Positions 1-64,000 of a stretch of DNA of 64,000 nt are shown here, in pieces. Position 1 is the first letter of the stretch. The number at the start of each line of letters is the position of its first letter. Source of the stretch: Agromyces aurantiacus. GTDB taxonomy: Bacteria > Actinomycetota > Actinomycetes > Actinomycetales > Microbacteriaceae. Position numbers and translations under genes: made by a program. The notes under the pieces are model-generated. The model did not search any database. It was given only the letters and a program-made list of their open reading frames with translations, and was not told the origin of the DNA. Location of the stretch: assembly GCF_016907355.1 (NCBI RefSeq), contig NZ_JAFBBW010000001.1:3658001-3722000 (forward strand), read 5' to 3'.

Positions 1-92
1 TTCTCGCCGCGGGTCTCCCACTACACCTGATCGGCGTCGCCGGCACGCGGCAGCGCCCGAGCGCCCCGCACGAAGCAGCGCCCGATCCGTCC
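1..92. other. Window edge, no assignable gene
   Basis: These bases lie downstream of the leftward EamA exporter. One forward frame stops at 28-30 and could be the last nine codons of a gene that begins outside the window; another forward frame stays open but runs on antisense to the exporter. Neither is long enough to identify. Confidence 0.3.
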
Positions 93-1043
93 TCAGCTCC
101 GGTGCGGCGGGACGCCGTGCTCGGCGAGTGGTTCGTGCGACTGCTCGGCGCCGGCTTCCTCGGGCCCTTCGGCGGCGACCGGCTCCCGCCGCTTCCGCGT
201 GACGAGGTAGGACCCGAGCAGGACGAGCCCGAATCCGAGGATCGTCCAGACGGTGACGCGCTCGCCAAGCACGAGCACGCCCGCGACGATCGCGACCGCC
301 GGGTTGACGTAGGTGATCGCGGTCGCCTTCACCGGGCCGATCTCGCCGATCAGCGCGACCATGAGCAGGAACGCGAGCGCGCTGCACACCACGGCGAGCA
401 CGACGATGGAGACCACGACGGCCGTCGAGGGCCACGCCGAGGGCCACGCTCCGGTCGCGAGCACGAACGGCACGTACACGACCGCGGCGGCCGCGAGCGA
501 GACCGCGACCACGCCCACGCCGGGCAGGTCGGGCATCCACCGCGAGAGGATGGCTGGGCCGAGCGCGTAGCCGACCACGACGACGGCCATCTGGGCCACG
601 GCGACCAGGTCGGACCCGGCGACGTCGAGGCCGACGAGCGCCGCGACGCCGAGCATGCCGAGGGCGATGCCGAGCCAGTTGAGCCGTGAGAGCCGTTCGG
701 GGCGGCCCATGAGGAAGGCGATCGCGACGCCGGCGAGCGGCACCGTGGCCAGCAGGAGCCCGGCCGTCGAGCTCGGGAGCCGCTGCTCGGCGGAGCTGAG
801 GAAGTACCACGGGAGGATGATCTCGACGAGCGTGTAGGCCGCCATCGGCTTCCAGCGCCGGACGACCTGCCAGACCTCGCGCCGGTAGAACGCGAGCGGC
901 ATGAGCAGGAGCGCCGCGAGCGCGGACCGGCCGAGCACGACCATCGCCGGATCGAGCTCGCTCACCGCAACCTTGATGAACAGGTACGGGATGCCCCAGG
1001 CAACGCCGAGCGCAGCGAACAGGATCAGGCCACGACGAGTCAC
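93..1043 (-). CDS. EamA/DMT-family drug/metabolite exporter
   Basis: A 316-residue integral membrane protein with about ten hydrophobic segments, organised as two related halves of five. This is the length and layout of the EamA (DMT) superfamily, which exports amino acids, sugars or drugs across the cytoplasmic membrane. The N-terminus has the family pattern of a glycine-rich first helix with G-[IV]-P (VAWGIPYLFIK). The C-terminal helix 9-10 region (NPAVAIVAGVLVLGERVT) carries the family's conserved P and GE. The tail of about 30 residues is charged and cytoplasmic. The start is GTG at 1043 with only a weak ribosome site. It stands alone, 84 bp after the co-directional amine oxidase. The substrate cannot be read from sequence. 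Confidence 0.85.
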   Translation of the reverse strand: MTRRGLILFAALGVAWGIPYLFIKVAVSELDPAMVVLGRSALAALLLMPLAFYRREVWQVVRRWKPMAAYTLVEIILPWYFLSSAEQRLPSSTAGLLLATVPLAGVAIAFLMGRPERLSRLNWLGIALGMLGVAALVGLDVAGSDLVAVAQMAVVVVGYALGPAILSRWMPDLPGVGVVAVSLAAAAVVYVPFVLATGAWPSAWPSTAVVVSIVVLAVVCSALAFLLMVALIGEIGPVKATAITYVNPAVAIVAGVLVLGERVTVWTILGFGLVLLGSYLVTRKRREPVAAEGPEEAGAEQSHEPLAEHGVPPHRS

Positions 1044-1127
1044 CGGTTCAGTCTGAGGGGTGCCCCCGACACGGCGCGACGCGCGGGACTGCCGATCGAG
1101 CGCGGGAAACCGCCAGATCGGGTCGGC

Positions 1128-2498
1128 TCAGCGCCCCGCGACGAGGTCGGCGACGCGCGCGATGGGCGAGGTCGTCGCCCGCCCGCGGAGCTCGGCGCGG
1201 TCGGCCGCGTGGTATGCGCCGTAGATCGCCTGGACGGCGAGCCAGCGCAACGGCTCCGGCTCCCACTTGCGCACGCGGTGACCGACCCACGGCAGGCGCG
1301 TGAGGTCGGTGTCGCGCCCGAGCACGAGGTCGGCGAGCGTGCGGCCGGCGAGGTTCGTCGCGGTCACCCCGGTGCCGACGTATCCGCCCGCCCAGCCCAG
1401 CCCGGTGGCCCGGTCGAGGCCGACGGTCGCGGACCAGTCGCGCGGCACGCCGAGCACGCCCGCCCAGGCGTGCTCGATCGCCGCGTCGCGCGTCGCGGGG
1501 AAGAACCGGCGCAGCAGGGCGGTGAGGCTCTCGATGGTGCGCTCCTGCGTCGCCCCGTCGTCGTCGACGCGCGAGCCGTAGCGGTACGGCACGCCGCGCC
1601 CGCCGAACGCGATGCGGTCGTCGGCGGTGCGCTGGGCGTACATGTAGACATGGGCGAAGTCGCCGAGCGTCTCGCGGCCGTTCCAGCCGATCTCGTCCCA
1701 GGCGGATGCCGCGAGCGGCTCGGTCACGATCATCGACGAGTTCATCGGCAGCCAGGTGCGGTGCTCGCCGCGCAGGTCGGGCGTGAACCCCTCGGTCGCG
1801 CGGATCACGAACTCGGCGCGCACGGTGCCGTGATCGGTGCGCGCCTCGCCGGGCCGGATCTCGGTGACGGTCGTGCCCTCGTGGATCTCGACGCCGAGCC
1901 GCTCGACCGCGGCGGCGAGGCCGCGTGCGAGCTTCGCCGGGTGCACTCGGGCGCAGTGCGGATGCCACACCCCACCCAGCACGCCGGCCGCGTTGATGCG
2001 CCCGGCGGTCTCGCGCGCGTCGAGTTCCGCGACATCCGTCCCGGGCCACGACCGCTCGGACGCGGCGAACGCTCGGAGCCGCGCGAGCTGCGCGGGCGTG
2101 TACGCCACCTCGAGCTCACCGCCCTTGTGCACGTCGGCGTCGATGCCCTCGCGCGCAGCGACCGCGATGACCTCGTCGACGGCGTCGTTGAGCGCGCGCT
2201 GCTGCGCGATCGCGGCGTCGCGGCCGTGGGTCTTCACGTACTGCTCGCGCCCGCCCGTGACCGAGTTGGTGAGCCATCCGCCGTTGCGACCCGACGCGCC
2301 GAAGCCGGCGAAGCGCTGCTCGAGCACGGCGACGCGCAGGTCGGGCTGCTCGCGCTTGAGGGAGTACGCGGTCCAGAGGCCGGTGTACCCGCCGCCGACG
2401 ATGGCGACGTCGACCTCGCGGTCGCCGGGCAGCGCCGGACGCGGCGCGGGAACGCCGAGCTGCTGCCACCAGAACGAGACGCCTCCGTTGGCGGTCAT
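1128..2498 (-). CDS. FAD-dependent amine oxidase (DAO family, PuuB-like)
   Basis: A 456-residue flavoprotein oxidase. An N-terminal Rossmann motif (AIVGGGYTGLWTAY, near residue 32) binds the ADP part of FAD, and the following GASGRNGGWLT segment is typical of gamma-glutamylputrescine oxidases and related DAO enzymes. The C-terminal GWAGGYVGTGVTATNLAGR motif is the second FAD-contact region of the same family. It probably oxidises a secondary or primary amine to an aldehyde with release of H2O2. The start ATG at 2498 follows a strong GAGGAGG ribosome site. It is divergent from a TetR gene, with a palindrome between them, which suggests substrate-induced expression. The exact amine is unknown; polyamine derivatives are one candidate. 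Confidence 0.85.
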   Translation of the reverse strand: MTANGGVSFWWQQLGVPAPRPALPGDREVDVAIVGGGYTGLWTAYSLKREQPDLRVAVLEQRFAGFGASGRNGGWLTNSVTGGREQYVKTHGRDAAIAQQRALNDAVDEVIAVAAREGIDADVHKGGELEVAYTPAQLARLRAFAASERSWPGTDVAELDARETAGRINAAGVLGGVWHPHCARVHPAKLARGLAAAVERLGVEIHEGTTVTEIRPGEARTDHGTVRAEFVIRATEGFTPDLRGEHRTWLPMNSSMIVTEPLAASAWDEIGWNGRETLGDFAHVYMYAQRTADDRIAFGGRGVPYRYGSRVDDDGATQERTIESLTALLRRFFPATRDAAIEHAWAGVLGVPRDWSATVGLDRATGLGWAGGYVGTGVTATNLAGRTLADLVLGRDTDLTRLPWVGHRVRKWEPEPLRWLAVQAIYGAYHAADRAELRGRATTSPIARVADLVAGR

Positions 2499-2517
2499 GA
2501 TCCTCCTCGTGAGAAAG

Positions 2518-2535
2518 CACTGTTTTACAACAGTG
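2518..2535. promoter_or_regulatory. Palindromic operator between oxidase and TetR
   Basis: CACTGTT-TTAC-AACAGTG is a perfect 7-bp inverted repeat with a 4-bp spacer, extended by AA/TT on both sides. It sits 20 bp upstream of the oxidase start and 38 bp upstream of the divergent TetR start. It is AT-rich in an otherwise GC-rich stretch, as expected for a TetR-type operator that controls both genes. Confidence 0.75.
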
Positions 2536-2572
2536 TTTGGAAACGTAGCCGTGGTCGTGGGAAGGTGTCAAC

Positions 2573-3205
2573 ATGCCGATCGAGGTCGACACGAGCGAAC
2601 GCCTCGCCGACATCGCGCGCGCGACGATCGAGGTCGCGAGCGAGCGAGGCACCCAGGCCGTCACGCTCCGCGCGGTCGCCGAGCGCCTGGGCCGCTCGAC
2701 CGCCTACATCACGAACTTCGTGCCGTCGCGCGCCGACCTCATGGCCAACGCCCTCGAGCACGCCCGCGCCCGCTGGGACGAGGAGCGCAGGGCACATCTC
2801 GGTGAGCGCGTCGGCGTCGAACGGCTCGCGGAGCTCGCGCGATGGATGTGCTCGACCTCTCCGGAGGAGCAGGTGCTGCGCAGCCTCTGGGTCGAGGTGA
2901 TCGCCGACGTGCACGGTGCGAACCGGCGCGCCTACGAGGTCGTGCGGTCGGTGACGGATGCCACGTACGAGAAGTTCCTCGCCGGCGCCGGGGAGGTGCG
3001 CGCCGGGTCGGGCGCCGGGCGCGGGGACGGGGACGGCGACGCGACCGTCGACCGCACGGAGGCGGCGCGCATCGCCGACATCCTCTACCTCTACTGCCGA
3101 GGCTCGGAGGTCAAGTCGATCGAGGATCCCGCCGCCTGGACCGACGCGCGCATGCAGGACTCGCTCGAACTCCTCCTCGACTCCCTGGTCTTCCGCCGCG
3201 CCTGA
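2573..3205 (+). CDS. TetR-family transcriptional regulator
   Basis: A 210-residue regulator. The N-terminal helix-turn-helix (about residues 10-55: ATIEVASERG then LRAVAERLGRSTAYITNFVPSRADLM) is a TetR_N domain. The recognition helix reads STAYITNF, close to the STGLLYHHF-like type found in BetI-like regulators. The C-terminal half is a ligand-binding helical domain with a short acidic, glycine-rich loop near residue 145. The ATG at 2573 lies 38 bp past the palindrome at 2518-2535 and 75 bp from the divergent amine oxidase, so it most likely represses both that gene and itself until the amine substrate or its product binds. Confidence 0.85.
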   Translation: MPIEVDTSERLADIARATIEVASERGTQAVTLRAVAERLGRSTAYITNFVPSRADLMANALEHARARWDEERRAHLGERVGVERLAELARWMCSTSPEEQVLRSLWVEVIADVHGANRRAYEVVRSVTDATYEKFLAGAGEVRAGSGAGRGDGDGDATVDRTEAARIADILYLYCRGSEVKSIEDPAAWTDARMQDSLELLLDSLVFRRA

Positions 3206-3258
3206 CGAGTATCCCCGGCCCGCCCGTCCGACGCCGTTCGGAGACTCCTTCCGTACGG

Positions 3259-3468
3259 CTCATGTCAACGCAGCCTCAAATGAGGCCCGACTCACATGAA
3301 CGACCAACCCGACCCGCGCCCGGACCCAGCACGATCGTGCGCACTCATGTCAACGCAGCCTCATATGAGGCCCGACTCACATGAACGCACCCAGCCGACG
3401 CACGTTCACGGCACGATCGGGGCAGTCATGTCAGCGTGGCCTCATGTGAGGCCGCGTTCACATGAGCC
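3259..3468. repeat. Three copies of a 44-bp nested-dyad repeat
   Basis: Copies start at 3259, 3344 and 3425. Copies 1 and 2 differ at one base and copy 3 is more diverged. Each unit has an outer inverted repeat (TCATGT ... ACATGA) and an inner palindrome (GCCTCA-NN-TGAGGC), so each could form a hairpin in DNA or RNA. The spacings are 85 and 81 bp. The base composition is less GC-rich than its surroundings. It is either a REP/BIME-like extragenic element or a set of protein-binding sites. Confidence 0.75.
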
Positions 3469-3549
3469 GATCGGACGACATCGCCCGCGGAGCGGTTCCC
3501 GGCGCCGGCGCCGGCGCAGGCGCCGGAAGGACGCTCCCACGGGAATGCG

Positions 3550-3588
3550 ATCGCGCCGGCGGGGGCTCCACTCCCCCACCGGCGCGAT
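3550..3588 (-). terminator. Distal hairpin terminator of gap
   Basis: The arms ATCGCGCCGG (3550-3559) and CCGGCGCGAT (3579-3588), extended by GGGGG/CCCCC, give a 15-pair stem with one mismatch and a 7-base loop. There is no T-tract, which is common for actinobacterial terminators. Confidence 0.6.
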
Positions 3589-3600
3589 GTCGGTGCCGGC

Positions 3601-3627
3601 CGGCCCGGGGTACCGCCCCCCGGGCCG
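3601..3627 (-). terminator. Proximal hairpin terminator of gap
   Basis: CGGCCCGGGG and CCCCGGGCCG form a perfect 10-bp stem with a 7-base loop, 37 bp after the gap stop codon. Together with the hairpin at 3550-3588 it forms a tandem terminator. Confidence 0.6.
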
Positions 3628-3663
3628 ACCGGAGTCGGTGCCGACCGGAGCCGGCGAGCGCGG

Positions 3664-4659
3664 TCAGCCCGCGAGCAGCAGCAGCGAGTCGATCACGCGG
3701 TTCGAGAAGCCCCACTCGTTGTCGTACCAGGCGACGACCTTGACGTGCTTGCCGTCGACACGGGTCAGCTCGCTGTCGAAGATCGACGAGTGCGGGTTGC
3801 CGACGATGTCGCTCGAGACGAGCGCCTCGTCGGAGTACTCGAGCACGCCCGCCAGCGGACCCTCGGCCGCGGCGCGGTAGGCGGCGAGGATCTCCTCGCG
3901 CGTGACGTCCTTCGCGACGGTCGCGTTGAGCTCGACGATCGAGCCGACCGGCACGGGCACGCGCATGGCGTCGCCGTTGAGCTTGCCGTCGAGGTTCGGC
4001 AGCACGAGGCCGATGGCCTTCGCGGCGCCGGTCGAGGCCGGCACGATGTTCTCCGCGGCGGCGCGGGCGCGACGCGGGTCGGCGTGCGGGGCGTCCTGCA
4101 GGTTCTGGTCCTGCGTGTACGCGTGGATGGTGGTCATGAAGCCGTGCTCGATGCCGGCGAGGTCGTCGAGCACCTTCGCGAGCGGCGCGAGTGCATTGGT
4201 CGTGCAGGAGGCGTTGGAGACGATGACGTGCTCGGCGGGGTCGTACGCGTCGGTGTTCACGCCGTAGGCGAGCGTGACGTCGGCGCCCTTGGCGGGAGCG
4301 CTCACGAGCACCTTCTTCGCACCGGCGGCGATGTGGGCTCGCGCGGCCTCGGCGTCGGTGAAGCGGCCGGTCGACTCGAGCACGATGTCGACGCCGAGCT
4401 CGCCCCACGGCAGCTTCGCCGGGTCGCGCTCCGCGAGCACCTTCACGCGACGGCCGTCGATGACGAGGGTGTCGCCATCCACCTCGACCGAACGGCCGAA
4501 CCGGCCGGCGACGGTGTCGTACTTGAGCAGGCGCGCGAGCGCGGCGGGGTCGGTGAGGTCGTTGACGGCGACGAGCTCGAGGTCGACGTCGCGCTCGATG
4601 AGCGCGCGGACGACGTTGCGGCCGATACGACCGAATCCGTTGACGGCGATGCGGGTCAT
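3664..4659 (-). CDS. gap: Glyceraldehyde-3-phosphate dehydrogenase, type I
   Basis: A 331-residue glycolytic enzyme that converts glyceraldehyde-3-phosphate, NAD+ and phosphate to 1,3-bisphosphoglycerate. The N-terminal NAD-binding Rossmann motif [15 protein letters not shown] is intact. The active-site segment [18 protein letters not shown], with the catalytic cysteine near residue 154, and the phosphate-site motifs ([25 protein letters not shown]) are all present. The frame is open further upstream, but [13 protein letters not shown] at 4659 is the family start and is preceded by AAAGAAAGGAA. The length is normal for the family. It stands alone rather than in a gap-pgk-tpi operon, so it may be a second or dispersed copy; two hairpins follow the stop. 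Confidence 0.97.
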
Positions 4660-4823
4660 GGCGGAGTGGTTCCTTTCTTTCCGCCGTCCACCTTCGTCGC
4701 GACGCGAGGCGGTTGGAAGTGGCCTGAGCGACAGCATGCGCAAGGATCTCGCCACTCCGCCCTCGAAGCCGCCGCACTGTGGACGCAGAGGGGGCTCTGA
4801 GGCATGATTCAGGCAGAATCGAG

Positions 4824-5312
4824 ATGATGAAGCGCATGCGCCCCTCCCGCAGAGCACTCGTGTTCCTGGTCCTGTACCTCGCACTCGTGCTCTGGGCGAC
4901 CCTCGGACCGGTGCCGTGGTCGGGCCACGGCTACCAGTCGCCGAACGGCGTGCTCGACTGGCAGAACTGGCTCGAGCCCGAGACCTGGACCATCGGTCTC
5001 GAGAGCGAGATGTTCCTGAACGTGGTGATGTTCGTGCCGATCGGCGCCCTGCTCGCGTTCGCCCTGCGCGGCATGCCCGCCTGGGTTCCCGTCGCCGCGG
5101 CCTTCGGCACCAGCCTGGCCATCGAGCTCGCGCAGATCCCCATGGCCGACCGGATCTCCGACCCGCGCGACCTCGCCGCGAACGCCGGCGGCGCGCTCAT
5201 CGGCATCGTCATCGCCCGCATCGCCGACGGTCTGCGCATGGCCTTCGCCCGGCCGGCGGCGCCGCAGGAACGCGCCGCGACCGAGCGGCGCCTCACCACC
5301 ACCGCTCGATAA
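4824..5312 (+). CDS. VanZ-like membrane protein
   Basis: A membrane protein of about 162 residues with four hydrophobic helices. It matches the VanZ-like family: an N-terminal helix ([22 protein letters not shown]), a polar loop with NWLEPE, a second helix around [14 protein letters not shown], and the conserved TSLAIELAQ...[18 protein letters not shown] motif. The N of NVVMFVPIG and the D of the [12 protein letters not shown] segment are the family hallmarks. VanZ itself raises teicoplanin resistance, but the family is broad and mostly of unknown function. A longer frame starts at 4779; the ATG pair at 4824/4827 is chosen because the basic KRMRPSRR then directly precedes the first helix. Confidence 0.8.
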
Positions 5313-5341
5313 CCACCGGGGCAAGGGCGACCGCGCGCCGT

Positions 5342-6289
5342 TCAGGCCGCGAACGTGTGCCGGTACTCGCTCGGCGACGTGCCGAGGATGTGCTGGAAGT
5401 GCAGCCGCAGGTTCGCGCCCGTGCCGAGCCCCACACGGTCGGCGATCTGCTCGACGCCGAGGTCCGTGCGCTCGAGCAGCTCACGCGCCAGGTCGATGCG
5501 GGCGCGCAGGATCCACTGCATGGGCGTGTAGCCCGTGTCATCGACGAACCGCCGCGAGAACGTGCGCGGCGAGACGTTCGCGTTGCGCGCCAGGTCGGCC
5601 AGCGTGAGCGGCTCCCCGAGGTGCTCGAGCGCCCACTGCCGGGTCGCGGCGAACACGTCGCCGAGTGGTTCGGGCAGCGCGCGCGGCACGTACTGCGCCT
5701 GGCCGCCACTGCGGTACGGCGCCGCGACGAGGCGGCGGGCGGCGTGGTTCGAGACCGCGACGCCGTGGTCGCGCCGCACGAGGTGCAGGCAGAGGTCGAT
5801 GCCGGATGCCGCGCCCGCCGATGTGAGCACCTGCCCCTCGTCGACGAACAGCACGTTCTCGTCGACCCTGACGAGCGGATGCCGCGCCTGCAGCGCGCGC
5901 GTGTAGTGCCAGTGCGTCGTGGCCCGCCGCCCGTCGAGCAGGCCGGTCGCCGCGAGCGCGAACGCGCCCGTCGAGATCGCGGCGATGCGCGCACCCCGGT
6001 CGTGCGCGGCGAGGAGTGCGTCGACCACCGCGGCCGGCGGGTCCTCCCGGTCGGGGTGGCGGTAGCCCGGGATGAAAATCGTCTCCGCCCACTCGAACGC
6101 CTCGAGGCCGTCGGCCACGTGGTACGAGAGCCCGTCGCCGCCCGTGACCGGTCCGGGCTGCGCGCCGCACACGCGCACCTCGTACGGCATGCTCGCGCGC
6201 GTGGTGAAGATCTGCGCCGGGATGCCGACGTCGAGCGGCTTCGCGCCCTCGAGCACGAGTACCGCGACGCGGTGATTCCGTCGTGTCAT
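5342..6289 (-). CDS. GlxA-type regulator: DJ-1/PfpI domain plus AraC helix-turn-helix
   Basis: A 315-residue transcription factor. Residues 1-190 form a DJ-1/PfpI (glutamine amidotransferase-like) domain (HRVAVLVLEGAKPLDVGIPAQIF at the start). The expected nucleophile-elbow cysteine is replaced: the segment reads AAISTGAFALAATGLLDG, so the domain is a sensor and not an enzyme. Residues 215-315 are an AraC domain with two helix-turn-helix motifs (LADLARNANVSPRTFSRRF and IADRVGLGTGANLRLHF). Such regulators sense small nitrogenous ligands; the ligand here is unknown. A longer frame begins at 6361, but the ATG at 6289 has a GGAGGGG ribosome site and matches family length. Confidence 0.87.
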   Translation of the reverse strand: MTRRNHRVAVLVLEGAKPLDVGIPAQIFTTRASMPYEVRVCGAQPGPVTGGDGLSYHVADGLEAFEWAETIFIPGYRHPDREDPPAAVVDALLAAHDRGARIAAISTGAFALAATGLLDGRRATTHWHYTRALQARHPLVRVDENVLFVDEGQVLTSAGAASGIDLCLHLVRRDHGVAVSNHAARRLVAAPYRSGGQAQYVPRALPEPLGDVFAATRQWALEHLGEPLTLADLARNANVSPRTFSRRFVDDTGYTPMQWILRARIDLARELLERTDLGVEQIADRVGLGTGANLRLHFQHILGTSPSEYRHTFAA

Positions 6290-6361
6290 CCGCCCCTCCG
6301 CCGGTCGGTCGTGGTCGGGACCGCCATGGCAAGGATGCCACTGATCGCAAGGATCGTGCAC

Positions 6362-8092
6362 TCAGTGGCGACGGCCGCCCGCGGCCGCGGGCGCGGGCGA
6401 CGCCGGGCGCTCCGGCAACCACGACGCACTGGCGAGGTCGAGCGCCTCGACGAACGCCGCGTCGAACGAGCCCGGAGGGCGCGCGAAGTCGCCGCGCGCC
6501 CGCGCCCGCCGTCGCTCGAGCAGGTAGGCGCCGTGCGCGTACCCGGGGATCCGGCTGAGCCCGCTCGCCCGGTCGAGGCGCACGTCCTCCACGCCCGGAC
6601 CGTAGAGCCGCGCGAGCGGACCGCCGAACCAGTCGCCGAAGAAGCCCCAGCGAGCGGGGTACCAGAGGTTCGTCCATCGCACGAGCGCGAACGGCGCGGC
6701 CTCATGGAGCGCGCGCCGGCCGTCTCGGCGACGCCACAGCAGCGAGAACGGGCGCTGCGACGCGGCGGTCGCGGCAGCGCCGGCGGGAGCCGGATTCCTC
6801 GGCTCGGTGCTCGGCGGGCAGGTCACGATCTCGCGCCGGCCGACGCGCCGGTCGAACTCGCCGAGGTCGCGCGTGTACAGCTGCTCGGCGAAGTTCATTG
6901 GGCTGCCGAACGTGACGAGGTCGGTGATGAGCCACGGATGGTCGGCCGCGCGCAGTCGACCCCAGAGCTCGCGCTGCGCGCTGCGATACTCCGCGCGAGG
7001 GCCCGCGAGCGCGGCCCACGCGCGCCGGGCGCGCCGGCGACCCGGCCGTGGTTCCCACGCCTCCGCGAGCTGCCCGGCGGCGGCCTCGAGCCGGCGCAGG
7101 TCGTCCGCCGAGGCCGGCGCCGCGCGCCCCGTGACCGTCCACAGGTACGAGATCGCGTCGTAGGCGACGTAGGAGCCCAGGCTGTGCGCGACCACGATGA
7201 TGCGCGAGTACCGTCCGCTGGACTGGAGCCCGTCGAGCAGGTCGACGACGCCCTTGCGGATGGCGTGGCGCACCTCGTACGACCGGGGCGAGGTGTCGAG
7301 GTAGCGGACCACGTCGACGAAGCTCTTCACGAGCCATCCCGGCAGCACCCGGCTGATCAGGTAGGCCACGATCGCGATCGCCGAGGCGCTGCCGACGAGG
7401 ATCTCGGCGACGCTCGGCGCGCCGAGGGCGTCGCGCAGCGGCGGGAAGGCGATGAACCCGTACGCGAGGGCGGCCGCGGCCAGCCAGACGATCACCCAGA
7501 GGCCGAGCAGGCCCGGCGGCACGCTGCGCCCGAGCACGAACCCGAGCCCGAGCACCGTCGCCCCCACGAGGACCCAGCCGCTCGCCTCCGCCCCGCCGCC
7601 CGGCGGCGCCCAGTACCCGGAGGCCCAGGCGATGCCCACCGCGAGCGCGACCACGAAGCCCAGCGCCGCGACGGTCATCGGGATCCCCGTCACCGGGAAC
7701 ATCATGCGGCGGAACGTGGGCCACAGGTCGTCGAGCCGGTTGCCGGTCATCAGGTAGGCCCAGTGGTACTCGTAGAGGTCGGTCTGGACGTCGAAGGGCT
7801 CGCGAACACCGTCGTGCTCGGGCGAACGCGGGATCACGTGCACGCGCGACTCGAACGCGTCGCGGATGCGGGTCGGGCGCGAATGGAACGGCTCGCCGTT
7901 CGTGATCACCTCGCTGAACGCGTTGAGCGTCTCGACCGGGCGCTGCTCGCCCATGCCGTGGATGACGACGACCGCCTGCCGGTGGTAGGCCGGGCGGGCC
8001 GCACCGGGCGCCGCACCATCCGTCCCGGCCTGCGCGCCCGCCGCACCCGCGTCCGCGCCCTCGGTTGCGTCGTCCTCGACCGACTCGCCCAT
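6362..8092 (-). CDS. Membrane-inserted alpha/beta-hydrolase (lipase-like), unknown function
   Basis: A 576-residue protein with a split hydrolase fold. After an acidic low-complexity head (about 35 residues) comes the first strand and oxyanion region (QAVVVIHGMGEQRPVETLNAF). A block of four to five membrane helices follows (residues about 110-225: MTVAALGFVVALAVGIAWAS, VLVGATVLGLGFVLG, LGLWVIVWLAAAALAYGF, VAEILVGSASAIAIVAYL). The nucleophile elbow IIVVAHSLGSYVAYDAI (GxSxG-type, Ser near residue 304) comes next, then a long C-terminal part with WYPARWGFFGDWFGGPL and a late histidine in PGYAHGAYLLE. The transmembrane block therefore sits inside the hydrolase domain. A start at 8092 with AGGGGGA upstream is preferred to 8128. 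The substrate is unknown; a lipid or membrane ester is an inference. Confidence 0.7.
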   Translation of the reverse strand: MGESVEDDATEGADAGAAGAQAGTDGAAPGAARPAYHRQAVVVIHGMGEQRPVETLNAFSEVITNGEPFHSRPTRIRDAFESRVHVIPRSPEHDGVREPFDVQTDLYEYHWAYLMTGNRLDDLWPTFRRMMFPVTGIPMTVAALGFVVALAVGIAWASGYWAPPGGGAEASGWVLVGATVLGLGFVLGRSVPPGLLGLWVIVWLAAAALAYGFIAFPPLRDALGAPSVAEILVGSASAIAIVAYLISRVLPGWLVKSFVDVVRYLDTSPRSYEVRHAIRKGVVDLLDGLQSSGRYSRIIVVAHSLGSYVAYDAISYLWTVTGRAAPASADDLRRLEAAAGQLAEAWEPRPGRRRARRAWAALAGPRAEYRSAQRELWGRLRAADHPWLITDLVTFGSPMNFAEQLYTRDLGEFDRRVGRREIVTCPPSTEPRNPAPAGAAATAASQRPFSLLWRRRDGRRALHEAAPFALVRWTNLWYPARWGFFGDWFGGPLARLYGPGVEDVRLDRASGLSRIPGYAHGAYLLERRRARARGDFARPPGSFDAAFVEALDLASASWLPERPASPAPAAAGGRRH

Positions 8093-8209
8093 GGCATCCC
8101 CCTGTCGCCGAGCCCGGGTCGCGCGCATTCTCCACCCGGGCGAAGCGGGTCGGCATCAGGGCTGGCACTGATGCGCGTGGGTCACCGCTCGGCCGGCATC
8201 GCGCCTAGG

Positions 8210-8857
8210 TCAGCCGCGACGCGGCCACCAGCCCGGCATGAGCGTCCCGATCCGAGCGGCGGATGCCGCGGCATCCGTCTCGTCGCCCATCGCCCAGGTC
8301 TCGATCGCCCCGACGAGCCCGCCCGCGATGAAGGCCGCCGCCTCGTCGATCGCGGCGTCGGCGACGGGCGCGCCGGGCACGCGCTGGGCGCGCCACACCT
8401 CGAGCGCGATCCGCGCGCGCCGCCGCATCCGCTCGTCGAGCGCGGCCCGGAACACGCCGCGGCTCGTCGAGCCGAACAGCGCCCGGTACCCGGCCCGCTC
8501 GTCGGCGACGTGCACGAGCACGCGCCGGAGGGAGTCGAAGTAGCGCTCGGCGACGTGCTGCGGGGTCTCGACCGCCGGTTCGACCGCGACGGCGGTGAGC
8601 TGGTCGAGGTCCTGGGTGAACACGGCGAGCGCGAACGCGTGCACGCTCGGCGCGTGTCCGTAGAAGGTCGTGCGGTGCACGCCCGCCTCGCGGCACAGCG
8701 CGGCGACCGAGATCTCGTCGAGCGGCGCGTGCTCGAGCAGGCGCACGAGCGCCTCGGTCAGCGCCGCGCGCGTGCGGAGCAGGCGCGGGTCGTCGCCCGC
8801 GGGCGGGAGGCCTGCGGCCGGTGCGCGGGTCGGCCCCGCGGCATCCGCTCGGCTCAT
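8210..8857 (-). CDS. TetR-family transcriptional regulator
   Basis: A 215-residue regulator. The TetR_N domain spans about residues 23-75 (LLRTRAALTEALVRLLEHAPLDEISVAALCREAGVHRTTFYGH). It has the VAALCREAGVHRTTFYGHAPS recognition helix typical of TetR/AcrR members, followed by a helical ligand domain with a conserved-looking C-terminal AAAFIAGGLVGAIETW segment. A TAGGGT hexamer just upstream of the ATG at 8857 suggests a short or absent leader. The gene is divergent from the NAD-dependent reductase at 8937 across 79 bp, so that reductase is the likely target. Confidence 0.83.
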   Translation of the reverse strand: MSRADAAGPTRAPAAGLPPAGDDPRLLRTRAALTEALVRLLEHAPLDEISVAALCREAGVHRTTFYGHAPSVHAFALAVFTQDLDQLTAVAVEPAVETPQHVAERYFDSLRRVLVHVADERAGYRALFGSTSRGVFRAALDERMRRRARIALEVWRAQRVPGAPVADAAIDEAAAFIAGGLVGAIETWAMGDETDAAASAARIGTLMPGWWPRRG

Positions 8858-8913
8858 GCCGTCACCCTATCCACGCGCGCACGCGAGCGCGGCGCGCGGG
8901 CCGGAGCGGCGGG

Positions 8914-8919
8914 TAGAGT
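8914..8919 (+). promoter_or_regulatory. -10 box TAGAGT for the reductase at 8937
   Basis: TAGAGT fits the actinobacterial TANNNT -10 pattern and lies 18 bp before the ATG, with GGGGAG in between as ribosome site. Confidence 0.45.
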
Positions 8920-8936
8920 CCGAGCGTGGGGAGCGC

Positions 8937-9998
8937 ATGAGCGGCGAACTGGTCGTGGTCACCGGCGGAACGGGCTTCGTCGGCATCCACTGCGTGCTGC
9001 GGCTGCTGGCCGGCGGCGGCGGCGGGACCAGCGGCGACGGCGACGACGCCCCGCGCGTGCGCGCGACCGTGCGCGACGCCGCCCGCGCCGACGACCTGCG
9101 CGCGCTCGTCCGGCTCGGCGGCGGCGACCCCGAGCGTGTCGAGGTGGCCGCAGCCGACCTCCTCGACGACGCCGGATGGCGCGACGCGCTCGCCGGCGCG
9201 ACGCACGTGCTGCACGTGGCCTCCCCCTTCCCGGCGCGGCAGCCGAGGGACGAACGTCGGCTGATCGAACCCGCTCGCGACGGCACGCTGCGCGTGCTGC
9301 GCGCGGCACGCGACGCGGGTGTGCGTCGCGTCGTCGTCACGTCGTCGTTCGCGGCTGTCGGCTACGGGGCGCACCCCGGCCGCCCGTTCACCGAGGACGA
9401 CTGGACGGACCCCGACCGGCCCGGCCTCACCGCGTACGTGCGGTCGAAGACGCTGGCCGAGCGCGCCGCGTGGGAGTTCGTCGACCGCGAGGGCGGCGGC
9501 CTCGAACTCTCGGTCGTGAACCCTGTCGGCGTCTTCGGCCCGGCGCTGGGCGCGGACCTCTCGAGTTCGCTCCTGCTCCTGCAGGTGCTGCTCGACGGGC
9601 GGATCCCCGCCGTGCCGCGCGGCAGCGTGAACGCCGTCGACGTGCGCGACGTCGCCGACCTGCACGTGCGCGCGATGCGACATCCGGATGCCGCGGGCGA
9701 GCGGTTCCTCGCCGTGTCGGGCGACGCGTTCACCTACGCCGAGCTCGCGGCCCTGCTGCGCGCCGAGCTCGGCCACGCCGCGCGGCGCGTGCCGACGCGG
9801 ACCATCCCCGACTGGGTGATCCGCGCCGGCGCGGCGTTCAGCGCCGACCTGCGCGGGCTCGTCGCCGACCTCGGCTCGCGGAAGGACGCCTCGCACGACA
9901 AGGCCGCGCGGGTGCTCGGCTGGGACCCCCGGCCGCGCGAGGAGGCCGTGCTCGCGTCGGCGCGGAGCCTCATCGAGCTCGGCCTCGTCCGCGCGTAG
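8937..9998 (+). CDS. NAD(P)-dependent reductase, dihydroflavonol-4-reductase-like extended SDR
   Basis: A 353-residue extended short-chain dehydrogenase. The N-terminal nucleotide motif VVVTGGTGFVGIHCVLRLL (TGxxGxxG type) is followed by a second segment, RATVRDAARADDLRAL, that recognises NADP. The segment THVLHVASPFP and catalytic motif TAYVRSKTLAERAAWEF (YxxxK) match the dihydroflavonol reductase/cinnamoyl-CoA reductase subgroup, used in bacteria to reduce aldehydes or ketones. Residues 20-30 hold a glycine-rich loop (AGGGGGTSGDGDD) that lengthens the usual dinucleotide loop. The start is ATG at 8937 after GTGGGGAG; the frame is open upstream but overlaps the TetR gene. It ends 4 bp before the convergent SDR. 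Confidence 0.85.
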   Translation: MSGELVVVTGGTGFVGIHCVLRLLAGGGGGTSGDGDDAPRVRATVRDAARADDLRALVRLGGGDPERVEVAAADLLDDAGWRDALAGATHVLHVASPFPARQPRDERRLIEPARDGTLRVLRAARDAGVRRVVVTSSFAAVGYGAHPGRPFTEDDWTDPDRPGLTAYVRSKTLAERAAWEFVDREGGGLELSVVNPVGVFGPALGADLSSSLLLLQVLLDGRIPAVPRGSVNAVDVRDVADLHVRAMRHPDAAGERFLAVSGDAFTYAELAALLRAELGHAARRVPTRTIPDWVIRAGAAFSADLRGLVADLGSRKDASHDKAARVLGWDPRPREEAVLASARSLIELGLVRA

Positions 9999-10002
9999 CG
10001 GC

Positions 10003-10746
10003 TCAGCTCTCGTAGTGCGCGAGGCCCGCGGTCTCGCCGCCGTCGGCGACGAACTCGGCGCCGGTCGAGAAGCTCGACTCGTCGCTCGCGAGGAAGAGGA
10101 CGAGGTTCGACAGCTCGATGGGCTCGCCGACGCGGTGCAGGGCCACGTGGTTCTGCGGGGTGTCGAGGTCCTCGGTCATCGGCGTGCGGATGACGCCCGG
10201 GTGCACCGAGTTGACGCGGATGTTGTAGCGCCCCAGGTCGAGGGCCGCGTTCTTGGTGAGTCCGCGCACGCCGAACTTTGCGGCGTTGTACCCGGGCAGC
10301 GCCTCGTAGCCCTGGAGGCCCGCGGTCGACGAGATGTTGATGATGGACCCGGCGCCCGACTCCTTCAGGGCGGGGATGGCCGCCTTGATGCCGTAGAAGA
10401 CGCCGGTGAGGTTGATGTCGATGATCTTCTGCCAGGCCTCGATCGTGTACTCCTCGATCGGGCCGAAGTTGGCGATGCCGGCGTTGTTCACGACCACGTC
10501 GAGCCGCCCGAACGCCTCGGTCGCGGCGGCGACGGCCGCCTCCCACTGCGCGTAGTCGGTGACATCCAGGTGGACGTACTTCGCGTTCTCCGCGCCGAGC
10601 TCGTCGGCGAGCGCGCTGCCCTCGTCGTCGAGCAGGTCGCCGATGACGACCTTCGCACCCTCCTGGACGAGCAGTCGCGCGTGCGACGCTCCCATGCCCC
10701 GGGCTCCGCCGCTGATGAGCGCGACTTTTCCGCTGACTCGTGCCAT
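10003..10746 (-). CDS. Classical SDR-family oxidoreductase
   Basis: A 247-residue classical short-chain dehydrogenase. The cofactor motif is ALISGGARGMGASHARLL (GxxxGxG), with D-rich VIGDLLDDEG after the second strand indicating NAD(H) preference. The NNAGI structural motif, catalytic Ser in IINISSTAG and YNAAKFGVRGLTKNAALDL (YxxxK) are intact. The closest broad types are 3-alpha/20-beta-hydroxysteroid or cyclohexanol dehydrogenases, although the substrate cannot be read. The ATG at 10746 follows AAGGAGA. It converges with the reductase at 8937-9998, so there is no common operon. Confidence 0.9.
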   Translation of the reverse strand: MARVSGKVALISGGARGMGASHARLLVQEGAKVVIGDLLDDEGSALADELGAENAKYVHLDVTDYAQWEAAVAAATEAFGRLDVVVNNAGIANFGPIEEYTIEAWQKIIDINLTGVFYGIKAAIPALKESGAGSIINISSTAGLQGYEALPGYNAAKFGVRGLTKNAALDLGRYNIRVNSVHPGVIRTPMTEDLDTPQNHVALHRVGEPIELSNLVLFLASDESSFSTGAEFVADGGETAGLAHYES

Positions 10747-11068
10747 GCGATGACTCTCCTTGTCGTTCGGGAGGTCGGCATCGCGGCTCGGATTCGTGGA
10801 GCGGGTCTCGGTGTCGACCTCGGCGTCAGGCTTCTAATCTACATCTGTCGAATAGCGGATGGCTGGGCGTGCGCTGTGCATCCGGGGCCACGCATCCGGA
10901 GGGCGACCACCCGCTTGTGATCCCTCCGTGACCGTCGTGACCGGATCGCAATCGTCGTGATCGGATCGCAACCGTCCACGGCGGCATCCGCGGCGATCCG
11001 CTGCGCCGCGCACGGGAGGATGACATCAGACCCGCCGGTCGCGCGGGCTCGAGGAGGGGGCACGCCGC
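10747..11068. other. Divergent intergenic region with a 20-bp tandem repeat
   Basis: A 322-bp gap between the leftward SDR and the rightward small membrane protein. The left part (about 10830-10860) is relatively AT-rich and may hold the SDR promoter. At 10933-10972 a 20-bp unit (CGTCGTGAYCGGATCGCAAY) occurs twice in tandem with two differences. No coding frame is convincing. Confidence 0.6.
10933..10972. repeat. Two tandem 20-bp units
   Basis: Units at 10933-10952 and 10953-10972 are 18/20 identical. The preceding bases (CCGTGACCGT) look like part of a third, decayed unit. The 20-bp period equals about two helical turns, so paired binding sites for a regulator are possible. Confidence 0.55.
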
Positions 11069-11413
11069 ATGTCGGCCATAGCGCGCCATCCCGCCTCGCC
11101 CGAACCGCCCGCGGACCCGCCCGCCCTGCGCGGCCCGCTGCGCGTGCTGGGACTCGTCTCGCTCGGCCTCGGCGCGGTCGCCGCGGCGGTGGCCTTCGTC
11201 ACCCCGCTGCGCTCGCCGGCGGCGACGGCCGCGCTCGCCGCCCTCGCCATCGCCGCGGTCGCGCTCGCCGCGCTCGTCCAGGCGGGCGCACGACGCACGG
11301 GCCGACGCACGAGCGGCCCGGCCACCGCCGGGTTCATGCTCGGCGTCGCGGCACTCGGCATCCTCGCGGTCTCGTTCGTTCCCGCCGCGCTCGGACTCGG
11401 GCTCTCGGCATGA
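11069..11413 (+). CDS. Small membrane protein, DUF4190-like
   Basis: A 114-residue protein of unknown function. A proline-rich cytoplasmic head (about 28 residues) is followed by three hydrophobic segments (LGLVSLGLGAVAAAVAFV; AATAALAALAIAAVALAALV; GFMLGVAALGILAVSFVPAAL). The alternation of G, A and L with short basic loops resembles DUF4190-type membrane proteins of actinobacteria. The stop overlaps the next start (ATGA at 11410-11413), so both are translated together. Confidence 0.65.
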   Translation: MSAIARHPASPEPPADPPALRGPLRVLGLVSLGLGAVAAAVAFVTPLRSPAATAALAALAIAAVALAALVQAGARRTGRRTSGPATAGFMLGVAALGILAVSFVPAALGLGLSA

Positions 11414-12108
11414 CCGGGCCAGGCGGCGCCGCCCGGGAGGTGCTCCCCGCGCCCGACTCGGCCCGCGAGGTGGGCTGGGCACGGGCCGCCGCCGTCGTCT
11501 CGCTCGGTCTCGGCATCCTGGCGCTCGTCCAGCTCCGGTGGACCCTGCTCCTCGACCTGCCCGGCCTGGTGTGGCTGGCCGCGCTCGCGGTCGCCGCCGT
11601 GGTGCTCGGTCTCCTCTCCCGGCGGTGGTCGCGCCGCGCGCGACGCAGGACCTCGGCCATGGCGATCGCGGGGATCTGGCTCGCCTCGGCGTCGCTGTTC
11701 CTGGGCATCGTGCCGACGGCGGTCATCACCGTGCTCGCGGAGCGACCCGCCGACGATCCGGTGACGCCGTCCGAGTCGGCCCGCGCGCTCGACACCGAAC
11801 AGCGAGCACTCGAGGAGGCGGCCGCCCTCGCCGAGGACCGCCTCACCCGGCTCGCCGAGGACGACGCCGCGGCCGAACCCGACGCCGGCGCCGCGACCTA
11901 CCCGCCCCGGCTGGCCGTCACGACCGACGGCGACCTCCTGCTCACGCTCGACGGCGACGTCCTCGCCGAGCTCCCGTACGGCGCTCGCGTGGGCTACCAG
12001 ACCTTCGCCGACCAGCAGCACTTCGAGCTGGTGCTCACCGGGTCGCTCGGCGCCTCGGCGGAGGTCACCGACCAGGCGTCGACGCCGACGCCCTCGCCGT
12101 CGCGCTGA
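11410..12108 (+). CDS. Membrane protein with coiled acidic extracytoplasmic tail
   Basis: A 232-residue protein of unknown function. It has three hydrophobic segments in residues 18-108 (AAAVVSLGLGILALVQ; GLVWLAALAVAAVVLGLL; MAIAGIWLASASLFLGIVPTAVITVL). A helical, E/A/D-rich segment follows (about 115-160; SARALDTEQRALEEAAALAEDRLTRLAEDD), then a small beta-like domain (DGDLLLTLDGDVLAELPYGA). Its start overlaps the upstream stop by 4 bp. Its first half resembles the upstream protein, which suggests gene duplication followed by gain of a sensor-like tail. The function is not recognised. Confidence 0.7.
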   Translation: MTGPGGAAREVLPAPDSAREVGWARAAAVVSLGLGILALVQLRWTLLLDLPGLVWLAALAVAAVVLGLLSRRWSRRARRRTSAMAIAGIWLASASLFLGIVPTAVITVLAERPADDPVTPSESARALDTEQRALEEAAALAEDRLTRLAEDDAAAEPDAGAATYPPRLAVTTDGDLLLTLDGDVLAELPYGARVGYQTFADQQHFELVLTGSLGASAEVTDQASTPTPSPSR

Positions 12109-12126
12109 GCGGGCTCGCGGCCCGCC

Positions 12127-12987
12127 TCAGGCGTCGCGCCATCCGTGCTCGGGCTCGAAGCCGAGCTCGGTCCGCGCCCGCTCGATCGAGAACAGCGACT
12201 CGTGCTCGCCGAACTCGCGGCGCAGTTCCACGCCGGGGAAGAACTCCGCCACGAGCTCGCTCGTGGGCCGCGACATGACGGTGTCCGCGTTCGCGATCAC
12301 GTAGGCGCGGGCCCCCGCGACCTCCGCTTCGAGCGCTCGGCGCACCGACTGGGCGGCGTCGCGCACGTCGATGTACCCGAATGCGTTGAAGAGGCGCGAC
12401 GCCGGATCCACCTCGAATGCGGCGAACTCGCCGTACCGATCCGGGTCGATCACGTTCGAGAACCGCAGCGCGACGAACGGGATGCCCGACCATGCCGAGA
12501 CGTGCTCGGCCATGGTCTCGCCGAGCACCTTCGACAGCGAGTACGTCGACGTCGGCCGTGGGTAGTGGTCCTCGTCGAGCGGGAGGTACCACGGCTGGTT
12601 GCCGGGCCCGAAGTCGAGGCCGAGCGTGGTCTCGCTCGACGCCCACACCACGCGTTCGACGCCCGCCTGCGCGGCCGCGAGGAACACGTTCGAGTTCATC
12701 GCGTTGTTGACGTTCAGCGTGCGGGCGGGCGTGAAGATCGTCGGCGCCGGGATCGCGGCGAGGTGCGCGACGGCGTCGACCCCGCTGATCACCTCGAAGG
12801 CGTCGCCGAAGTCGGTGAGGTCGGCCTGCGTGTACACGAGGTCGGGCCGCGACCAGCGCGCCGGCAGCAGCGGCGACGGCGGCACCACGTCGGTCGCGAG
12901 CACCTCGTAGCCGTGCTCGAGCAGGTCGTGCACGACCGCACGCCCCGCGAGTCCCGAGGCGCCGGTGACGCAGATCCGCTTCGACAT
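12127..12987 (-). CDS. NAD-dependent epimerase/dehydratase (extended SDR)
   Basis: A 286-residue extended SDR. The Rossmann motif ICVTGASGLAGRAVVHDLL is followed by D-specific VLATDVVPP, indicating NAD. The catalytic motif is STYSLSKVLGETMAEH (YxxxK), and SSETTLGLDFGPGNQPWYLP lies before it, as in GalE/uronate-dehydrogenase-like enzymes of about 260-330 residues. It probably epimerises or oxidises a sugar nucleotide or uronate. The ATG at 12987 follows a perfect GAGGAGGAG ribosome site; frames extending further upstream are not needed. It converges with the membrane protein that ends at 12108. Confidence 0.88.
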   Translation of the reverse strand: MSKRICVTGASGLAGRAVVHDLLEHGYEVLATDVVPPSPLLPARWSRPDLVYTQADLTDFGDAFEVISGVDAVAHLAAIPAPTIFTPARTLNVNNAMNSNVFLAAAQAGVERVVWASSETTLGLDFGPGNQPWYLPLDEDHYPRPTSTYSLSKVLGETMAEHVSAWSGIPFVALRFSNVIDPDRYGEFAAFEVDPASRLFNAFGYIDVRDAAQSVRRALEAEVAGARAYVIANADTVMSRPTSELVAEFFPGVELRREFGEHESLFSIERARTELGFEPEHGWRDA

Positions 12988-13166
12988 GTGCTCCTCCTCG
13001 GCGCGCGGTCGGGTGCGCTCGCTGTCGGATGCTACCGCCGACCGCTGCGCCCCGCCGCCGCCGCCGTGCCGGAGATCGGCCGGTTCGCAGGACCGGATCC
13101 GCGGATCGATCCGGGATGACGGTGATCTCCGGCGAAACGGATGGCGCCGCCTCGTACGATCGAGGC

Positions 13167-13604
13167 ATGACCGACCCGGCCGAGCGCGACGACCGCGACC
13201 ACCCCGACGGGCACGTCCCGACACCCTGGTGGCAGGACCAGACCGACGTCGGCGGCATCGGCATGGCGCGGTTCTTCGCGTGGGCCGGGCTGCTGCTCGG
13301 CGTGGGCGCGCTCGGGATCGCGCTGTTCGCCCCGCTCGAAGGGCAGGCCCTGCGCACCGTCTGGCTCGCCGGCTTCGGCACCGCGGCGATGTGGGTGCCG
13401 TGGATGGCGGTTCCCCGCTACCGGCGCGAGGGCGTCCGGGTGTCGTGGGTGGTGCCCGTCGCGATGGGGCTCGGCGCCCTCGCGATCCTCGTCGCGATCT
13501 ACGCGTTCGTCGTCATCGCCGCGGCATCCTCGGGCCTCATGCTGCCCGCGCCCGAGTACTGGCTGCCGCCGGCCGCACCCGGCGCCCCCGGCATCCCGAC
13601 CTGA
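13167..13604 (+). CDS. Small three-helix membrane protein
   Basis: A 145-residue protein of unknown function. The D/P-rich head (MTDPAERDDRDHPDGHVPTP) is cytoplasmic. Three or four hydrophobic segments follow (MARFFAWAGLLLGVGALGIALF; VWLAGFGTAAMWVPWMAV; WVVPVAMGLGALAILVAIYAFVVIAAA), with a proline-rich end. The ATG at 13167 fits a start just after CGAGG; an in-frame start at 13029 would overlap the promoter of the divergent epimerase. The stop codon abuts the convergent lipoprotein stop without any gap. Confidence 0.65.
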   Translation: MTDPAERDDRDHPDGHVPTPWWQDQTDVGGIGMARFFAWAGLLLGVGALGIALFAPLEGQALRTVWLAGFGTAAMWVPWMAVPRYRREGVRVSWVVPVAMGLGALAILVAIYAFVVIAAASSGLMLPAPEYWLPPAAPGAPGIPT

Positions 13605-14156
13605 TCAGGGCTGCGCCGAGGGCCGGTTGAAGTTCGCGATGGAATCCTCGGCCGCGTCGCGCGAGACGGTGCCGAACTCCTGCCACTCGGGTTCGCCGAT
13701 CGTGCCGCCGAGGATGCACTCGCTGCCCGCGGCATCCACGAGGTCGGCCGGGCGATTCCCGTCGTCGACCTCGATGTAGACGAACCACTGGCCGTCGTCG
13801 CGCTGCAGCACCGTGGCGTCGGCGAACGGCGCGTACTCGAGGAGCCCGAAGTCGCCGGGGTAGTAGGCGTACGTCTGGGCACGGCACAGCGCGTACGCGT
13901 CGATGGCCTCGAGCGGGTGGTCGCCGCCGGCTCCCGTCGGGGTGTCGGATGCCGGGGGCATCTCGCTCGCCGTCGCGGCCGGCGTCGTCGCGGCCGGCGT
14001 CGTCTCGGCGGGTGGGGCGGAGGTCGCGGGCGCCGGACCGCCCGGGGTGCAGCCGGTCAACGCCAGGAGCAGGACGACCGCGCCGGCTCCGGCGACGGCC
14101 AGGGCACTCCGGCGCCTCGTCGAGGTGGGTCGGACGTCGCGACGCATCGGTTCCAT
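13605..14156 (-). CDS. Lipoprotein of unknown function
   Basis: A 183-residue secreted protein. The N-terminal basic region (RRDVRPTSTRRR), a hydrophobic stretch (ALAVAGAGAVVLLLA) and the lipobox LTGC give a lipid-anchored cysteine near residue 36. A P/A/T-rich spacer (about 37-70) precedes a small globular domain with CRAQTYAYYPG and SECILGGTIGEPEW, whose two cysteines may form a disulfide. I do not recognise the domain. Translation may start at 14156, 14147 or 14174; 14156 is a compromise. It lies head to tail with the deaminase gene. Confidence 0.7.
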   Translation of the reverse strand: MEPMRRDVRPTSTRRRSALAVAGAGAVVLLLALTGCTPGGPAPATSAPPAETTPAATTPAATASEMPPASDTPTGAGGDHPLEAIDAYALCRAQTYAYYPGDFGLLEYAPFADATVLQRDDGQWFVYIEVDDGNRPADLVDAAGSECILGGTIGEPEWQEFGTVSRDAAEDSIANFNRPSAQP

Positions 14157-14236
14157 GCGGGCGAGGCTACTCATCCGACGCCTGCCCGGGATCAGGGCGC
14201 GCCCCGGTCGTCGACCATGCGACGGTGCCGTGCGCC

Positions 14237-14725
14237 TCAGACCCAGAACCCCGCGTGGACGTCGGCGGCCTCGGGAAGATCGGCGGGCCCCGCGACGACG
14301 ACCGGCCGCCCGCCGCGGGCGAAGACCTCGCGAGACGGGAGGCTGAGGGTCGGAACGCCCTCCTGCTCGGCGACGATGTCGCGCAGACCCGACTCCGACA
14401 GCGCGAACACCACCCGCGAGATGCCGCTCCAGTAGATCGCGCCCGAGCACATGGCGCACGGTTCGGTGCTCGTGTAGAGCGTGCTCGCGGCGAGTTCGTC
14501 GGCATCGAGTTCGGCCGCGGCGAGGCGCACGACGTTGGTCTCGGCATGCCCGGTCGGATCCCGCCCGGTCACCACGGTGTTCATCCCCTCGACGACCCGG
14601 CCGTCGGCGGACACGACGATCGACCCGAACGGGTGGTCGCCGCGGTCGCGCGCCCGCCGCGCCAACTCGACGCATCGACGAAGGTGCACCACGTCGTGCT
14701 CGGTCACCTGCTCGAGGCCGTCCAT
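14237..14725 (-). CDS. Nucleoside/guanine deaminase (CDA superfamily)
   Basis: A 162-residue zinc deaminase. The HAE motif (PTGHAETNVVRLAAAELDADEL) supplies the zinc histidine and the catalytic glutamate. The PCxxC motif (STEPCAMCSGAIYWSGISRVVFAL) supplies two zinc cysteines. The order, spacing and length match GuaD-type guanine deaminases and other cytosolic purine/pyrimidine deaminases, more than tRNA-specific TadA, which would be expected near dnaX or tRNA genes. It probably deaminates a free base in salvage. The start is ATG at 14725; the frame extends upstream, antisense to the next lipoprotein gene, and that part is ignored. Confidence 0.87.
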   Translation of the reverse strand: MDGLEQVTEHDVVHLRRCVELARRARDRGDHPFGSIVVSADGRVVEGMNTVVTGRDPTGHAETNVVRLAAAELDADELAASTLYTSTEPCAMCSGAIYWSGISRVVFALSESGLRDIVAEQEGVPTLSLPSREVFARGGRPVVVAGPADLPEAADVHAGFWV

Positions 14726-14801
14726 GCGCCCATTCTGCCGGGGCTGCATGGCCTGTGGATGACTCGCCGCGGCTCGATCGCGATCCCCTACGGTGGACGG
14801 C

Positions 14802-15362
14802 ATGCCCCGCACCCCGCGCCGCATCACGGCGCTCCTGCTCGCCGGCGCGACGCTCGCGACGCTCGCCGCGTGCGCGCCGGCCGAGCCGGAGCCGACCGCC
14901 GCGCCCACCTCCCCGTCGGAGACGGCGGACGCGCCGGTCTTCGCCTCGGACGAGGAAGCGCTGGCGGCGGCGGTCGCCGCGTACGAGGCGTACTTGGTCG
15001 CGAGTGACGCCATCACGGCTGACGGTGGGGAGGGAGTGGACAGGATCGATGGAGTCACGTCTGCAGAGTTCGCAAAGATGAGCAAGACGGATTTCGCAGC
15101 CTTCCGTCACGCTGGCCTCCGTACGGAGGGGGCGACAGCCATCGATTCGCCCCGCCTGATCGAGGTGGCGGACAACGCGCAGGCTGTCTCGTTCTACGCC
15201 TGCCAAGACGTGTCAAGCGTGCGCGTCCTCAACTCTGCACAGGAGGATGTCACTCCCTCGGACCGAGATCCACGGCTCCCTCTGGTCATCGAGGCCGTCG
15301 CTGAGGGGCCACAGTTGGTCATCGATGGGAATCAGGTGTGGTCTGGCGACGACTTCTGCTGA
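14802..15362 (+). CDS. Lipoprotein of unknown function, composite composition
   Basis: A 186-residue secreted protein. The signal (RRITALLLAGATLATLAAC) ends in a lipobox, followed by a P/T/S-rich spacer. The domain (EEALAAAVAAYEAYLVASDAI ... FYACQDVSSVRVLNSAQEDVTP) has the cystatin/NTF2-like helix then strands seen in many actinobacterial secreted proteins. From about 15000 on, codon use changes: GC falls and A/T-ending codons (GCA, TCA, ACA) become common, unlike every neighbour. A GTG at 14793 is a possible alternative start. The stop overlaps the next gene by 25 bp. Confidence 0.72.
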   Translation: MPRTPRRITALLLAGATLATLAACAPAEPEPTAAPTSPSETADAPVFASDEEALAAAVAAYEAYLVASDAITADGGEGVDRIDGVTSAEFAKMSKTDFAAFRHAGLRTEGATAIDSPRLIEVADNAQAVSFYACQDVSSVRVLNSAQEDVTPSDRDPRLPLVIEAVAEGPQLVIDGNQVWSGDDFC

Positions 15363-16174
15363 CCGCGGCTCTCTCTGTTGGAGCACTTAGCCCCCTCAGC
15401 ACAGGAGAGTTCTGTAGTCCTGCCATGCACTCGGCCGGGATGTGCGGTGTGACGGGGTCAGTGTCCACCGACGAGGTCCAGCTCGAGGCGGGTTACGAAT
15501 CCGTCTCTTCGGGCCCGAAGACCGCGAACAACGACCCCGCCGACGGGTACACGCCGGAACTCGTCGGCGACGAGAACGCGAGCAGCGCCGAGCGACCGAC
15601 CGCCCCACCCAGCGACATCTGCAGTCCGACGAATCCGACCGAGTGCGCGTTCACGGGTGCGGAGCCCGAACCGCCCGCCGCGGGCGAGCCGACGGTCACG
15701 CTGCGCGACATCGCGTCGTTCCGGCCCGTGGCGCCGGAGACGGCGATGCAGCCCGACGGCTGGGCGGTCGTCGGGCTGCCGGCGAACTTCGTGACGGAGG
15801 CTGCGGTGCAGACGCGGGCGGGCACGCTGCTCGGGCGGTCGGCCGAGGTGCGGTTCCACCCCGTCGGCTACCGGTGGACGCACTCCGACGGGTCGGTCGT
15901 CCAGGCGTCGGTGCCCGGCGCGAGGTGGGAGGAGCTCGGGCAGGCGGAGTTCAGCGAGACGGCGACGAGCCACTCGTATGCGGAGTCGGGCGAGTACACG
16001 GTCGGGCTCTCGGTGGTGTTCGTCGTCGAGTACCGGTTCGACGGATCGGCGTGGCGGTGGATCGACGGGACGCTGGTGGTCCTCGGCGCACCGCGCGAGG
16101 TGCTGGTCGGCGAGTTCGACACCGTGCTGGTCACCGGCGACTGCACCGTGGCGCCGAACGGCCCGGGCTGCTGA
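15338..16174 (+). CDS. Secreted PKD-like protein
   Basis: A 278-residue exported protein. A GTG start at 15338 gives a basic, hydrophobic signal sequence (VWRRLLLTAALSVGALSPLS). Residues about 40-110 are low complexity (S, N, P, E). Residues 125-275 form a beta-rich domain: GWAVVGLPANFVTEAAVQTRAGTLLG, then a segment with RWTHSDGS, and SYAESGEYTVGLSVVFVVEYRF. The last of these is typical of PKD-type strands in actinobacterial secreted proteins that occur beside small lipoproteins. It overlaps the upstream lipoprotein gene and is probably co-translated. The first about 35 codons belong to the low-GC patch; the rest is normal for the genome. Confidence 0.7.
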   Translation: MVWRRLLLTAALSVGALSPLSTGEFCSPAMHSAGMCGVTGSVSTDEVQLEAGYESVSSGPKTANNDPADGYTPELVGDENASSAERPTAPPSDICSPTNPTECAFTGAEPEPPAAGEPTVTLRDIASFRPVAPETAMQPDGWAVVGLPANFVTEAAVQTRAGTLLGRSAEVRFHPVGYRWTHSDGSVVQASVPGARWEELGQAEFSETATSHSYAESGEYTVGLSVVFVVEYRFDGSAWRWIDGTLVVLGAPREVLVGEFDTVLVTGDCTVAPNGPGC

Positions 16175-16421
16175 GTCCGCACCGCGCAGGATCTCGGCTT
16201 CCCTGGATCCCGCGCCCGCGCAGTCTCGGCGTTCGCTGGATCATCTGCGGGCGCGAACCGGGTGGAGAAGTATTCGGCGGATACCTTTCCACCCGATTCG
16301 AGCAGCGGATGGCCCGAGCGACCGCCGCGAGCTCGGGTCGCCGGAGCGAGTCCGTCCGCGCGGCCGCGGCCGTCGGCGGGACCGGCGCGCAGCCAGCCGA
16401 CCGAGCGGCTCGCCGCGGCCG
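16175..16421. other. Intergenic region with direct repeat and hairpin
   Basis: A 247-bp gap between convergent genes. At about 16184-16210 and 16217-16243 an imperfect repeat (GCGCAG..TCTCGGC..TTC.CTGGATC) occurs twice. A dyad at 16260-16294 follows. The remainder is GC-rich without an identifiable gene. Confidence 0.5.
16260..16294. terminator. Hairpin downstream of the PKD-like gene
   Basis: GGGTGGA (16260-16266) pairs with TCCACCC (16288-16294), and the inner AAGTAT pairs with ATACCTT through one bulged base. It is AT-richer than typical terminators here. It may end transcription of the rightward gene or be a binding dyad. Confidence 0.4.
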
Positions 16422-17375
16422 TCAGGTGCGGTCGAGCGCCGCGAGCACGCGCGGCACCGAACCCCCGAGGTTCCACTCGTCGGCGAGCGACTCGATCGCG
16501 GCGCGCGCGTCGCCGGTGACCGGCGCGAGCCGGGCGCCGAGCTCGTCGGCCGACGGCAGGTCGAGCGTCCGGACCACGTTCACGACGGTCGGCGCGACCG
16601 CGAGGTAGTCGTGCGCCCCGGCGAGCTTCGCGCGCATCGTCGCCGACATGCGGGGCGCCGCGTCGGTCACGTCGGGATCGCCCGACGCGACCACGAGCAT
16701 CGCGTCGAGCGAGCCGAATTCGCCGAGCAGGCCCGCGGCGGTCTTCTCGCCGATGCCCGCGACGCCCGGCAACCCGTCGGAGGTGTCGCCGCGCAGCGTC
16801 GCGAAGTCGGCGTACTGCGACGGCTCGATGCCGTACTTCGCGACCACCCACTCGTCGGTCACGAGTTCGAGCCTGCTCATGCCGCGTGCGGTGTAGATCA
16901 CACGGACACCGGCGTCGTCGTCGACGAGCTGGAACAGGTCGCGGTCGCCGGTCACCACGTCGACCGGCATGCCCGCGTCGGTCGCGAGCGTGCCGATCAC
17001 GTCGTCGGCCTCGTGCGCCGCGACGCCCACGACCGGGATGCCGAGCAGCCCGAGCACCTCGCGGATCATCGGCACCTGCGCCTCGAGCGGGTCGGGCACC
17101 TCCTCGACGTCGGGCCCGCCGGGCACGACCTCCTCGACGCGATGCGCCTTGTAGCTCGGGATCAGCTCGACGCGCCAGTGCGGGCGCCAGTCGTCGTCCC
17201 AGCAGGCGACGACGTGCGTCGGCTCGAAGTCGGCCACGAGGCGGGCGATCATGTCGAGCAGGCCGCGCACCGCGTTGACCGGCGTGCCATCCGCTCGCTT
17301 CAACGAATCGGGCACGCCGTAGAAGGCGCGGAAGTACAGCGACGCGGTGTCGAGCAGCATCAGGCGATCGGGCAT
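16422..17375 (-). CDS. 5'-3' exonuclease (flap-nuclease family)
   Basis: A 317-residue stand-alone homologue of the N-terminal 5'-nuclease domain of DNA polymerase I, as found in actinobacteria. Conserved acidic and basic metal and phosphate contacts are visible: [16 protein letters not shown] at the start, [11 protein letters not shown] and [19 protein letters not shown], and [13 protein letters not shown]. The H3TH region follows with [23 protein letters not shown]. It removes RNA primers or flaps during lagging-strand replication and repair. The ATG at 17375 has a GGGAGGATC ribosome site. It is a single-gene unit, divergent from msrB. Confidence 0.9.
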
Positions 17376-17557
17376 GTGGCGATCCTCCCATCCCCCGCCG
17401 ACGCGCTCACAGCGAACCCACAGCCGACGGGCGCATCCTGCGGAACACTCAGGGCGCCGGCGCGGTTCTTCCCTGTGGACGCTCGCGTAACCGGCTCATC
17501 CGGTGTCGCGACATCCGGAGGGCGGCCCACCCGGCGCCGCTCGGAGAAGGAGCAACC

Positions 17558-18037
17558 GTGTCACACGACTACCGCAGGACTCCCGAGGCGCTCGACCGCC
17601 TGACCCCGCTGCAGCGCAAGGTCACGCAGGATGACGCGACCGAGCCCGCGTTCCGCAACGAGTTCTGGAACAACCACGAGCCCGGCCTGTACGTCGACGT
17701 GGTCTCGGGGCAGCCGCTCTTCGCGAGCGTGCACAAGTACGACAGCCGATCCGGCTGGCCGAGCTTCACGCGCCCCATCGACGACGACGCCGTGACCGAG
17801 CACGTCGACCGCTCGCTGTGGATGAAGCGCGTCGAGGTGCGCTCCTCGGGCGCCGACAGCCACCTCGGCCACGTCTTCGACGACGGCCCGGCCGACCAGG
17901 GCGGCCTGCGCTACTGCATCAACTCCGCCGCGCTGCGTTTCGTGCACCTCGACGACCTCGAGGCCGAGGGCTACGGCGACTACCGGCACCTGTTCACCAC
18001 CAGCACTACGACCCCCGAGAGCGAGCACCGCGCATGA
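17558..18037 (+). CDS. msrB: Peptide-methionine (R)-S-oxide reductase
   Basis: A 159-residue repair enzyme that reduces methionine-R-sulfoxide in proteins with thioredoxin. The motif [11 protein letters not shown] and the catalytic [12 protein letters not shown] (Cys near residue 118) are canonical, as is [10 protein letters not shown]. The two CxxC pairs that bind structural zinc in many MsrB proteins are replaced ([13 protein letters not shown] and [10 protein letters not shown]), so this is the zinc-free form. It is translated from GTG at 17558, and its stop overlaps the msrA start by ATGA, forming a two-gene oxidative-repair operon. Confidence 0.95.
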
Positions 18038-18579
18038 CCACCCCAGGCACCATCGACACGCGTCCCGGAGCCGAGACCGCCGTCCTCGCGGGCGGCTGCT
18101 TCTGGGGCATGGAGGACCTCGTCCGCAAGCTCCCGGGCGTCATCGACACGCGCGTCGGCTACTCCGGCGGCGACGTGCCCAACGCGACCTACCGCAACCA
18201 CGGCACGCACGCCGAGGCGCTCGAGGTCGTGTTCGACCCCGCGAAGCTGAGCTACCGCGAGCTGCTGGAGTTCTTCTTCCAGATCCACGACCCCAGCACG
18301 AAGAACCGCCAGGGCAACGACATCGGCCTGAGCTACCGATCGGCGATCTTCGCGACCAGCCCCGAGCAGTACGACACCGCGATCGACACGATCGCCGACG
18401 TCGACGCGTCGGGCATCTGGCCCGGACCCGTCGTGACCGAGGTCGCGCCGGCCGGGGCGTTCTGGGAGGCCGAGCCCGAGCACCAGGACTACCTCCAGCG
18501 CATCCCGTGGGGGTACACCTGCCACTTCGTGCGCCCCGGGTGGCGCCTGCCGAAGCGCGACGCCGCCGAGGCGAGCTGA
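18034..18579 (+). CDS. msrA: Peptide-methionine (S)-S-oxide reductase
   Basis: A 181-residue reductase that acts on methionine-S-sulfoxide. The catalytic motif is [19 protein letters not shown] (Cys near residue 23), followed by [26 protein letters not shown] and the [26 protein letters not shown] segment, all typical of the family. A later cysteine in [10 protein letters not shown] could act in thiol recycling. The start ATG at 18034 overlaps the msrB stop. Together the two enzymes repair both sulfoxide stereoisomers in the cytosol. Confidence 0.96.
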
Positions 18580-18596
18580 CGCGGCGGGGCGCCCGC

Positions 18597-18602
18597 TAGC
18601 GT
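18597..18602 (+). promoter_or_regulatory. -10 box TAGCGT for the FUSC-type gene
   Basis: TAGCGT lies 8 bp upstream of the ATG at 18610, so transcription would begin at or very near the start codon (leaderless or very short leader). Confidence 0.4.
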
Positions 18603-18609
18603 GGGAGCC

Positions 18610-19656
18610 ATGCGGTTCTCCCAACGGTTCCGCGCGACCAGGCGGGCGCCTCTGCTGCAGGTGCTGAAGTCGGCCGTCGCCACGGTGGCGGCCTGGCTGC
18701 TGGCGGGCTGGCTCATCCCGGGCCAGCTGCCGGTGTTCGCCGCGATCGCCGCGCTGCTCGTCGTGCAGCCGAGCGTGAACCAGTCGCTCGGCAAGGCGAT
18801 CGAGCGCAGCGTGGGCGTGATCGCGGGCGTCGTGATCGCGTCGCTGCTCGGCCTCGCATTCGGGCAGGCGAGCTGGGTGATCCTCGTCGCCATCCTGGTG
18901 TCGATGATCGCGGCCTGGGCGGCGCGCATGACGACGCCGACGGCGAACCAGGTCGCGATCAGCGCGATGCTCGTGCTCGCGCTCGGCGGCACCTCGCCCG
19001 AGTACGCGTTCGACCGCATCGTCGAGACGCTCATCGGCGCCGCGATCGGCATCGTGGTCAACGCCCTGATCGTGCCGCCCGTGCTGGCGGCCCCGGCGCG
19101 CGACCAGCTCGCCGCGCTCGGGCGCGAGCTCGCGGCATCCGTCGATCGCCTCGCGGCCGCGCTCGAGACGCCGCAACGACGGGCCGACCTCGATGCGCTC
19201 ATGATCGAGGTCCGCCTGCTCCGGCCTATGCGCGAGGCGGCGGATGGCGCGATCGCCGACGCCGAGGAATCCCTCACGCTGAATCCGCGCCGGTCGGCCC
19301 ACCGCGACGACATCGCCGAGCAGCACCGGCTGCTCGAGCGCCTGAGCCCCATGGTCACGCAGGTCATCGGGATGACGCGCGCCTTCGTCGACCACTACGA
19401 CGACGACCTCGCGGGCGAGCCCACCGTGCGGGCGATCGCCGAGCAACTGCGCCGCGTCGCGCACGACATCCGGCTCGCCGTGCACCTCGCCGACGTCGCC
19501 CCGGAGCCGGTGACCTCCGCGATCCCGGCGCTCACCGCGCCGCTCGTCGTCGCGGCGCCGAAGTCCGACCACTGGATCCTCGTCGGTTCGCTCATGGAGG
19601 ACCTGCGCCGCATCCGCGACGAGCTCCTCGAGGACGAGCCGCCCGCGCCGGTCTGA
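18610..19656 (+). CDS. FUSC-type aromatic acid exporter family membrane protein
   Basis: A 348-residue protein. The N-terminal half (residues 18-155) has about six hydrophobic helices, including LKSAVATVAAWLLAGWLIPGQLPVFAAIAALLVVQPSVNQSLGKAIER. The Q-P-S-x-N-x-S and G-x-x-G-x-x-x-G pattern is that of the FUSC/aromatic acid exporter family (YqjA/AaeB relatives). The C-terminal half is cytosolic and helical, with heptad-like leucines. It probably forms a multimeric exporter for aromatic or other organic acids. The frame also contains a GTG at 18601; the ATG at 18610 is chosen as the more usual start. Confidence 0.8.
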   Translation: MRFSQRFRATRRAPLLQVLKSAVATVAAWLLAGWLIPGQLPVFAAIAALLVVQPSVNQSLGKAIERSVGVIAGVVIASLLGLAFGQASWVILVAILVSMIAAWAARMTTPTANQVAISAMLVLALGGTSPEYAFDRIVETLIGAAIGIVVNALIVPPVLAAPARDQLAALGRELAASVDRLAAALETPQRRADLDALMIEVRLLRPMREAADGAIADAEESLTLNPRRSAHRDDIAEQHRLLERLSPMVTQVIGMTRAFVDHYDDDLAGEPTVRAIAEQLRRVAHDIRLAVHLADVAPEPVTSAIPALTAPLVVAAPKSDHWILVGSLMEDLRRIRDELLEDEPPAPV

Positions 19657-19730
19657 CCAACCCGCCGCGGTCGCGGCGCGAGGCTGTCAAGGGGCTTCTG
19701 CCGAGGCGCCGGGGCGCCTACGTTCGCGGG

Positions 19731-20438
19731 ATGGTCCGATCAGAGGAACCCCCGTCCGTCGCGGTCGCCCACGGCATCGCCCGCACGCCGGCACCCGTCT
19801 ACGTCGCCGTGATCGCGCCCGTCGTGATCGCCGTGATCGCGGCGGCGACGCAACCGTGGCTGCGGCCCACCGACCTGGTGCGCGACAGCCAGGCCGTCGC
19901 GGTCGCGCACGGCGACGCGAACACGGCGTACGGGCTGCTCTCGAACCTAGGGATCGTCGCGATCGCGATCGCGAGCGGCGCGGCGCTGGTCGGATGGCTC
20001 GCGACGCGCGGCCGCGGCGAGGCGCTCGGCGCGATGCTGGGCTGGAGTGCCGCGCTCGGCCTCGTCCTGGCCCTGGACGACCTGCTGCTCCTGCACGAGA
20101 CGGCGACGCTCACGCCGTGGGCGGGCGCGACGTTCGTCGCGGCCTACGGCGTCGGGTTCCTCGTCTACCTCGCCCGCTTCCAGGAGGTGATCCGCGAGCG
20201 GCTCGACCCGGGCCTGCTCCTGCTCGCCATGGCCGCGTTCGGCGGCTCCGCCATGGTCGACCTGCTGCTCTCGCCGACGCAGGCGTCGGTCCTGGTCGAG
20301 GACGGCACGAAGCTGCTCGGCATCGCGGCGTGGTCGGCGTTCGTGGTGCGTGCGAGCCTGACGGCGCTCGTCGAGCCCGCCCCCAGCCCGACCGAGGCCA
20401 GGGCCGCGGCCACGACCGCCCTTCAGTCCAGCCCTTGA
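19731..20438 (+). CDS. Six-helix membrane protein of unknown function
   Basis: A 235-residue integral membrane protein with about six hydrophobic helices (VYVAVIAPVVIAVIAAAT; LGIVAIAIASGAALVGWLA; LGWSAALGLVLALDDLLLLHE; GATFVAAYGVGFLVYLA; LLLLAMAAFGGSAMVDLLL; LLGIAAWSAFVVRASLTAL). The DDLLLLHE motif inside a helix and SAMVDLL are charged residues that would face a pore or bind a cofactor. No family is recognised. It ends 33 bp before the next gene, and its stop codon lies inside the operator of the ArsR-type gene. Confidence 0.7.
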   Translation: MVRSEEPPSVAVAHGIARTPAPVYVAVIAPVVIAVIAAATQPWLRPTDLVRDSQAVAVAHGDANTAYGLLSNLGIVAIAIASGAALVGWLATRGRGEALGAMLGWSAALGLVLALDDLLLLHETATLTPWAGATFVAAYGVGFLVYLARFQEVIRERLDPGLLLLAMAAFGGSAMVDLLLSPTQASVLVEDGTKLLGIAAWSAFVVRASLTALVEPAPSPTEARAAATTALQSSP

Positions 20439-20464
20439 CAATTTTTCCTGTCAAGGCGTAGCGT
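20433..20464 (+). promoter_or_regulatory. Operator and promoter of the ArsR-SRPBCC-MBL operon
   Basis: CCTTGACA (20433-20440) and TGTCAAGG (20449-20456) form a perfect 8-bp inverted repeat with an AT-rich 8-bp spacer. The left arm contains the consensus -35 box TTGACA (20435-20440). TAGCGT at 20459-20464 is 18 bp downstream and fits a -10 box. The GTG start at 20472 is then 7 bp after the -10, predicting a leaderless transcript. A repressor on the dyad would block the -35 box and spacer. Confidence 0.75.
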
Positions 20465-20471
20465 TCCGGAT

Positions 20472-21047
20472 GTGGACGACCTCCGAGTACTCGCCGATGC
20501 CGCCGCCGTCGAAGCGGCGCTCGATCCGGCGCGGGCCGCGATCCTCGACGCGCTCGCGGAACCGGGCTCGGCGGCCACCGTCGCCGCGGCGGTCGGGTCG
20601 ACCCGCCAGAAGGTCAACTACCACCTGAAGACGCTCGAGACCCACGGACTCGTCGAGCCCGTCGAGGAGCGCGCGTGGGGCGGGATCACCGAACGCGTGG
20701 TCCGCCGCACGGCCCGCCACCTCGTGCCCTCGCCCGGCGTGCTGCAGCTCGGACCCGTCGACCCCGAGGCGGTCTCCGACCGGCTCTCGACCGCGTACCT
20801 CATCGCCGTCAACGCGCGAGCCGTCTCCGAGGTCGGCGGGATGACCGACGACGCGGGCGCGGGGACGCGCGTGCCCACGCTGACCATCGACACGGTCATC
20901 GGCTTCGCCACGCCGGCGGATCGCGCCGCGTTCGCCGCCGAACTGCAGACCGCGATCGCGGGCCTGGTCGCGCGCTACCACCACGACGACGGGCGACCGC
21001 ACCGCCTGACGGTCTCGTCCTACCCCCGACCGAAGGAGTCATCATGA
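20472..21047 (+). CDS. ArsR-type winged-helix transcriptional regulator
   Basis: A 191-residue regulator. Residues 10-75 form a winged helix: ALDPARAAILDALAEPGSAATVAAAVGSTRQKVNYHLKTLETHGLVEPV, the ArsR/HTH_20 type, with the recognition helix RQKVNYHLKTL. The C-terminal part (residues 80-191) has alternating helix and strands (TADRAAFAAELQTAIAGLVARY near the end) like many regulators that sense small molecules through a dimer domain. It starts with GTG at 20472 directly after its own promoter, and overlaps the SRPBCC gene by ATGA. It very likely represses its own operon via the dyad at 20433-20456. Confidence 0.85.
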   Translation: MDDLRVLADAAAVEAALDPARAAILDALAEPGSAATVAAAVGSTRQKVNYHLKTLETHGLVEPVEERAWGGITERVVRRTARHLVPSPGVLQLGPVDPEAVSDRLSTAYLIAVNARAVSEVGGMTDDAGAGTRVPTLTIDTVIGFATPADRAAFAAELQTAIAGLVARYHHDDGRPHRLTVSSYPRPKESS

Positions 21048-21577
21048 GCGGGCCCGACCCGGCACGGCGCACCGAGCACCGGATGGAACGCACGTACCGC
21101 GTGGTCGCCACCCCGGAACAGGTGTGGGAGGCGATCGCGACGGCCAAGGGCATCTCGTCGTGGATGGCGCCGACGCGGCTCGACCCCCGCGTCGGCGGCG
21201 AGGTCTCGTTCGACTTCGGCCACCTCACCTCGACCGGGGTCGTCACGGCGTACTCGCCTCCGGAGCGGTTCGCGTTCGAGGAACCGTGGCCCCTCGCCGA
21301 GCGGCCCGAGGACGTCGACCCCGGCATGGCCGGGTGGCTCGCGTCGCTCGGCGTCCCACTCGACGCCGCGTGCGAGGCGCTCGGGGAGGCGTCGCCGGTC
21401 GCGACCGAGTTCCTGGTCGAGTCGGAGTCGGGCGGCAGCTGCGTGATCCGCGTCGTCACCAGCGCGTACGGCGGCAGCGCGGACTGGGAGCGGGAGTTCT
21501 TCGCCGAGATGGCGGCGGGCTTCGCACCGATGCTCGAGCGCCTCGCCTCACGGTTCGCGGTCGGGGTGTCGAGATGA
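21044..21577 (+). CDS. SRPBCC (AHSA1-like) domain protein
   Basis: A 177-residue START/Bet v1-like protein. The first strand and loop (RTYRVVATPEQVWEAIATAKGISSWMAPTRLDPRVGGEVSFDFG) are the AHSA1 pattern: V-W-x-A-I, then a W-region and G-G. A long C-terminal helix (WEREFFAEMAAGFAPMLERL) closes the hydrophobic cavity. Such proteins bind small hydrophobic ligands; when encoded next to an ArsR regulator, as here, they form a known pair in actinobacteria. It overlaps both neighbours by 4 bp. The ligand is unknown. Confidence 0.85.
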   Translation: MSGPDPARRTEHRMERTYRVVATPEQVWEAIATAKGISSWMAPTRLDPRVGGEVSFDFGHLTSTGVVTAYSPPERFAFEEPWPLAERPEDVDPGMAGWLASLGVPLDAACEALGEASPVATEFLVESESGGSCVIRVVTSAYGGSADWEREFFAEMAAGFAPMLERLASRFAVGVSR

Positions 21578-22191
21578 CGCGCCCCGTCACGGTCACGCCC
21601 GTGCTCGTCGCCGACCTCGACATCGAGGGCGAGCGGATGCCGGTCCACGTGCACCTCGTCGACCATCCCGACGGGCGCGTGCTGGTCGACACCGGCATGA
21701 CCGAGGTCCACCCGGCGCTCTCCGACTTCGTCGCACGCGTGTACCCGCTCGACACGCTGGACCTCGACCTCGCCGGCATCGACCTCGTCGTCAACACGCA
21801 CCTGCACGCCGACCACTGCGGCGGCAACCGGCTCTTCCCCGGCACGCCGATCCACGTGCAGCGCACGGAACTCGACGACGCCCGATCCGGTCCCGACTAC
21901 ACCATCCCGGAGTGGGTGGACGCGCCGGGGGTAACGTACGTGCCGGTCGACGGCGAACTCGAGCTGCTGCCCGGGCTCCGGCTCGTCCCGGCGCCCGGCC
22001 ACACGCGCGGCTCGCAGATCGTCGTGATCGAGACCGCCGATCGTCCGGTCGTCATCGCCGGCGACACCGCGGTGTGGTTCGGCGAGCTCGACGAGCCCAC
22101 CACCGAAGGCCAGCGACTCATTCGCGCCCTCGATCCGCAGCAGGTGTGGCTCGCGCACACGGACGACCCCTGGCGCCCGCCCGCGAGCTGA
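21574..22191 (+). CDS. Metallo-beta-lactamase-fold hydrolase
   Basis: A 205-residue enzyme with the MBL fold. The metal motif THLHADHCGGN (H76, H78, D80, H81) is intact. DTGM near residue 45, a later H (APGHTRGSQ) and D in VIAGDTAVWF complete a dinuclear zinc site. The layout resembles N-acyl-homoserine lactonases and other quorum-quenching or lactone hydrolases, but it is shorter and the true substrate could be any ester, lactone or thioester. It is the last gene of the ArsR-SRPBCC-MBL operon, starting inside the upstream stop (ATGA). Confidence 0.85.
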   Translation: MTRPVTVTPVLVADLDIEGERMPVHVHLVDHPDGRVLVDTGMTEVHPALSDFVARVYPLDTLDLDLAGIDLVVNTHLHADHCGGNRLFPGTPIHVQRTELDDARSGPDYTIPEWVDAPGVTYVPVDGELELLPGLRLVPAPGHTRGSQIVVIETADRPVVIAGDTAVWFGELDEPTTEGQRLIRALDPQQVWLAHTDDPWRPPAS

Positions 22192-22207
22192 CGGAGACCC
22201 CGACCAC

Positions 22208-22426
22208 TCAGGCCAGCAGGTCGCGGACCGCCTCGCCCCACTCGAAGCCGCAGTCGCGGCAGTCGAAGATCGGCGCCTCGGCGTGCAGGCCGGTCGCCGC
22301 CACGTCGGCCTCGACCTCGAGGTCGAGCGGCCCGTAGACGATGACGCGCACCGCGGCGGAGCCGCAGCGCAGGCAGGGCTCGTCGAGCACGTCGGGCTCG
22401 AGCGTCGGATGCATCGGGTTCGTCAT
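22208..22426 (-). CDS. Small zinc-ribbon protein
   Basis: A 72-residue protein with two CxxC pairs (EPCLRCGSAAVRVIV and FDCRDCGFEWG) about 35 residues apart, which makes a zinc ribbon. The tail after the second pair is short (EAVRDLLA). It has no recognised family; such small ribbons serve as nucleic-acid or protein adaptors. The start could also be 22456; 22426 is chosen because MHPTLEPDV then follows directly. It converges with the MBL gene. Confidence 0.55.
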   Translation of the reverse strand: MTNPMHPTLEPDVLDEPCLRCGSAAVRVIVYGPLDLEVEADVAATGLHAEAPIFDCRDCGFEWGEAVRDLLA

Positions 22427-22547
22427 GCCGATCACGGTAGGCGAGTCCGCCGACATCGTCCGAAGGCCGTCCGCGCGTCGCCCCGACGGTGGACGAACGG
22501 CCCGCCGATCGACACGACGGCGCTCGGCCCGCGGCATCCGCCCTCGT

Positions 22548-22553
22548 TAGGGT
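22548..22553 (+). promoter_or_regulatory. -10 box TAGGGT for the fusion gene at 22575
   Basis: TAGGGT lies 22 bp before the ATG, with GGAAAGGGG between them as ribosome site. The fit to the TANNNT pattern is good. Confidence 0.45.
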
Positions 22554-22574
22554 CGTTGCGGAAAGGGGTGCGCC

Positions 22575-25499
22575 ATGACCGGCTCCGCGGAAGCCAGGGG
22601 CTTCGACTTCTTCTCGGCGGGCGAGCTGCCCGCGCCGAACCTGCCCGCCGACGAGGTCGCCGGGATCGTCCGCGACCGGTGGGGACTCGAGGTGGAGCTC
22701 GACCCGCTGGGCAGCCAGCAGGACCAGAACTTCCTCGCGCGCGACGCGTCGGGCATGGGCACCCCCGTGGGCGTCGTGAAGATCACGAATCCCGCGTTCA
22801 CGGCCGACGAGCTCGCCGCGCAGGACCACGCGGCATCCCGCATCGCCGAGGCGTCGCCCGAGCTGCGCATCGCGACCACCACCCGGGCCCCCGACGGCAC
22901 CCCGCGCTCGGTCGTCGCCGACACGAGCGAGGGACCTCTCGCCATCCGCCTGCTCGAGTACCTGCCGGGCGGCACGCTCACGGGCGGCGCGCACCTCTCC
23001 CCCGCGGTCGTCGCGCGCATGGGCGAGCTCGCCGCGCACGCGAGCCTGGCCCTCGCCGGCTTCGAGCACGCCGGCCTCGACCGCGTGCTGCAGTGGGACC
23101 TCCGTCACGCCGACCGCGTCGTCGGCCTCCTCGCGCACCACCACCCCGATGCGGCCAAGCGCGCGCGGGTGACGGATGCCGCGGCCCGCGCCTGGACCGA
23201 CGTGCAGGCCGTCGCGGCCGATCTTCCCCTCCAGGCCGTGCACCTCGACCTCACCGACGACAACGTCGTGTGCACGACCGAGCACGGCGTGCGCACGCCC
23301 GACGGCATGATCGACTTCGGCGACGTCACCGCGAGCTGGGCCGTCTCCGAGCTCGCGATCACGATCTCGTCGGTGCTGCACCACGCGGGCGCGGAGCCCG
23401 CCTCGGTACTGCCCGCCGTCCGCGCGTTCCACGCCCTGCGTCCGCTGTCGGCCGCCGAGGTGCGCGCGCTGTGGCCGCTGGTCGTGCTGCGCGGCGCGGT
23501 GCTCGTGGTCAGCGGCGAGCACCAGGTGCAGATCGACGGCGGAGCGAACGCCTACGCGGCCGCCGGCGTCGAGCGCGAGTGGCGCATCTTCGAGCAGGCG
23601 GTCTCGGTGCCGTCGGCCGTGATGACGGCGATGATCGCCGACGCGCTCGGCGTCGACCTTCCGACCGGTGCTCGAGGAGGCGCGGCGGAGGCGGCCCGGA
23701 TCGAGATCTCGCCCGGGTTCGACTCGGCCCGAGCCGTCCGCCTCGACGTCTCGATCACCTCCGACGACGTCGACGGCGGCGCGTGGCTCGAGGCCGACCT
23801 CGAGGAGCGTCTGGCGTTCGCCGCGCTCGACGCGGGCGCGCCGGCGGCCTGGCTCGAACGCGGCACCCCGCGCCTCAGCGCGAGCCGAATCCGCTCGGCC
23901 GTATCGTCCGCGACGATCCCGACCGGGGTCGACGTGTGGTTCGCCGAGGCGCAGCACCTCGCCGCCCCGGGCACCGGGCTCCGGCTCGTCGTCGAGGGCG
24001 CCGACGGTGCGACCATCCTCGACGGCACGGTCCCCGCTCGCACGCGCGCGCGCATCCGGCTCGAGGCCGCACCCGACGGCGTGCGCGTTCCGCACCTCGT
24101 GCGGCCCGAGTATGCGGCAGGTTGGCTCACGCTCACCGCGGACCCCGCAGCCGGGATGGGCCTCGAGACGCGGCAGGCCGAGCCGGGCGCTCCCGGACCG
24201 GCCGGCTTCGAGCACGACGCCGCCGCGCTCGTGGAGCGCCGCGACCGCGCGTTCGCCGAGGTGCAGGAGCACTACTACGCCGCGCCGCCGCGCATCGAGC
24301 GCGGATGGCGCGAGCACCTGGTCGGCACCGACGGCCGCGTGTACCTCGACATGGTCAACAACGTGACCCCGCTCGGGCACGGGCATCCGAAGCTCGCCGC
24401 GAACGTCGCGAAGCAGCTGCGCACGCTCAACACGAACTCGCGCTTCAACTACGGCGCCGTCGTCGAGTTCTCCGAGCGCCTCGCGGCGCTCGCACCCGAA
24501 CCGCTCGACACGGTCTTCCTCGTGAACTCCGGCTCGGAGGCGACCGACCTCGCGATCCGCGTCGCGATGGCCGCGACCGGACGGCGCGACATGGTGTCGC
24601 TGCTCGAGGCGTACCACGGCTGGACGTACGCGTCCGACGCGGTCAGCACGTCGACGGCCGACAATCCGAACGCGCTCGCGACGCGACCCGACTGGGTGCA
24701 CGCGCTCGACGCGCCGAACCCGTTCCGCGGGCGCCACCGCGGCGCCGAGGCGGCCCGCTACGCGCCGGAGGCGGCCGAGCGCATCCGCGCCCTGGCCGCC
24801 GATGGCCGCGCGCCCGCCGGGTTCATCGCCGAGACCTTCTACGGCAACGCCGGCGGCATCCCGTTGCCCGACGGGTACCTCGCCGAGGTGTACGCGGCGG
24901 TGCGCGAGGTGGGCGGCCTCGCGATCGCCGACGAGGTGCAGGCCGGGTACGGCAGGCTCGGCCGGTGGTTCTGGGGGTTCCAGCAGCAGGGCGTCGTGCC
25001 CGACGTCATCGCCGTCGCCAAGGCCGCGGGCAACGGGTACCCGCTCGGCGCGGTGATCACGACGCGCGAGATCGCCGCGCGCTACCGCACGCAGGGGTAC
25101 TTCTTCTCGTCGACGGGCGGCAGCCCCGCCTCGAGCGTCGCGGGGATGACGGTCCTCGACGCGTTCCGCGACGAGCGGCTCCAGGAGAACGCGGCCGACA
25201 CGGGCGCGTACCTGAAGGGCCGGCTCGAGGCGCTCGCGGAGCGGCATCCGCTCATCGGCGCCGTGCACGGCCTCGGGCTGTACCTCGGCGTCGAGTTCGT
25301 GCGCGACCGCGCGACGCTCGAGCCCGCGACCGAGGAGACCGCGGCGATCTGCGACCGCCTGCTGACGCTCGGCGTGATCATGCAGCCGACCGGCGACTTC
25401 CAGAACGTGCTGAAGGTCAAGCCGCCGCTCGTGGTCTCGCGCGAGAGCGCCGACTTCTTCGTCGACATGCTCGACCGGGTGCTCGCCGAAGGCTGGTGA
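22575..25499 (+). CDS. Kinase/PLP-lyase fusion (HYKK- plus PHYKPL/ETNPPL-like)
   Basis: A 974-residue three-part enzyme. Residues 1-330 are an aminoglycoside-phosphotransferase-type kinase (HLDLTDDN at 223, DFGD at 247) of the hydroxylysine-kinase type. Residues 330-570 form a beta-rich middle domain in the position where related proteins carry an M23-like domain. Residues 575-974 are a class-III PLP enzyme (GSEATDLAIRVA, DEVQAGYGR, PLP lysine K816 in VAKAAGNGYPLG). In animals the same two activities are separate proteins: HYKK phosphorylates hydroxylysine, and PHYKPL/ETNPPL eliminate phosphate from the product. The fusion therefore probably phosphorylates an amino alcohol and then removes phosphate and ammonia. 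The substrate is not certain. Confidence 0.85.
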   Translation: MTGSAEARGFDFFSAGELPAPNLPADEVAGIVRDRWGLEVELDPLGSQQDQNFLARDASGMGTPVGVVKITNPAFTADELAAQDHAASRIAEASPELRIATTTRAPDGTPRSVVADTSEGPLAIRLLEYLPGGTLTGGAHLSPAVVARMGELAAHASLALAGFEHAGLDRVLQWDLRHADRVVGLLAHHHPDAAKRARVTDAAARAWTDVQAVAADLPLQAVHLDLTDDNVVCTTEHGVRTPDGMIDFGDVTASWAVSELAITISSVLHHAGAEPASVLPAVRAFHALRPLSAAEVRALWPLVVLRGAVLVVSGEHQVQIDGGANAYAAAGVEREWRIFEQAVSVPSAVMTAMIADALGVDLPTGARGGAAEAARIEISPGFDSARAVRLDVSITSDDVDGGAWLEADLEERLAFAALDAGAPAAWLERGTPRLSASRIRSAVSSATIPTGVDVWFAEAQHLAAPGTGLRLVVEGADGATILDGTVPARTRARIRLEAAPDGVRVPHLVRPEYAAGWLTLTADPAAGMGLETRQAEPGAPGPAGFEHDAAALVERRDRAFAEVQEHYYAAPPRIERGWREHLVGTDGRVYLDMVNNVTPLGHGHPKLAANVAKQLRTLNTNSRFNYGAVVEFSERLAALAPEPLDTVFLVNSGSEATDLAIRVAMAATGRRDMVSLLEAYHGWTYASDAVSTSTADNPNALATRPDWVHALDAPNPFRGRHRGAEAARYAPEAAERIRALAADGRAPAGFIAETFYGNAGGIPLPDGYLAEVYAAVREVGGLAIADEVQAGYGRLGRWFWGFQQQGVVPDVIAVAKAAGNGYPLGAVITTREIAARYRTQGYFFSSTGGSPASSVAGMTVLDAFRDERLQENAADTGAYLKGRLEALAERHPLIGAVHGLGLYLGVEFVRDRATLEPATEETAAICDRLLTLGVIMQPTGDFQNVLKVKPPLVVSRESADFFVDMLDRVLAEGW

Positions 25500-25548
25500 C
25501 GCACCCCGCCGGCTCGCACAGCACGGATGACCGCAGGTCGGAAAGCCC

Positions 25549-25577
25549 TTGACACGACCTCCCGTGCGGCGCAGTCT
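25549..25577 (+). promoter_or_regulatory. Promoter of the carboxylate-amine ligase gene
   Basis: TTGACA (25549-25554) is a consensus -35 box and CAGTCT (25572-25577) lies 17 bp downstream as a weak -10 box. About 60 bp of leader precede the ATG at 25640. Confidence 0.45.
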
Positions 25578-25639
25578 GCCAGCAGCAGTCGCGCGGGCCG
25601 CTGGGGGGCGGAACCTGCGCGGCTGCGGGAGGGGCGGCG

Positions 25640-26863
25640 ATGACGACGTTCGGCATCGAGGAGGAGTTCTTCTTCATCGACCCCTCGACGATGCTCCCAG
25701 CGGATGTCGCGGAGCAGGTCTACCGCCGGCTGGCGGCCGACCCGCGCTGGGGCGCCGTCACGCACCGGGAGTTCCTCGCATCGCAGGTCGAGCACGCGTC
25801 ATCCGTCTTCACCGATCTCGGCGAGGCCGGCGCCGAGCTCGTCGGGTTCCGCCGCGAGGTCGACGCCGACGCCGGACGGTTCGCGGTGTCGGCCGCGAGC
25901 ATCGGCACCACGCCCGACGCGCATCCGTTCCCCTCGATCACCGACACCGACCGGTACCACCGCATCGTCCGCGACATGGCGGGGGTCATCGCCGACCACC
26001 AGATGAGCGGACTGCACGTGCACGTCGGCATTCCGAGCCGCGAGCACGGCGTCGCGGTGCAGAACGCCGTGCGCCCGTGGCTGCCGCTCCTGATCGCGAT
26101 GACGGGCAACTCGCCGTTCTGGCGCGGCAACGTCACCGGCTACGAGAGCTGGCGCACCATCCAGATGCGTCGCTGGCCGACGTCGGGCTGCCCGCCGCGG
26201 TTCCGCGACGCGGCCGACTACGACCGCCGGATCCGGCAGCTGCTCGGCCACGCCGGAACGACCGACCTCGCCCTCATCGCCTGGAACGTGCGCCTGTCGG
26301 AGCACCTGCCGACGATCGAGTTCCGGATGGCGGACGCGCAGCTCACCGCCGACGACACGCTGCTCGTCGCCGCGCTCTGCCGCGGGCTCGTGCTGCGCGC
26401 CGTCGACGAGTTCGACCGAGCGGGCCAGGATCACGAGGCGATGCTGCGCGGCCTGCGTCGGAGCGAGGATCCCGACCCCGACCTTCCGCCGGAGCTGCTC
26501 AGCGCGGGGATCGTGCACGGCGCGCACGCGGGGCTCGGGCGCGACGCGTTCGACCCCGCGACGGGCGACCTGCTGCCGGCCGCCGATCTGGTGCGGCGAC
26601 TCGAGCGCTTCCTGGCCGAACCGCTCGATCGCGTGGGCGACCGCGCGATCGTCCACGACCTGCTGCGCCGGCTGCTGCGCGACGGCACCGGCGCCACCCG
26701 CCAGCTCGCGGCCTGGCGGCGCAACGGCAATGCCGGGCTGCGCCGGCTCTACGCCGCGTCGATCGCGGCGCCCGCATCGGTGCCGCCGGGCACCGCCCGG
26801 GTGTCGCGAGCCGCGGCGGCCGACGAGCCCGAGGAACCCCGGCTGGCCGGCGGGCTGGCGTGA
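25640..26863 (+). CDS. YbdK-type carboxylate-amine ligase (GCS2 family)
   Basis: A 407-residue glutamate-cysteine-ligase-like enzyme. The start FGIEEEFFFIDPSTM and the metal and substrate segments SGLHVHVGIPSREHGVAVQNAV and PTIEFRMADAQLTADDTLLVAA are the conserved parts of the GCS2/YbdK family. It joins a carboxylate (often glutamate) to an amine using ATP. In actinobacteria, which make mycothiol rather than glutathione, the real product is usually unknown. The start is ATG at 25640 after GGGAGGGGCG. Confidence 0.87.
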   Translation: MTTFGIEEEFFFIDPSTMLPADVAEQVYRRLAADPRWGAVTHREFLASQVEHASSVFTDLGEAGAELVGFRREVDADAGRFAVSAASIGTTPDAHPFPSITDTDRYHRIVRDMAGVIADHQMSGLHVHVGIPSREHGVAVQNAVRPWLPLLIAMTGNSPFWRGNVTGYESWRTIQMRRWPTSGCPPRFRDAADYDRRIRQLLGHAGTTDLALIAWNVRLSEHLPTIEFRMADAQLTADDTLLVAALCRGLVLRAVDEFDRAGQDHEAMLRGLRRSEDPDPDLPPELLSAGIVHGAHAGLGRDAFDPATGDLLPAADLVRRLERFLAEPLDRVGDRAIVHDLLRRLLRDGTGATRQLAAWRRNGNAGLRRLYAASIAAPASVPPGTARVSRAAAADEPEEPRLAGGLA

Positions 26864-26985
26864 TCGCGGAGCGCTCGCGGCGGCCGCGAGATCAATCGAA
26901 CGGTGGAGGCGACCGGGCGGCACTCGTCATACGGTGAGGGGACGCGATGGATCGCCGAGGGGATGCCGAGGAGGCGGGAGATCCG

Positions 26986-27861
26986 ATGACCACGACCACG
27001 CACGACCGGAGCGCCGAGGCGACGACACGTCCCCCCGGCCCGTCCGACACGGTCCGCCAGCTCGTCGTGCTCGTCACGTCGCTGCTCGCCATCGCCGCCG
27101 CGTTCATCGGCTCGGGCGCCTTCGCGGGCCGGCCGATCCAGGAGGCCGCGGGCGGATGGCTCGACGCCGACTCCACGCTCATCGCCCCAGCCCGGCCGGC
27201 GTTCGGCATCTGGAGCGTCATCTACACGGGCCTGCTCGCCTACGCGCTGTGGCAGCTGCTGCCGGCCCAGCGCACGTCGGCGCGGCATCGGCGGATCGGC
27301 TACGCGGTGGCGGCGTCGCTCGTGCTGAACGCCGTGTGGATCGGCGTCGTCCAGTTCGACCTGCTCGGGCTCAGCGTCGTCGTGATCTTCGCGCTGCTCG
27401 CGGTGCTGGCCTGGCTGTTCGTGCAGATCCGGCGGATGCCGCCGCGCTCCGTCCTCGACGGGATCATCACCGACGGCTCCATCGGGTTGTACCTCGGCTG
27501 GGTCGTCGTGGCGACGGCGGCGAACACGACCGCGGCGCTCGCGGCATCCGGGTTCGACGGCTGGGGCATCGCACCGGTCGTCTGGGCCGTCATCGTCATC
27601 GCGGTCGCCGCGGGCGTCGGCGTGGCGATCGGGATCGCGGGCCGCGGCCGGCTCGCGCCGATGGTCTCGCTGTGCTGGGGGCTCGCGTGGCTCGGCGTCG
27701 CACGCCTGACCGACGAGCCGTCGTCGCAGGTCACCGGCATCGCGGCGTTCATCGCCGCGGGCGTGGTCGTCATCGCGACGGTCGGCGCGCGCATCGGCGC
27801 GATGGTCGTCGCGCGCGCCGACCGAATCGACCGCGAGGCGGAGGCCCGCGCGTCGACCTGA
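26986..27861 (+). CDS. TspO/MBR-like tryptophan-rich membrane protein
   Basis: A 291-residue membrane protein with about eight helices. The segment ARPAFGIWSVIYTGLLAYALWQLLP is the hallmark of TspO-related proteins, and YLGWVVVATAANTTAAL is a later conserved helix. It is longer than classical TspO (about 160 residues) and belongs to the eight-helix type common in actinobacteria. Binding of tetrapyrroles or lipids is possible by homology only. The ATG at 26986 has GGAGAT upstream; an in-frame ATG at 26947 is less likely. Confidence 0.75.
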   Translation: MTTTTHDRSAEATTRPPGPSDTVRQLVVLVTSLLAIAAAFIGSGAFAGRPIQEAAGGWLDADSTLIAPARPAFGIWSVIYTGLLAYALWQLLPAQRTSARHRRIGYAVAASLVLNAVWIGVVQFDLLGLSVVVIFALLAVLAWLFVQIRRMPPRSVLDGIITDGSIGLYLGWVVVATAANTTAALAASGFDGWGIAPVVWAVIVIAVAAGVGVAIGIAGRGRLAPMVSLCWGLAWLGVARLTDEPSSQVTGIAAFIAAGVVVIATVGARIGAMVVARADRIDREAEARAST

Positions 27862-27954
27862 CCCCCCGGGGGACGCTGCGCACGGCGCAGCACGCGGGAC
27901 CGGGGTGTGGTTCGGGTCGCCCCGGTCTCGCGGTCCGTCCGGGCGGGGTCGTCC

Positions 27955-27999
27955 GGCGCCGCGGCGACCGGCGCCGCGGCGACCGGCGCCGCGGCGATC
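27955..27999. repeat. Three tandem 15-bp units
   Basis: The unit GGCGCCGCGGCGACC occurs at 27955, 27970 and 27985; the third has one change (GATC). GGCGCC and CCGCGG are palindromic, so the block may fold. It lies 32 bp upstream of the hydrolase start, in the leader. Confidence 0.8.
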
Positions 28000-28031
28000 C
28001 GGTCCGGGCGCCCGGATGCCACGATGGAGGC

Positions 28032-28745
28032 ATGCGCATCGACGAGGAGCCCCTCGAGATCGAGGTGGGCGACGGCATCGGCGCCGTGCCCGCGGTGCTC
28101 GCCCGCCCCGCCGGCGCCCGCGCCACGATCGTGGTCGCCCATGGCGCGGGCGCGGGGAAGGACCATCCGTTCCTCACCGGGTTCAGCCGGGCGCTCGCGG
28201 AACTCGGCTTCGCGAGCCTGCGGTTCGACTTCCCCTACGCGGCGGCCGGTCGCCGGTTCCCCGATCGCCCGCCGGTCGCCATCGCGACCTGGCACGCGGC
28301 GACGCAGGCCGCCCGCTCGCATGCGCCCGGCGACGAGCCGGTGTGGGCGTCGGGGAAGTCCTTCGGCGGTCGCATGGCCTCGATGGCGGCGGCCGAGGGG
28401 ATGGAGGTCGCAGGGCTGGCCTTCCTCGGGTACCCGCTGCACCCCCCGGGCCGGCCCGACCGCTCGCGCGACGAGCACTTCGGCTCGCTGGTCGGCGTGC
28501 CGATGCTGTTCGTGCAGGGCCGCAACGACCCGTTCGCCATCCCGAACGAGCAGCTCGACGAGCTCGTGCGGCGCATCGGGCCGAGCGCGGTGCTCGAATG
28601 GATCGAGGGCGCCGGGCACTCGTTCGACGTGAAGGGCGCGAAGCGGCCGGCCGCCGAGGTGGGTGCGTCCCTCGCGCCGCGCGTCGCCGCGTTCGTCGAC
28701 GCGCACGGCACGCCGGGGGCGACGGCGACGCCGCCCGGAAACTGA
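28032..28745 (+). CDS. Alpha/beta-hydrolase, dienelactone-hydrolase-like
   Basis: A 237-residue cytosolic hydrolase. The oxyanion strand VVAHGAGAGKDHPFL, nucleophile elbow WASGKSFGGRMASMAA (Ser in GKSFGG), acid in QGRNDPF and histidine in GAGHSFDV form a complete triad in family order. This is the short COG3571-type subgroup, in which the elbow is GxSxGG. The substrate is unknown. The ATG at 28032 follows GGAGG. Long open frames run upstream through the repeat at 27955-27999 but overlap other genes. Confidence 0.83.
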   Translation: MRIDEEPLEIEVGDGIGAVPAVLARPAGARATIVVAHGAGAGKDHPFLTGFSRALAELGFASLRFDFPYAAAGRRFPDRPPVAIATWHAATQAARSHAPGDEPVWASGKSFGGRMASMAAAEGMEVAGLAFLGYPLHPPGRPDRSRDEHFGSLVGVPMLFVQGRNDPFAIPNEQLDELVRRIGPSAVLEWIEGAGHSFDVKGAKRPAAEVGASLAPRVAAFVDAHGTPGATATPPGN

Positions 28746-28825
28746 GGGACCTTCGACCTCGCGGCCGCCGCGCGCCGATCGCAGACTGGGCTCGCCGCGC
28801 ACACCTGGCACGAGGGGAAGTCATC

Positions 28826-29245
28826 ATGAGCGCCTATCCGCCCGCCGCGCCGGGACCGGCCGCGCCGAACCCGCACGTCGCACGCGCCTCGCAGGAGGCC
28901 ACCTCCACCCGCTCGTTCATCGCGACGTGGCTGTTCGCGTGGTTCCTCGGGGTGCTCGGGGTCGACCGCTTCTACCTCGGCAAGGTCGGCACCGGCATCC
29001 TGAAGCTGCTGACCATCGGCGGGTTCGGCATCTGGTGGCTCGTCGACCTCGTGCTCACGCTCACCAACGCCCAGAAGGACAAGGACGGCCGCCGCGTGAT
29101 CGGCACGCGGCAGGAGCAGACGATCGCCTGGATCGTCACGGCGGTCGGCGTCGTCGCCGGCTGGGTGATGAGCGCCGCGACGCAGGCCTTCTCGGTCCTC
29201 ACCGACCAGGTGCTGCCGACGCTGCCGTGGTGGCCGGCGGGCTGA
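28826..29245 (+). CDS. TM2-domain membrane protein
   Basis: A 139-residue protein. After a P/A-rich cytoplasmic head come the two helices of the TM2 domain (FIATWLFAWFLGVLGVDRFYLGKVGTGILKLLTIGGFGIWWLVDLVLTL). The conserved GVDRFYLG and GIWWLVDL match the family. A third hydrophobic segment follows (TIAWIVTAVGVVAGWVMSA). TM2 proteins are of unsettled function. The start ATG at 28826 has GAGGGGAAG upstream. The stop codon is part of a hairpin shared with the convergent SDR. Confidence 0.85.
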   Translation: MSAYPPAAPGPAAPNPHVARASQEATSTRSFIATWLFAWFLGVLGVDRFYLGKVGTGILKLLTIGGFGIWWLVDLVLTLTNAQKDKDGRRVIGTRQEQTIAWIVTAVGVVAGWVMSAATQAFSVLTDQVLPTLPWWPAG

Positions 29246-29272
29246 GCCGCGCCGGCCACCGGCCGCGGCTCA
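29243..29272. terminator. Bidirectional hairpin containing both stop codons
   Basis: TGAGCCGCG (29243-29251) pairs with CGCGGCTCA (29264-29272). The left arm begins with the TGA of the TM2 gene and the right arm ends with the TCA of the convergent SDR, so one hairpin serves both genes. Confidence 0.6.
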
Positions 29273-30025
29273 GACCGCCGTGTAGCCGCCGTCGACGAGG
29301 TGGTAGCTGCCCGTGATGAAGCTCGCGGCGTCGCTCGCGAGGAACGCGACGAGCGCCGCGACCTCCTCGGGCTGGCCGAGCCGGCCGATGGGGTGCTTGC
29401 CGACCAGGAACTCCTGCGTGGCCTCGTCGAGGTTCGCGTCGATCAGCGGCGTCTTGATGAACGCCGGCCCGACCGAGTTCACGCGCACGCCCTCCGTGGC
29501 GTACTCGAGCGCGGCGTTCTTGGTGAGGCCGACGAGGCCGTGCTTGGCGCTGACGTAGGCCGACGAGTTCGCGAACCCCACGGTGCCGAGGATCGACGCG
29601 ATGTTGACGATCGCCCCACCGCCGTTCTCGGCGATCGCGGGCAGTTGCGCCCGCATGCCGTGGAAGACGGAGCTGAGGTTGACCGCGATGACCTTGTCCC
29701 AGCTGTCGACCGGGTACTCGCCGATCGGCGCGGCCGCACCGCCGATGCCGGCGTTGTTCACCGCGATGCGCAGCGGCGCGAGCGCGTTCGCGGCGTGGAT
29801 CGACGCGTCGACCCACGCGGGGTCGGTCACGTCCCCGACCGACGCCTCGGCGTCGCCGCCGGCCGCGCGGATCTCGTCGACGACGGCGTCGGCGTGGTCG
29901 CCGTTCATGTCGTTGACGAGCACCGACGCGCCGTTCGCCGCGAGCAGCAGCGCCACGGCGCGGCCGATGCCGCTGCCTCCCCCGGTCACGATCGCCGATC
30001 GGTCCGCCACGTCGTACTGGGCCAT
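29270..30025 (-). CDS. Classical SDR-family oxidoreductase
   Basis: A 251-residue classical SDR. The cofactor motif AIVTGGGSGIGRAVALLLA with VLVNDMNGDHAD favours NAD(H). NNAGIGGA, the catalytic Ser in VNIASILGT, and SAYVSAKHGLVGLTKNAALEY (YxxxK) are intact. The usual catalytic serine position reads NIASILG. It is about 45% similar by eye to the SDR at 10003-10746 in the same window. The ATG at 30025 follows GGAGGAG. The substrate is unknown. Confidence 0.9.
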   Translation of the reverse strand: MAQYDVADRSAIVTGGGSGIGRAVALLLAANGASVLVNDMNGDHADAVVDEIRAAGGDAEASVGDVTDPAWVDASIHAANALAPLRIAVNNAGIGGAAAPIGEYPVDSWDKVIAVNLSSVFHGMRAQLPAIAENGGGAIVNIASILGTVGFANSSAYVSAKHGLVGLTKNAALEYATEGVRVNSVGPAFIKTPLIDANLDEATQEFLVGKHPIGRLGQPEEVAALVAFLASDAASFITGSYHLVDGGYTAV

Positions 30026-30169
30026 GAGCCTGTCTCCTCCGGTCGATTGCTCGGTTCCGGCGGGCGGATGCCTCGGGCCTCCGCCCGCCGTCCCCTCACC
30101 GTAGGCACGTCGCGGCGCGCGCGGACAGGGCCTTGCGTCCCATCCGCGGCCGGAGTCGGTCGAGCAGCG

Positions 30170-30220
30170 TCAGCCGAACGGCGGCATCAGCCGAGCGGCG
30201 GCGTCAGCCGAGCGGCGGCG
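30170..30220. repeat. Tandem 17-bp triplication at the amidase 3' end
   Basis: Three 17-bp units start at 30170, 30187 and 30204; the third overlaps the amidase stop (TCA at 30204-30206). Each unit carries a TCA, so the last codons and stop of the amidase have been copied downstream twice, as by slippage. Confidence 0.75.
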
Positions 30221-32048
30221 TCCGAGGCGGCGCGACGCGTCGGGGCGCGAGGGCCTCGAACGCGGCGGCCAGGCGCAGCAGGGCCGAGTCGTCGTGGGCG
30301 CGTCCGGCGAAGGTGAGGCCCACGGGCATCCGGATGTCGCTCATGAGGCCCATCGGCACGGTCACCGTCGGGATCCCGAGGTGGCGGGGCACGAGGTTGC
30401 CGTTGGCGACCCAGACGCCGTTGCGCCAGCCGAGGTCGGCCGAGGCGGGGTTCACGTCCATGTCGGCGGGGCCGACGTCGGCGACCGCGGGGAAGGCGAC
30501 CGCGTCGAGTCCGAGCTCGTCCATCCACTGCTCGAGGTCGACGCGGCGGGTCTCCTCGAGGCCGCGCAGGCCCCCCTCGAGCTCGGCCATGTCGGCCCAC
30601 GTCGCTCCGGGGTGCGCGCGCACCCAGCCCGGATACTCGGCGATGTCGTCGTCGAAGCCCGTGTAGCGATCGGGCAGCGCGCCCTCGGGCTGCGGGAAGA
30701 TCCGGGCGCCGTCGACGTCGGCGAGCGTGTGCAGCGCGGGGTCGCCGTTGGCCTGCAGGAAGTCCTCCCACGCCCACGCCGACAGGTCGACGATCTCGCG
30801 CCTGAGGTACTCGGGGCTCACGAGCCCGCGCGTCGCGATGGTCGGCGCGCCCGGCCGGTCGCCCTCGTAGTTCGAGACGACCGGGAAGTCGACGAGCACG
30901 ACCTCGGCGCCGGCGGCCTCGAGGTCGCGGCGAGCGGCATCCCACAGCTCGATCACGCTCGCGCGCGTCTCGATGCGCTGCCCGGTCGGGCCGCCGATGC
31001 CGACCGCGCCACCGGGCTCGGCCGTGCCCGCGTCGGGATCGGCGTTCACGTACATGCGCGGCACGCCGATGCGCGTGCCCGCGAGCGGCCCGCGCACCGC
31101 GCGCGCCGCGCGTGCACCCGCGCCGGGGTCGTTCCGCGACGGCTCGGCGGGCTGCGCCGGCTCCGGATGACGCGAAGCGACCCCCTGCGCGGATGGCTCG
31201 GGAGCCGACCCGGGCAGCAGGTCGAGGTACGAGTCCGGGCGCACGGCGGATGCCGCGGGCAGCGCGATCCACGGCTGCGCGCGCCAGAAGTCGCCGCGGG
31301 TCTCGGGGTCGTCGGCGACGATCACGTCGAGCACCTCGAGCAGGTCGGCAATGGTGCGCGTGTGCGGCACGACGACGTCCATGGTCGGCACGAGCGGCCA
31401 GTTGCCGCGCACCGAGATGACGCCGCGGCTCGGCGTGTAGGCGCACAGCGCGTTGTTCGAGGCGGGCGCGCGCCCCGACGACCAGGTCTCCTCGCCGAGG
31501 CCGAACGCCGCGAACGACGCCGCGGTCGCGGTGCCCGAGCCGTTGGACGAGCCCGAGCCGAACGCGGCCGTGAGGTACTCGGCGTTGTACGGGCTCTCGG
31601 CGCGGCCGTAGACGCCGCGCTGCATGCCGCCGTTGGCCATCGGCGGCATGTTCGTCAGGCCCAGGCAGATCGCTCCGGCGCCACGCAGCCGCTCGATCGT
31701 GAACGCGTCGCGCTGCGCGACGAGGTGCTCGAACGCGGGGCTGCCCGCTGCGGCCGTCAGGCCCTTCACGAGGTAGGAGTCCTTCGCGGTGTAGGGGATG
31801 CCGTCGAGCGGGCCGAGCACCTCGCCGCGAGCGCGGCGCTCGTCGGAGGCCTGCGCGTCGGCGAGCGCGTCGGGATTGCGCACGACGACCGCGTTGAGCG
31901 AGGTGCCGGTGCCGGGCGCGTCGTACGCGTCGATGCGCGCGAGGTACGCCTCGACGAGCTCGACCGCGGTCGTCCGGCCCGACTCGAGCGCCGCGCGCAG
32001 GTCGGCGATCGAGGCCTCGACGACGTCGATGCCCGGGGCGGCGCTCAT
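30204..32048 (-). CDS. Amidase-signature family hydrolase
   Basis: A 614-residue amidase. The Ser-cis-Ser-Lys triad is visible: lysine in PYTAKDSYLVKG, and the signature FGSGSSNGSGTATAASFAAFGLGEETWSSGR with its serines. Residues about 290-340 hold a proline/alanine-rich insert (SAPEPSAQ ... PAEPSRNDPGAG) that makes the protein longer than usual. It is the third gene of the leftward permease-agmatine deiminase-amidase operon and overlaps the deiminase stop by 4 bp. In that setting it could hydrolyse N-carbamoylputrescine, a reaction normally done by a nitrilase-type enzyme; this role is an inference. The 17-bp end of the gene is tandemly repeated. Confidence 0.85.
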   Translation of the reverse strand: MSAAPGIDVVEASIADLRAALESGRTTAVELVEAYLARIDAYDAPGTGTSLNAVVVRNPDALADAQASDERRARGEVLGPLDGIPYTAKDSYLVKGLTAAAGSPAFEHLVAQRDAFTIERLRGAGAICLGLTNMPPMANGGMQRGVYGRAESPYNAEYLTAAFGSGSSNGSGTATAASFAAFGLGEETWSSGRAPASNNALCAYTPSRGVISVRGNWPLVPTMDVVVPHTRTIADLLEVLDVIVADDPETRGDFWRAQPWIALPAASAVRPDSYLDLLPGSAPEPSAQGVASRHPEPAQPAEPSRNDPGAGARAARAVRGPLAGTRIGVPRMYVNADPDAGTAEPGGAVGIGGPTGQRIETRASVIELWDAARRDLEAAGAEVVLVDFPVVSNYEGDRPGAPTIATRGLVSPEYLRREIVDLSAWAWEDFLQANGDPALHTLADVDGARIFPQPEGALPDRYTGFDDDIAEYPGWVRAHPGATWADMAELEGGLRGLEETRRVDLEQWMDELGLDAVAFPAVADVGPADMDVNPASADLGWRNGVWVANGNLVPRHLGIPTVTVPMGLMSDIRMPVGLTFAGRAHDDSALLRLAAAFEALAPRRVAPPRTPPLG

Positions 32049-33094
32049 CGGGCGACCTCCGCGGAGGTCAGCGCGGGCTGCTGCTGCGTGATGCAGTGGA
32101 TGCCGCCGCCGCGCGCGAAGATCGGGCGCGAGTCGACGGTGACGACCCGCCGCCCCGGGTAGGCGTCGGCGAGGATCGCGGCGGCGCGCGCGTCGGCCTC
32201 GGGCTCGCCGAATCCGCAGGCGACCACGCCGTCGTTGACGACGAGGTGGTTCACGTAGCTCCAGTCGACGAAGCCCTCGTCGTCGCGCAGCGTCGCGGGC
32301 GCGGGAAGGCCGACGATCTCGAGCGCGCGGCCCGCGGCATCCGTCTGCCCCTCGAGCAGCTCGCGCAGCTCGCTCGTGACGGCGTGGTCGGGGTGGCCGG
32401 GGTCGCGCTGGTCGTGGAGCAGCACCCGCCCGGGCGCGGCGAACGTGGCGACGATGTCGACGTGCCCGTTCGTGCCGAAGTCGTCGTAGTCGCGCGTGAG
32501 GCCGCGCGGCAGCCAGATCGCCTTCGTGGTGCCGATCGTGCGGGCGAGCTCGGCCTCGACGCGCGCGCGGTCGGCATACGGGTTCCGACGCGGGTCGAGC
32601 TGCACGGTGTCGGTGAGCAGCACGGTGCCCTCGCCGTCGACGTGGATGCCGCCGCCCTCGTTCACGAGCACCGAGCTCACGAGCTCCGCGCCGACGTGGG
32701 CCGCCGCGAACCGGGCGATCTCGGCCGACACGCGCCACTCGGCCCACTCCGGCGCGCCCCAGCCGTTGAAGATCCAGTCGACCGCGCCGAGCACGCCGGG
32801 GCGCTCGTCGTCGACCACGAACGTGGGGCCGAAGTCGCGCATCCAGAACTCGTCGAGCGGCGCCTCGAGGATCTCGACGTGCGAGCCGAGCATGCGCCGG
32901 GCGCGGTCGAGCTCGGTCGGGTCGACGACCATCGTCACGGGCTCGAACTCGGCGACGGCGTGGGCGACCGCGGTCCACGCCGCGTAGCCCTCCTCGCGCT
33001 CGGACGCCTCGGAGCCGAGGGTCAGGCCCTCGCGGGGGAACGCCATCCAGGTGCGTTCGTGCGGGGCGGTCTCGGATGGCATGCGCCAGTTCAT
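32045..33094 (-). CDS. aguA: Agmatine deiminase family protein
   Basis: A 349-residue enzyme of the peptidyl-arginine-deiminase-type fold. The start MPSETAPHERTWMAFPREG, the segments FWMRDFGPTFVVDDE and NEGGGIHVDGEGTVLLT, and the catalytic cysteine C334 in GGGIHCITQQQP match agmatine deiminases, which convert agmatine to N-carbamoylputrescine and ammonia. It overlaps both the permease stop and the amidase start by 4 bp, so the three proteins are made together. The family also includes enzymes with other guanidine substrates, so specificity is not proven. Confidence 0.9.
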   Translation of the reverse strand: MNWRMPSETAPHERTWMAFPREGLTLGSEASEREEGYAAWTAVAHAVAEFEPVTMVVDPTELDRARRMLGSHVEILEAPLDEFWMRDFGPTFVVDDERPGVLGAVDWIFNGWGAPEWAEWRVSAEIARFAAAHVGAELVSSVLVNEGGGIHVDGEGTVLLTDTVQLDPRRNPYADRARVEAELARTIGTTKAIWLPRGLTRDYDDFGTNGHVDIVATFAAPGRVLLHDQRDPGHPDHAVTSELRELLEGQTDAAGRALEIVGLPAPATLRDDEGFVDWSYVNHLVVNDGVVACGFGEPEADARAAAILADAYPGRRVVTVDSRPIFARGGGIHCITQQQPALTSAEVAR

Positions 33095-34638
33095 GCGGGT
33101 TCCTCCTGGGTGCGGGCGGATGCCGCGGCATCCGTGGTCTCGATGATGACAGCGTGGGGGTCGGATGTCGCGGCCGGCCGCTTCGCCGGGTCGCGGTACG
33201 GGTCGATGGTCAGCCACAGGCCGGCGTACAGTGCGGCGGCGAGCACGGGCCCGACGACCGCCGAGAGGTCGGCGCCGCCGAGCGCCTGCGAGATCGGGCC
33301 GACCCACAGCGTGGTGTTCGCCGACATGACGGCGACGGCCGTCGCGACGACCATGGCGATCGCGCCGGCGGGGAACACGCCGCCGCGATACCAGAACGGG
33401 CTCGCCGGCGACGTGTCGGCGAGCGCGCGGCCGTCGTATCGGTTGCGGCGCAGCACGATGTCGATCGCGTAGATCGAGACGAGCGGTCCGAACACGGTGA
33501 CCGAGAGCTCGAGCGACGCGCCCAGCACGTCGAGGAAGCTCGGCGTGAGGAAGAGCACCCAGCCCGCGGCCGCGGTCGCGACCACGCCGGTGACGACGGT
33601 CGTCGCGGCACGCGAGACGCGCGCGCCGAGGGCTTGGGCGTAGAAGCCCGTGGAATAGGCCACGAGCACGTTGTTGGCGATGCTCGAGAGCACGATCATG
33701 GCGAGGAACACGGGAGTGAACCACGCGGGCACGATCTCGCCGATGGTCAGCTGCGGGTCGGTCATGTCGATCGCGGTTCCGGCCACGGCACCGAGCGCGC
33801 CGATGAGCACCGCGGGCAGGAAGCCGCCGAGGGCGGTGTACCCGGCCACCTTGCGCTTGGAGACGTTCGCGGGCAGGTAGCGGGCGTAGTCGGCGCCCGT
33901 GCCCCACGAGAGCGGGCTCGAGGCGACGATCGCGAACCCCAGCATGACGAGCGCCCAGTGGTCGGCCACGGGGAGCGGCTCGACGGCGTACGCCCAGTCG
34001 GCCGTGTCGAACACGAAGACCGCGAGCACCGCGAACACCACGGCGAGCGCCGCCGAGAACCAGGGCGCGAGCGCGAGGATCGTCGCGTGGCCGTAGACGC
34101 CGATGACGAAGCTCAGCGCGCCCACGACGAGCAGCACCGCCCACTCGCCGCCGGGAGGGAGGCCGATGCCGAAGGCGCCGAGCAGCGCGAGCGCGGCGAG
34201 GGTCGCGAACGCGACGTTGATGACCTCGTAGAAGAGGCCGATGAGCACGCCCAGGCCGGCCCCGAAGACGGTGTTGCCGCGCACGCCGAACATGGCCCGC
34301 ATGATCGTGACGCTGGGCGATCCGGCGGCCGGGCCGCTGACCGCGAGCCAACCGACGAGCGCCCACCAGAGGTTGCCGACGACCGTGATCGCGAGCGCCT
34401 CCCAGAGCGGCAGGCCGAGCAGCATGAGCACGCCGCCGACGACGAAGTAGAGGTACGCGACGTTCGCCGACATCCACACCCAGAACAGGCTCGAGGGTCG
34501 GCCGTGCCGGTCGGACTCGGGGACGGCCTCGATGCCGTGCGTCTCGATGCGACCCACTCGGTCGGATGCCGGGTCGTGGATGTCGCTCGTGCCGGCCGGG
34601 GGCGCGGCCCCCGTGGCCTCGTCGGTGCGGATGCTCAT
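33091..34638 (-). CDS. NCS1-family nucleobase/cation permease
   Basis: A 515-residue permease with twelve hydrophobic helices. The N-terminal helix region (SLFWVWMSANVAYLYFVVGGVLMLLGL) has the family W/A-N pattern, and the SWGTGADYARYLP loop and central FYEVINVAFATLAAL helix match cytosine/purine/hydantoin NCS1 transporters. It probably imports the substrate of the two downstream enzymes by cation symport. NCS1 proteins usually carry nucleobases, hydantoins or thiamine, so agmatine would be a new substrate. The first gene of the operon, it starts 28 bp from a perfect palindrome and faces a TetR gene. Confidence 0.9.
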   Translation of the reverse strand: MSIRTDEATGAAPPAGTSDIHDPASDRVGRIETHGIEAVPESDRHGRPSSLFWVWMSANVAYLYFVVGGVLMLLGLPLWEALAITVVGNLWWALVGWLAVSGPAAGSPSVTIMRAMFGVRGNTVFGAGLGVLIGLFYEVINVAFATLAALALLGAFGIGLPPGGEWAVLLVVGALSFVIGVYGHATILALAPWFSAALAVVFAVLAVFVFDTADWAYAVEPLPVADHWALVMLGFAIVASSPLSWGTGADYARYLPANVSKRKVAGYTALGGFLPAVLIGALGAVAGTAIDMTDPQLTIGEIVPAWFTPVFLAMIVLSSIANNVLVAYSTGFYAQALGARVSRAATTVVTGVVATAAAGWVLFLTPSFLDVLGASLELSVTVFGPLVSIYAIDIVLRRNRYDGRALADTSPASPFWYRGGVFPAGAIAMVVATAVAVMSANTTLWVGPISQALGGADLSAVVGPVLAAALYAGLWLTIDPYRDPAKRPAATSDPHAVIIETTDAAASARTQEEPA

Positions 34639-34666
34639 GCGGAACCTCGTCGTTCGCGGCGGACTT

Positions 34667-34686
34667 TATTGATCATGTGATCAATA
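34667..34686. promoter_or_regulatory. 20-bp palindromic TetR operator
   Basis: TATTGATCA-TG-TGATCAATA is a perfect 9-bp inverted repeat with a 2-bp spacer between the permease operon and the TetR gene. It is AT-rich within GC-rich DNA and overlaps the likely promoters of both directions. Confidence 0.85.
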
Positions 34687-34716
34687 GTGTGGAAGGCTAC
34701 ATAGACTGGCGGCACG

Positions 34717-35349
34717 ATGTCAACACCCACCCGCACGCGGGCCTCGCGGAAGAGCCCTGCCGAGCGATCGGCCGAGATCGCGGATGCCGCCCGCGAGGTC
34801 GCGCTCGAGCACGGCCTCGCCGCGGTGACCCTGCGCTCCATCGCGGCCCGCGTGGGCGTCGCCCCGGCCCTGGTGGCGCACTACCAGCCCAACATGGACG
34901 CGCTCGTCGCGGCCACCTTCGGCCGCGTCGTCTCCGACGAGCTCGCCGAGGTCCGCGACCTCGTCGACGCCCTGCCGACGCCGCGCGAACGCCTCGCAGC
35001 CCTGCTCGACACCCTGCTCGACGGCACGCGCGACGAGGTCACCGTGATCTGGGTCGAGTCCTGGGCGCTCGGCCGCCGCAACGAGGCGCTCGCCGAACGC
35101 GTGCGCCAGGAGATGGACGACTGGCGCGGATTCGTGCAGGGCATCGTCGAGGCGGGCGTCGCCTCCGGCGAGTTCGAGACGGATGACGCGGCCTCCGTCG
35201 CCTGGCAGCTGCTGGGCATGATCGACGGGCTCAACGCGCACGCCCTGGTGCGCTGGGAGGACGCGACCGACCGCGGCTCGCGCATCGGCCACGCCGTCGA
35301 GGGCATGCTCGGACTGCCGCGCGGCGCGCTCGCGCCGGCGCGCGGCTGA
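34717..35349 (+). CDS. TetR-family transcriptional regulator
   Basis: A 210-residue regulator. Residues 13-60 are TetR_N (SAEIADAAREVALEHGLAAVTLRSIAARVGVAPALVAHYQPN), followed by a TetR_C_6/BetI-like ligand domain (RERLAALLDTLLDGT ... WVESWALGRRNEALAERVRQEMDDW). The recognition segment VAPALVAHYQPNMDAL is typical of polyamine or betaine-linked TetR proteins. It is divergent from the NCS1-AguA-amidase operon across 78 bp that contain the perfect 20-bp palindrome, so it very probably represses that operon and itself. The ligand may be agmatine or a breakdown product. Confidence 0.87.
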   Translation: MSTPTRTRASRKSPAERSAEIADAAREVALEHGLAAVTLRSIAARVGVAPALVAHYQPNMDALVAATFGRVVSDELAEVRDLVDALPTPRERLAALLDTLLDGTRDEVTVIWVESWALGRRNEALAERVRQEMDDWRGFVQGIVEAGVASGEFETDDAASVAWQLLGMIDGLNAHALVRWEDATDRGSRIGHAVEGMLGLPRGALAPARG

Positions 35350-35584
35350 GCCGCGGCATCCGCCCCGCCCTCAGTCGTCGTGGCGGGCGTCCCACTCGTC
35401 GGCGAGACGCTTCGGCGGCCAGCCGGGCGTCCGCCACGACCTCCTCGAGACCTCGTGACCTCCGGCCGCACCATGGGGAAGGTCGTCCCGACGCGCTGAG
35501 CGTGCGCGCGCGGCCGGGGCCCGGCGGTGCGTCGATGTCGGATGCCGCGGCTAGCGTGGTCTCGACGACGACGGAGGGAGCCCG
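35350..35584. other. Intergenic region, possible short remnant peptide
   Basis: A 235-bp gap. Read leftward near 35380-35440, one frame ends in SWRTPGWPPKRLADEWDARH and a stop, which looks like the end of a real protein, but it lacks a plausible start and ribosome site. It may be a gene remnant. Confidence 0.3.
35552..35557 (+). promoter_or_regulatory. -10 box TAGCGT for the nuclease-helicase gene
   Basis: TAGCGT lies 28 bp upstream of the ATG at 35585; GGAGGGAG at 35573-35580 is the ribosome site. Confidence 0.5.
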
Positions 35585-38500
35585 ATGTACCTGGTAGGCG
35601 AGACCGTCGTCACGAGCGCGAGCGACCTGAAGAAGGCGTCCGACTGCGAGTTCGCGTTCCTGCGCGAACTCGACGTCAAGCTCGGCCGCGAGACGCTCTT
35701 CGAACCGGTCGCCGACGCGATGCTCGAGCGGGCCGGACGGCTCGGCGACGAGCACGAGATCCGGGTGCTCCAGCGCTACCGCGACGAGTTCGGCGGGGGC
35801 GTCGTCGAGATCGCGCGCCCCGACCTCCGCGATGCCGACCAGGTCACGGCGGCGGTCGAGGCGACCCGCGAGGCGTTCGCCTCGGGTGCGCCGGTGGTGT
35901 TCCAGGCGACGTTCGTCGACGACGGCTTCGTCGGCTTCGCCGACTTCATCGTGCGGCAGCCCGACGGCCGCTACCTCGTGCAGGATTCCAAGCTCGCCCG
36001 CCGGGCACGCGTCACCGCGCTGCTCCAGCTCGCGGCCTACGCGACCCAGCTCGACCGGCTGGGCATCCCGCGCGCCGACACCGTCGAGCTGCTGCTCGGC
36101 GACGGCACCACGAGCTCGCACCGGCTCGAGGACATCGAGCCGGTCTACCTCCTCCGCCGCGATCGGCTCCGGCAGATCGTCGACGAGCGCGTCGCGGCCG
36201 ACGGTCCCGTCGAGTGGGGCGATCCGCGCTACACGCTCGACGGCCGCTGCCCCACGTGCGATCTCGAGGTGCAGGCCAACCGCGACCTGCTGCTCGTGGC
36301 GGGGCTGCGCATCACGCAGCGGGCGCACTTCCTCGAGGCGGGCATCACCACCATCGACGAGCTCGCCGCGTCATCCGGGCCCGTCGAGGGCGTGCTCGAC
36401 GCGACGCTCGACGCGCTGCGCGTGCAGGCGCAGCTGCAGCTCGCCGCCGAGGCGAACGAGCTCGCGGCCGCGGCATCCGGCGAGCGCGCTCCCGACGCCC
36501 CGCCGCTCCCGCCGCCCGTCGTCGTGCGCGAGCCGGGCGCGCTCGCGGCGATCCCCGAGCCCGATGCGGGCGACCTGTTCTTCGACTTCGAGGGCGACCC
36601 GCTCTACACCGAGGGTCCGGCCACCGACTGGGGCCTCGACTACCTGTTCGGCATGATCGACACGGCCGAGCGGTTCACGCCGATCTGGGCGCACAGCTTC
36701 GCCGAGGAGCGCGAGGCGCTCCTGGAGTTCCTCGCGTTCGTGAAGGAGCGCCGCGAGCGACACCCGAACCTGCACATCTACCACTACGCCAGCTACGAGC
36801 GCACGCACCTCACGTCGATCGCGGCGCGCCACGGCGTCGGCGAGGCCGAGGTCGACCAGCTGCTCGCCGACGGCGTGCTCGTCGACCTCTATCCGATCGT
36901 CAAGCGCGCGGTCCGCGTCGGCAGCCGGTCCTACTCGATCAAGAAGCTCGAGCCGCTCTACATGGGCGCCGAGCTGCGCGAGGCCGATGTGAAGTCGGGC
37001 GGCGACTCGATCCTCGAGTACGTCCGCGCACGCGAACTGCAGGCGACCGGCGGCGTCGACCCGGCCACCGGGCTCTCCGGTCCCGAGGCCGCGCAGGTCG
37101 TACTCGACGACCTCGCCGAGTACAACCGGTACGACTGCGTGTCGACGCTGCGGCTGCGCGACTGGCTGCTCGGCCTGGCCCGCGAGCGCGGCATCGCGCC
37201 GGTGCCGGCGCTGCTGCTCGCCGAGCCCACCGGCAAGCACTACGCCGCGAGCCCGCTCGCCGTCGAACTCGACCGGCTCGCGGGCCCCGACGAGGCACGG
37301 CGGGGCGACCCCGACCGCACCGCGCTCGCCCTCGCCGCCGCCGCGATCGACTACCACGACCGCGAGATGAAGACCTTCTGGTGGGGGCACTTCTTCCGCG
37401 TCGAGCAGCCGCTCGAGGCCTGGGAGGATCACCGCGACGTCCTCGTCGTCGATCCGGCCCGCACGCTCGTGCTCCAGGACTGGTACCGCGAGGGCCGGAT
37501 GCAGCAGGACCGCCGCGAGCTGCTGCTGCGCGGTCGCGTCGCGCCCGGGTCGCGGTTCAGCCCCGGCGCCGACCTCTACCTGCTCTACGAGTGGCCCGCG
37601 CCGTTCCCATCCGACGTGCGGCGCCCCGGCTCGCGCGCGTCGACGCGCGCGACCGTGATCGAGGCGACCGCCGACGGCGTGCGCATCGCCGAGCGCTCGG
37701 TCGCCGGCGAGACGTGGCGCGAGCTGCCCGCGGCGCTCGTGCCGGGCAACCCCCCGCCCGCCGGCCGCCAGAAGGATGCGATCGCCGAGTGGGCGCGCCC
37801 CATCGTCGAGCAGCACCCGCGGTGGCCGAAGGACGCCGCGATCGACCTGCTGCGCCGCATCCCGCCGCGCACGCGCTCGGGCTCGCTCGCCCCGCTGCCC
37901 GACCACGAGTACGTCGGCGCAGTGGTCCGCTCGCTCGGCGACCTCGACGACTCCTACCTCGCGGTGCAGGGTCCCCCCGGCACCGGCAAGACCTACGTCG
38001 CGTCGCGCGTCATCGCGCGCCTCGTCGGCCACCACGGGTGGAAGGTCGGCGTCGTCGCGCAGTCGCACGCCGTCGTCGAGCACCTGCTCGACGCGATCGT
38101 GTCGGCCGGCCTCGACTCGCGCCTCATCGCCAAGGCGCCGAAGGAGCGCGACGAGCCGGTCGAACGCGGCTGGACCGCGATCGAGAAGGACGGCGCGTCG
38201 GCGTTCATCGCGGCGCACCAGTCGACCGGGTTCGTCTACGGCGGCACCGCCTGGGACTTCGCGAACGCCGGCCGCGTCGGCCGCCGCGCACTCGACCTGC
38301 TCGTCATCGACGAGGCCGGCCAGTTCTCCCTCGCGTCGACCATCGCCGCGTCGGTCGCCGCTCGCCGGCTGCTCCTGCTCGGCGACCCGCAGCAGCTCCC
38401 GCAGGTCAGCCAGGGCACGCACCCCGAGCCGGTCGACATGTCGGCGCTCGGCTGGATCGCGGACGGCCACGATGTGCTCCCGCCCGAGCTGGGCTACTTC

Positions 38501-39196
38501 CTCGCCGAGAGCCGCCGCATGCACCCCGCGCTGGCCGCACCGGTGTCGCAGCTCTCGTACGAGGGCGAACTCGAGTCGCACTCGTGCGCGGCGCTCCGGC
38601 GCATCGAGGGCGTCGAGCCGGGTCTCACCCCGGTGCCGATCGAGCACGAGGGCAACACGACCGAATCGGCGGAGGAGGCGAGCGAGGTCGTGCGGATCGT
38701 CGCATCCGTGCTCGGCCGGCCCTACGTCGGCACGACCGACGGGCCCGACGGACCGCAGGCCGCCGAGGCGCGGCCGCTCGCGCAGTCCGACCTCATCGTC
38801 GTCACGCCGTACAACGCCCAGCTCGCACTCGTGCGCGACGCGCTCGACCGGGCCGGCTACCGCGACATCCCGGTCGGCACGGTCGACAAGTTCCAGGGCC
38901 AGGAGGCCGCCGTCGCGATCGTGTCGCTCGCGGCGTCATCCGCCGCGGCGGCGCCACGGGGCGTCGAGTTCCTGCTGCTGAAGAACCGGCTCAACGTCGC
39001 GATCTCCCGCGCCCAGGTCGCGGCGTTCCTCGTCTACTCCCCGGGCCTGCTCGACGCGCTCCCGCGCACGCCCCAGGGGGTCGCCCAGCTCAGCGCCTTC
39101 GCCCGGCTCGTCGACGTCGAACTGCCGTCCCTCGACCGCGCACCGGCCGGGCTCGCGACGTCCGATCGGGCCGAGCCGGCCGCGGCGCCCGCCTGA
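35585..39196 (+). CDS. TM0106-type RecB nuclease/SF1 helicase fusion
   Basis: A 1203-residue DNA/RNA-processing protein. The N-terminal part (about 10-300) is a RecB-type nuclease with a CPTC pair near 222 and C21, possible cluster ligands. Residues 320-560 form an RNase H-like/YprB exonuclease domain (FFDFEGDPLYTEGP; D334, E336). The C-terminal part (about 760-1190) is an SF1 helicase with Walker A QGPPGTGKT (795-803), Walker B VIDEAGQF (909-912), and late motifs DKFQGQEAAVAIVSLA and LLLKNRLNVAISRA. The family is widespread and its role (repair, R-loop or invading-DNA processing) is unsettled. It is monocistronic with its own promoter. Confidence 0.9.
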   Translation: MYLVGETVVTSASDLKKASDCEFAFLRELDVKLGRETLFEPVADAMLERAGRLGDEHEIRVLQRYRDEFGGGVVEIARPDLRDADQVTAAVEATREAFASGAPVVFQATFVDDGFVGFADFIVRQPDGRYLVQDSKLARRARVTALLQLAAYATQLDRLGIPRADTVELLLGDGTTSSHRLEDIEPVYLLRRDRLRQIVDERVAADGPVEWGDPRYTLDGRCPTCDLEVQANRDLLLVAGLRITQRAHFLEAGITTIDELAASSGPVEGVLDATLDALRVQAQLQLAAEANELAAAASGERAPDAPPLPPPVVVREPGALAAIPEPDAGDLFFDFEGDPLYTEGPATDWGLDYLFGMIDTAERFTPIWAHSFAEEREALLEFLAFVKERRERHPNLHIYHYASYERTHLTSIAARHGVGEAEVDQLLADGVLVDLYPIVKRAVRVGSRSYSIKKLEPLYMGAELREADVKSGGDSILEYVRARELQATGGVDPATGLSGPEAAQVVLDDLAEYNRYDCVSTLRLRDWLLGLARERGIAPVPALLLAEPTGKHYAASPLAVELDRLAGPDEARRGDPDRTALALAAAAIDYHDREMKTFWWGHFFRVEQPLEAWEDHRDVLVVDPARTLVLQDWYREGRMQQDRRELLLRGRVAPGSRFSPGADLYLLYEWPAPFPSDVRRPGSRASTRATVIEATADGVRIAERSVAGETWRELPAALVPGNPPPAGRQKDAIAEWARPIVEQHPRWPKDAAIDLLRRIPPRTRSGSLAPLPDHEYVGAVVRSLGDLDDSYLAVQGPPGTGKTYVASRVIARLVGHHGWKVGVVAQSHAVVEHLLDAIVSAGLDSRLIAKAPKERDEPVERGWTAIEKDGASAFIAAHQSTGFVYGGTAWDFANAGRVGRRALDLLVIDEAGQFSLASTIAASVAARRLLLLGDPQQLPQVSQGTHPEPVDMSALGWIADGHDVLPPELGYFLAESRRMHPALAAPVSQLSYEGELESHSCAALRRIEGVEPGLTPVPIEHEGNTTESAEEASEVVRIVASVLGRPYVGTTDGPDGPQAAEARPLAQSDLIVVTPYNAQLALVRDALDRAGYRDIPVGTVDKFQGQEAAVAIVSLAASSAAAAPRGVEFLLLKNRLNVAISRAQVAAFLVYSPGLLDALPRTPQGVAQLSAFARLVDVELPSLDRAPAGLATSDRAEPAAAPA

Positions 39197-39237
39197 TCCG
39201 GCCGGGCGACTCGGGCCTAGCGCCCGGAAGGCTGAGA

Positions 39238-39267
39238 ATACCTCACAGGGTATCCACGTAGGGTATC
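39238..39267 (+). promoter_or_regulatory. Promoter and short dyad before the glutaredoxin gene
   Basis: ATACC-TCACAG-GGTAT (39238-39253) is a short inverted repeat. A second GGGTATC at 39261-39267 repeats the right arm in direct orientation 13 bp on. TAGGGT at 39259-39264 is a -10 box whose start point would fall at the ATG (39271), so the mRNA is probably leaderless. Confidence 0.55.
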
Positions 39268-39270
39268 GGC

Positions 39271-39561
39271 ATGACCTCCCCCAGCGATCTCGCCCCTGCC
39301 CGGATCACGATGTACGGCGCCGCCTGGTGCGGCGACTGCCGTCGGTCGAAGGCCCTGCTCGACCGACGCCGCGTCGAGTACGACTACGTCGACCTCGAGG
39401 TCGTCGTCGAGGGGGCTGCGCGTGCCAAGGCGATCTCCGGGCGCACGAACATCCCCGTGATCGTCTTCCCCGACGGCGCGCACTTCACCGAGCCGACCGA
39501 CGCCGAGCTCGGCGCGAAGCTCGACGAGGTCGAGCAGCAGGGCGACGGCGCGGCCGCCTGA
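39271..39561 (+). CDS. Mycoredoxin/glutaredoxin-like protein
   Basis: A 96-residue thioredoxin-fold protein. The active site is MYGAAWCGDCRRSKALLDRR (C20, C23, CxxC). The cis-proline loop RTNIPVIVFPDG and GAHFTEPTDAELGAKL match mycoredoxin-type glutaredoxins that reduce mycothiol-mixed disulfides in actinobacteria; the sequence between the cysteines is GD rather than the usual GY or PY. It probably acts in the cytosol with mycothiol. Its transcript appears to be leaderless, and a 13-bp-stem hairpin follows the gene, separating it from the AAA/TIR operon. Confidence 0.87.
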   Translation: MTSPSDLAPARITMYGAAWCGDCRRSKALLDRRRVEYDYVDLEVVVEGAARAKAISGRTNIPVIVFPDGAHFTEPTDAELGAKLDEVEQQGDGAAA

Positions 39562-39590
39562 TCGCGGCATCCGACCCCGACACGACGCGA

Positions 39591-39620
39591 ACGGCCCGTC
39601 GCCCCTCGGCGGCGGGCCGT
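39591..39620 (+). terminator. Hairpin terminator after the glutaredoxin gene
   Basis: ACGGCCCGTCGCC (39591-39603) and GGCGGCGGGCCGT (39608-39620) pair over 13 positions with one T-G wobble and a 4-base loop. It ends transcription before the operon at 39705. Confidence 0.65.
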
Positions 39621-39704
39621 CGGCGTGCCCGGGGACCTTCGCCCCTGCCGCGCCGCGCGATGCGCCCGCACGCTGGAGCCAGGCAGTCCTGACGGGAGAC
39701 GTCC

Positions 39705-42254
39705 ATGGCCAGCTCCGACCCGGAACCCGGCGCACACCCGGGACCGCTCGTCGTCGTCGCCGGGGACGTCACGGTCGACTGGAACCTCGCCCGGCGGCCG
39801 GTGTCGGCGCAGGCGCAGTCGCAGTCGCAGTCGGACGGTGGCCGGGCGCCCCACCGCGGCGGCGCGGCCCTGCTCGGCGATCTGATCGCGCTCACGGCCG
39901 CCGGGATGCCCGACCGCCGGCCTGCGCGGGTCAGCCCGCCCGAGCCGTTCGGCACGGTCGCGCCGGGAGACGGACGCCACAACCACTCCTACGCGGTCTG
40001 GAACCCGGCCGCGGGCGGCGATGGGTCGAGCGCACCGGCATGGCGTGTCGGCACGTTGCTCGGCACCGACCGAGCACGCTCGGACGAGCGCACGCGGCAG
40101 GAGTGGCAGCGCCTGGCGTCGGCGGCGGCGCGCGCCGACGTGATCGTGCTCGACGACGCCGACCTGGGCTTCCGCGACCTCTCCGACGCGACGGTGTGGG
40201 AGGCGACGCGGGCGAGGCGGCCGTGGATCGTGCTGAAGCAGTCGAGGCGCATCGCGCAGGGCCCGCTGTGGGAGCACCTGACCGCCGACGCGGCCGACCG
40301 GCTCATCGTCGTCGTCGCGATCGACGACCTCCGCGCCGACGAGATCCAGGTGAGCCGGGCGCTCTCGTGGGAGCGCACCGCCCAGGACCTGCTGTGGGAA
40401 CTCGTCAACGCCCCCGCCATGAACGCCCTCTCGCAGGTCGCCCACACGCTCGTGTCGTTCGGACCGTCCGGCGCCATGCTCGTCTCCCGGGACGCCCACG
40501 CGCCGCATCCGAGCTGCACGCTCTTCTACGACCCCGCGATCGCCGAGGGCGGCTGGGAGCTCGAGCACGCCGACGGGGTCATGGGCGGCACCGACTGCCT
40601 CGTCGCGGCGATCGCGTGCCGACTCCTGGGACGGCCGGAGACCCCGGACCTCGGCGGCGCGGTCGAGGACGGCGTCGCCGCGGCGCGGCTGCTGCACGTG
40701 CGCGGCTACGAGGAGGCCGGACCCGGTCGCACCGACCTGGCCTTCCCGCTCGACGCCGTGGCCGGGGCCCTGCGATCCGAGTCGGAGCCGCTCGTCGCGG
40801 TCGCGGTCCCCGAGCCGTCGGCGGACCGGTACTGGACCATCCTCGAGGACCGGTGCCGCGGGGCCCTCGACGCCACCGCGGCCGACGTGGTACGACGCGG
40901 CCCCTCCGCCGCGCTCGCGGGCGTGCCGCTGGGCCGCTTCGCGAGCCTGACGACCGCCGATCGCAGCGAGATCGAGTCGTTCCGCGGCGTCGCGGCGCTC
41001 ATCGGCGAGTACCTCACCTCGCCCGCGACCGCACCGCTCTGCATCGGCGTCTTCGGGCCGCCGGGCGCCGGCAAGTCGTTCGGCGTGAAGCAGGTCGCGA
41101 AGGCCGTCGCGGGCGGCCGGGTGAGCTCCGCGCTCGAGTTCAACCTGGCGCAGCTCGGCTCGACCGACGAACTCGCCGACGCGTTCCACGTCGTCAGGGA
41201 CACCGCCCTGTCGGGCCGGATCCCGCTCGTGTTCTGGGACGAGTTCGACAGCGACCTGATGGGCGAACCGCTCGGATGGCTGCGGCACTTCCTCGCCCCC
41301 ATGCAGGACGGCGAGTTCCGCCACGGCCAGCTCACGCACCGCATCGGACGGGCCATCTTCGTGTTCGCGGGCGGCACGGCCGCGCGCGTCGAGGAGTTCG
41401 GCCGTGGACTCGGGGAGGCGGACTTCCGCCGAGCCAAGGGACCCGACTTCGTCAGCCGGCTCCGCGGCTTCGTCGACGTCCTCGGGCCGAACGCGCACGG
41501 CCCGCAGGACCACTACGCCGTCATCCGTCGAGCGCTCCTGCTCCGCGCGATCCTCGAGCGGCAGGCCCCGCAGCTCTTCGACGGCTCGCGCCTGCGCATC
41601 GACAGCGGAGTGCTTCGCGCCTTCCTCGAGGTATCGGAGTACCGGCACGGTGCGCGCTCGCTCGAGGCGATCGTCGCTTCGTCGCACCTCGCGGGTGCGA
41701 GCACCTACGCGCGGTCCGCCCTGCCGCCGACCGCGCAACTCGGCCTGCACGTCGAGCCGGAGGACTTCGAATCGCTCGTGCAGCATCCCGACCTGGAGGG
41801 AGCGCTCCTCGAACGCCTCGCCCGCGCGGCCCACCGCGTGTACGAGGAGCGCCTCCCCGGCAGCCGGACGCTGGTCGCCTTCGACGACCTTCCGTCGTAC
41901 CAGCGGGAGCAGAACCGCGCGAACGTGCGCGACATCCCGACCAAGCTCGCACGGATCGGCTGCGTCATGGTGCCGGCGAGCGCGGCGGCCGCGCCCACGG
42001 AGCTCACCGCCGACGAGGTGGAGCGCCTCGCGGAGGACGAGCACGCGCGCTGGCTGCGCGACCTCGGGCCCGGATGGCAGTACGGCGCGACGAGCGACCC
42101 CGAGCGGCGGATCCACGAGGCCTACCTGCCATGGCCGGCGCTGCCCGACGACCAGCGCGACAAGGACCGCGAGCTGGTCCGCCGGATCCCGACGATCATC
42201 CGCGAGGCCGGGTACGCCATCGTCCGCACCCACCGGATGCCGGGGGCGCCGTGA
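39705..42254 (+). CDS. PfkB-like/AAA+/RyR-domain protein (switch ATPase of a TIR module)
   Basis: An 849-residue multidomain protein. Residues 10-350 resemble the PfkB/ribokinase fold: VVVAGDVTVDWNLA at the start and VMGGTDCLVAAIACRLLG near 293-308, where D297 takes the place of the GAGD catalytic Asp. Residues 420-640 form an AAA+ ATPase (Walker A GPPGAGKS 451-458; Walker B VFWDEFDSD, D512/E513; sensor-like FVSRLRGFVDVLG). Residues about 755-845 are a RyR domain (ERLAEDEHARWLRD, YLPWPALPD, KDRELVRRIPTIIREAGYAI). RyR domains in bacteria are associated with nucleotide-based conflict systems. It overlaps the TIR gene by GTGA. No known protein with this exact set comes to mind. Confidence 0.8.
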   Translation: MASSDPEPGAHPGPLVVVAGDVTVDWNLARRPVSAQAQSQSQSDGGRAPHRGGAALLGDLIALTAAGMPDRRPARVSPPEPFGTVAPGDGRHNHSYAVWNPAAGGDGSSAPAWRVGTLLGTDRARSDERTRQEWQRLASAAARADVIVLDDADLGFRDLSDATVWEATRARRPWIVLKQSRRIAQGPLWEHLTADAADRLIVVVAIDDLRADEIQVSRALSWERTAQDLLWELVNAPAMNALSQVAHTLVSFGPSGAMLVSRDAHAPHPSCTLFYDPAIAEGGWELEHADGVMGGTDCLVAAIACRLLGRPETPDLGGAVEDGVAAARLLHVRGYEEAGPGRTDLAFPLDAVAGALRSESEPLVAVAVPEPSADRYWTILEDRCRGALDATAADVVRRGPSAALAGVPLGRFASLTTADRSEIESFRGVAALIGEYLTSPATAPLCIGVFGPPGAGKSFGVKQVAKAVAGGRVSSALEFNLAQLGSTDELADAFHVVRDTALSGRIPLVFWDEFDSDLMGEPLGWLRHFLAPMQDGEFRHGQLTHRIGRAIFVFAGGTAARVEEFGRGLGEADFRRAKGPDFVSRLRGFVDVLGPNAHGPQDHYAVIRRALLLRAILERQAPQLFDGSRLRIDSGVLRAFLEVSEYRHGARSLEAIVASSHLAGASTYARSALPPTAQLGLHVEPEDFESLVQHPDLEGALLERLARAAHRVYEERLPGSRTLVAFDDLPSYQREQNRANVRDIPTKLARIGCVMVPASAAAAPTELTADEVERLAEDEHARWLRDLGPGWQYGATSDPERRIHEAYLPWPALPDDQRDKDRELVRRIPTIIREAGYAIVRTHRMPGAP

Positions 42255-43420
42255 CGCACGAGGTGTTCATCTGCCACGCCTCCGAGGACAAGCCGATCGC
42301 GGACGGCGTGTGCGCGGTGCTCGAGCAGGAGCGGATCCCGTGCTGGATCGCGCCGCGCGACATCCTGCCCGCCGACGACTACGGCCGGGCCATCCTCGAG
42401 GCGATCACCTCGAGCCGGCTCGTCGTGTTCGTCTTCTCGGCGAGCGCCAACGCGTCGCCGCACATCCGCCGCGAGCTCGAGCTCGCGGTGAGCAACGGCA
42501 TCCCCATCCTGCCGTTCCGCGTCGAGGACACCCTCCCCTCGGAATCGCTCCAGTACTACCTCGGCGGCATCCACTGGCTCGACGCGCTGACCCCGCCCAT
42601 GGAGGCGCACCTGCACCACTTGGCCGGGACCGTGCGCGTGATCCTGGATCGCGACCAGCCGACGCTGCGCGGCAACCGGGCGGCGACAGCGGCGGGGGCG
42701 GCGCCCGGGGCGCCGGCATCGCCCGGGGGCTCGGCGCCGCCGGCCCCAGCACCCGCGGCGCCGGCTGCGGCGTCGGCGACGTCTCCGCCCACGGTGCAGC
42801 CTCCACCCGCGGCGTCGGCACCGCCCGGCGGGCCGCCGCCGGCGACACCGCCCGCGACACCGCCCGCGGCCTCGCCTCGGCAGTCGCCCGCTGCGCGCCG
42901 ACGATCACCGCTGCTCTGGGTGCTCATCGGCGTCGGGGTGCTGGTCCTGGCCGGCGCCGGCGTCGCGATCGCCCTCGCGACAGGCCTCATCGGCGGCGGC
43001 GAGAGCGGCACCGGAGGTTCGACCGCGACTCCCGGCGCGAGCACCTCGCCCGAGATGGTCCTGTCGGAGCGCTCGTGCGAACTGCTCGATCCGGCGGATG
43101 TCACGGCCGTCTACGGCGCGGGCGCGGGTCCGCCGACCCCCGCGGGCGACGGGTACTGCGACTTCGCCGCGTACGAGTCGATCACGATCTACGTCGAGCC
43201 CGCGGGAGCGGCCGATCTCGCGGAGTGGCGCTCGACCGCGCCGGCCGGCACCGTCGACCTCCCCGACCTCGGCGGCGGGGCGTACCAGCAGCCCGACGGG
43301 ACGCTGCTCGTGTACGACCCGCAGCGCGAGATCATCTTCCTCATGCTCACCGGCGGGAGCACCGACGACGACTACCGCCGCCTCGTCGAGCTCGCCGGTC
43401 TCGTCGTCGCGACCTCCTGA
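42251..43420 (+). CDS. Membrane-anchored TIR-domain protein
   Basis: A 389-residue protein. Residues 1-130 are a TIR domain (EVFICHASEDKPIADGVCAVLEQ, CWIAPRDILP, AILEAITSSRLVVFVFSASANAS, PHIRRELELAVSN). E50 in AILEAI is at the position of the NADase glutamate of catalytic TIRs. Residues 145-215 form a P/A-rich spacer, 219-245 one membrane helix (LLWVLIGVGVLVLAGAGVAIAL), and 260-389 an extracytoplasmic domain with two cysteines (ERSCELLD and GDGYCDF), resembling DUF3558. It is translated from GTG overlapping the stop of the AAA+/RyR gene. The topology fits signalling or NAD depletion at the membrane. Confidence 0.85.
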   Translation: MTHEVFICHASEDKPIADGVCAVLEQERIPCWIAPRDILPADDYGRAILEAITSSRLVVFVFSASANASPHIRRELELAVSNGIPILPFRVEDTLPSESLQYYLGGIHWLDALTPPMEAHLHHLAGTVRVILDRDQPTLRGNRAATAAGAAPGAPASPGGSAPPAPAPAAPAAASATSPPTVQPPPAASAPPGGPPPATPPATPPAASPRQSPAARRRSPLLWVLIGVGVLVLAGAGVAIALATGLIGGGESGTGGSTATPGASTSPEMVLSERSCELLDPADVTAVYGAGAGPPTPAGDGYCDFAAYESITIYVEPAGAADLAEWRSTAPAGTVDLPDLGGGAYQQPDGTLLVYDPQREIIFLMLTGGSTDDDYRRLVELAGLVVATS

Positions 43421-43440
43421 CCCACGCGCCCACCACCCCT

Positions 43441-43664
43441 CCCGAATCCCGCCTTCGCGCGGGTGCACCCGCAAATACCCGGGACTCGCAAGCCAACCGC
43501 ACCCCACCCACCCCGAATCCCGCCTTCGCGCGGGTGCACCCGCAACAACCCGGGACTCGGAAGCCAACCGCACCACTCTCGCCCCCGCGAAGCGCTCGCC
43601 ACCCCGGGGCGAGCATCCCGAATCCCGCCTTCGCGCGGGTGCACCCGCAACAACCCGGGACTCG
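43441..43664. repeat. Three copies of a 48-bp repeat
   Basis: Copies start at 43441, 43512 and 43617. Units are almost identical (differing at one or two bases) and contain CCCGCCTTCGCGCGGG and GGGTGCACCC dyads. Copies 1 and 2 are also followed by the same 14 bp (AAGCCAACCGCACC). Spacers are 23 and 57 bp. Each could fold into a hairpin. Confidence 0.8.
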
Positions 43665-43714
43665 CGATGAACGAGTATCCCGCGCGATCGAGCGACGAGG
43701 CTCCGAGATGACAC

Positions 43715-43748
43715 GAACGGCGCGTCCCGACAGCGGGAAGCGCCGTTC
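43715..43748. terminator. Bidirectional hairpin terminator
   Basis: GAACGGCGC (43715-43723) pairs with GCGCCGTTC (43740-43748), and an inner TCCCG/CGGGA stem is separated by single unpaired bases, with a 4-base loop. It serves the TIR operon and the convergent LLM gene. Confidence 0.65.
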
Positions 43749-43777
43749 ACGTCATCTCACGGCCGAGGGGGCCGGGC

Positions 43778-44779
43778 TCAGCGCAGCGCGGGAAGCACCT
43801 CGCGCTCGTACAGGTCGAGCACCGACGTGTCGAACGCGAGCTCCGGGAAGTAGTGGATCGCGTAGCCGAGACCGCGGCGCTTCATGTCGAGCAGGCGCTC
43901 GATCACCTGGTCGACCGTGCCGACCGCGATCGCCGCGTGGGAGCGGTAGTCGCCAATGAAACGACGGGTCGCACCGGTGCCGAGGTACGGCGCGACGCGC
44001 GCCTCGAGGCGCTCGAGGCGCGCCGCGACATCCGCCTCGGACGTGCCGATCACCGTGTTGAAGTTGGCGCTGCGCACGATCGAGTCGAAGTCGCGCCCGA
44101 GCCGGTCGGTGTGCCCGCGCAGCACCTCGCTCTTGTGGCTGAACTCGTCGGGGCTGCCGTAGAAGTTCGTGTACGCGGCGTACTTCGCCGCGATCTTCAG
44201 CGTCACCTTCTCGCCGCCGCCGGCCACCCACATGGGAATGCCGCCCTCCTGGAGCGGCTGCGGCTGGAAGATCGCGCCGTCGACGGTGTAGTGCTCACCG
44301 GAGAAGTTCGCGCGCCCGGTGGCCCACGCCTGGTGCATGATCTCGACGCCCTCGCGCAGCATCCGCAGCCGCTCGGGGGCGTCGGGGAACCCGTAGCCGT
44401 ACGCGCGCCACTCGTGCTCGTACCATCCGGCGCCGATGCCCATCTCGAGCCGGCCGCCCGAGATGACGTCGACCGTCGCGGCGACCTTCGCGAGGTAGGC
44501 CGGGTTGCGGTAGGCCATGCACGTGCACATCTGGCCGAGCCGCACGCGCGAGGTCGACGCGGCGAACGCCGACATGAGCGACCACGCCTCGTGCGTGGCC
44601 TCGGTCTCGCTGTGCACCGGCACCGTGTGGAAGTGGTCGTACACCCAGATCGACTCCCACGGCGACCCGTCGCGGTCGGCGTGCGCGGCGAGGCCGTGCA
44701 TGGTCGACCAGTGCTCGGCGGGGTCGATGCCGACGAGGTCGTGGCGCCATCCCTGGGGAACGAAGTATCCGAATCGCAT
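43778..44779 (-). CDS. F420-type LLM-class oxidoreductase
   Basis: A 333-residue luciferase-like monooxygenase-fold enzyme. The first strand RFGYFVPQGW, the SIWVYDHFHTVPV segment, CTCMAYRNPAYLAKVAATVDVISGGRLEMGIGAGWYEHE and GGGEKVTLKIAAKYAAYTNFYG are typical of actinobacterial LLM proteins predicted to use coenzyme F420 rather than FMN. It probably reduces or oxidises a small organic molecule, but its substrate is unknown. The ATG at 44779 is followed by no longer family extension. It forms a single-gene unit ending in the hairpin at 43715. Confidence 0.88.
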   Translation of the reverse strand: MRFGYFVPQGWRHDLVGIDPAEHWSTMHGLAAHADRDGSPWESIWVYDHFHTVPVHSETEATHEAWSLMSAFAASTSRVRLGQMCTCMAYRNPAYLAKVAATVDVISGGRLEMGIGAGWYEHEWRAYGYGFPDAPERLRMLREGVEIMHQAWATGRANFSGEHYTVDGAIFQPQPLQEGGIPMWVAGGGEKVTLKIAAKYAAYTNFYGSPDEFSHKSEVLRGHTDRLGRDFDSIVRSANFNTVIGTSEADVAARLERLEARVAPYLGTGATRRFIGDYRSHAAIAVGTVDQVIERLLDMKRRGLGYAIHYFPELAFDTSVLDLYEREVLPALR

Positions 44780-44853
44780 CCCGTCAGCCTACGGCCGCGG
44801 TTTCAGCGCCAGCACTGAGGCCGCCGGGCCTTGACTTCCGTATCGTCCGGAGC

Positions 44854-45348
44854 ATGCACGACCCGACCGATCATGCGCATGTGCACACCGAGGACCTGAT
44901 CGCCGTCGCGATCACGACGGGCGGCGTCCGCGTCATCCACCTCTCCGGCGTCGCCAGCTGCCCGAGCGAGCTGTGGCGCGTCGAGATCGTCCCGTCCGGT
45001 CCGACCCTTCCCGGCAGCGCGAGGCCCGAGCGGCTCACGCTGGGCGTGCGCGGCACGCCGCCGCGTCGGCGCGGCCGCACGCGCTCGGCGCGCGTGAGCT
45101 TCGAGGCGATCATCGAGGACTCGCGCACGCGCGAGGTCGAGGTGCGCCTGGAGTGCCAGCCGCCCGTGGTCGTGCCGGTGCTCGAGGCGAACGGGTCGTT
45201 CGGCTCGAGCGCGCGCGCCACCCGACCGGACGCCCGCGATATCCAGGGTGCTCGTCCCGAGCGGGTCATGGCGAGAACGGATGGCGCGCGGCCCGCCGCA
45301 CCCGTGGGCGCGCGGGGCTTCGCCGTGGCGCGCACCAGCGCGGTCTGA
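44854..45348 (+). CDS. Hypothetical protein
   Basis: A 164-residue protein of unknown function. The first about 110 residues have an alternating hydrophobic/polar pattern (LIAVAITTGGVRVIHLSGVA; RVSFEAIIEDSRTREVEVRLEC), which suggests a beta-sandwich. The remaining 50 residues are rich in A, R and P and disordered. No signal peptide or membrane helix is visible. The frame keeps the strong GC bias of real genes. TATCGT at 44841-44846 is a possible -10 box 8 bp before the ATG. Confidence 0.55.
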   Translation: MHDPTDHAHVHTEDLIAVAITTGGVRVIHLSGVASCPSELWRVEIVPSGPTLPGSARPERLTLGVRGTPPRRRGRTRSARVSFEAIIEDSRTREVEVRLECQPPVVVPVLEANGSFGSSARATRPDARDIQGARPERVMARTDGARPAAPVGARGFAVARTSAV

Positions 45349-45460
45349 CGCCCGGCACCGCCGCCGTGCATGAACGGCGGGCGCTCGCGTCGCCGCACGG
45401 CCGCTCGAGCAGGGCAGCAGCGCCGGCCGCCGGCGCCGCCGTCCGCCGTCCGCTTCCGGC

Positions 45461-46645
45461 CTACGTCAGCGCGAACCTCAGCTCGGCGATCGCCGGCCCC
45501 TGCCACACCGTGTCGTCGAGGTCCTCGCCGCGCACGGTGACGACCTTGCCGCCGCGCGAGAGCACGAGCATCGCGAGCTGCGGCAGCAGGTCGCCGGCGT
45601 GCCGGCCGTCGGAGAGGGCCTGGCCGCTGCCGTTCCCGGTCGCGAACTCGACGGCCCCGGACTCGGGGTCGATCGTGCCGTTGACCGAGGTGGTGAAGTC
45701 GAACCACAGGGTCTCGACGGCGCCCTCGGCGGCGAGCCGGCCGATCGCGGCGAGGTCGCGCTCGACGCGACCGGCGCTGCCGTCGGCGAGCCGCTGCAGG
45801 GCGGCCTTCGCCTCGTCGACGTTGAGCTGGGCGAGGCGTCGTCGCAGTTCCTCGTCGATCTCTGCGGCGCCGAGCCGATCGGGCCCGCCCTGCACCGGGA
45901 TCACGCGCCGGCCGTTGCGCGCACGCTCGAGGAACGAGCTGAGCATGGGCTCGGCCGCGAACACGAACAGCGGCACGCGCTCGTCGGCGTCGTGCGTCAT
46001 GAGCTCCTGGCGCACCGCGTCGGCGACGCGCTTGGCGTAGATGTCGTGCTGCTCGGGGCGTCGGTCCTCCTCGCTCATGCCGCGGTCGCCGTGCCCGCCG
46101 GTGCGTCGCTGGCCGGCGTCGCCGCGTTCGCGGTTGGTCGCCTCCTCCATGTTCTTGGGCAGGCTCGGATCGAGCGGCATCTGCTCGGCGCGCGCGGTCG
46201 GCTCCGCGTGCCACAGGCTCCACTCGTTCGACGAGAGGCAGACCGCGAAGGCCTCCTGGTCTTGGCTGGGTGCGCGCAGGAGCTGTCCGAGGGTGAAGTG
46301 CGAGCCGACGTGCACGGCGTCGTCGAGCCGGTTCGGCAGCACGTACACGTCGGTGAAACCCGGGGCGACGAAGATCGCGAGCGAGCGGGCGAGCCCGCTC
46401 CAGATGTCCTTGTCGGCGACCACCGCGTCGCGCCCGGTCTTGAGCGCGTCGACCTCGGACGCGTCGGCGTCCATCGCGCGGAGGCGCTCGAACGCCTCGT
46501 CGAAGAGGCTGCGCACGGCGACTTCGGCACGCTCGCGCTCGCTCACGACGGGTGAGGTCGATGCGTAGACCGTGATGGCCGGATGGTGCTCGCCTTGCAG
46601 CGCGGCGAAATCGGTCGTGGTGGGCAGTTCGTAGTGGACCGTCAT
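45461..46645 (-). CDS. baeRF-family protein (eRF1-like fold)
   Basis: A 394-residue protein. The start HYELPTTTDFAALQGEHHPAITVYASTSPVV and the segments RSLAIFVAPGFTDVYVLPNRLDD, HFTLGQLLRAPSQDQEAFAVCLS and PLFVFAAEPMLSSFLERARNGRRV match bacterial baeRF proteins, relatives of eukaryotic release factor eRF1 and Vms1. Residues about 170-200 are a charged, low-complexity linker (NRERGDAGQRR ... MSEEDRRPEQHD). The family probably acts on stalled ribosomes or tRNA, or in stress defence, but it is uncharacterised here. It starts after GGGGGAGG, and no co-transcribed neighbour is evident. Confidence 0.8.
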   Translation of the reverse strand: MTVHYELPTTTDFAALQGEHHPAITVYASTSPVVSERERAEVAVRSLFDEAFERLRAMDADASEVDALKTGRDAVVADKDIWSGLARSLAIFVAPGFTDVYVLPNRLDDAVHVGSHFTLGQLLRAPSQDQEAFAVCLSSNEWSLWHAEPTARAEQMPLDPSLPKNMEEATNRERGDAGQRRTGGHGDRGMSEEDRRPEQHDIYAKRVADAVRQELMTHDADERVPLFVFAAEPMLSSFLERARNGRRVIPVQGGPDRLGAAEIDEELRRRLAQLNVDEAKAALQRLADGSAGRVERDLAAIGRLAAEGAVETLWFDFTTSVNGTIDPESGAVEFATGNGSGQALSDGRHAGDLLPQLAMLVLSRGGKVVTVRGEDLDDTVWQGPAIAELRFALT

Positions 46646-46732
46646 GCATCCTCCCCCGAGATGGGCGACGACGTCGTCGCACCCCCCAGCCTATGAAGGG
46701 CGCGTCGCGAGCGACACCCCCGATACGGATCG

Positions 46733-46761
46733 ACCGGGCCCGGCAGGTCGCCGGGCCCGGT
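46733..46761 (-). terminator. Hairpin terminator after the FAD oxidase
   Basis: ACCGGGCCCGGC (46733-46744) and GCCGGGCCCGGT (46750-46761) form a perfect 12-bp stem with a 5-base loop, 21 bp after the FAD oxidase stop. Confidence 0.7.
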
Positions 46762-46782
46762 CGGGCGAGGGGATGCGTCGCC

Positions 46783-48219
46783 TCAGCGCCGCACGGGGTG
46801 GTTCGAGCGGATGACGCCCGCGGGGTCGATCGCGGACTTGAGCGCGCGCAGTCGCGCGAGCCGTCCGTCGTCGCCGAAGAACCGCTCGCCGGTCTCGGGC
46901 CGCTCGGTGAAGTTGAGGTACGCGACGGGCGCGCGCCACGGCTCGATGCGGGCGAACAGGCGGCCGAGCGAGGCGATCACGGCCTCGATCGTCTGGGGCG
47001 CGGCGATGCCGACCGCGTACACGGCGTAGCGGCCCTCGAAGCCGGCGATCGCGCCCGGCGCCGGCAGGCCGGCCTCGGCGGCGATCTCGATCGCGGCAGC
47101 GGGCTCGAAGGCGCCACCGAGGTGGCGGATCTCGGCCGAGAGCAGCGCGGTGTCGGCGTCGGGGCCGACGCCGTCGACGAACGCGCGCACGGCCTCGGCC
47201 GGCAGGTCGGCGAGCATCATGCCGTCGCCGTGGCCGGGGGTCGGCCCGGGCGGGTCCATGTGCAGCTGCAGCAGGTCGGCGGGCGCCTGCGGGTGCACGG
47301 TGTCGATCTCGGGGTGCAGGGCGCGCAGCGGGGCGAGCAGCTCGTCGGTGCGCTCCGGCGACTCGAGCGACACGGCCTCGACGACCACGAAGGAGCGGCC
47401 GGACAGGAACGGGGGCAGGTCGGGGATGGGCGGGAACCGCAGCACGCGCCCGACGGAGGTGACGGTGTCGGGCACCGACCGGGTCCACTCGGCCCAGGTC
47501 TCGAGGACCTCGCGGGTGCGCTCGATCGGGAAGAACAGCGTGCCGGCGACGACCTGCGCGATCTCGAACAGCCGGAACTCGATCGCGGTCACGACGCCGA
47601 AGTCGCCGCCGCCGCCGCGCACGGCCCAGAACAGCTCGGCGTCGTGCTCGGCGTCGACGCGGCGGAACTCGCCGTCGGCCGTCACGAGCTCGACGGCCAC
47701 GACGTGGTTGGCGGCGAGCCCGTGGGCGCGGCCGAGGAACGACACGCCCCCGCCGAGCGTGTACCCGACGACGCCGACGTCGTGGCTCGACCCGGCGAGC
47801 GCGGCGAGCCCGTGCGGCGCCGTCGCGGCGACGACGTCGCCCCACAGGGCACCGGCCTCGACGCGGGCGATCCGCTGGTTCGGGCGCACCTCGACGGCGC
47901 GCAACTCGTGCGTCTTCAGCAGGATGGCGTCGGCGAGGCCGTCGCCCTCGGCGAGCGGCGCGGCGTTGTGGCCGGTGCCCTGCGGCGCGACGCCGAGCCC
48001 GAGCTCGCGTGCGGCCCGGACGGTGCGGGCGACGTCGGCGGCGGACGCCGCGATCACGACGGCCGCGGGGCGCTGGTCGACGGCGAGGTTCCAAGCCGAG
48101 CGGGCGGCGTCCCAATCGGCGTCGCCGGGCAGCACGAGCCGTCCGTCGAGGCGTTCGGCGAGCATCGCGAAGGCTTCGCGGAGCGAGAGGGCGGGGGTGT
48201 CGAAGGCGAGGGAGTTCAC
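46783..48219 (-). CDS. FAD-linked oxidase, BBE-type
   Basis: A 478-residue oxidase of the VAO/PCMH family. The FAD-binding segments (PGDADWDAARSAWNLAVDQRP, AARELGLGVAPQGTGHNAAPLAEGDGL with its histidine as likely flavin-linking residue, and SHDVGVVGYTLGGGVSFLGRAHGLAANHV) fit berberine-bridge enzymes. The cysteine of bicovalent members is absent (GVSFLG), so single covalent or non-covalent FAD is expected. The C-terminal BBE segment reads YLNFTERPETGERFFGDDGRLARLRALKSAIDP. It oxidises sugars, lactones or secondary metabolites. It starts with GTG after AAAGGA and is divergent from an LLM gene at 48436. Confidence 0.87.
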   Translation of the reverse strand: MNSLAFDTPALSLREAFAMLAERLDGRLVLPGDADWDAARSAWNLAVDQRPAAVVIAASAADVARTVRAARELGLGVAPQGTGHNAAPLAEGDGLADAILLKTHELRAVEVRPNQRIARVEAGALWGDVVAATAPHGLAALAGSSHDVGVVGYTLGGGVSFLGRAHGLAANHVVAVELVTADGEFRRVDAEHDAELFWAVRGGGGDFGVVTAIEFRLFEIAQVVAGTLFFPIERTREVLETWAEWTRSVPDTVTSVGRVLRFPPIPDLPPFLSGRSFVVVEAVSLESPERTDELLAPLRALHPEIDTVHPQAPADLLQLHMDPPGPTPGHGDGMMLADLPAEAVRAFVDGVGPDADTALLSAEIRHLGGAFEPAAAIEIAAEAGLPAPGAIAGFEGRYAVYAVGIAAPQTIEAVIASLGRLFARIEPWRAPVAYLNFTERPETGERFFGDDGRLARLRALKSAIDPAGVIRSNHPVRR

Positions 48220-48403
48220 TGGTGGTTCCTTTCACGGCGTGGGGGTCGCGGGCCGGGCGGCGGATGATGCCTGGTTCCGACGGCCGCCCGGATCTCCGGG
48301 GGCGCGCACGACCAGGTTCCATCCAATGCGGAGGTGCCGGCGCGGGGATCAGGACGGACCCGGCGATCGGCTCAGGGTTATCCCGAGAACAGGGGCTCCG
48401 GAA

Positions 48404-48409
48404 TAGCGT
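48404..48409 (+). promoter_or_regulatory. -10 box TAGCGT for the LLM gene
   Basis: TAGCGT lies 26 bp before the ATG at 48436, with CTGAGGG as ribosome site. Upstream is a TCAGGGTTATCCCGAGA stretch with partial dyad symmetry. Confidence 0.45.
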
Positions 48410-48435
48410 GCCGACCGGCCCGGTTGCCCTGAGGG

Positions 48436-49485
48436 ATGTCACTCTCGCCACGTCTTTCGGTCCTGGATCTCGTGCCCGTGCGCAGCGGCCAGTCGTCGTC
48501 GCAGGCCGTCGCGGCCTCCGTCGCCCTCGCGCAGGCCGCCGACCGGCTCGGCTTCACGCGCTACTGGTTCGCCGAGCACCACAACATGCCCGCCGTCGCC
48601 TCGACGACCCCGCCCGTGCTCATCGCGGCGACGGCGGCGCGCACCGAGCGGATCCGGGTGGGCTCGGGCGGCGTGATGCTGCCGAACCACGCGCCGCTCG
48701 TCGTCGCCGAGCAGTTCGCCGCGCTCGAGGCGCTCGCGCCCGGGCGGATCGACCTCGGCATCGGCCGGGCGCCCGGCAGCAACCCGGTGATCACGCAGCT
48801 GCTGCGCATCTCGGGCCCGACGGCCGACGTCGACCGGTTCCCCGACCACGTCGCCGACATCCTGAGCCTGCTGTCGCCGGATGGCGCGACGCTGCGCCTC
48901 ACGAGCGGCCGCGAGTACCCCATCCAGGCGACCCCGGCCGCCACGGGGGTGCCCGAGCTGTGGCTGCTCGGCAGCTCCGACTACTCGGCGCGGCTCGCGG
49001 CCGAGCTCGGGCTGCCGTACGTGTTCGCGAACCACTTCTCGGGCGAGGGGCTCGAGCAGGCGCTCGAGCTGTACCGCTCCGGCTACCGGCCGAGCGAGCG
49101 GCATCCGGCGCCGCAGACGATCCTGACCCTGAACGCCTCGGTCGCCGACAGCGCCGAGGAGGCCGAGGATCGCGCGCTCCCCCAGTTGCGCTCGATGGCG
49201 CGCCTGCGCCTGAACCGGCCCATGCGCGCGCTCGAGACGGTCGACGACGCCCTCGCCGCGCCGCACGACTCCGACGCCGACGAGGTCATCGCGCGCATGC
49301 GCCCGCGCTGGGTGATCGGCGACGCCGACGCCGCGGCGGCGGCCGTGCGCGCCCTCGCCGTGCGGCACGGGATCGACGAGGTCATGGTCGCGCCGATCGC
49401 GGGCGCGCGGGCCGACGAGCCGGCGGATGCCGCACCCGGCCGGGTGCGCACGCTCGAGCTGCTCGCCGAGCGCCTCGCCGCGTAG
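48436..49485 (+). CDS. LLM-class flavin-dependent oxidoreductase
   Basis: A 349-residue luciferase-like monooxygenase. RYWFAEHHNMPAVASTTPPVLIAATAARTERIRVGSGGVMLPNHAPLVVAEQFAALEALAPGRIDLGIGRAPG is the highly conserved N-terminal block of this FMN-dependent family, and LWLLGSSDYSARLAAELGLPYVFANHF is the central one. It probably reacts with reduced flavin and O2 on an unknown substrate. It is divergent from the BBE-type FAD oxidase, so the two may act in one pathway. Confidence 0.9.
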   Translation: MSLSPRLSVLDLVPVRSGQSSSQAVAASVALAQAADRLGFTRYWFAEHHNMPAVASTTPPVLIAATAARTERIRVGSGGVMLPNHAPLVVAEQFAALEALAPGRIDLGIGRAPGSNPVITQLLRISGPTADVDRFPDHVADILSLLSPDGATLRLTSGREYPIQATPAATGVPELWLLGSSDYSARLAAELGLPYVFANHFSGEGLEQALELYRSGYRPSERHPAPQTILTLNASVADSAEEAEDRALPQLRSMARLRLNRPMRALETVDDALAAPHDSDADEVIARMRPRWVIGDADAAAAAVRALAVRHGIDEVMVAPIAGARADEPADAAPGRVRTLELLAERLAA

Positions 49486-49578
49486 GCGCCACCGCACCCG
49501 CGGCCCGACGCATCCGCCGCCGCGGCGCGGGAGCACGCGTATGGCGCCTGAGCGGACGCCGGCGCCGACTCCCGCGCC

Positions 49579-49600
49579 ACCCGGGCGCTCCCCCGCCCGG
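49579..49600. terminator. Bidirectional hairpin terminator
   Basis: CCCGGGCG (49579-49586) and CGCCCGGG (49593-49600) pair around a C-rich loop, between the convergent LLM and alpha-glucosidase genes. Confidence 0.55.
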
Positions 49601-49625
49601 GACGGCGCAGCGGCCGCGCGGCGCG

Positions 49626-51383
49626 TCAGGCGCCCGCGGCGTAGACGCGCGCCTCCCACGGCGCGAGCGGGGCGTCGAACGGCGCCGGCGAGTCGGGGAT
49701 CGTGTTCGTGAGGATCGGCACGTCGCCCGGCTCGCCCGCGCCCGTGGTCCAGCGCGCGGCGAGGTCGAGGTCGAATGCGGGCGCGTGCTCGGCCGAGGAG
49801 AGGTTCGCCACGACCAGGAGTCGCTCGGCCCCGTGCACGCGCTCGTAGGCGAAGATCGCCGGGTGCCCGGCATCCGCCCGCTCGAAGGAGCCGTGCCCGA
49901 CGACCGGCCGCTCGTGCCGCAGGGCGATGAGCGCGCGATAGTACTCGAACACCGACCCGGGGTCGCCGGCCTGGTCGGCCGCGTTGATGCGGTCGTGGTT
50001 GGGATTGACCGGAAGCCACGGTTCGCCGCTCGTGAAGCCCGCGTTCGGGCTCGCATCCCACTGCACGGGCGTGCGCGCGTGGTCGCGGCTCATGAGGCTG
50101 AGGCCGTACAGCGCGTCGGCGACGGCGGTGCCGCTCGCGACCTCCTCGGCATACGCGTTCAGCGACTCGATGTCGCGGTACTCGTCGATGACCGAGAACG
50201 GCGCGTTCGTCATGCCGAGCTCCTGCCCCTGGTAGACGTAGGGCGTGCCGCGCATGAGGTGCAGCATCGTGGCGAGCGCCGTCGCCGACCCGTACCAGTG
50301 CTCATCGGCGTCGCCGAAGCGGCTGACCGAGCGGGGCTGGTCGTGGTTCTCGAGGTAGAGGCTGTTCCATCCGGTCTCGCGCAGGCCGTCCTGCCACTTG
50401 GCGAGCGAGGCCGCGAGCTCGCCGGGCTCGAGCGGCCGCGGCCGGAACTTGCTGACGCCGTGGTCGAGCCCGACGTGCTCGAACTGGAACACCATGTCGA
50501 CTTCGCGGCGCGCGGGATCGGTGAACAGGACCGCGTCGTCGACGGTCACGCCGGGCGTCTCGCCGACCGTGATGAGCCCGTCGCGCCCGTCGAACACTTC
50601 GCGGTGCATCTCCTGCAGGAACTCGTGCAGGCGCGGCCCGTTCACGTACGACGCGCTGCCGTCGCCGTACCGCTTGCCGTCGCGCACGGGCCCGTCGGGC
50701 AGGCCCGGATGCTTCGAGATCAGGTTGATGACATCCATCCGGAAGCCGTCGACGCCCCGGTCGAGCCACCAGCGCATCATCTCGTACACCGCGGTGCGCA
50801 CCTCGGGGTTCTCCCAGTTGAGGTCGGGCTGCTTGCGGTCGAAGAGGTGCAGGAAGTACTCGCCGGTGGCCTCGTCCCACTCCCACGTGGGGCCGGAGAA
50901 GAACGACTCCCAGTTCGTCGGCTCGGCGCCCGGGTCGCCGCCCCGCGCACCGGGACGCGGCGGGCGCCACCAGTACCAGTCGCGCTTGGCGCTGTCGCGG
51001 CTCGCGCGCGACTCGACGAACCACGGGTGCTCGTCGGACGTGTGGTTGACGACGAGGTCCATGACGAGCCGGATGCCGCGCGCGTGCATCGCCGCGAGCA
51101 GCTCGTCGAAGTCGGCGAGCGTGCCGAACACCGGATCGATGTCGTGGTAGTCGCTGATGTCGTAGCCGTTGTCGGCCTGCGGCGAGCGGTAGATCGGCGA
51201 GAGCCACACCACGTCGACGCCGAGCCGCTCGAGGTGGTCGAGCCGCTGCAGGATGCCGCGGAGGTCGCCGATGCCGTCGCCGTCGGAGTCCTGGAAGCTG
51301 CGCGGATAGACCTGGTACACCACGGCCGACTTCCACCAGTCGGGGGCGGTCGACGGATGGCGCGGCTCGGCTGCGTTCGACAT
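49626..51383 (-). CDS. GH13 alpha-glucosidase
   Basis: A 585-residue glycoside hydrolase. The start WWKSAVVYQVYPRSFQDSDGDGIGDL and the four GH13 regions are visible: DLVVNHTSDEHPWF; GFRMDVINLISK with the nucleophile Asp; a GETPG acid/base Glu; and YLENHDQPR. The order and length match oligo-1,6-glucosidase/alpha-glucosidase of subfamilies 23-31, which hydrolyse maltose, isomaltose, sucrose or trehalose. No signal peptide, so it acts in the cytosol. The ATG at 51383 is preferred to 51413 because MSNAAEPRHPS leads straight into the domain. No sugar transporter is adjacent. Confidence 0.93.
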   Translation of the reverse strand: MSNAAEPRHPSTAPDWWKSAVVYQVYPRSFQDSDGDGIGDLRGILQRLDHLERLGVDVVWLSPIYRSPQADNGYDISDYHDIDPVFGTLADFDELLAAMHARGIRLVMDLVVNHTSDEHPWFVESRASRDSAKRDWYWWRPPRPGARGGDPGAEPTNWESFFSGPTWEWDEATGEYFLHLFDRKQPDLNWENPEVRTAVYEMMRWWLDRGVDGFRMDVINLISKHPGLPDGPVRDGKRYGDGSASYVNGPRLHEFLQEMHREVFDGRDGLITVGETPGVTVDDAVLFTDPARREVDMVFQFEHVGLDHGVSKFRPRPLEPGELAASLAKWQDGLRETGWNSLYLENHDQPRSVSRFGDADEHWYGSATALATMLHLMRGTPYVYQGQELGMTNAPFSVIDEYRDIESLNAYAEEVASGTAVADALYGLSLMSRDHARTPVQWDASPNAGFTSGEPWLPVNPNHDRINAADQAGDPGSVFEYYRALIALRHERPVVGHGSFERADAGHPAIFAYERVHGAERLLVVANLSSAEHAPAFDLDLAARWTTGAGEPGDVPILTNTIPDSPAPFDAPLAPWEARVYAAGA

Positions 51384-51618
51384 GCCCCGATCCTCGCAGC
51401 CCCGCGCCGTCACGTCAGCCCTTTCCGCGCACGCGCGCCCCCGTCGCGCCCCGGTCGCACGCGGATTGCCGGTTCCGCCGGGTTCGCGCGATCGATTCCC
51501 GGCGGAAGCGGCAACCCGACGAACGTGAGCGGGGCGCGGGCGGCGGCCGCGGGCTCCGCAGGCACGACGATGCCCCGGGCGCGTGCCCGGGGCATCCGTT
51601 CCCTTCCAGGCCGGCGGC

Positions 51619-52035
51619 TCAGGCCGCGAGGCCGAGCCGGCGCAGGTCGTCGCCCGACGCGCGGTGCTCCGCGCCCTCGGCGACGTGCGCCTCGCGCGGC
51701 ACGCGCGCGCCGTTCTGCACCCGCGCGCCCGCGCCCACGGCCGCGTACGGCCCCACGACCGCGAAGCGGCCGATGACGGCGCCCCGGCCGACGCGTGCGT
51801 TCACGCCGACTGTCGCGTTCTCGGCGACGATGGCGTCGCCCTCGACCCAGGCGCCGTGCGAGATGGTCGCACCGCGCTGCACCTCCGCGCCGGGGTCGAC
51901 GTAGGCGGTCGGGTCGACGAACGCCGTCGGGTCCACCTTCGCGGTCGTGGCCACGAGGCCGCGGCCGTTGACGTGCTTGCGGTAGCGACGCAGGATCCCG
52001 GCTTCGTCCTCGAACTCGACGTAGCTGATGCCCAC
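51619..52035 (-). CDS. Left-handed beta-helix hexapeptide-repeat protein
   Basis: A 138-residue protein made almost entirely of hexapeptide repeats (TAFVDPTAYVDPGAEVQRGATI, GVNARVGRGAVIGRFAVVG), about twelve in a row. These fold into a left-handed beta-helix as in acyltransferases and gamma-carbonic anhydrases, usually trimers. The catalytic histidine loop of longer enzymes is not obvious: one H lies in ISHGAWVEG. The first about 20 residues (GISYVEFEDEAGILRRYRKHV) form a separate strand pair. It starts with GTG at 52035 after GGAGGA. The function is unknown; it faces the glycosyltransferase gene. Confidence 0.75.
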   Translation of the reverse strand: MGISYVEFEDEAGILRRYRKHVNGRGLVATTAKVDPTAFVDPTAYVDPGAEVQRGATISHGAWVEGDAIVAENATVGVNARVGRGAVIGRFAVVGPYAAVGAGARVQNGARVPREAHVAEGAEHRASGDDLRRLGLAA

Positions 52036-52128
52036 GTGTCCTCCATTCGCCGGGTGCGGTGTCTCCGCCTCCCGGATACAGGTACAACATCCCGGCTGAC
52101 CGGGACATTCCCCAAGTCTCGGTGCCTG

Positions 52129-52202
52129 CCCTGAATACCGGCGGGGATATCCCTGATTCCCGGCTGGAAGCCTTGTCGGCGCGGTTTCCGCGGTCGTAGC
52201 TT
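52129..52202 (+). promoter_or_regulatory. Promoter of the glycosyltransferase with upstream direct repeats
   Basis: TTGTCG (52173-52178) and TAGCTT (52197-52202) with an 18-bp spacer form a promoter, and the ATG at 52211 falls at the expected start point (leaderless). Direct repeats CCCTGAATACCGG (52129-52141) and CCCTGATTCCCGG (52151-52163), 22 bp apart, lie just upstream of the -35 box, a typical activator position. Confidence 0.6.
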
Positions 52203-52210
52203 CGCTTCCC

Positions 52211-53530
52211 ATGTCCACGTACCTCCTCTGCGCGAGCCCGATCCAGGGTCACGTCGCGCCGATCATCACCATCGCCCGCGACCTCGTCTCGCGCGGCCAC
52301 GACGTCACCGTCCTGACCGGCTCGCGCTTCCGCGACGCCGTGCTCGCGACGGGCGCCGAGCACCTCGCCCTCACCGGCATCGCCGACTACGACGACCGCC
52401 GCATGCAGGACTACCTGCCGGACCGCGACCGCCACCGGGGCATCGCCAAGCTCGAGTACGACGTCCAGACGATCTTCGTCCGCCCGGTCGCCGTGCAGTT
52501 CCGCGCGCTCGAGGCGGCGATCGCCGAGCTCGCACCCGATGCGGTGCTGATCGAGGGGGCGTTCGCCGGCGCGGTGCCGCTGCTGCTCGACGACCCGGCG
52601 ACGCGCCCGCCGATCATCGGCGTCGGTGTCATCCCGCTGATGCAGGCGAGCGTCGACACGGCGCCCGCCGGGCTCGGCCTCGCTCCCCGTCCCGGCGCCC
52701 TCGGTCGCACCCGCAACCGGCTGCTCAACGCGTTCGTCCGCAAGGTCGTGTTCCGCAAGACCCAGGCGCTCGCCGACTCGATCGTGCGCGAGCTCGGGCG
52801 TGGCGGACTCGACTCGTTCATCTTCGACTTCACCCGCATGTGCGACCGGTACCTGCAGCTCTCGCCCGCCGAGTTCGAGTACCCGCGCAGCGACCTCAGC
52901 CCCAACCTGCGCTTCGCCGGCACCGTGCTGCCGCCCTCGGCGATCGCGGGCGAGCTGCCCGAGTGGTGGGACGAGCTCGACGGCGAGCGCCCGGTCGTGC
53001 ACGTGAGCCAGGGCACGATCGACAACAAGGACTTCGGCCGGCTCATCCGCCCCACCCTCGAGGCCCTCGCCGACCGGGACTTGCTCGTCGTCGCCGCGAC
53101 CGGAGGCCGCCCCGTCTCGGAGCTCGGCGAGCTGCCCGCGAACGCCCGGGCCGCCGAGTTCCTGCCGTACGACCTCCTGCTGCCGAAGACCGACGTGTTC
53201 GTGACCAACGCGGGCTTCGGCGGCACGCAGTACGCGCTCAGCCACGGCGTGCCGATCGTGGCGGCGGGCGACACCGAGGACAAGCCCGAGGTCGCGATGC
53301 GCGTGCAGTGGAGCGGCGTGGGGCTCACGCTGAAGACCGGCACGCCGACGCCGGCCGCGGTGCGCACGGCCGTCGAGCGCGTGCTCGCGGACCCCGGCTT
53401 CCGCGGCCGTGCGCAGGGCATGGCGCGCCGGATCGCCGGGTACGACACGTTCGGGATCATCGCCTCCGAGCTCGAGGCCGCGGCATCCGCTCGCGGTGCT
53501 GCCGCGACCGAGGCGGCCTCGGTCGGCTGA
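52211..53530 (+). CDS. UDP-glycosyltransferase, macrolide (MGT) type
   Basis: A 439-residue GT-B glycosyltransferase. The N-terminal acceptor domain starts LLCASPIQGHVAPIITIARDLVSRGHDVTVLTG. The C-terminal donor domain shows VSQGTIDNKDFGRLIRPTLEALADRDLLVVAATGG and EFLPYDLLLPKTDVFVTNAGFGGTQYALSHGVPIVAAG, the PSPG-like nucleotide-sugar site, with its conserved N-G-G-x-x-S/T positions. Such enzymes in actinobacteria glycosylate lipids, macrolides or flavonoids. It is a single-gene unit with its own promoter, convergent with the FKBP gene. Acceptor and donor are unknown. Confidence 0.9.
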   Translation: MSTYLLCASPIQGHVAPIITIARDLVSRGHDVTVLTGSRFRDAVLATGAEHLALTGIADYDDRRMQDYLPDRDRHRGIAKLEYDVQTIFVRPVAVQFRALEAAIAELAPDAVLIEGAFAGAVPLLLDDPATRPPIIGVGVIPLMQASVDTAPAGLGLAPRPGALGRTRNRLLNAFVRKVVFRKTQALADSIVRELGRGGLDSFIFDFTRMCDRYLQLSPAEFEYPRSDLSPNLRFAGTVLPPSAIAGELPEWWDELDGERPVVHVSQGTIDNKDFGRLIRPTLEALADRDLLVVAATGGRPVSELGELPANARAAEFLPYDLLLPKTDVFVTNAGFGGTQYALSHGVPIVAAGDTEDKPEVAMRVQWSGVGLTLKTGTPTPAAVRTAVERVLADPGFRGRAQGMARRIAGYDTFGIIASELEAAASARGAAATEAASVG

Positions 53531-53555
53531 CCTCCGCACGGAGCGGACACGGAAA

Positions 53556-53619
53556 CGCCGCGCCCGCGGCATCCGCTCGCCTCAGGTGAGGCGCGAGCAC
53601 GGATGCCGCGGGCGCGGCG
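53556..53619. terminator. 20-bp perfect-stem bidirectional terminator
   Basis: The arms 53556-53575 and 53600-53619 are exact reverse complements, with an inner CTCGC...GCGAG/CCTCAGGTGAGG hairpin. It lies between the convergent glycosyltransferase and FKBP genes. The stem includes GCGGCATCCG/CGGATGCCGC. Confidence 0.8.
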
Positions 53620-53638
53620 TGGTCGGGTGGGTCCGGGA

Positions 53639-54610
53639 TCAGCCCGCCGACTCGGTGTCCTGGATCTCGACGACGAAGACGAGGGTCTGGCCGCCGAGCC
53701 CGTTGGCCGACTCCTCCTCGCCGTAGCCGAGCGCCGGCGGGATCGAGACGATGAGCTTGGTGCCGACCGTCTGGCCGACGAGCGCGCCGCCGAAGCCCGG
53801 GATCACGTCGCCGGTCCCGAAGCGCGCGGCATCCTTGCCGTAGCTCTGGTCGAAGATCTCCTTGGTCGCCCAGTTCAGGCCCTGGTAGTGCAGGGTGACG
53901 GTGTCGCCCGCCTTCACCTCGGCGCCGTCGCCCTGCTCGAGCACCTTGACGAGCAGCTCGTCGGAGGGCTCGGCGTCGGGGATGGTGACGGTCGGCGGCT
54001 GGTCGCCGTTGAACTTCACCTCGGGCACGTTCTCGGTCCACTCGCCGGGCTTGGGGAGGTCCTCGGCCTCGACGATGTCCTGCACGTCGGTGACGATGAC
54101 CAGCGTCTCGCCGGCGGCGACGCCGATGCCCTCGTTGCCCTGGTCGCCGTAGATGGCCGACGCGGGCGCGACCGTCACGACGCGCGAGCCGACCGCGACG
54201 CAGTCGACGCCCGCGAGGAAGCCCTCGTAGAGCGAGTCGTCGCCGAGGGTGAGGGTGGCGGGCTGCGAGAAGACCTGGGTGCCGTCGGACCCCTTGAAGG
54301 CCGTGACGACCGCCGAGACCTCGTCGCCCGACGTCGTGGTGTCGCCGTCGCCCTCGATCGCGATCGTGCGCTGGAGCTCCTCGGCTTCGAGCGGCGTGTC
54401 GAACGTCGCCGTCGGGGCGGCGCCGAAGTCGCCGGTCACCTCGATCGCGTCGCTCTGCTCGCCGGCCTCCACCTCGAGGCAGGCGGCCGCGTCGTCGGTG
54501 GCGCTGGCGGTGGGGTCGGGCTCGGAGCCGCTGCCCGCGCAGCCGACGAGGAGCAGGGCGGTCACGGAGACCAGTGCGATGGGCGCGCCACGGCGGAGGG
54601 CACGGTTCAT
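53639..54610 (-). CDS. Lipoprotein with tandem FKBP-type peptidyl-prolyl isomerase domains
   Basis: A 323-residue secreted protein. The signal RRGAPIALVSVTALLLVGC ends in a lipobox. The C-terminal domain (about 205-323) is a canonical FKBP: LHYQGLNWATKEIFDQSYG, FGTGDVIPGFGGALVGQTVGTKLIVSIPPALGYG and GQTLVFVVEIQDTES, with catalytic-pocket Y, F, D, W/I and Y in place. The first domain (about 60-200) is a degenerate FKBP that keeps the beta-sheet but lacks most pocket residues. The protein helps fold extracytoplasmic proteins. The start ATG is at 54610; a strong terminator hairpin follows the stop. Confidence 0.92.
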   Translation of the reverse strand: MNRALRRGAPIALVSVTALLLVGCAGSGSEPDPTASATDDAAACLEVEAGEQSDAIEVTGDFGAAPTATFDTPLEAEELQRTIAIEGDGDTTTSGDEVSAVVTAFKGSDGTQVFSQPATLTLGDDSLYEGFLAGVDCVAVGSRVVTVAPASAIYGDQGNEGIGVAAGETLVIVTDVQDIVEAEDLPKPGEWTENVPEVKFNGDQPPTVTIPDAEPSDELLVKVLEQGDGAEVKAGDTVTLHYQGLNWATKEIFDQSYGKDAARFGTGDVIPGFGGALVGQTVGTKLIVSIPPALGYGEEESANGLGGQTLVFVVEIQDTESAG

Positions 54611-54715
54611 GTGGGAGTTCTCGTTTCGATTCGGGTTCGAGGTCGAGGAACCAGTCTGCACGATCCTGGTCTCGATTCCCTGAGTCTTCACGGATCGGCC
54701 GGTCCGACCGAGAAT

Positions 54716-55546
54716 ATGCGCATGGGGGATGTCAGGGAGGGGTTCGGTGCCGCCGCCGTGTCGGTCGACGCCGCGGCGGCGTTCGCCGAGCTGGACGAGG
54801 TGCTGTGGGATCCGATCGCGGCGGCGACCGTGCTGCGGTCGGCGCCCCGGTTCGACGAGCGCGTGCTCGACGCGGCCGCGGGCGACGGGTCGTCCGCGCT
54901 GCCGACGGCCGAGCTCGTGGGCCCGGGCGGGGTGGTGGATGCGGTCGACGCGTCCGAGGCGCTGGTCGCGCTGCTGCGCGAGCGCGCGGGCGAGCGGATG
55001 CCGCAGCTGCGCACGCACGTCGGCGACCCGGCCGCGTGGCCGTACACGGGGTACGACCTCGTGCAGTGCGTGCTCGGCGTGTTCCGCTTCGACGAGGTCG
55101 AGGAGGGCACAAGCCACCTCGTGGAGTGCGCGCGGCCCGGCGGCCGCGTCGCGCTCACGGTGTGGGCGCACGGCGCCCTCGACCCGCTGGGCGAGGTGCT
55201 CGCGTCGGCACTGCCTCCCGACGACGAGCGCGTTGCCGCCTTCGATGACGCGGCCCGGCCCACGCTCGCGCGCGCCGAGACCGCGGGCACCTTCGCGCAG
55301 TGGGTCGCCGATCGCGGGCTCGTCGACGTGCGCGCCGAGGCGGTGCCGCGCCACCTCGACCTCACGGACGGGCTCGCGTGGCGCGTGGTCATGGGGACCG
55401 GGCTCCGGTCGCTGCTGGGCGAGCTCGACGACGAGGCGGTCGAGGGCGTGCGCGAACGGTTCGCCGCCGACCTGGACGCCCGCTCCGTCACGATCCTCGA
55501 CGTGACGACGCTCGTCGCGGTGGGTCGGCGCCCCGAGACCTCGTGA
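54716..55546 (+). CDS. SAM-dependent methyltransferase
   Basis: A 276-residue class I methyltransferase. Motif I VLDAAAGDGSSALPTAEL, the acidic VDAVDAS strand end, the VQCVLGVFRFDEVEE motif IV, and HLVECARPGGRVALTVWA (motif VI) are all recognisable. It is close to the UbiE/Methyltransf_11 group. The ATG at 54716 or 54722 are both possible; RBS evidence is weak. It is divergent from the FKBP lipoprotein gene by 105 bp. The substrate is unknown. Confidence 0.83.
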   Translation: MRMGDVREGFGAAAVSVDAAAAFAELDEVLWDPIAAATVLRSAPRFDERVLDAAAGDGSSALPTAELVGPGGVVDAVDASEALVALLRERAGERMPQLRTHVGDPAAWPYTGYDLVQCVLGVFRFDEVEEGTSHLVECARPGGRVALTVWAHGALDPLGEVLASALPPDDERVAAFDDAARPTLARAETAGTFAQWVADRGLVDVRAEAVPRHLDLTDGLAWRVVMGTGLRSLLGELDDEAVEGVRERFAADLDARSVTILDVTTLVAVGRRPETS

Positions 55547-55562
55547 CGCCCGGCCTCCGACG

Positions 55563-56426
55563 TCAGTCGGGGTCGCCCTCGGGGCGCGGGCCGGTGGCCA
55601 CCGGTCGTTCCGGATGGTTCGACCACTGGCTGAACGAGCCCGGATACAGCGCCGCATCGATGCCGGCCATCGCGAGCGCCGCGACCTCGTGCGCCGCCGT
55701 CACGCCCGAGCCGCAGTAGGCCGCGACGGGGTGCGCGCCGTCGATGCCGAGCGCGGCGAACCGGGCGCGCAGTTCGGCCGCGGGCCTGAACCGTCCGTCG
55801 GCGTCGAGGTTGTCGACGGTCGGCGCCGACACCGCGCCCGGGATGTGCCCGGCGCGGGGGTCGACGGGTTCGACCTCGCCGCGGTAGCGCTCGCCGGCTC
55901 GGGCGTCGAGCAGCACGCCGTGGTCGGTCGACGCCAGTGCATCGGCCTCGTCGAGGTCGATGACGGGCATGGAGCCGAAGTGCGCGGTCGCGTCGCCGGG
56001 TTCGGGCTCGACGTCGCCCTGCTCGAGCGGCAGGCCCGCGGCGCGCCACGCGGCCAGGGCTCCGTCGAGGATCCGCACGTCGGTCACGCCGGCATGGCGC
56101 AGCAGCCACCACGCGCGCGCGGCGGAGGTGCCGCCCGCGTCGTCCGCGACGACCACCGCATCCCCGTTGCGCAGACCCCAGCGTCGCATCGCCCGGGTGA
56201 AGGCGGCCTCGCTCGGCAGGGGGTGGCGCCCCGCACCGGTCACGGTGTGGTCCGCGAGCTCGGCGTCGAGGTCGACGTAGACCGCGCCCGGGATATGCCC
56301 CGCGCGGAATGCGGCGCGGCCGTCGGGTTCGGCAAGGGTCCACCGCACGTCGAGCACGACGGGGCGGGTCGACTCCGGCCGCCCGAGGCGCTCGGCGAGT
56401 TCGGCGGGCTCGATGAGGATGGCCAT
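55563..56426 (-). CDS. Thiosulfate/3-mercaptopyruvate sulfurtransferase
   Basis: A 287-residue protein with two rhodanese domains. The first, inactive one starts PAELAERLGRPESTRPVVLDVRWTL and holds VADDAGGTSAARAWWLLRHAG at the site of the lost active loop. The second carries the catalytic AYCGSGVTAAHEVAALAMAG loop (Cys in YCGSGVTA). The GHIPGAV segments occur in both halves, as in typical sulfurtransferases. It moves sulfane sulfur to cyanide or thiols. A start at 56435 (three residues earlier) is also possible. Convergent with the methyltransferase. Confidence 0.9.
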   Translation of the reverse strand: MAILIEPAELAERLGRPESTRPVVLDVRWTLAEPDGRAAFRAGHIPGAVYVDLDAELADHTVTGAGRHPLPSEAAFTRAMRRWGLRNGDAVVVADDAGGTSAARAWWLLRHAGVTDVRILDGALAAWRAAGLPLEQGDVEPEPGDATAHFGSMPVIDLDEADALASTDHGVLLDARAGERYRGEVEPVDPRAGHIPGAVSAPTVDNLDADGRFRPAAELRARFAALGIDGAHPVAAYCGSGVTAAHEVAALAMAGIDAALYPGSFSQWSNHPERPVATGPRPEGDPD

Positions 56427-56552
56427 GCCCGCCATCCTCGCACCCGGCGCGTCGGCGCCATCCGCTCATCGTGGAACCGGCCGACCGGTGCCCGCGGGGG
56501 CCCCACGTAGACTGGATGCCGGACTGACGGTGGCGGCGTGACGGGAGAGCGG

Positions 56553-59498
56553 ATGATCTTCTCCCTCGTGACGTTCGCCGCAGTGGCCCTCGCCACGCCG
56601 TTCGCCGCGAGGCTGCTCGGTCGGCACATCTTCCCCGTCGTCGCGATCGTCCCGACGGCGGTGTTCGCCTGGCTGCTCACGCTCGTGCCGGCGGTCGCGG
56701 GCGGCGCCGTCCTCACCGAGCGCATCGAGTGGATCCGCGCGCTCGACATCGCCCTGTCGTTCCGCCTCGACGCGCTCTCGCTGCTGCTCGCCCTCGTCGT
56801 CACGGGCATCGGCGCGCTCGTGCTGCTCTACTGCACCTGGTACTTCCGCGACGACGAGCCCTCGCTGGGCCGGTTCGCGGCGCTCCTGCTCGGGTTCGCG
56901 GGCGTCATGCTCGGGCTCGTGACGGCCGACGACGTGTTCGTGCTGTTCACGTTCTGGGAGGCCACGAGCGTGCTCTCCTACCTGCTCATCGCGCACGACG
57001 CCGGCAAGCGCGAGGCGCGCGGCGCCGCACTGCAGGCCCTGACCGTCACCACGTTCGGCGGCCTCGCGATGCTCGTCGGGCTCGTGATCCTCGTCGTCGC
57101 CGGCGGCACGACGTCGGTCGCCGAGCTCGTCGCGAACCCCGTGACGGGCGTCGCGGGCGAAGTGGCCATCGCGCTCGTGCTCGTCGGCGCGATCTCGAAG
57201 AGCGCGCTCGTGCCCTTCCACTTCTGGCTGCCCGCCGCGATGGCCGCGCCGACCCCGGTCTCGGCGTACCTGCACGCCGCCGCCATGGTGAAGGCGGGCG
57301 TGTACCTCGTCGCGCTCCTCGCCCCGGGGTACGCCGACCTCGCGGTCTGGTCTCCGATCGTCGTCGGCCTCGGCGCGTTCACGATGCTGGTCGGCGGATG
57401 GCGCGCCCTCCGCCAGACCGATCTGAAGCTGCTGCTCGCGTACGGCACGGTGAGCCAGCTCGGCTTCCTCGTGCTCGTCGTCGGCCTCGGCACACGCGAC
57501 GCCGCCCTGGCCGGCACCGCGCTGCTGCTCGCCCACGCGCTCTTCAAGGCGGCGCTGTTCCTCACGGTGGGCATCGTCGACCACGCGTCGGGCACGCGCG
57601 ATCTGCGCCTGCTGTCCGGGCTGGGCCGCCGGATGCCGTGGCTCGCGGCGTTCGCGACCATCGCCGCGGCATCGATGGCGGGCGTCCCGCCCCTGCTCGG
57701 CTTCGTCGCCAAGGAGGCCGTCTTCACCGCCGAGCTCCACGCGGGCGCCGCCGGCGACCCGTGGGCATGGGTCGGGCTCGCGGCGGCCGTGATCGGCTCG
57801 ATGCTGACCGTGGCCTACAGCGTGCGCTTCGTGTGGGGCGCCTTCGGCACCAAGCCCGAGGTCGCCCCCGTCGAGTTGCACCGCGAACCGGCCCTGATGT
57901 CGCTCGCGCCGGGCGTGCTCGCCGCGGCATCGCTCGTCACGGCCGTCGCGGCACCGGTCATCGAGCCGCTCCTCGCGACCTATGCCGCCGCGCTCCCGGG
58001 CTCCGACGCGTACCACCTCGGCCTGTGGCACGGGCTCGAGCCCGCGCTGGCCGTGTCGGCGCTCGTGTTCGGCGTCGGCATCCTGCTCGTGTGGGCCCGA
58101 GCCGGCGTCGCGCGCCTGCAGGCCGCCGTGCCCGACCTGGTGGAGTCGGCGCGCGGCTACGTGCACGTCGTGAGCGCCGTCGACCGCGGCGCCGCTCGCG
58201 TGACGAGCGTCATCCAGTCCGGCGGGCTGCCCGGCTACCTCGCGGTGATCGTCACGGTGTTCGTGCTCGGGCTGGGCGGCGCGGCCCTCGCCGACTCGGT
58301 GTGGCCCGACGACGTCCGCCTCGCCGACGACCCCGCCCAGCCGCTCATCGGCCTCGTGATGGTCACCGCGGCGATCGCGGCGGTCGCGATGCGGCAGCGG
58401 ATCGCCGCGGTGCTGCTCGTCGGCGCGACCGGGTACGGCATGGTGCTCGTGTTCGGCATGGCCGGCGCACCCGACCTCGCGCTCACCCAGGCGCTCGTCG
58501 AGACGATCACGATCGTGATCGTCGTCCTGGTGTTCCGGCGCCTCCCGCGACGCGTCACCACGCGCCGCGCGGTCGTGCGCGCGCCCGTCCGGATCGCGCT
58601 CGGCGTGCTCGCCGGCACCGTCATGGCCGTGATCGGCGTGGTCGCCCTGGGCGCGCGGACCGAGCCCACGATCGCCGAGGGCCTGCCGGCGCTCGCCACC
58701 GAGGCGCACGCGAAGAACATCGTCAATGCACTGCTCGTCGACCTGCGCGCGTGGGACACGCTGGGAGAAATCTCGGTGCTCGTGGCGGTCGCGACCGGCG
58801 TCGCGAGCCTCATCTTCGTCTCGGGCCGCCAGGGCGGCGCACCGCGCCTCGACGACGTCGAGCACCGCGACCGGCTGCGCCCGCTGCCCGAGCAGGCCGA
58901 CAGCATGCGGGCGCCCCGGCGCCGGCTCGCCGATGTCGAGCACGAGACGGATGCCGCGGCCGAGGCCGCCTCGACGCGCCAGACCTGGCTCCTGGCCGGT
59001 CGCACGCTCTCGCCCCGCAATCGCTCGATCCTCGTCGAGGTACTCGTGCGCCTGCTGTTCCATCCGGCGATCGTGGTCTCGGTCTTCCTGCTCTTCGTCG
59101 GGCACAACGCGCCGGGCGGCGGCTTCGCCGGCGGGCTCGTCGCCGGGCTCGCGCTCGTCGCGCGCTACCTCGCGGGCGGGCGCTACGAACTCGGCGAGGC
59201 GGCACCCGTCGATGCCGGCGCGCTGCTCGGCACGGGCCTGCTCATCGCGGCCGGCACCGCGGCATCCTCGCTCGTGTTCGGGCTGGCGGTCTTCGAGTCG
59301 AGCTGGTTCGAGACCGAGGTGCCGGTGCTCGGCACGATCTCGATCGGCACCTCGACGCTGTTCGACATCGGCGTCTACCTGGTGGTGGTGGGCCTCGTGC
59401 TCGACATCCTGCGAACGCTCGGCGCCGAGATCGATCGCCAGATGGACGAGGCCGGCCCCGACGCGGTCGCCGAGGACCCCGCGGAGGTGCGCGCATGA
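56553..59498 (+). CDS. mrpA: Mrp antiporter subunit A (A-B fusion)
   Basis: A 981-residue membrane protein with about 23 helices, the main subunit of the Mrp Na+/H+ antiporter. Residues 1-640 are the NuoL-like proton channel (VTADDVFVLFTFWEATSVLSYLLIAHDAGKREAR, with glutamate of the WE motif, and SAYLHAAAMVKAGVYLVALL with its Lys). Residues 700-800 match the MnhB-linked DUF4040 region. The C-terminal part (FHPAIVVSVFLLFVGHNAPGGGFAGGLVAG) is the MnhB domain. No separate mrpB follows. The ATG at 56553 after GGGAGAGCGG is preferred to the upstream GTG. The stop overlaps mrpC by ATGA. Confidence 0.93.
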   Translation: MIFSLVTFAAVALATPFAARLLGRHIFPVVAIVPTAVFAWLLTLVPAVAGGAVLTERIEWIRALDIALSFRLDALSLLLALVVTGIGALVLLYCTWYFRDDEPSLGRFAALLLGFAGVMLGLVTADDVFVLFTFWEATSVLSYLLIAHDAGKREARGAALQALTVTTFGGLAMLVGLVILVVAGGTTSVAELVANPVTGVAGEVAIALVLVGAISKSALVPFHFWLPAAMAAPTPVSAYLHAAAMVKAGVYLVALLAPGYADLAVWSPIVVGLGAFTMLVGGWRALRQTDLKLLLAYGTVSQLGFLVLVVGLGTRDAALAGTALLLAHALFKAALFLTVGIVDHASGTRDLRLLSGLGRRMPWLAAFATIAAASMAGVPPLLGFVAKEAVFTAELHAGAAGDPWAWVGLAAAVIGSMLTVAYSVRFVWGAFGTKPEVAPVELHREPALMSLAPGVLAAASLVTAVAAPVIEPLLATYAAALPGSDAYHLGLWHGLEPALAVSALVFGVGILLVWARAGVARLQAAVPDLVESARGYVHVVSAVDRGAARVTSVIQSGGLPGYLAVIVTVFVLGLGGAALADSVWPDDVRLADDPAQPLIGLVMVTAAIAAVAMRQRIAAVLLVGATGYGMVLVFGMAGAPDLALTQALVETITIVIVVLVFRRLPRRVTTRRAVVRAPVRIALGVLAGTVMAVIGVVALGARTEPTIAEGLPALATEAHAKNIVNALLVDLRAWDTLGEISVLVAVATGVASLIFVSGRQGGAPRLDDVEHRDRLRPLPEQADSMRAPRRRLADVEHETDAAAEAASTRQTWLLAGRTLSPRNRSILVEVLVRLLFHPAIVVSVFLLFVGHNAPGGGFAGGLVAGLALVARYLAGGRYELGEAAPVDAGALLGTGLLIAAGTAASSLVFGLAVFESSWFETEVPVLGTISIGTSTLFDIGVYLVVVGLVLDILRTLGAEIDRQMDEAGPDAVAEDPAEVRA

Positions 59499-59950
59499 GC
59501 CCCTCCCTGACCCTCGTGATCGTCGCCGCGGTGCTCTTCGGCTCGGGGATCGCCGTGATGCTCGAGCGCAGCCTCACGCGCGTGCTCATCGGGTTCCTGC
59601 TCGTCGGCAACGGCGTGAACCTGTTCATGTTCACGATGGGCGGCGAACCCGGCATCGCGCCGATCCTCGCCGACGGCGTGGATCCGGCCGAGCTCTCCGA
59701 CCCGCTCCCCCAGGCCTTCATCCTCACCGCGATCGTGATCAACCTCGGCATCACGGCGTTCATGCTGGCCCTCATCTACCGCAGCTGGTGGCTCGCGCAG
59801 CTCGGTGAGGCCGGCGACCTCATCGGCGACGAGGACGAGATCGCCGAGGACGCCGAGGAGGCCGCCGACCTCATCCGCAGCTCGGCGGCCGACGAGCGGG
59901 CGATCCTCGAGGTGCTCGATGCGAGCGACGAGGACGGGGGTCGCGCGTGA
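59495..59950 (+). CDS. mrpC: Mrp antiporter subunit C
   Basis: A 151-residue NuoK-like subunit. Three helices (LTLVIVAAVLFGSGIAVMLERSLTRVLIGFLLVGNGVNLFMF; AFILTAIVINLGITAFMLALIYRSWW) carry the NuoK-type Glu and the N-G-V-N motif. The C-terminal about 45 residues are acidic and unusual (EIAEDAEEAADLIRSSAADERAILE). It lies between mrpA and mrpD with 4-bp overlaps at both ends. Confidence 0.9.
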   Translation: MSPSLTLVIVAAVLFGSGIAVMLERSLTRVLIGFLLVGNGVNLFMFTMGGEPGIAPILADGVDPAELSDPLPQAFILTAIVINLGITAFMLALIYRSWWLAQLGEAGDLIGDEDEIAEDAEEAADLIRSSAADERAILEVLDASDEDGGRA

Positions 59951-61563
59951 ACCAGGCCCTCGTCCCGCTGATCGTCCTGCTGCCGCTGCTCGGCGCGGCG
60001 AGCGCACTCATCCTCGGCCGCCGCCTGCGCGCGCAGATGGCCGTGAGCACGATCGTGCTCGCCGCGGTCGTCGTGATCGCGGCGATCCTGCTCGCGGAGG
60101 TCGACGGCGACGACGCGGGCGTCGCGGTCGCGGTCGGGGCCTGGCCGCCGCCGTACGGCATCGTGCTCGTGGTCGACCGGCTCTCGGCGATCATGGTGAT
60201 CATCTCGGCGCTCATGCTGCTGGGCGTCCTCGTCTACGCCGTCGGGCAGGGCATCGCCGACCAGCACCGCGAGACCCCGGTGTCGATCTTCCATCCGGCC
60301 TACCTGATCCTGTCGGCCGGCGTCTTCAACGCGTTCATCGCCGGCGACCTCTTCAACCTCTACGTCGGCTTCGAGATCCTGCTCTCGGCCAGCTACGTGC
60401 TGCTGACGCTCGGCGGCACGGGCGAGCGGATCCGCGCGGGCGTGACGTACATCATCGTGAGCCTCGTCTCGTCGCTGTTCTTCCTCAGCGCGATCGCGCT
60501 GGTCTACGGCGCGACGGGCACCGCCAACATCGCGCAGCTCTCGGTGCGCATCGCGGAGCTCCCGCAGGACGTCCAGCTGATCCTGCACCTGCTGTTGCTC
60601 ATCGCCTTCGGGATCAAGGCCGCGGTCTTCCCGCTGTCGTTCTGGCTGCCCGACTCGTACCCGACCGCGCCGGCGCCGGTCACGGCGGTGTTCGCGGGCC
60701 TGCTCACGAAGGTCGGGGTCTACGCGATCATCCGCACCGAGACCGTGATCTTCCCCGAGAGCGACCTCACGACGCTCTTCCTCGTGATCGGCGGGCTCAC
60801 GATGGCGATCGGGATCCTCGGCGCGCTCACGCAGGCCGACATCAAGCGACTGCTCTCGTTCACGCTGGTCAGCCACATCGGCTACATGATCTTCGGCATC
60901 GGGCTGGCGAGCGTGGCGGGGCTCGCCGCCACCATCTATTACGTCGTGCACCACATCAGCGTCCAGACCACGCTGTTCCTCACGACCGGGCTCATCGAGC
61001 GTTTCGGCGGGTCCACCTCGATCACGCGGCTCGGCGGACTGCGGCGTGCCTCGCCGCTGCTCGCCATCCTGTTCTTCGTGCCCGCGATGAACCTCGGCGG
61101 CATCCCGCCGTTCTCGGGCTTCCTCGGCAAGGTCGGCCTGTTCCTGGCGGGGGCGGATGCCGCGAACGGCACGACCTCGACCGAGACCCTCGGCACCTCG
61201 AGCACCGGTCCCGACTGGCTGATCTGGACGGTCATCGCGGTCGGCGCCGCGACCTCGCTCGTCACGCTGTACGCCCTCACCCGCTTCTGGAACCTCGCGT
61301 TCTGGCGGCCGCGCGGCGAGCTCGAGGGCTACCGCTCGCGCCTGATCGACTCGGTGCAGGAGGCGCCGGCGGGGGCGACGATGGTCGCGACCCGCACGAC
61401 CCCGGTCATGATGACGGCGGCCACCGCGGCCATGGTGGCCCTCACCGTCGCGCTCACCGTCTTCGCCGGCCCGCTGTTCGAGCTCTCCGGCCGCGCGGCC
61501 GAGAACCTCCGCGACGCGAGCACGTACGTCTCGCTGGTCTTCCCCGAGGGGGTGGTGCGATGA
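59947..61563 (+). CDS. mrpD: Mrp antiporter subunit D
   Basis: A 538-residue NuoM/N-like subunit with about 14 helices. Motifs include FNLYVGFEILLSASYVLLTLGGTGERIRAG (Glu in the conserved helix) and AFGIKAAVFPLSFWLPDSYPTAPAPVTAVFAGLLTKVGVYAIIR (Lys residues of the proton path). QADIKRLLSFTLVSHIGYM is also conserved. The gene begins with GTG overlapping the mrpC stop and ends overlapping mrpE. It forms the second antiporter-like channel of the complex. Confidence 0.93.
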   Translation: MNQALVPLIVLLPLLGAASALILGRRLRAQMAVSTIVLAAVVVIAAILLAEVDGDDAGVAVAVGAWPPPYGIVLVVDRLSAIMVIISALMLLGVLVYAVGQGIADQHRETPVSIFHPAYLILSAGVFNAFIAGDLFNLYVGFEILLSASYVLLTLGGTGERIRAGVTYIIVSLVSSLFFLSAIALVYGATGTANIAQLSVRIAELPQDVQLILHLLLLIAFGIKAAVFPLSFWLPDSYPTAPAPVTAVFAGLLTKVGVYAIIRTETVIFPESDLTTLFLVIGGLTMAIGILGALTQADIKRLLSFTLVSHIGYMIFGIGLASVAGLAATIYYVVHHISVQTTLFLTTGLIERFGGSTSITRLGGLRRASPLLAILFFVPAMNLGGIPPFSGFLGKVGLFLAGADAANGTTSTETLGTSSTGPDWLIWTVIAVGAATSLVTLYALTRFWNLAFWRPRGELEGYRSRLIDSVQEAPAGATMVATRTTPVMMTAATAAMVALTVALTVFAGPLFELSGRAAENLRDASTYVSLVFPEGVVR

Positions 61564-62213
61564 CGGATGCCGTAGGCCCGCCCGACGCGCCGGCGATCCC
61601 GCCGACCCGCCCCGACGAGCTCACCCGCTGGCAGGTCGTCTGGCGGCAGGTGCCGCTGCTCGTCGGCCTCGTCGTGCTGTGGGTCTTCCTCTGGGATCAC
61701 GTCGACGTGCTCACGGTCACGACGGGCGTCGTGCTCGCGATCGCGGTCACCCGCACCCTCTACCTCCCGCCGGTCCTGCTCAGCGGCCGGTTCGACCCGT
61801 GGCGCGGACTGCTCCTCGGGCTGCGCATGATGTTCGACGTCGCGGTGGCGTCGCTGCAGATCGCGTTCCGGGCCGTGCAGCCCGGGTGGCGCCCCATGAA
61901 CGCGCTCATCGCCGTGCAGCTGCTCACGCGGTCCGACCTCGTCACGACGCTCACCGCCGAGGCGATCTCGGTCGTGCCCGGCACCGTCGTGGTCGACATC
62001 GACCGCGAGCGGGGCCTGCTCTACCTGCACGCCTTCGCGACCCGGACCCCCGCGGATCTCGACCGGGTCCGACGGCAGGTGCTCGGCACCGAGGAGCGGA
62101 TCGTCCTCGCGATCGGCACGCGCGAGCAGGCGGCGGCGGTGCGGGCCGCGCGCCGCGAGCGACGCGGCGACCGACGGTCCGCACCGGAAGCGCCGGGGAA
62201 GGAGCACGCATGA
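61560..62213 (+). CDS. mrpE: Mrp antiporter subunit E
   Basis: A 217-residue subunit with an N-terminal helix pair (QVPLLVGLVVLWVFLWDHVDVLTVTTGVVLAIAVTRTLYLP) and the conserved soluble domain (MMFDVAVASLQIAFRAVQPG, TRSDLVTTLTAEAISVVPGTVVVDIDRERGLLYLHAF). The tail is basic (RAARRERRGDRR). It overlaps mrpD and mrpF by 4 bp each. Confidence 0.9.
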   Translation: MTDAVGPPDAPAIPPTRPDELTRWQVVWRQVPLLVGLVVLWVFLWDHVDVLTVTTGVVLAIAVTRTLYLPPVLLSGRFDPWRGLLLGLRMMFDVAVASLQIAFRAVQPGWRPMNALIAVQLLTRSDLVTTLTAEAISVVPGTVVVDIDRERGLLYLHAFATRTPADLDRVRRQVLGTEERIVLAIGTREQAAAVRAARRERRGDRRSAPEAPGKEHA

Positions 62214-62482
62214 CTCCGCTCGTGATCATGGGCCTCGCGGCCGGCGTGATGTTCGGCGTGGGGGCGATCGCCGCGCTCGTGCGGGTGATCAAGGGACCCT
62301 CGATCCTCGACCGGGCCCTCGCGACCGACGTGCTGCTCGCGATCGCGATCTGCGGGCTCGGCGCCGAGATGGCGATCAACCGGCACACCGACACGCTCGT
62401 CGTGCTGCTCGTGCTCGCGCTGTTCGCGATCCTCGGCTCGATCGCGATCGCCCGATTCATCGGCAAGGAGGATGCGTCGTGA
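62210..62482 (+). CDS. mrpF: Mrp antiporter subunit F
   Basis: A 90-residue subunit with three helices (IMGLAAGVMFGVGAIAALVRVIKG; LATDVLLAIAICGLGAEM; TLVVLLVLALFAILGSIAIARFI). The GPSILDRALATD loop with its conserved D is characteristic. It overlaps mrpE and mrpG by 4 bp each. Confidence 0.9.
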   Translation: MTPLVIMGLAAGVMFGVGAIAALVRVIKGPSILDRALATDVLLAIAICGLGAEMAINRHTDTLVVLLVLALFAILGSIAIARFIGKEDAS

Positions 62483-62874
62483 CGGCCAGCGAACTCGGCA
62501 TCGGCGTGCTCATCCTGCTGAGCGGCTTCCTCTCGATGGCCGCGGGGATCGGCGTGCTGCGCTTCCCCGACGTGCTGACGCGCCTGCACGCGGCGACGAA
62601 GCCGCAGGTCCTCGGCCTCGCCGTGGTCCTGCTCGCCATCGTGCTGCGCGTGCCGACCTGGGGCGTGCTCTCCACGGTCGTGCTCATCATGACGTTCCAG
62701 CTGCTCACGCAGCCGATGACCGCGCACATGCTGGGCCGCGCCGCGTACCGCTCCGACTTCGTGCGGCGCGACCTGCTCATCGAGGACGACCTCGGCCGCG
62801 ACATCGCCGAGCACGAGCACGACGACGCGCCCGATGGGAGCCACGAGGGGCGGGAGGGCGACCCGGCCCGCTGA
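62479..62874 (+). CDS. mrpG: Mrp antiporter subunit G
   Basis: A 131-residue subunit with three helices (LGIGVLILLSGFLSMAAGIGVLRFP; VLGLAVVLLAIVLRVP; VLSTVVLIMTFQLLTQPMTAHMLGRAAYR). The GVLRFPDVLTRLHAATKP motif identifies MrpG. It begins with GTG overlapping mrpF and ends the six-gene operon. Its acidic tail (DIAEHEHDDAPDGSHEGREGD) is histidine- and aspartate-rich. Confidence 0.9.
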   Translation: MTASELGIGVLILLSGFLSMAAGIGVLRFPDVLTRLHAATKPQVLGLAVVLLAIVLRVPTWGVLSTVVLIMTFQLLTQPMTAHMLGRAAYRSDFVRRDLLIEDDLGRDIAEHEHDDAPDGSHEGREGDPAR

Positions 62875-62965
62875 GCGTCCGCCGTGCGTTGCGCGCCGGT
62901 GCCCCCGCGAGGACAATGAGCCTCGAGTCCGGGGCTCCGCCCGCGGTCTCGAGGGGATGGCAGAG

Positions 62966-64000
62966 ATGGCCCGGGCCGTCACCCTCGCCGAACTCGACGA
63001 GGACGATCGCAACCTCCGCTTCTGGAGGCTGCAGCGCCGCATGCCCGCGGCGTGGGCCGCAGCGGCGGATTCCGGCGGCGAATCCGTGGTCGTGCTCCCC
63101 TCGATCGCGAGCGGGCCGACCGTCACGCGCAGCGGAAGCCTCGCGCAGGCCTACGAGGAGCGGTTCCTCTTCCTGCTGCTCCTGCTCCGACGCCCGGGCC
63201 TCCGGATCGTGTACGTCACGTCGACGCCCGTCGACCCGCGGATCGTCGAGTACTACCTCGCGCTCCTGCCGGGCGTCGTGCCGAGCGATGCACGATCGCG
63301 GCTGTCGATGGTCTCGGTCGGCGACGGATCGGCACGTCCGCTGAGCGCGAAGCTGCTCGACCGGCCGCGCGTGCTCGAGCGGATCGCCGCTTTCATCCCC
63401 GACCGCGCGCGCAGCCACCTCATCCCGTACGCGACCACGCGGCTCGAGCGCGACGTCGCCCTCACGCTGGGCATCCCCGTGTACGGCGCCGAGCCCGCCC
63501 TCGCGACCTGGGGCAGCAAGTCCGGCGGACGCCGGCTGTTCCACGAGGTCGGCATCGCGCATCCCGCGGGCGCCGAGGCGCTGCACGGCCTCGACGACGT
63601 CGCCGAGGCCATCGAGCGGTTGCTCGCGGAGCGCCCCGGCCTGCGGTACGCGATCGTGAAGCTCGACTACGGCGTATCGGGCTCGGGCAACGCGCTCGTC
63701 GACCTCGACGGCATCGCCGACCTGCCGGCTCGGCAGCGGAGGGCGGCGATCGACGAGCGGGTGCGCGAGATGCGCTTCGACTGGCCCGAGACGCCGCGCG
63801 AGCGGTACCTGTCGGTGCTGGCCTCGGAGGGCGGGGTGGTCGAGGAGCGGCTCGCCGGGGCGGAGGTCCTCAGCCCGAGCGTGCAGCTCCAGGTGCTGCC
63901 CGACGGCACGGTCGAAGTCGTCTCGACGCACGACCAGCTGCTCGGCGGGACGAGCGGCCAGAGCTTCCTCGGCTGCGTCTTCCCCGCAAACCCCGCGTAC
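62966..64000 (+). CDS. ATP-grasp (PGM1-related peptide-ligase-like) protein, partial
   Basis: The first 345 codons of a gene that runs off the window. The N-terminal part (about 25-155) is the preATP-grasp domain (RPGLRIVYVTSTPVDPRIVEYYLALLPGVV; AKLLDRPRVLERIAAFIPD). The ATP-grasp part follows (LALTLGIPVYGAEPALATWGSKSGGRRLFHEVGIAHPAG; YAIVKLDYGVSGSGNALVDL; STHDQLLGGTSGQSFLGCVFPA). This subgroup includes PGM1-like enzymes that form amide bonds. The ATG at 62966 follows GAGGGG; 62957 is the alternative. The substrate is unknown. Confidence 0.82.
   Translation, partial: MARAVTLAELDEDDRNLRFWRLQRRMPAAWAAAADSGGESVVVLPSIASGPTVTRSGSLAQAYEERFLFLLLLLRRPGLRIVYVTSTPVDPRIVEYYLALLPGVVPSDARSRLSMVSVGDGSARPLSAKLLDRPRVLERIAAFIPDRARSHLIPYATTRLERDVALTLGIPVYGAEPALATWGSKSGGRRLFHEVGIAHPAGAEALHGLDDVAEAIERLLAERPGLRYAIVKLDYGVSGSGNALVDLDGIADLPARQRRAAIDERVREMRFDWPETPRERYLSVLASEGGVVEERLAGAEVLSPSVQLQVLPDGTVEVVSTHDQLLGGTSGQSFLGCVFPANPAY

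Follow-up and report, generated by a model that had tools for sequence, protein, structure and literature searches.

Thoeris is a two-gene system in which a TIR protein (ThsB) is encoded next to an effector of the SIR2-SLOG or macro type (ThsA). More broadly, nucleotide-centred conflict networks make use of SLOG, SLATT, LSDAT, TIR and RelA/SpoT proteins. RyR domains are found in the animal ryanodine receptors, and it is a long-standing question if cyclic ADP-ribose acts directly on these channels. The question of a direct response is also raised in PMC13232231. There, the phage protein RyDEP (PF02026) is reported to cleave TIR-made 2'/3'cADPR via H75/D117; 2'/3'cADPR signals were bound by six of the eight phage RyDEP homologues tested, and RyDEP alone cleaved them.

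The window analysed here, a stretch of 64,000 nucleotides from Agromyces aurantiacus, codes on its + strand for protein A (39705..42254; 849 aa; PfkB-like fold, AAA+ and tandem RyR) and protein B (42251..43420; 389 aa; TIR, Pro-rich linker, membrane helix and C-terminal domain). The GTGA overlap described in the initial annotation was confirmed (A ends at 42254, B begins at 42251), and the two genes form a tight operon. As in Thoeris, there are two genes, with a TIR protein beside a larger putative ADPR-type receiver. In contrast to Thoeris, A has no match to SIR2, SLOG or macro domains, and thus no ThsA-type SIR2-SLOG or TM-macro effector domain (Pfam, PADLOC and NCBIfam at E <= 1). The putative receiver is an RyR part carried on an AAA+ protein, and B carries, in addition to TIR, a membrane helix and a C-terminal domain. 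None of the PADLOC or NCBIfam models fits A or B, which also sets the pair apart from the described conflict networks. Searches of an open-access library gave no description of an RyR-AAA+/TIR pair. We put the chance at close to even that the pair is an acquired Thoeris-like, NAD-based alarm, with TIR protein B as the signal maker and RyR-AAA+ protein A as the receiver. The narrower version, a TIR-to-RyR immune pair in a host-side operon with a cyclic ADP-ribose isomer as messenger and the AAA+ motor as output, is more doubtful and is put forward tentatively.

The TIR domain of B covers residues 1-134 (42251..42652, + strand) and scores 74.1 bits with TIR_2. Its putative catalytic residue is E75 (42473-42475, + strand), which we take, by motif, to be equivalent to SARM1 E642 in helix alpha-C. 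The annotation had made its proposal dependent on a glutamate conserved in close homologues, and E75 is invariant in all 22 aligned B homologues. The fold is close to the TIRs of SARM1, RUN1, SPARTA and AbTir, which are NAD+ cleavers. The ThsB_TIR model gives 14.9 bits (cut-off 21.2), and there is no PADLOC ThsB match at E <= 1. PADLOC SAVED_TIR (20.1 bits) and NCBIfam Retron_TIR (22.8 bits, cut-off 600) were set aside as too weak. A single membrane helix (residues ~219-243; 42905..42979, + strand) is preceded by the residues RRR. According to the positive-inside rule, the TIR domain is therefore predicted to be cytoplasmic and the C-terminal domain to be outside the membrane. Both domain calls, TIR and membrane helix, were borne out by the profile and the predicted model.

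The C-terminal domain (residues 264-389; 43040..43417, + strand) has a confidently predicted fold, with block means mostly above 90 pLDDT. Fold searches with B were filled by TIR in both match lists. DUF3558 is a domain type of actinobacterial surface lipoproteins. It was matched in 3/22 B homologues (best 2.1e-4), with no match in the window B itself, and from these three sequences the domain seems to be DUF3558-like in some homologues. According to the alarm reading, the C-terminal domain would sense an envelope or phage event outside the membrane. The TIR domain would then convert NAD+ to a soluble ADP-ribose or cyclic-ADP-ribose signal rather than only destroying NAD+.

A contains two RyR-like repeats. 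The tandem arrangement resembles that of the R12 repeats in animal ryanodine receptors, and the best PDB match is 6uhi (6.3e-15; 2.3e-32 with a profile). Unlike those receptors, A has no channel, and its first repeat has no ligand loop. This first repeat (residues ~697-757; 41793..41975, + strand) was delimited by aligning A with relatives in which the repeat is complete, e.g., those from loci L005 and L015 (L numbers denote loci with other A homologues). The ligand loop is shortened in the window A, and H710 is retained in 119/120 proteins (best 120 of 796 homologues, 44-100% identity). Pfam finds two RyR stretches in the A proteins of L010 and L012.

The second repeat (PF02026; residues 772-840; 42018..42224, + strand) scores 36 bits against a gathering threshold of 27.4, so the annotated RyR assignment holds in a profile search. 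Its residues H780, W783, H804 and D821 correspond to RyDEP H75, W78, H100 and D117 by motif, spacing and alignment, the RyDEP residues having been taken from PMC13232231 and not from its sequence. The His/Asp dyad, the Trp and the second His of the RyDEP type thus appear to be present in A. Among the best 120 of 796 homologues, H780 is conserved in 120, D821 in 118 (with 2 gaps), W783 in 111 and H804, which corresponds to the His that contacts the phosphate, in 80, with N in 31. A Pectobacterium phage RyR protein, aligned with A, keeps all four ligand residues. A therefore shares its domain family and the same four ligand residues with the phage RyDEP family (PMC13232231). It differs in being chromosomal, in the fusion of RyR to PfkB-like and AAA+ parts and in the operon with a TIR gene.

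We infer that the RyR domain of A would bind the signal made by B. It may also hydrolyse this signal because the RyDEP catalytic pair is present. The strict conservation of this pair (H 120/120, D 118/120, best 120 of 796) exceeds what binding seems to need. It would fit a different arrangement, in which B is a membrane TIR NADase that kills the cell, while A restrains or resets B, its RyR part hydrolysing or sequestering stray (c)ADPR as RyDEP does and its AAA+ ring dismantling TIR assemblies. The residues are, however, no proof of hydrolysis, given that, among the proteins tested, similar homologues did not cleave and RyDEP alone did (PMC13232231), and the size of A goes far beyond that of a simple antidote. 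Two further observations fit this arrangement. One is the matching of A to Clp chains (see below), and the other is the Clp gene that lies between A and the TIR gene in L040. Overall, we consider it unlikely that A restrains B.

The AAA+ module of A (residues ~420-693; 40962..41783, + strand) has Walker A (K457), Walker B (D512/E513), sensor 1 (G556/T558), a putative arginine finger (R585) and a putative sensor 2 (R651), the arginine finger and the sensors being assigned by motif position. Each of these positions is conserved in 119-120 of the best 120 (of 796) A proteins, and the motif set of ring-forming AAA+ proteins (Walker A, Walker B, sensor 1, arginine finger, sensor 2) appears to be complete. 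ClpA/ClpC chains are among the Foldseek matches to A (best E 1.5e-8). Clp-type AAA+ rings remodel proteins. Returning to B as signal maker and A as receiver, the signal-bound RyR would switch the AAA+ motor, and the ring would remodel a target or arrest the cell.

While the AAA+ and PfkB-like domain calls were upheld by profile and predicted model, the STAND label is not supported. The nSTAND_NTPase5 model reaches 18.9 bits (cut-off 34), and, as in ring-forming AAA+ proteins, a putative arginine finger and a putative sensor 2 are retained in A; the STAND/NLR reading was rejected on the basis of the nSTAND score and this candidate arginine finger. Two other candidates were set aside as too weak, QatA of Qat (NCBIfam QatA equivalog: 12.3 bits, cut-off 600) and PADLOC mad8 (18.9 bits, E 2.2e-4).

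ATPase sensors switch on effectors in other systems. It was thus considered, along the lines of the initial annotation, that A senses infection and, through contact, turns on the TIR NADase of B, with RyR binding another nucleotide, e.g., one from the RelA/SpoT-type partners of relatives. Genes of this type lie directly beside A in L008 and L011. However, A has neither a STAND-type match above cut-off nor Pfam WD40 or TPR repeats, and the receptor-like build is in B, with its membrane helix and with varied extra domains among TIR relatives. We regard activation of B by A as quite improbable and prefer the direction from TIR to RyR-AAA+, which we infer.

Residues 14-374 of A (39744..40826, + strand) were found to have the ribokinase/PfkB fold. 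The window A has GGTD (D297) at the position of the GAGD motif. D occurs in this column, which was matched by motif, in only 27 of the best 120 of 796 homologues, so the PfkB-like part is probably a pseudo-kinase in most aligned homologues. An active sugar kinase is not supported for the A family by this count, although the window copy has the Asp. The pseudo-kinase fold may serve as a second nucleoside-binding or scaffolding module.

The statement that the operon has no other partner holds in the window; distant relatives have other partners. TIR, SLOG-like, RelA/SpoT or SIR2 genes adjoin A at 9/18 other loci (TIR: L013, L015, L040; SLOG-like, RelA/SpoT or SIR2: L004, L005, L008, L011, L012, L013, L015, L035), and none of these counted partners occurs at 8/19 loci, counts that may be underestimates and in part depend on visual judgement because Pfam was run only on selected neighbours (10, 8 and 7/8 in three sets), the rest being judged by their first residues. 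These are the same kinds of partners as in the nucleotide-centred conflict networks, with the SLOG and LSDAT matches and the one SLATT match being weak. The partner genes with a GVTGHR motif are SLOG-like by this motif and by a weak YAcAr match (E 0.054, 2/5), and they have no PDB match (best E 0.93). LSDAT gave 20.6 and 17.5 bits, neither of which reaches the cut-off of 25.4.

Counted partners are present at 9/11 loci with a Pfam RyR match in A and at 1/6 loci without (window counted; Fisher p 0.03, small numbers). When L009 is counted as RyR-bearing, this becomes 9/12 and 1/5 (p 0.10). For the TIR partner alone, there is no RyR effect (3/11 and 1/6 loci). No RyR match was obtained for five of the 17 A proteins in the alignment: L009, L014 and L036 (Pfam), L016 (by elimination) and L007, where the contig ends before the RyR part. 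The A homologue of L040 also has no Pfam RyR match, yet it has TIR neighbours. The RyR tail is shared with a TrkA_N protein in L015 (Pfam) and with similar Streptomyces-type proteins (by eye); in contrast to A, no PfkB or AAA+ part was seen in these.

The annotation proposed to check if the two genes are conserved together. Apart from the genome of the window, homologues of A and B occur on contigs of equal size in four close cases (4589119, 18693, 6536 and 5601), two being from named Agromyces. This is indirect evidence from matching contig sizes, with an ambiguous case (26730) left out, and because of these four cases the pair is probably conserved in close relatives. In 24/29 same-genus loci examined, the flanking genes are 37-1207 bp apart and A and B are missing; at the other five, the glutaredoxin-like gene is outside the 1.5 kb examined. 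These 24 empty sites suggest that the pair was inserted as a cassette. Its presence is sporadic (1/398 family genomes), and distant A copies may be missed in the class, family and phylum searches, where two first-look candidates were scored per genome.

Such sporadic presence bears on the possibility that the pair has a regulatory, non-immune role and senses surface stress or NAD status. This role is suggested by DUF3558 in 3/22 B homologues and by direct neighbours that look like ordinary chromosomal genes and stay together in relatives. However, one occurrence in 398 family genomes and 24/29 empty sites fit a defence-type cassette better, and partners of the conflict-system type are found near other A genes. 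A non-immune role is thus judged quite improbable.

A phage or plasmid origin of the pair was rejected: nothing in 50,697 phage records matched A over its whole length, and the plasmid search gave two distant matches. The RyR part alone matched 18 of the 50,697 phage records at E <= 0.01. A scan of viral contigs with the window query gave no A match, and a profile scan gave one, L037, which is plasmid-like by eye and has no RyR match. The plasmid search for B gave no match; given how common the domain is, this was unexpected, and the search may be insensitive.

With a TIR gene beside an RyR domain that has intact ligand residues, the pair is a compact two-gene setting in which the relation between cyclic ADP-ribose and RyR can be tested. 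If the narrower TIR-to-RyR version is true, the cADPR-RyR link of animals would have bacterial roots. With the alarm reading, RyR-AAA+ would be a further type of receiver in TIR signalling, beside SLOG and macro, and there would be one reason why phages have free-standing RyR proteins. The A family is not small, with 796 proteins at E <= 1e-15 among 7991 scored, although some of the 676 matches beyond the best 120 may have the RyR part alone in common with A.

The immediate neighbours of A and B in the window are, by eye, ordinary chromosomal genes and are kept together in relatives. The GC content does not mark A and B as foreign (74.4/74.9%, window 73.4%). The initial annotation described the operon as isolated by hairpins and repeats. 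The palindromic repeat (three copies; 43422..43668, + strand) belongs to an ordinary, dispersed genomic family. The hairpins stand: one lies between the glutaredoxin-like gene and A (39585..39626, + strand; z -2.3) and a strong one, assigned to neither strand, between B and the convergent downstream gene (43705..43758; z -7.6).

The initial annotation described genes A (39705-42254, + strand) and B (42251-43420, + strand) as a two-component operon. That the two are kept together is supported, indirectly, by their homologues, which occur on contigs of equal size (4589119, 18693, 6536 and 5601) besides the genome studied here. At size 4589119, the homologues of A and B are 83% and 73% identical, respectively, and both are named Agromyces bauzanensis. 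At size 6536, both are named Agromyces sp., and on this 6.5-kb contig the genes are necessarily no more than about 3 kb apart. Sizes of at least 5000 were compared among the best 120 matches for each protein; one further equal size (26730) is ambiguous and was excluded from the pair count. The evidence for pairing in relatives is indirect because the homologue database has no gene context, and pairing was inferred from the contig sizes.

Among 7991 proteins scored, 796 are homologous to A at E <= 1e-15, and the best 120 of these, including A itself, were aligned. The AAA+ residues K457 (Walker A), D512/E513 (Walker B), G556/T558 (sensor 1) and R651 are present in all 120 proteins, and R585 in 119. 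Most of the aligned proteins are probably pseudo-kinases, because the column of the kinase Asp holds D in just 27 of them (T in 62). H780 of the second RyR repeat is invariant; in the same repeat, D821 is found in 118 proteins (gap in the remaining two), W783 in 111 and H804 in 80 (N in 31). By motif and spacing, the RyDEP sequence itself not being compared, H780, W783, H804 and D821 correspond to H75, W78, H100 and D117 of this phage RyR protein. RyDEP is described as a glycosidase acting on TIR-made 2'/3'cADPR; signals were bound by six of eight homologues tested, while cleavage was found for RyDEP only (PMC13232231). When aligned with A, a Pectobacterium-phage RyR protein has all four residues; in the same alignment, Q replaces the second His in the RyR domain of locus L005, and F replaces Trp in that of the L011 synthetase.

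The most economical reading of these sequences is that B, a predicted membrane-tethered TIR enzyme, makes a product that would be read by the RyR domain of A, with the AAA+ ring as the putative output. A rival guard model, which sequence does not separate from this reading, draws on the same RyR residues: the RyR domain would destroy stray signal, and A would restrain B. With A as receiver, the pair would resemble Thoeris in that a TIR product is read by a partner, but the receiver (RyR-AAA+) would be new. Membership in Thoeris was rejected because A lacks the ThsA effector domains. We file the pair under TIR-based nucleotide signalling, as a new variant. Some of the neighbourhood reasoning about A may already have been published, since a 2015 paper on nucleotide-centred conflict systems may touch on bacterial RyR domains. 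Searches of an open literature library showed no description of the pair; the nearest work found there concerns phage RyR proteins (PMC13232231).

A was found in none of the 36 other genomes of the genus. With two candidates scored per genome, so that copies may be missed, A was detected in 1 of 398 family genomes (its own) and 2 of 396 phylum genomes (its own and G830), and its PfkB-AAA+ part in 2 of 394 class genomes (its own and G401). A further 34 of these 394 actinobacterial genomes matched only the RyR tail (loci L017-L034); several of these tail-only proteins resemble TrkA-type membrane proteins by eye. A B-type TIR occurs in 2 of 60 genus genomes, its own and G1194; the latter TIR differs from B (44%) and has no A in the 18 kb around it. 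The genome studied has a single TIR_2 domain, namely that adjoining A.

The gene 3' of B (43778-44779), which was named LLM by eye, occurs in 57 of the 60 genus genomes, its own counted. The site was compared in 29 loci from other genomes, out of 56 with an LLM match. A glutaredoxin-like gene lies 37-1207 bp from LLM in 24 of these, none with A or B in between; in the remaining five it was not within the 1.5 kb examined. In the closest, G009 (LLM 91% identical), the two genes are 96 bp apart. The simplest reading is that a two-gene cassette was gained at this site. The base composition of A and B is the same as that of the host. A palindromic repeat (43422-43668) occurs at 28 genomic sites when up to 3 mismatches are allowed, frequently in arrays of 2-4 copies, mostly with a spacing of about 71-84 bp.

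The neighbours of A were surveyed at 19 loci (the window, L003-L015, L035, L036, L037, L040 and L041). A TIR gene is near A in four (window, L013, L015, L040), and a SLOG-like GVTGHR-type gene, assigned by motif and a weak YAcAr match, in five (L004, L005, L012, L013, L015). RelA/SpoT-type genes adjoin A at two loci, L008 and L011, with 57-59 bits vs. 27; their domain is fused to a weak, below-cut-off LSDAT match (L008, 10635-12665; L011, 5898-8489, which also has RyR). A SIR2 gene is near A in L035. On this Methylobacterium plasmid (1876-12253), a SIR2-TPR protein of 2082 aa is encoded 1.4 kb away from the A homologue, and transposase-type genes both separate and flank the two. At least one of these four partner types occurs at 10 of 19 loci (9 of 18 excluding the window). 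DUF4062-NACHT genes are found near A in L005, L010 and L012; including that of L010, the count is 11 of 19. None of the counted partners was observed near A in L003, L006, L007, L009, L014, L036, L037 and L041, of which L006 and L007 have A cut by the contig end and several others have short flanks. In L036, at 4 kb from A, a large ATP-binding protein matches NACHT below the cut-off. The A homologues of L036 (9620-11746, Streptomyces linear plasmid) and L037 (7287-10181, plasmid-like contig from a viral collection) have no RyR match. At 6450-7077 in L009, close to its A homologue, is a HepT-like RNase gene (Pfam), preceded 5' by a nucleotidyltransferase-like gene (by eye).

With L006 and L007 removed, partners are commoner where A has an RyR match (9 of 11 loci, against 1 of 6 lacking the match; Fisher p 0.03), which is suggestive only: p is 0.10 when L009 is grouped as RyR-bearing (9 of 12 vs. 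1 of 5), and 1.0 when only TIR partners are counted (3 of 11 against 1 of 6). In L015 (2214-10021, Bacteroidales), genes for TIR (TIR-TPR), an SH3-like protein (by eye), A, a SLOG-like protein and TrkA_N-RyR form an operon-like co-directional run, with overlaps or gaps below 80 bp. In the TrkA_N-RyR protein, membrane segments are recognisable by eye; it is a channel-like RyR protein encoded close to TIR. In L040 (8249-16200), a Clp ATPase gene and a TIR gene come after an A homologue that has no RyR match, an arrangement that argues against RyR being required wherever TIR occurs. A second TIR gene is encoded there on the opposite strand.
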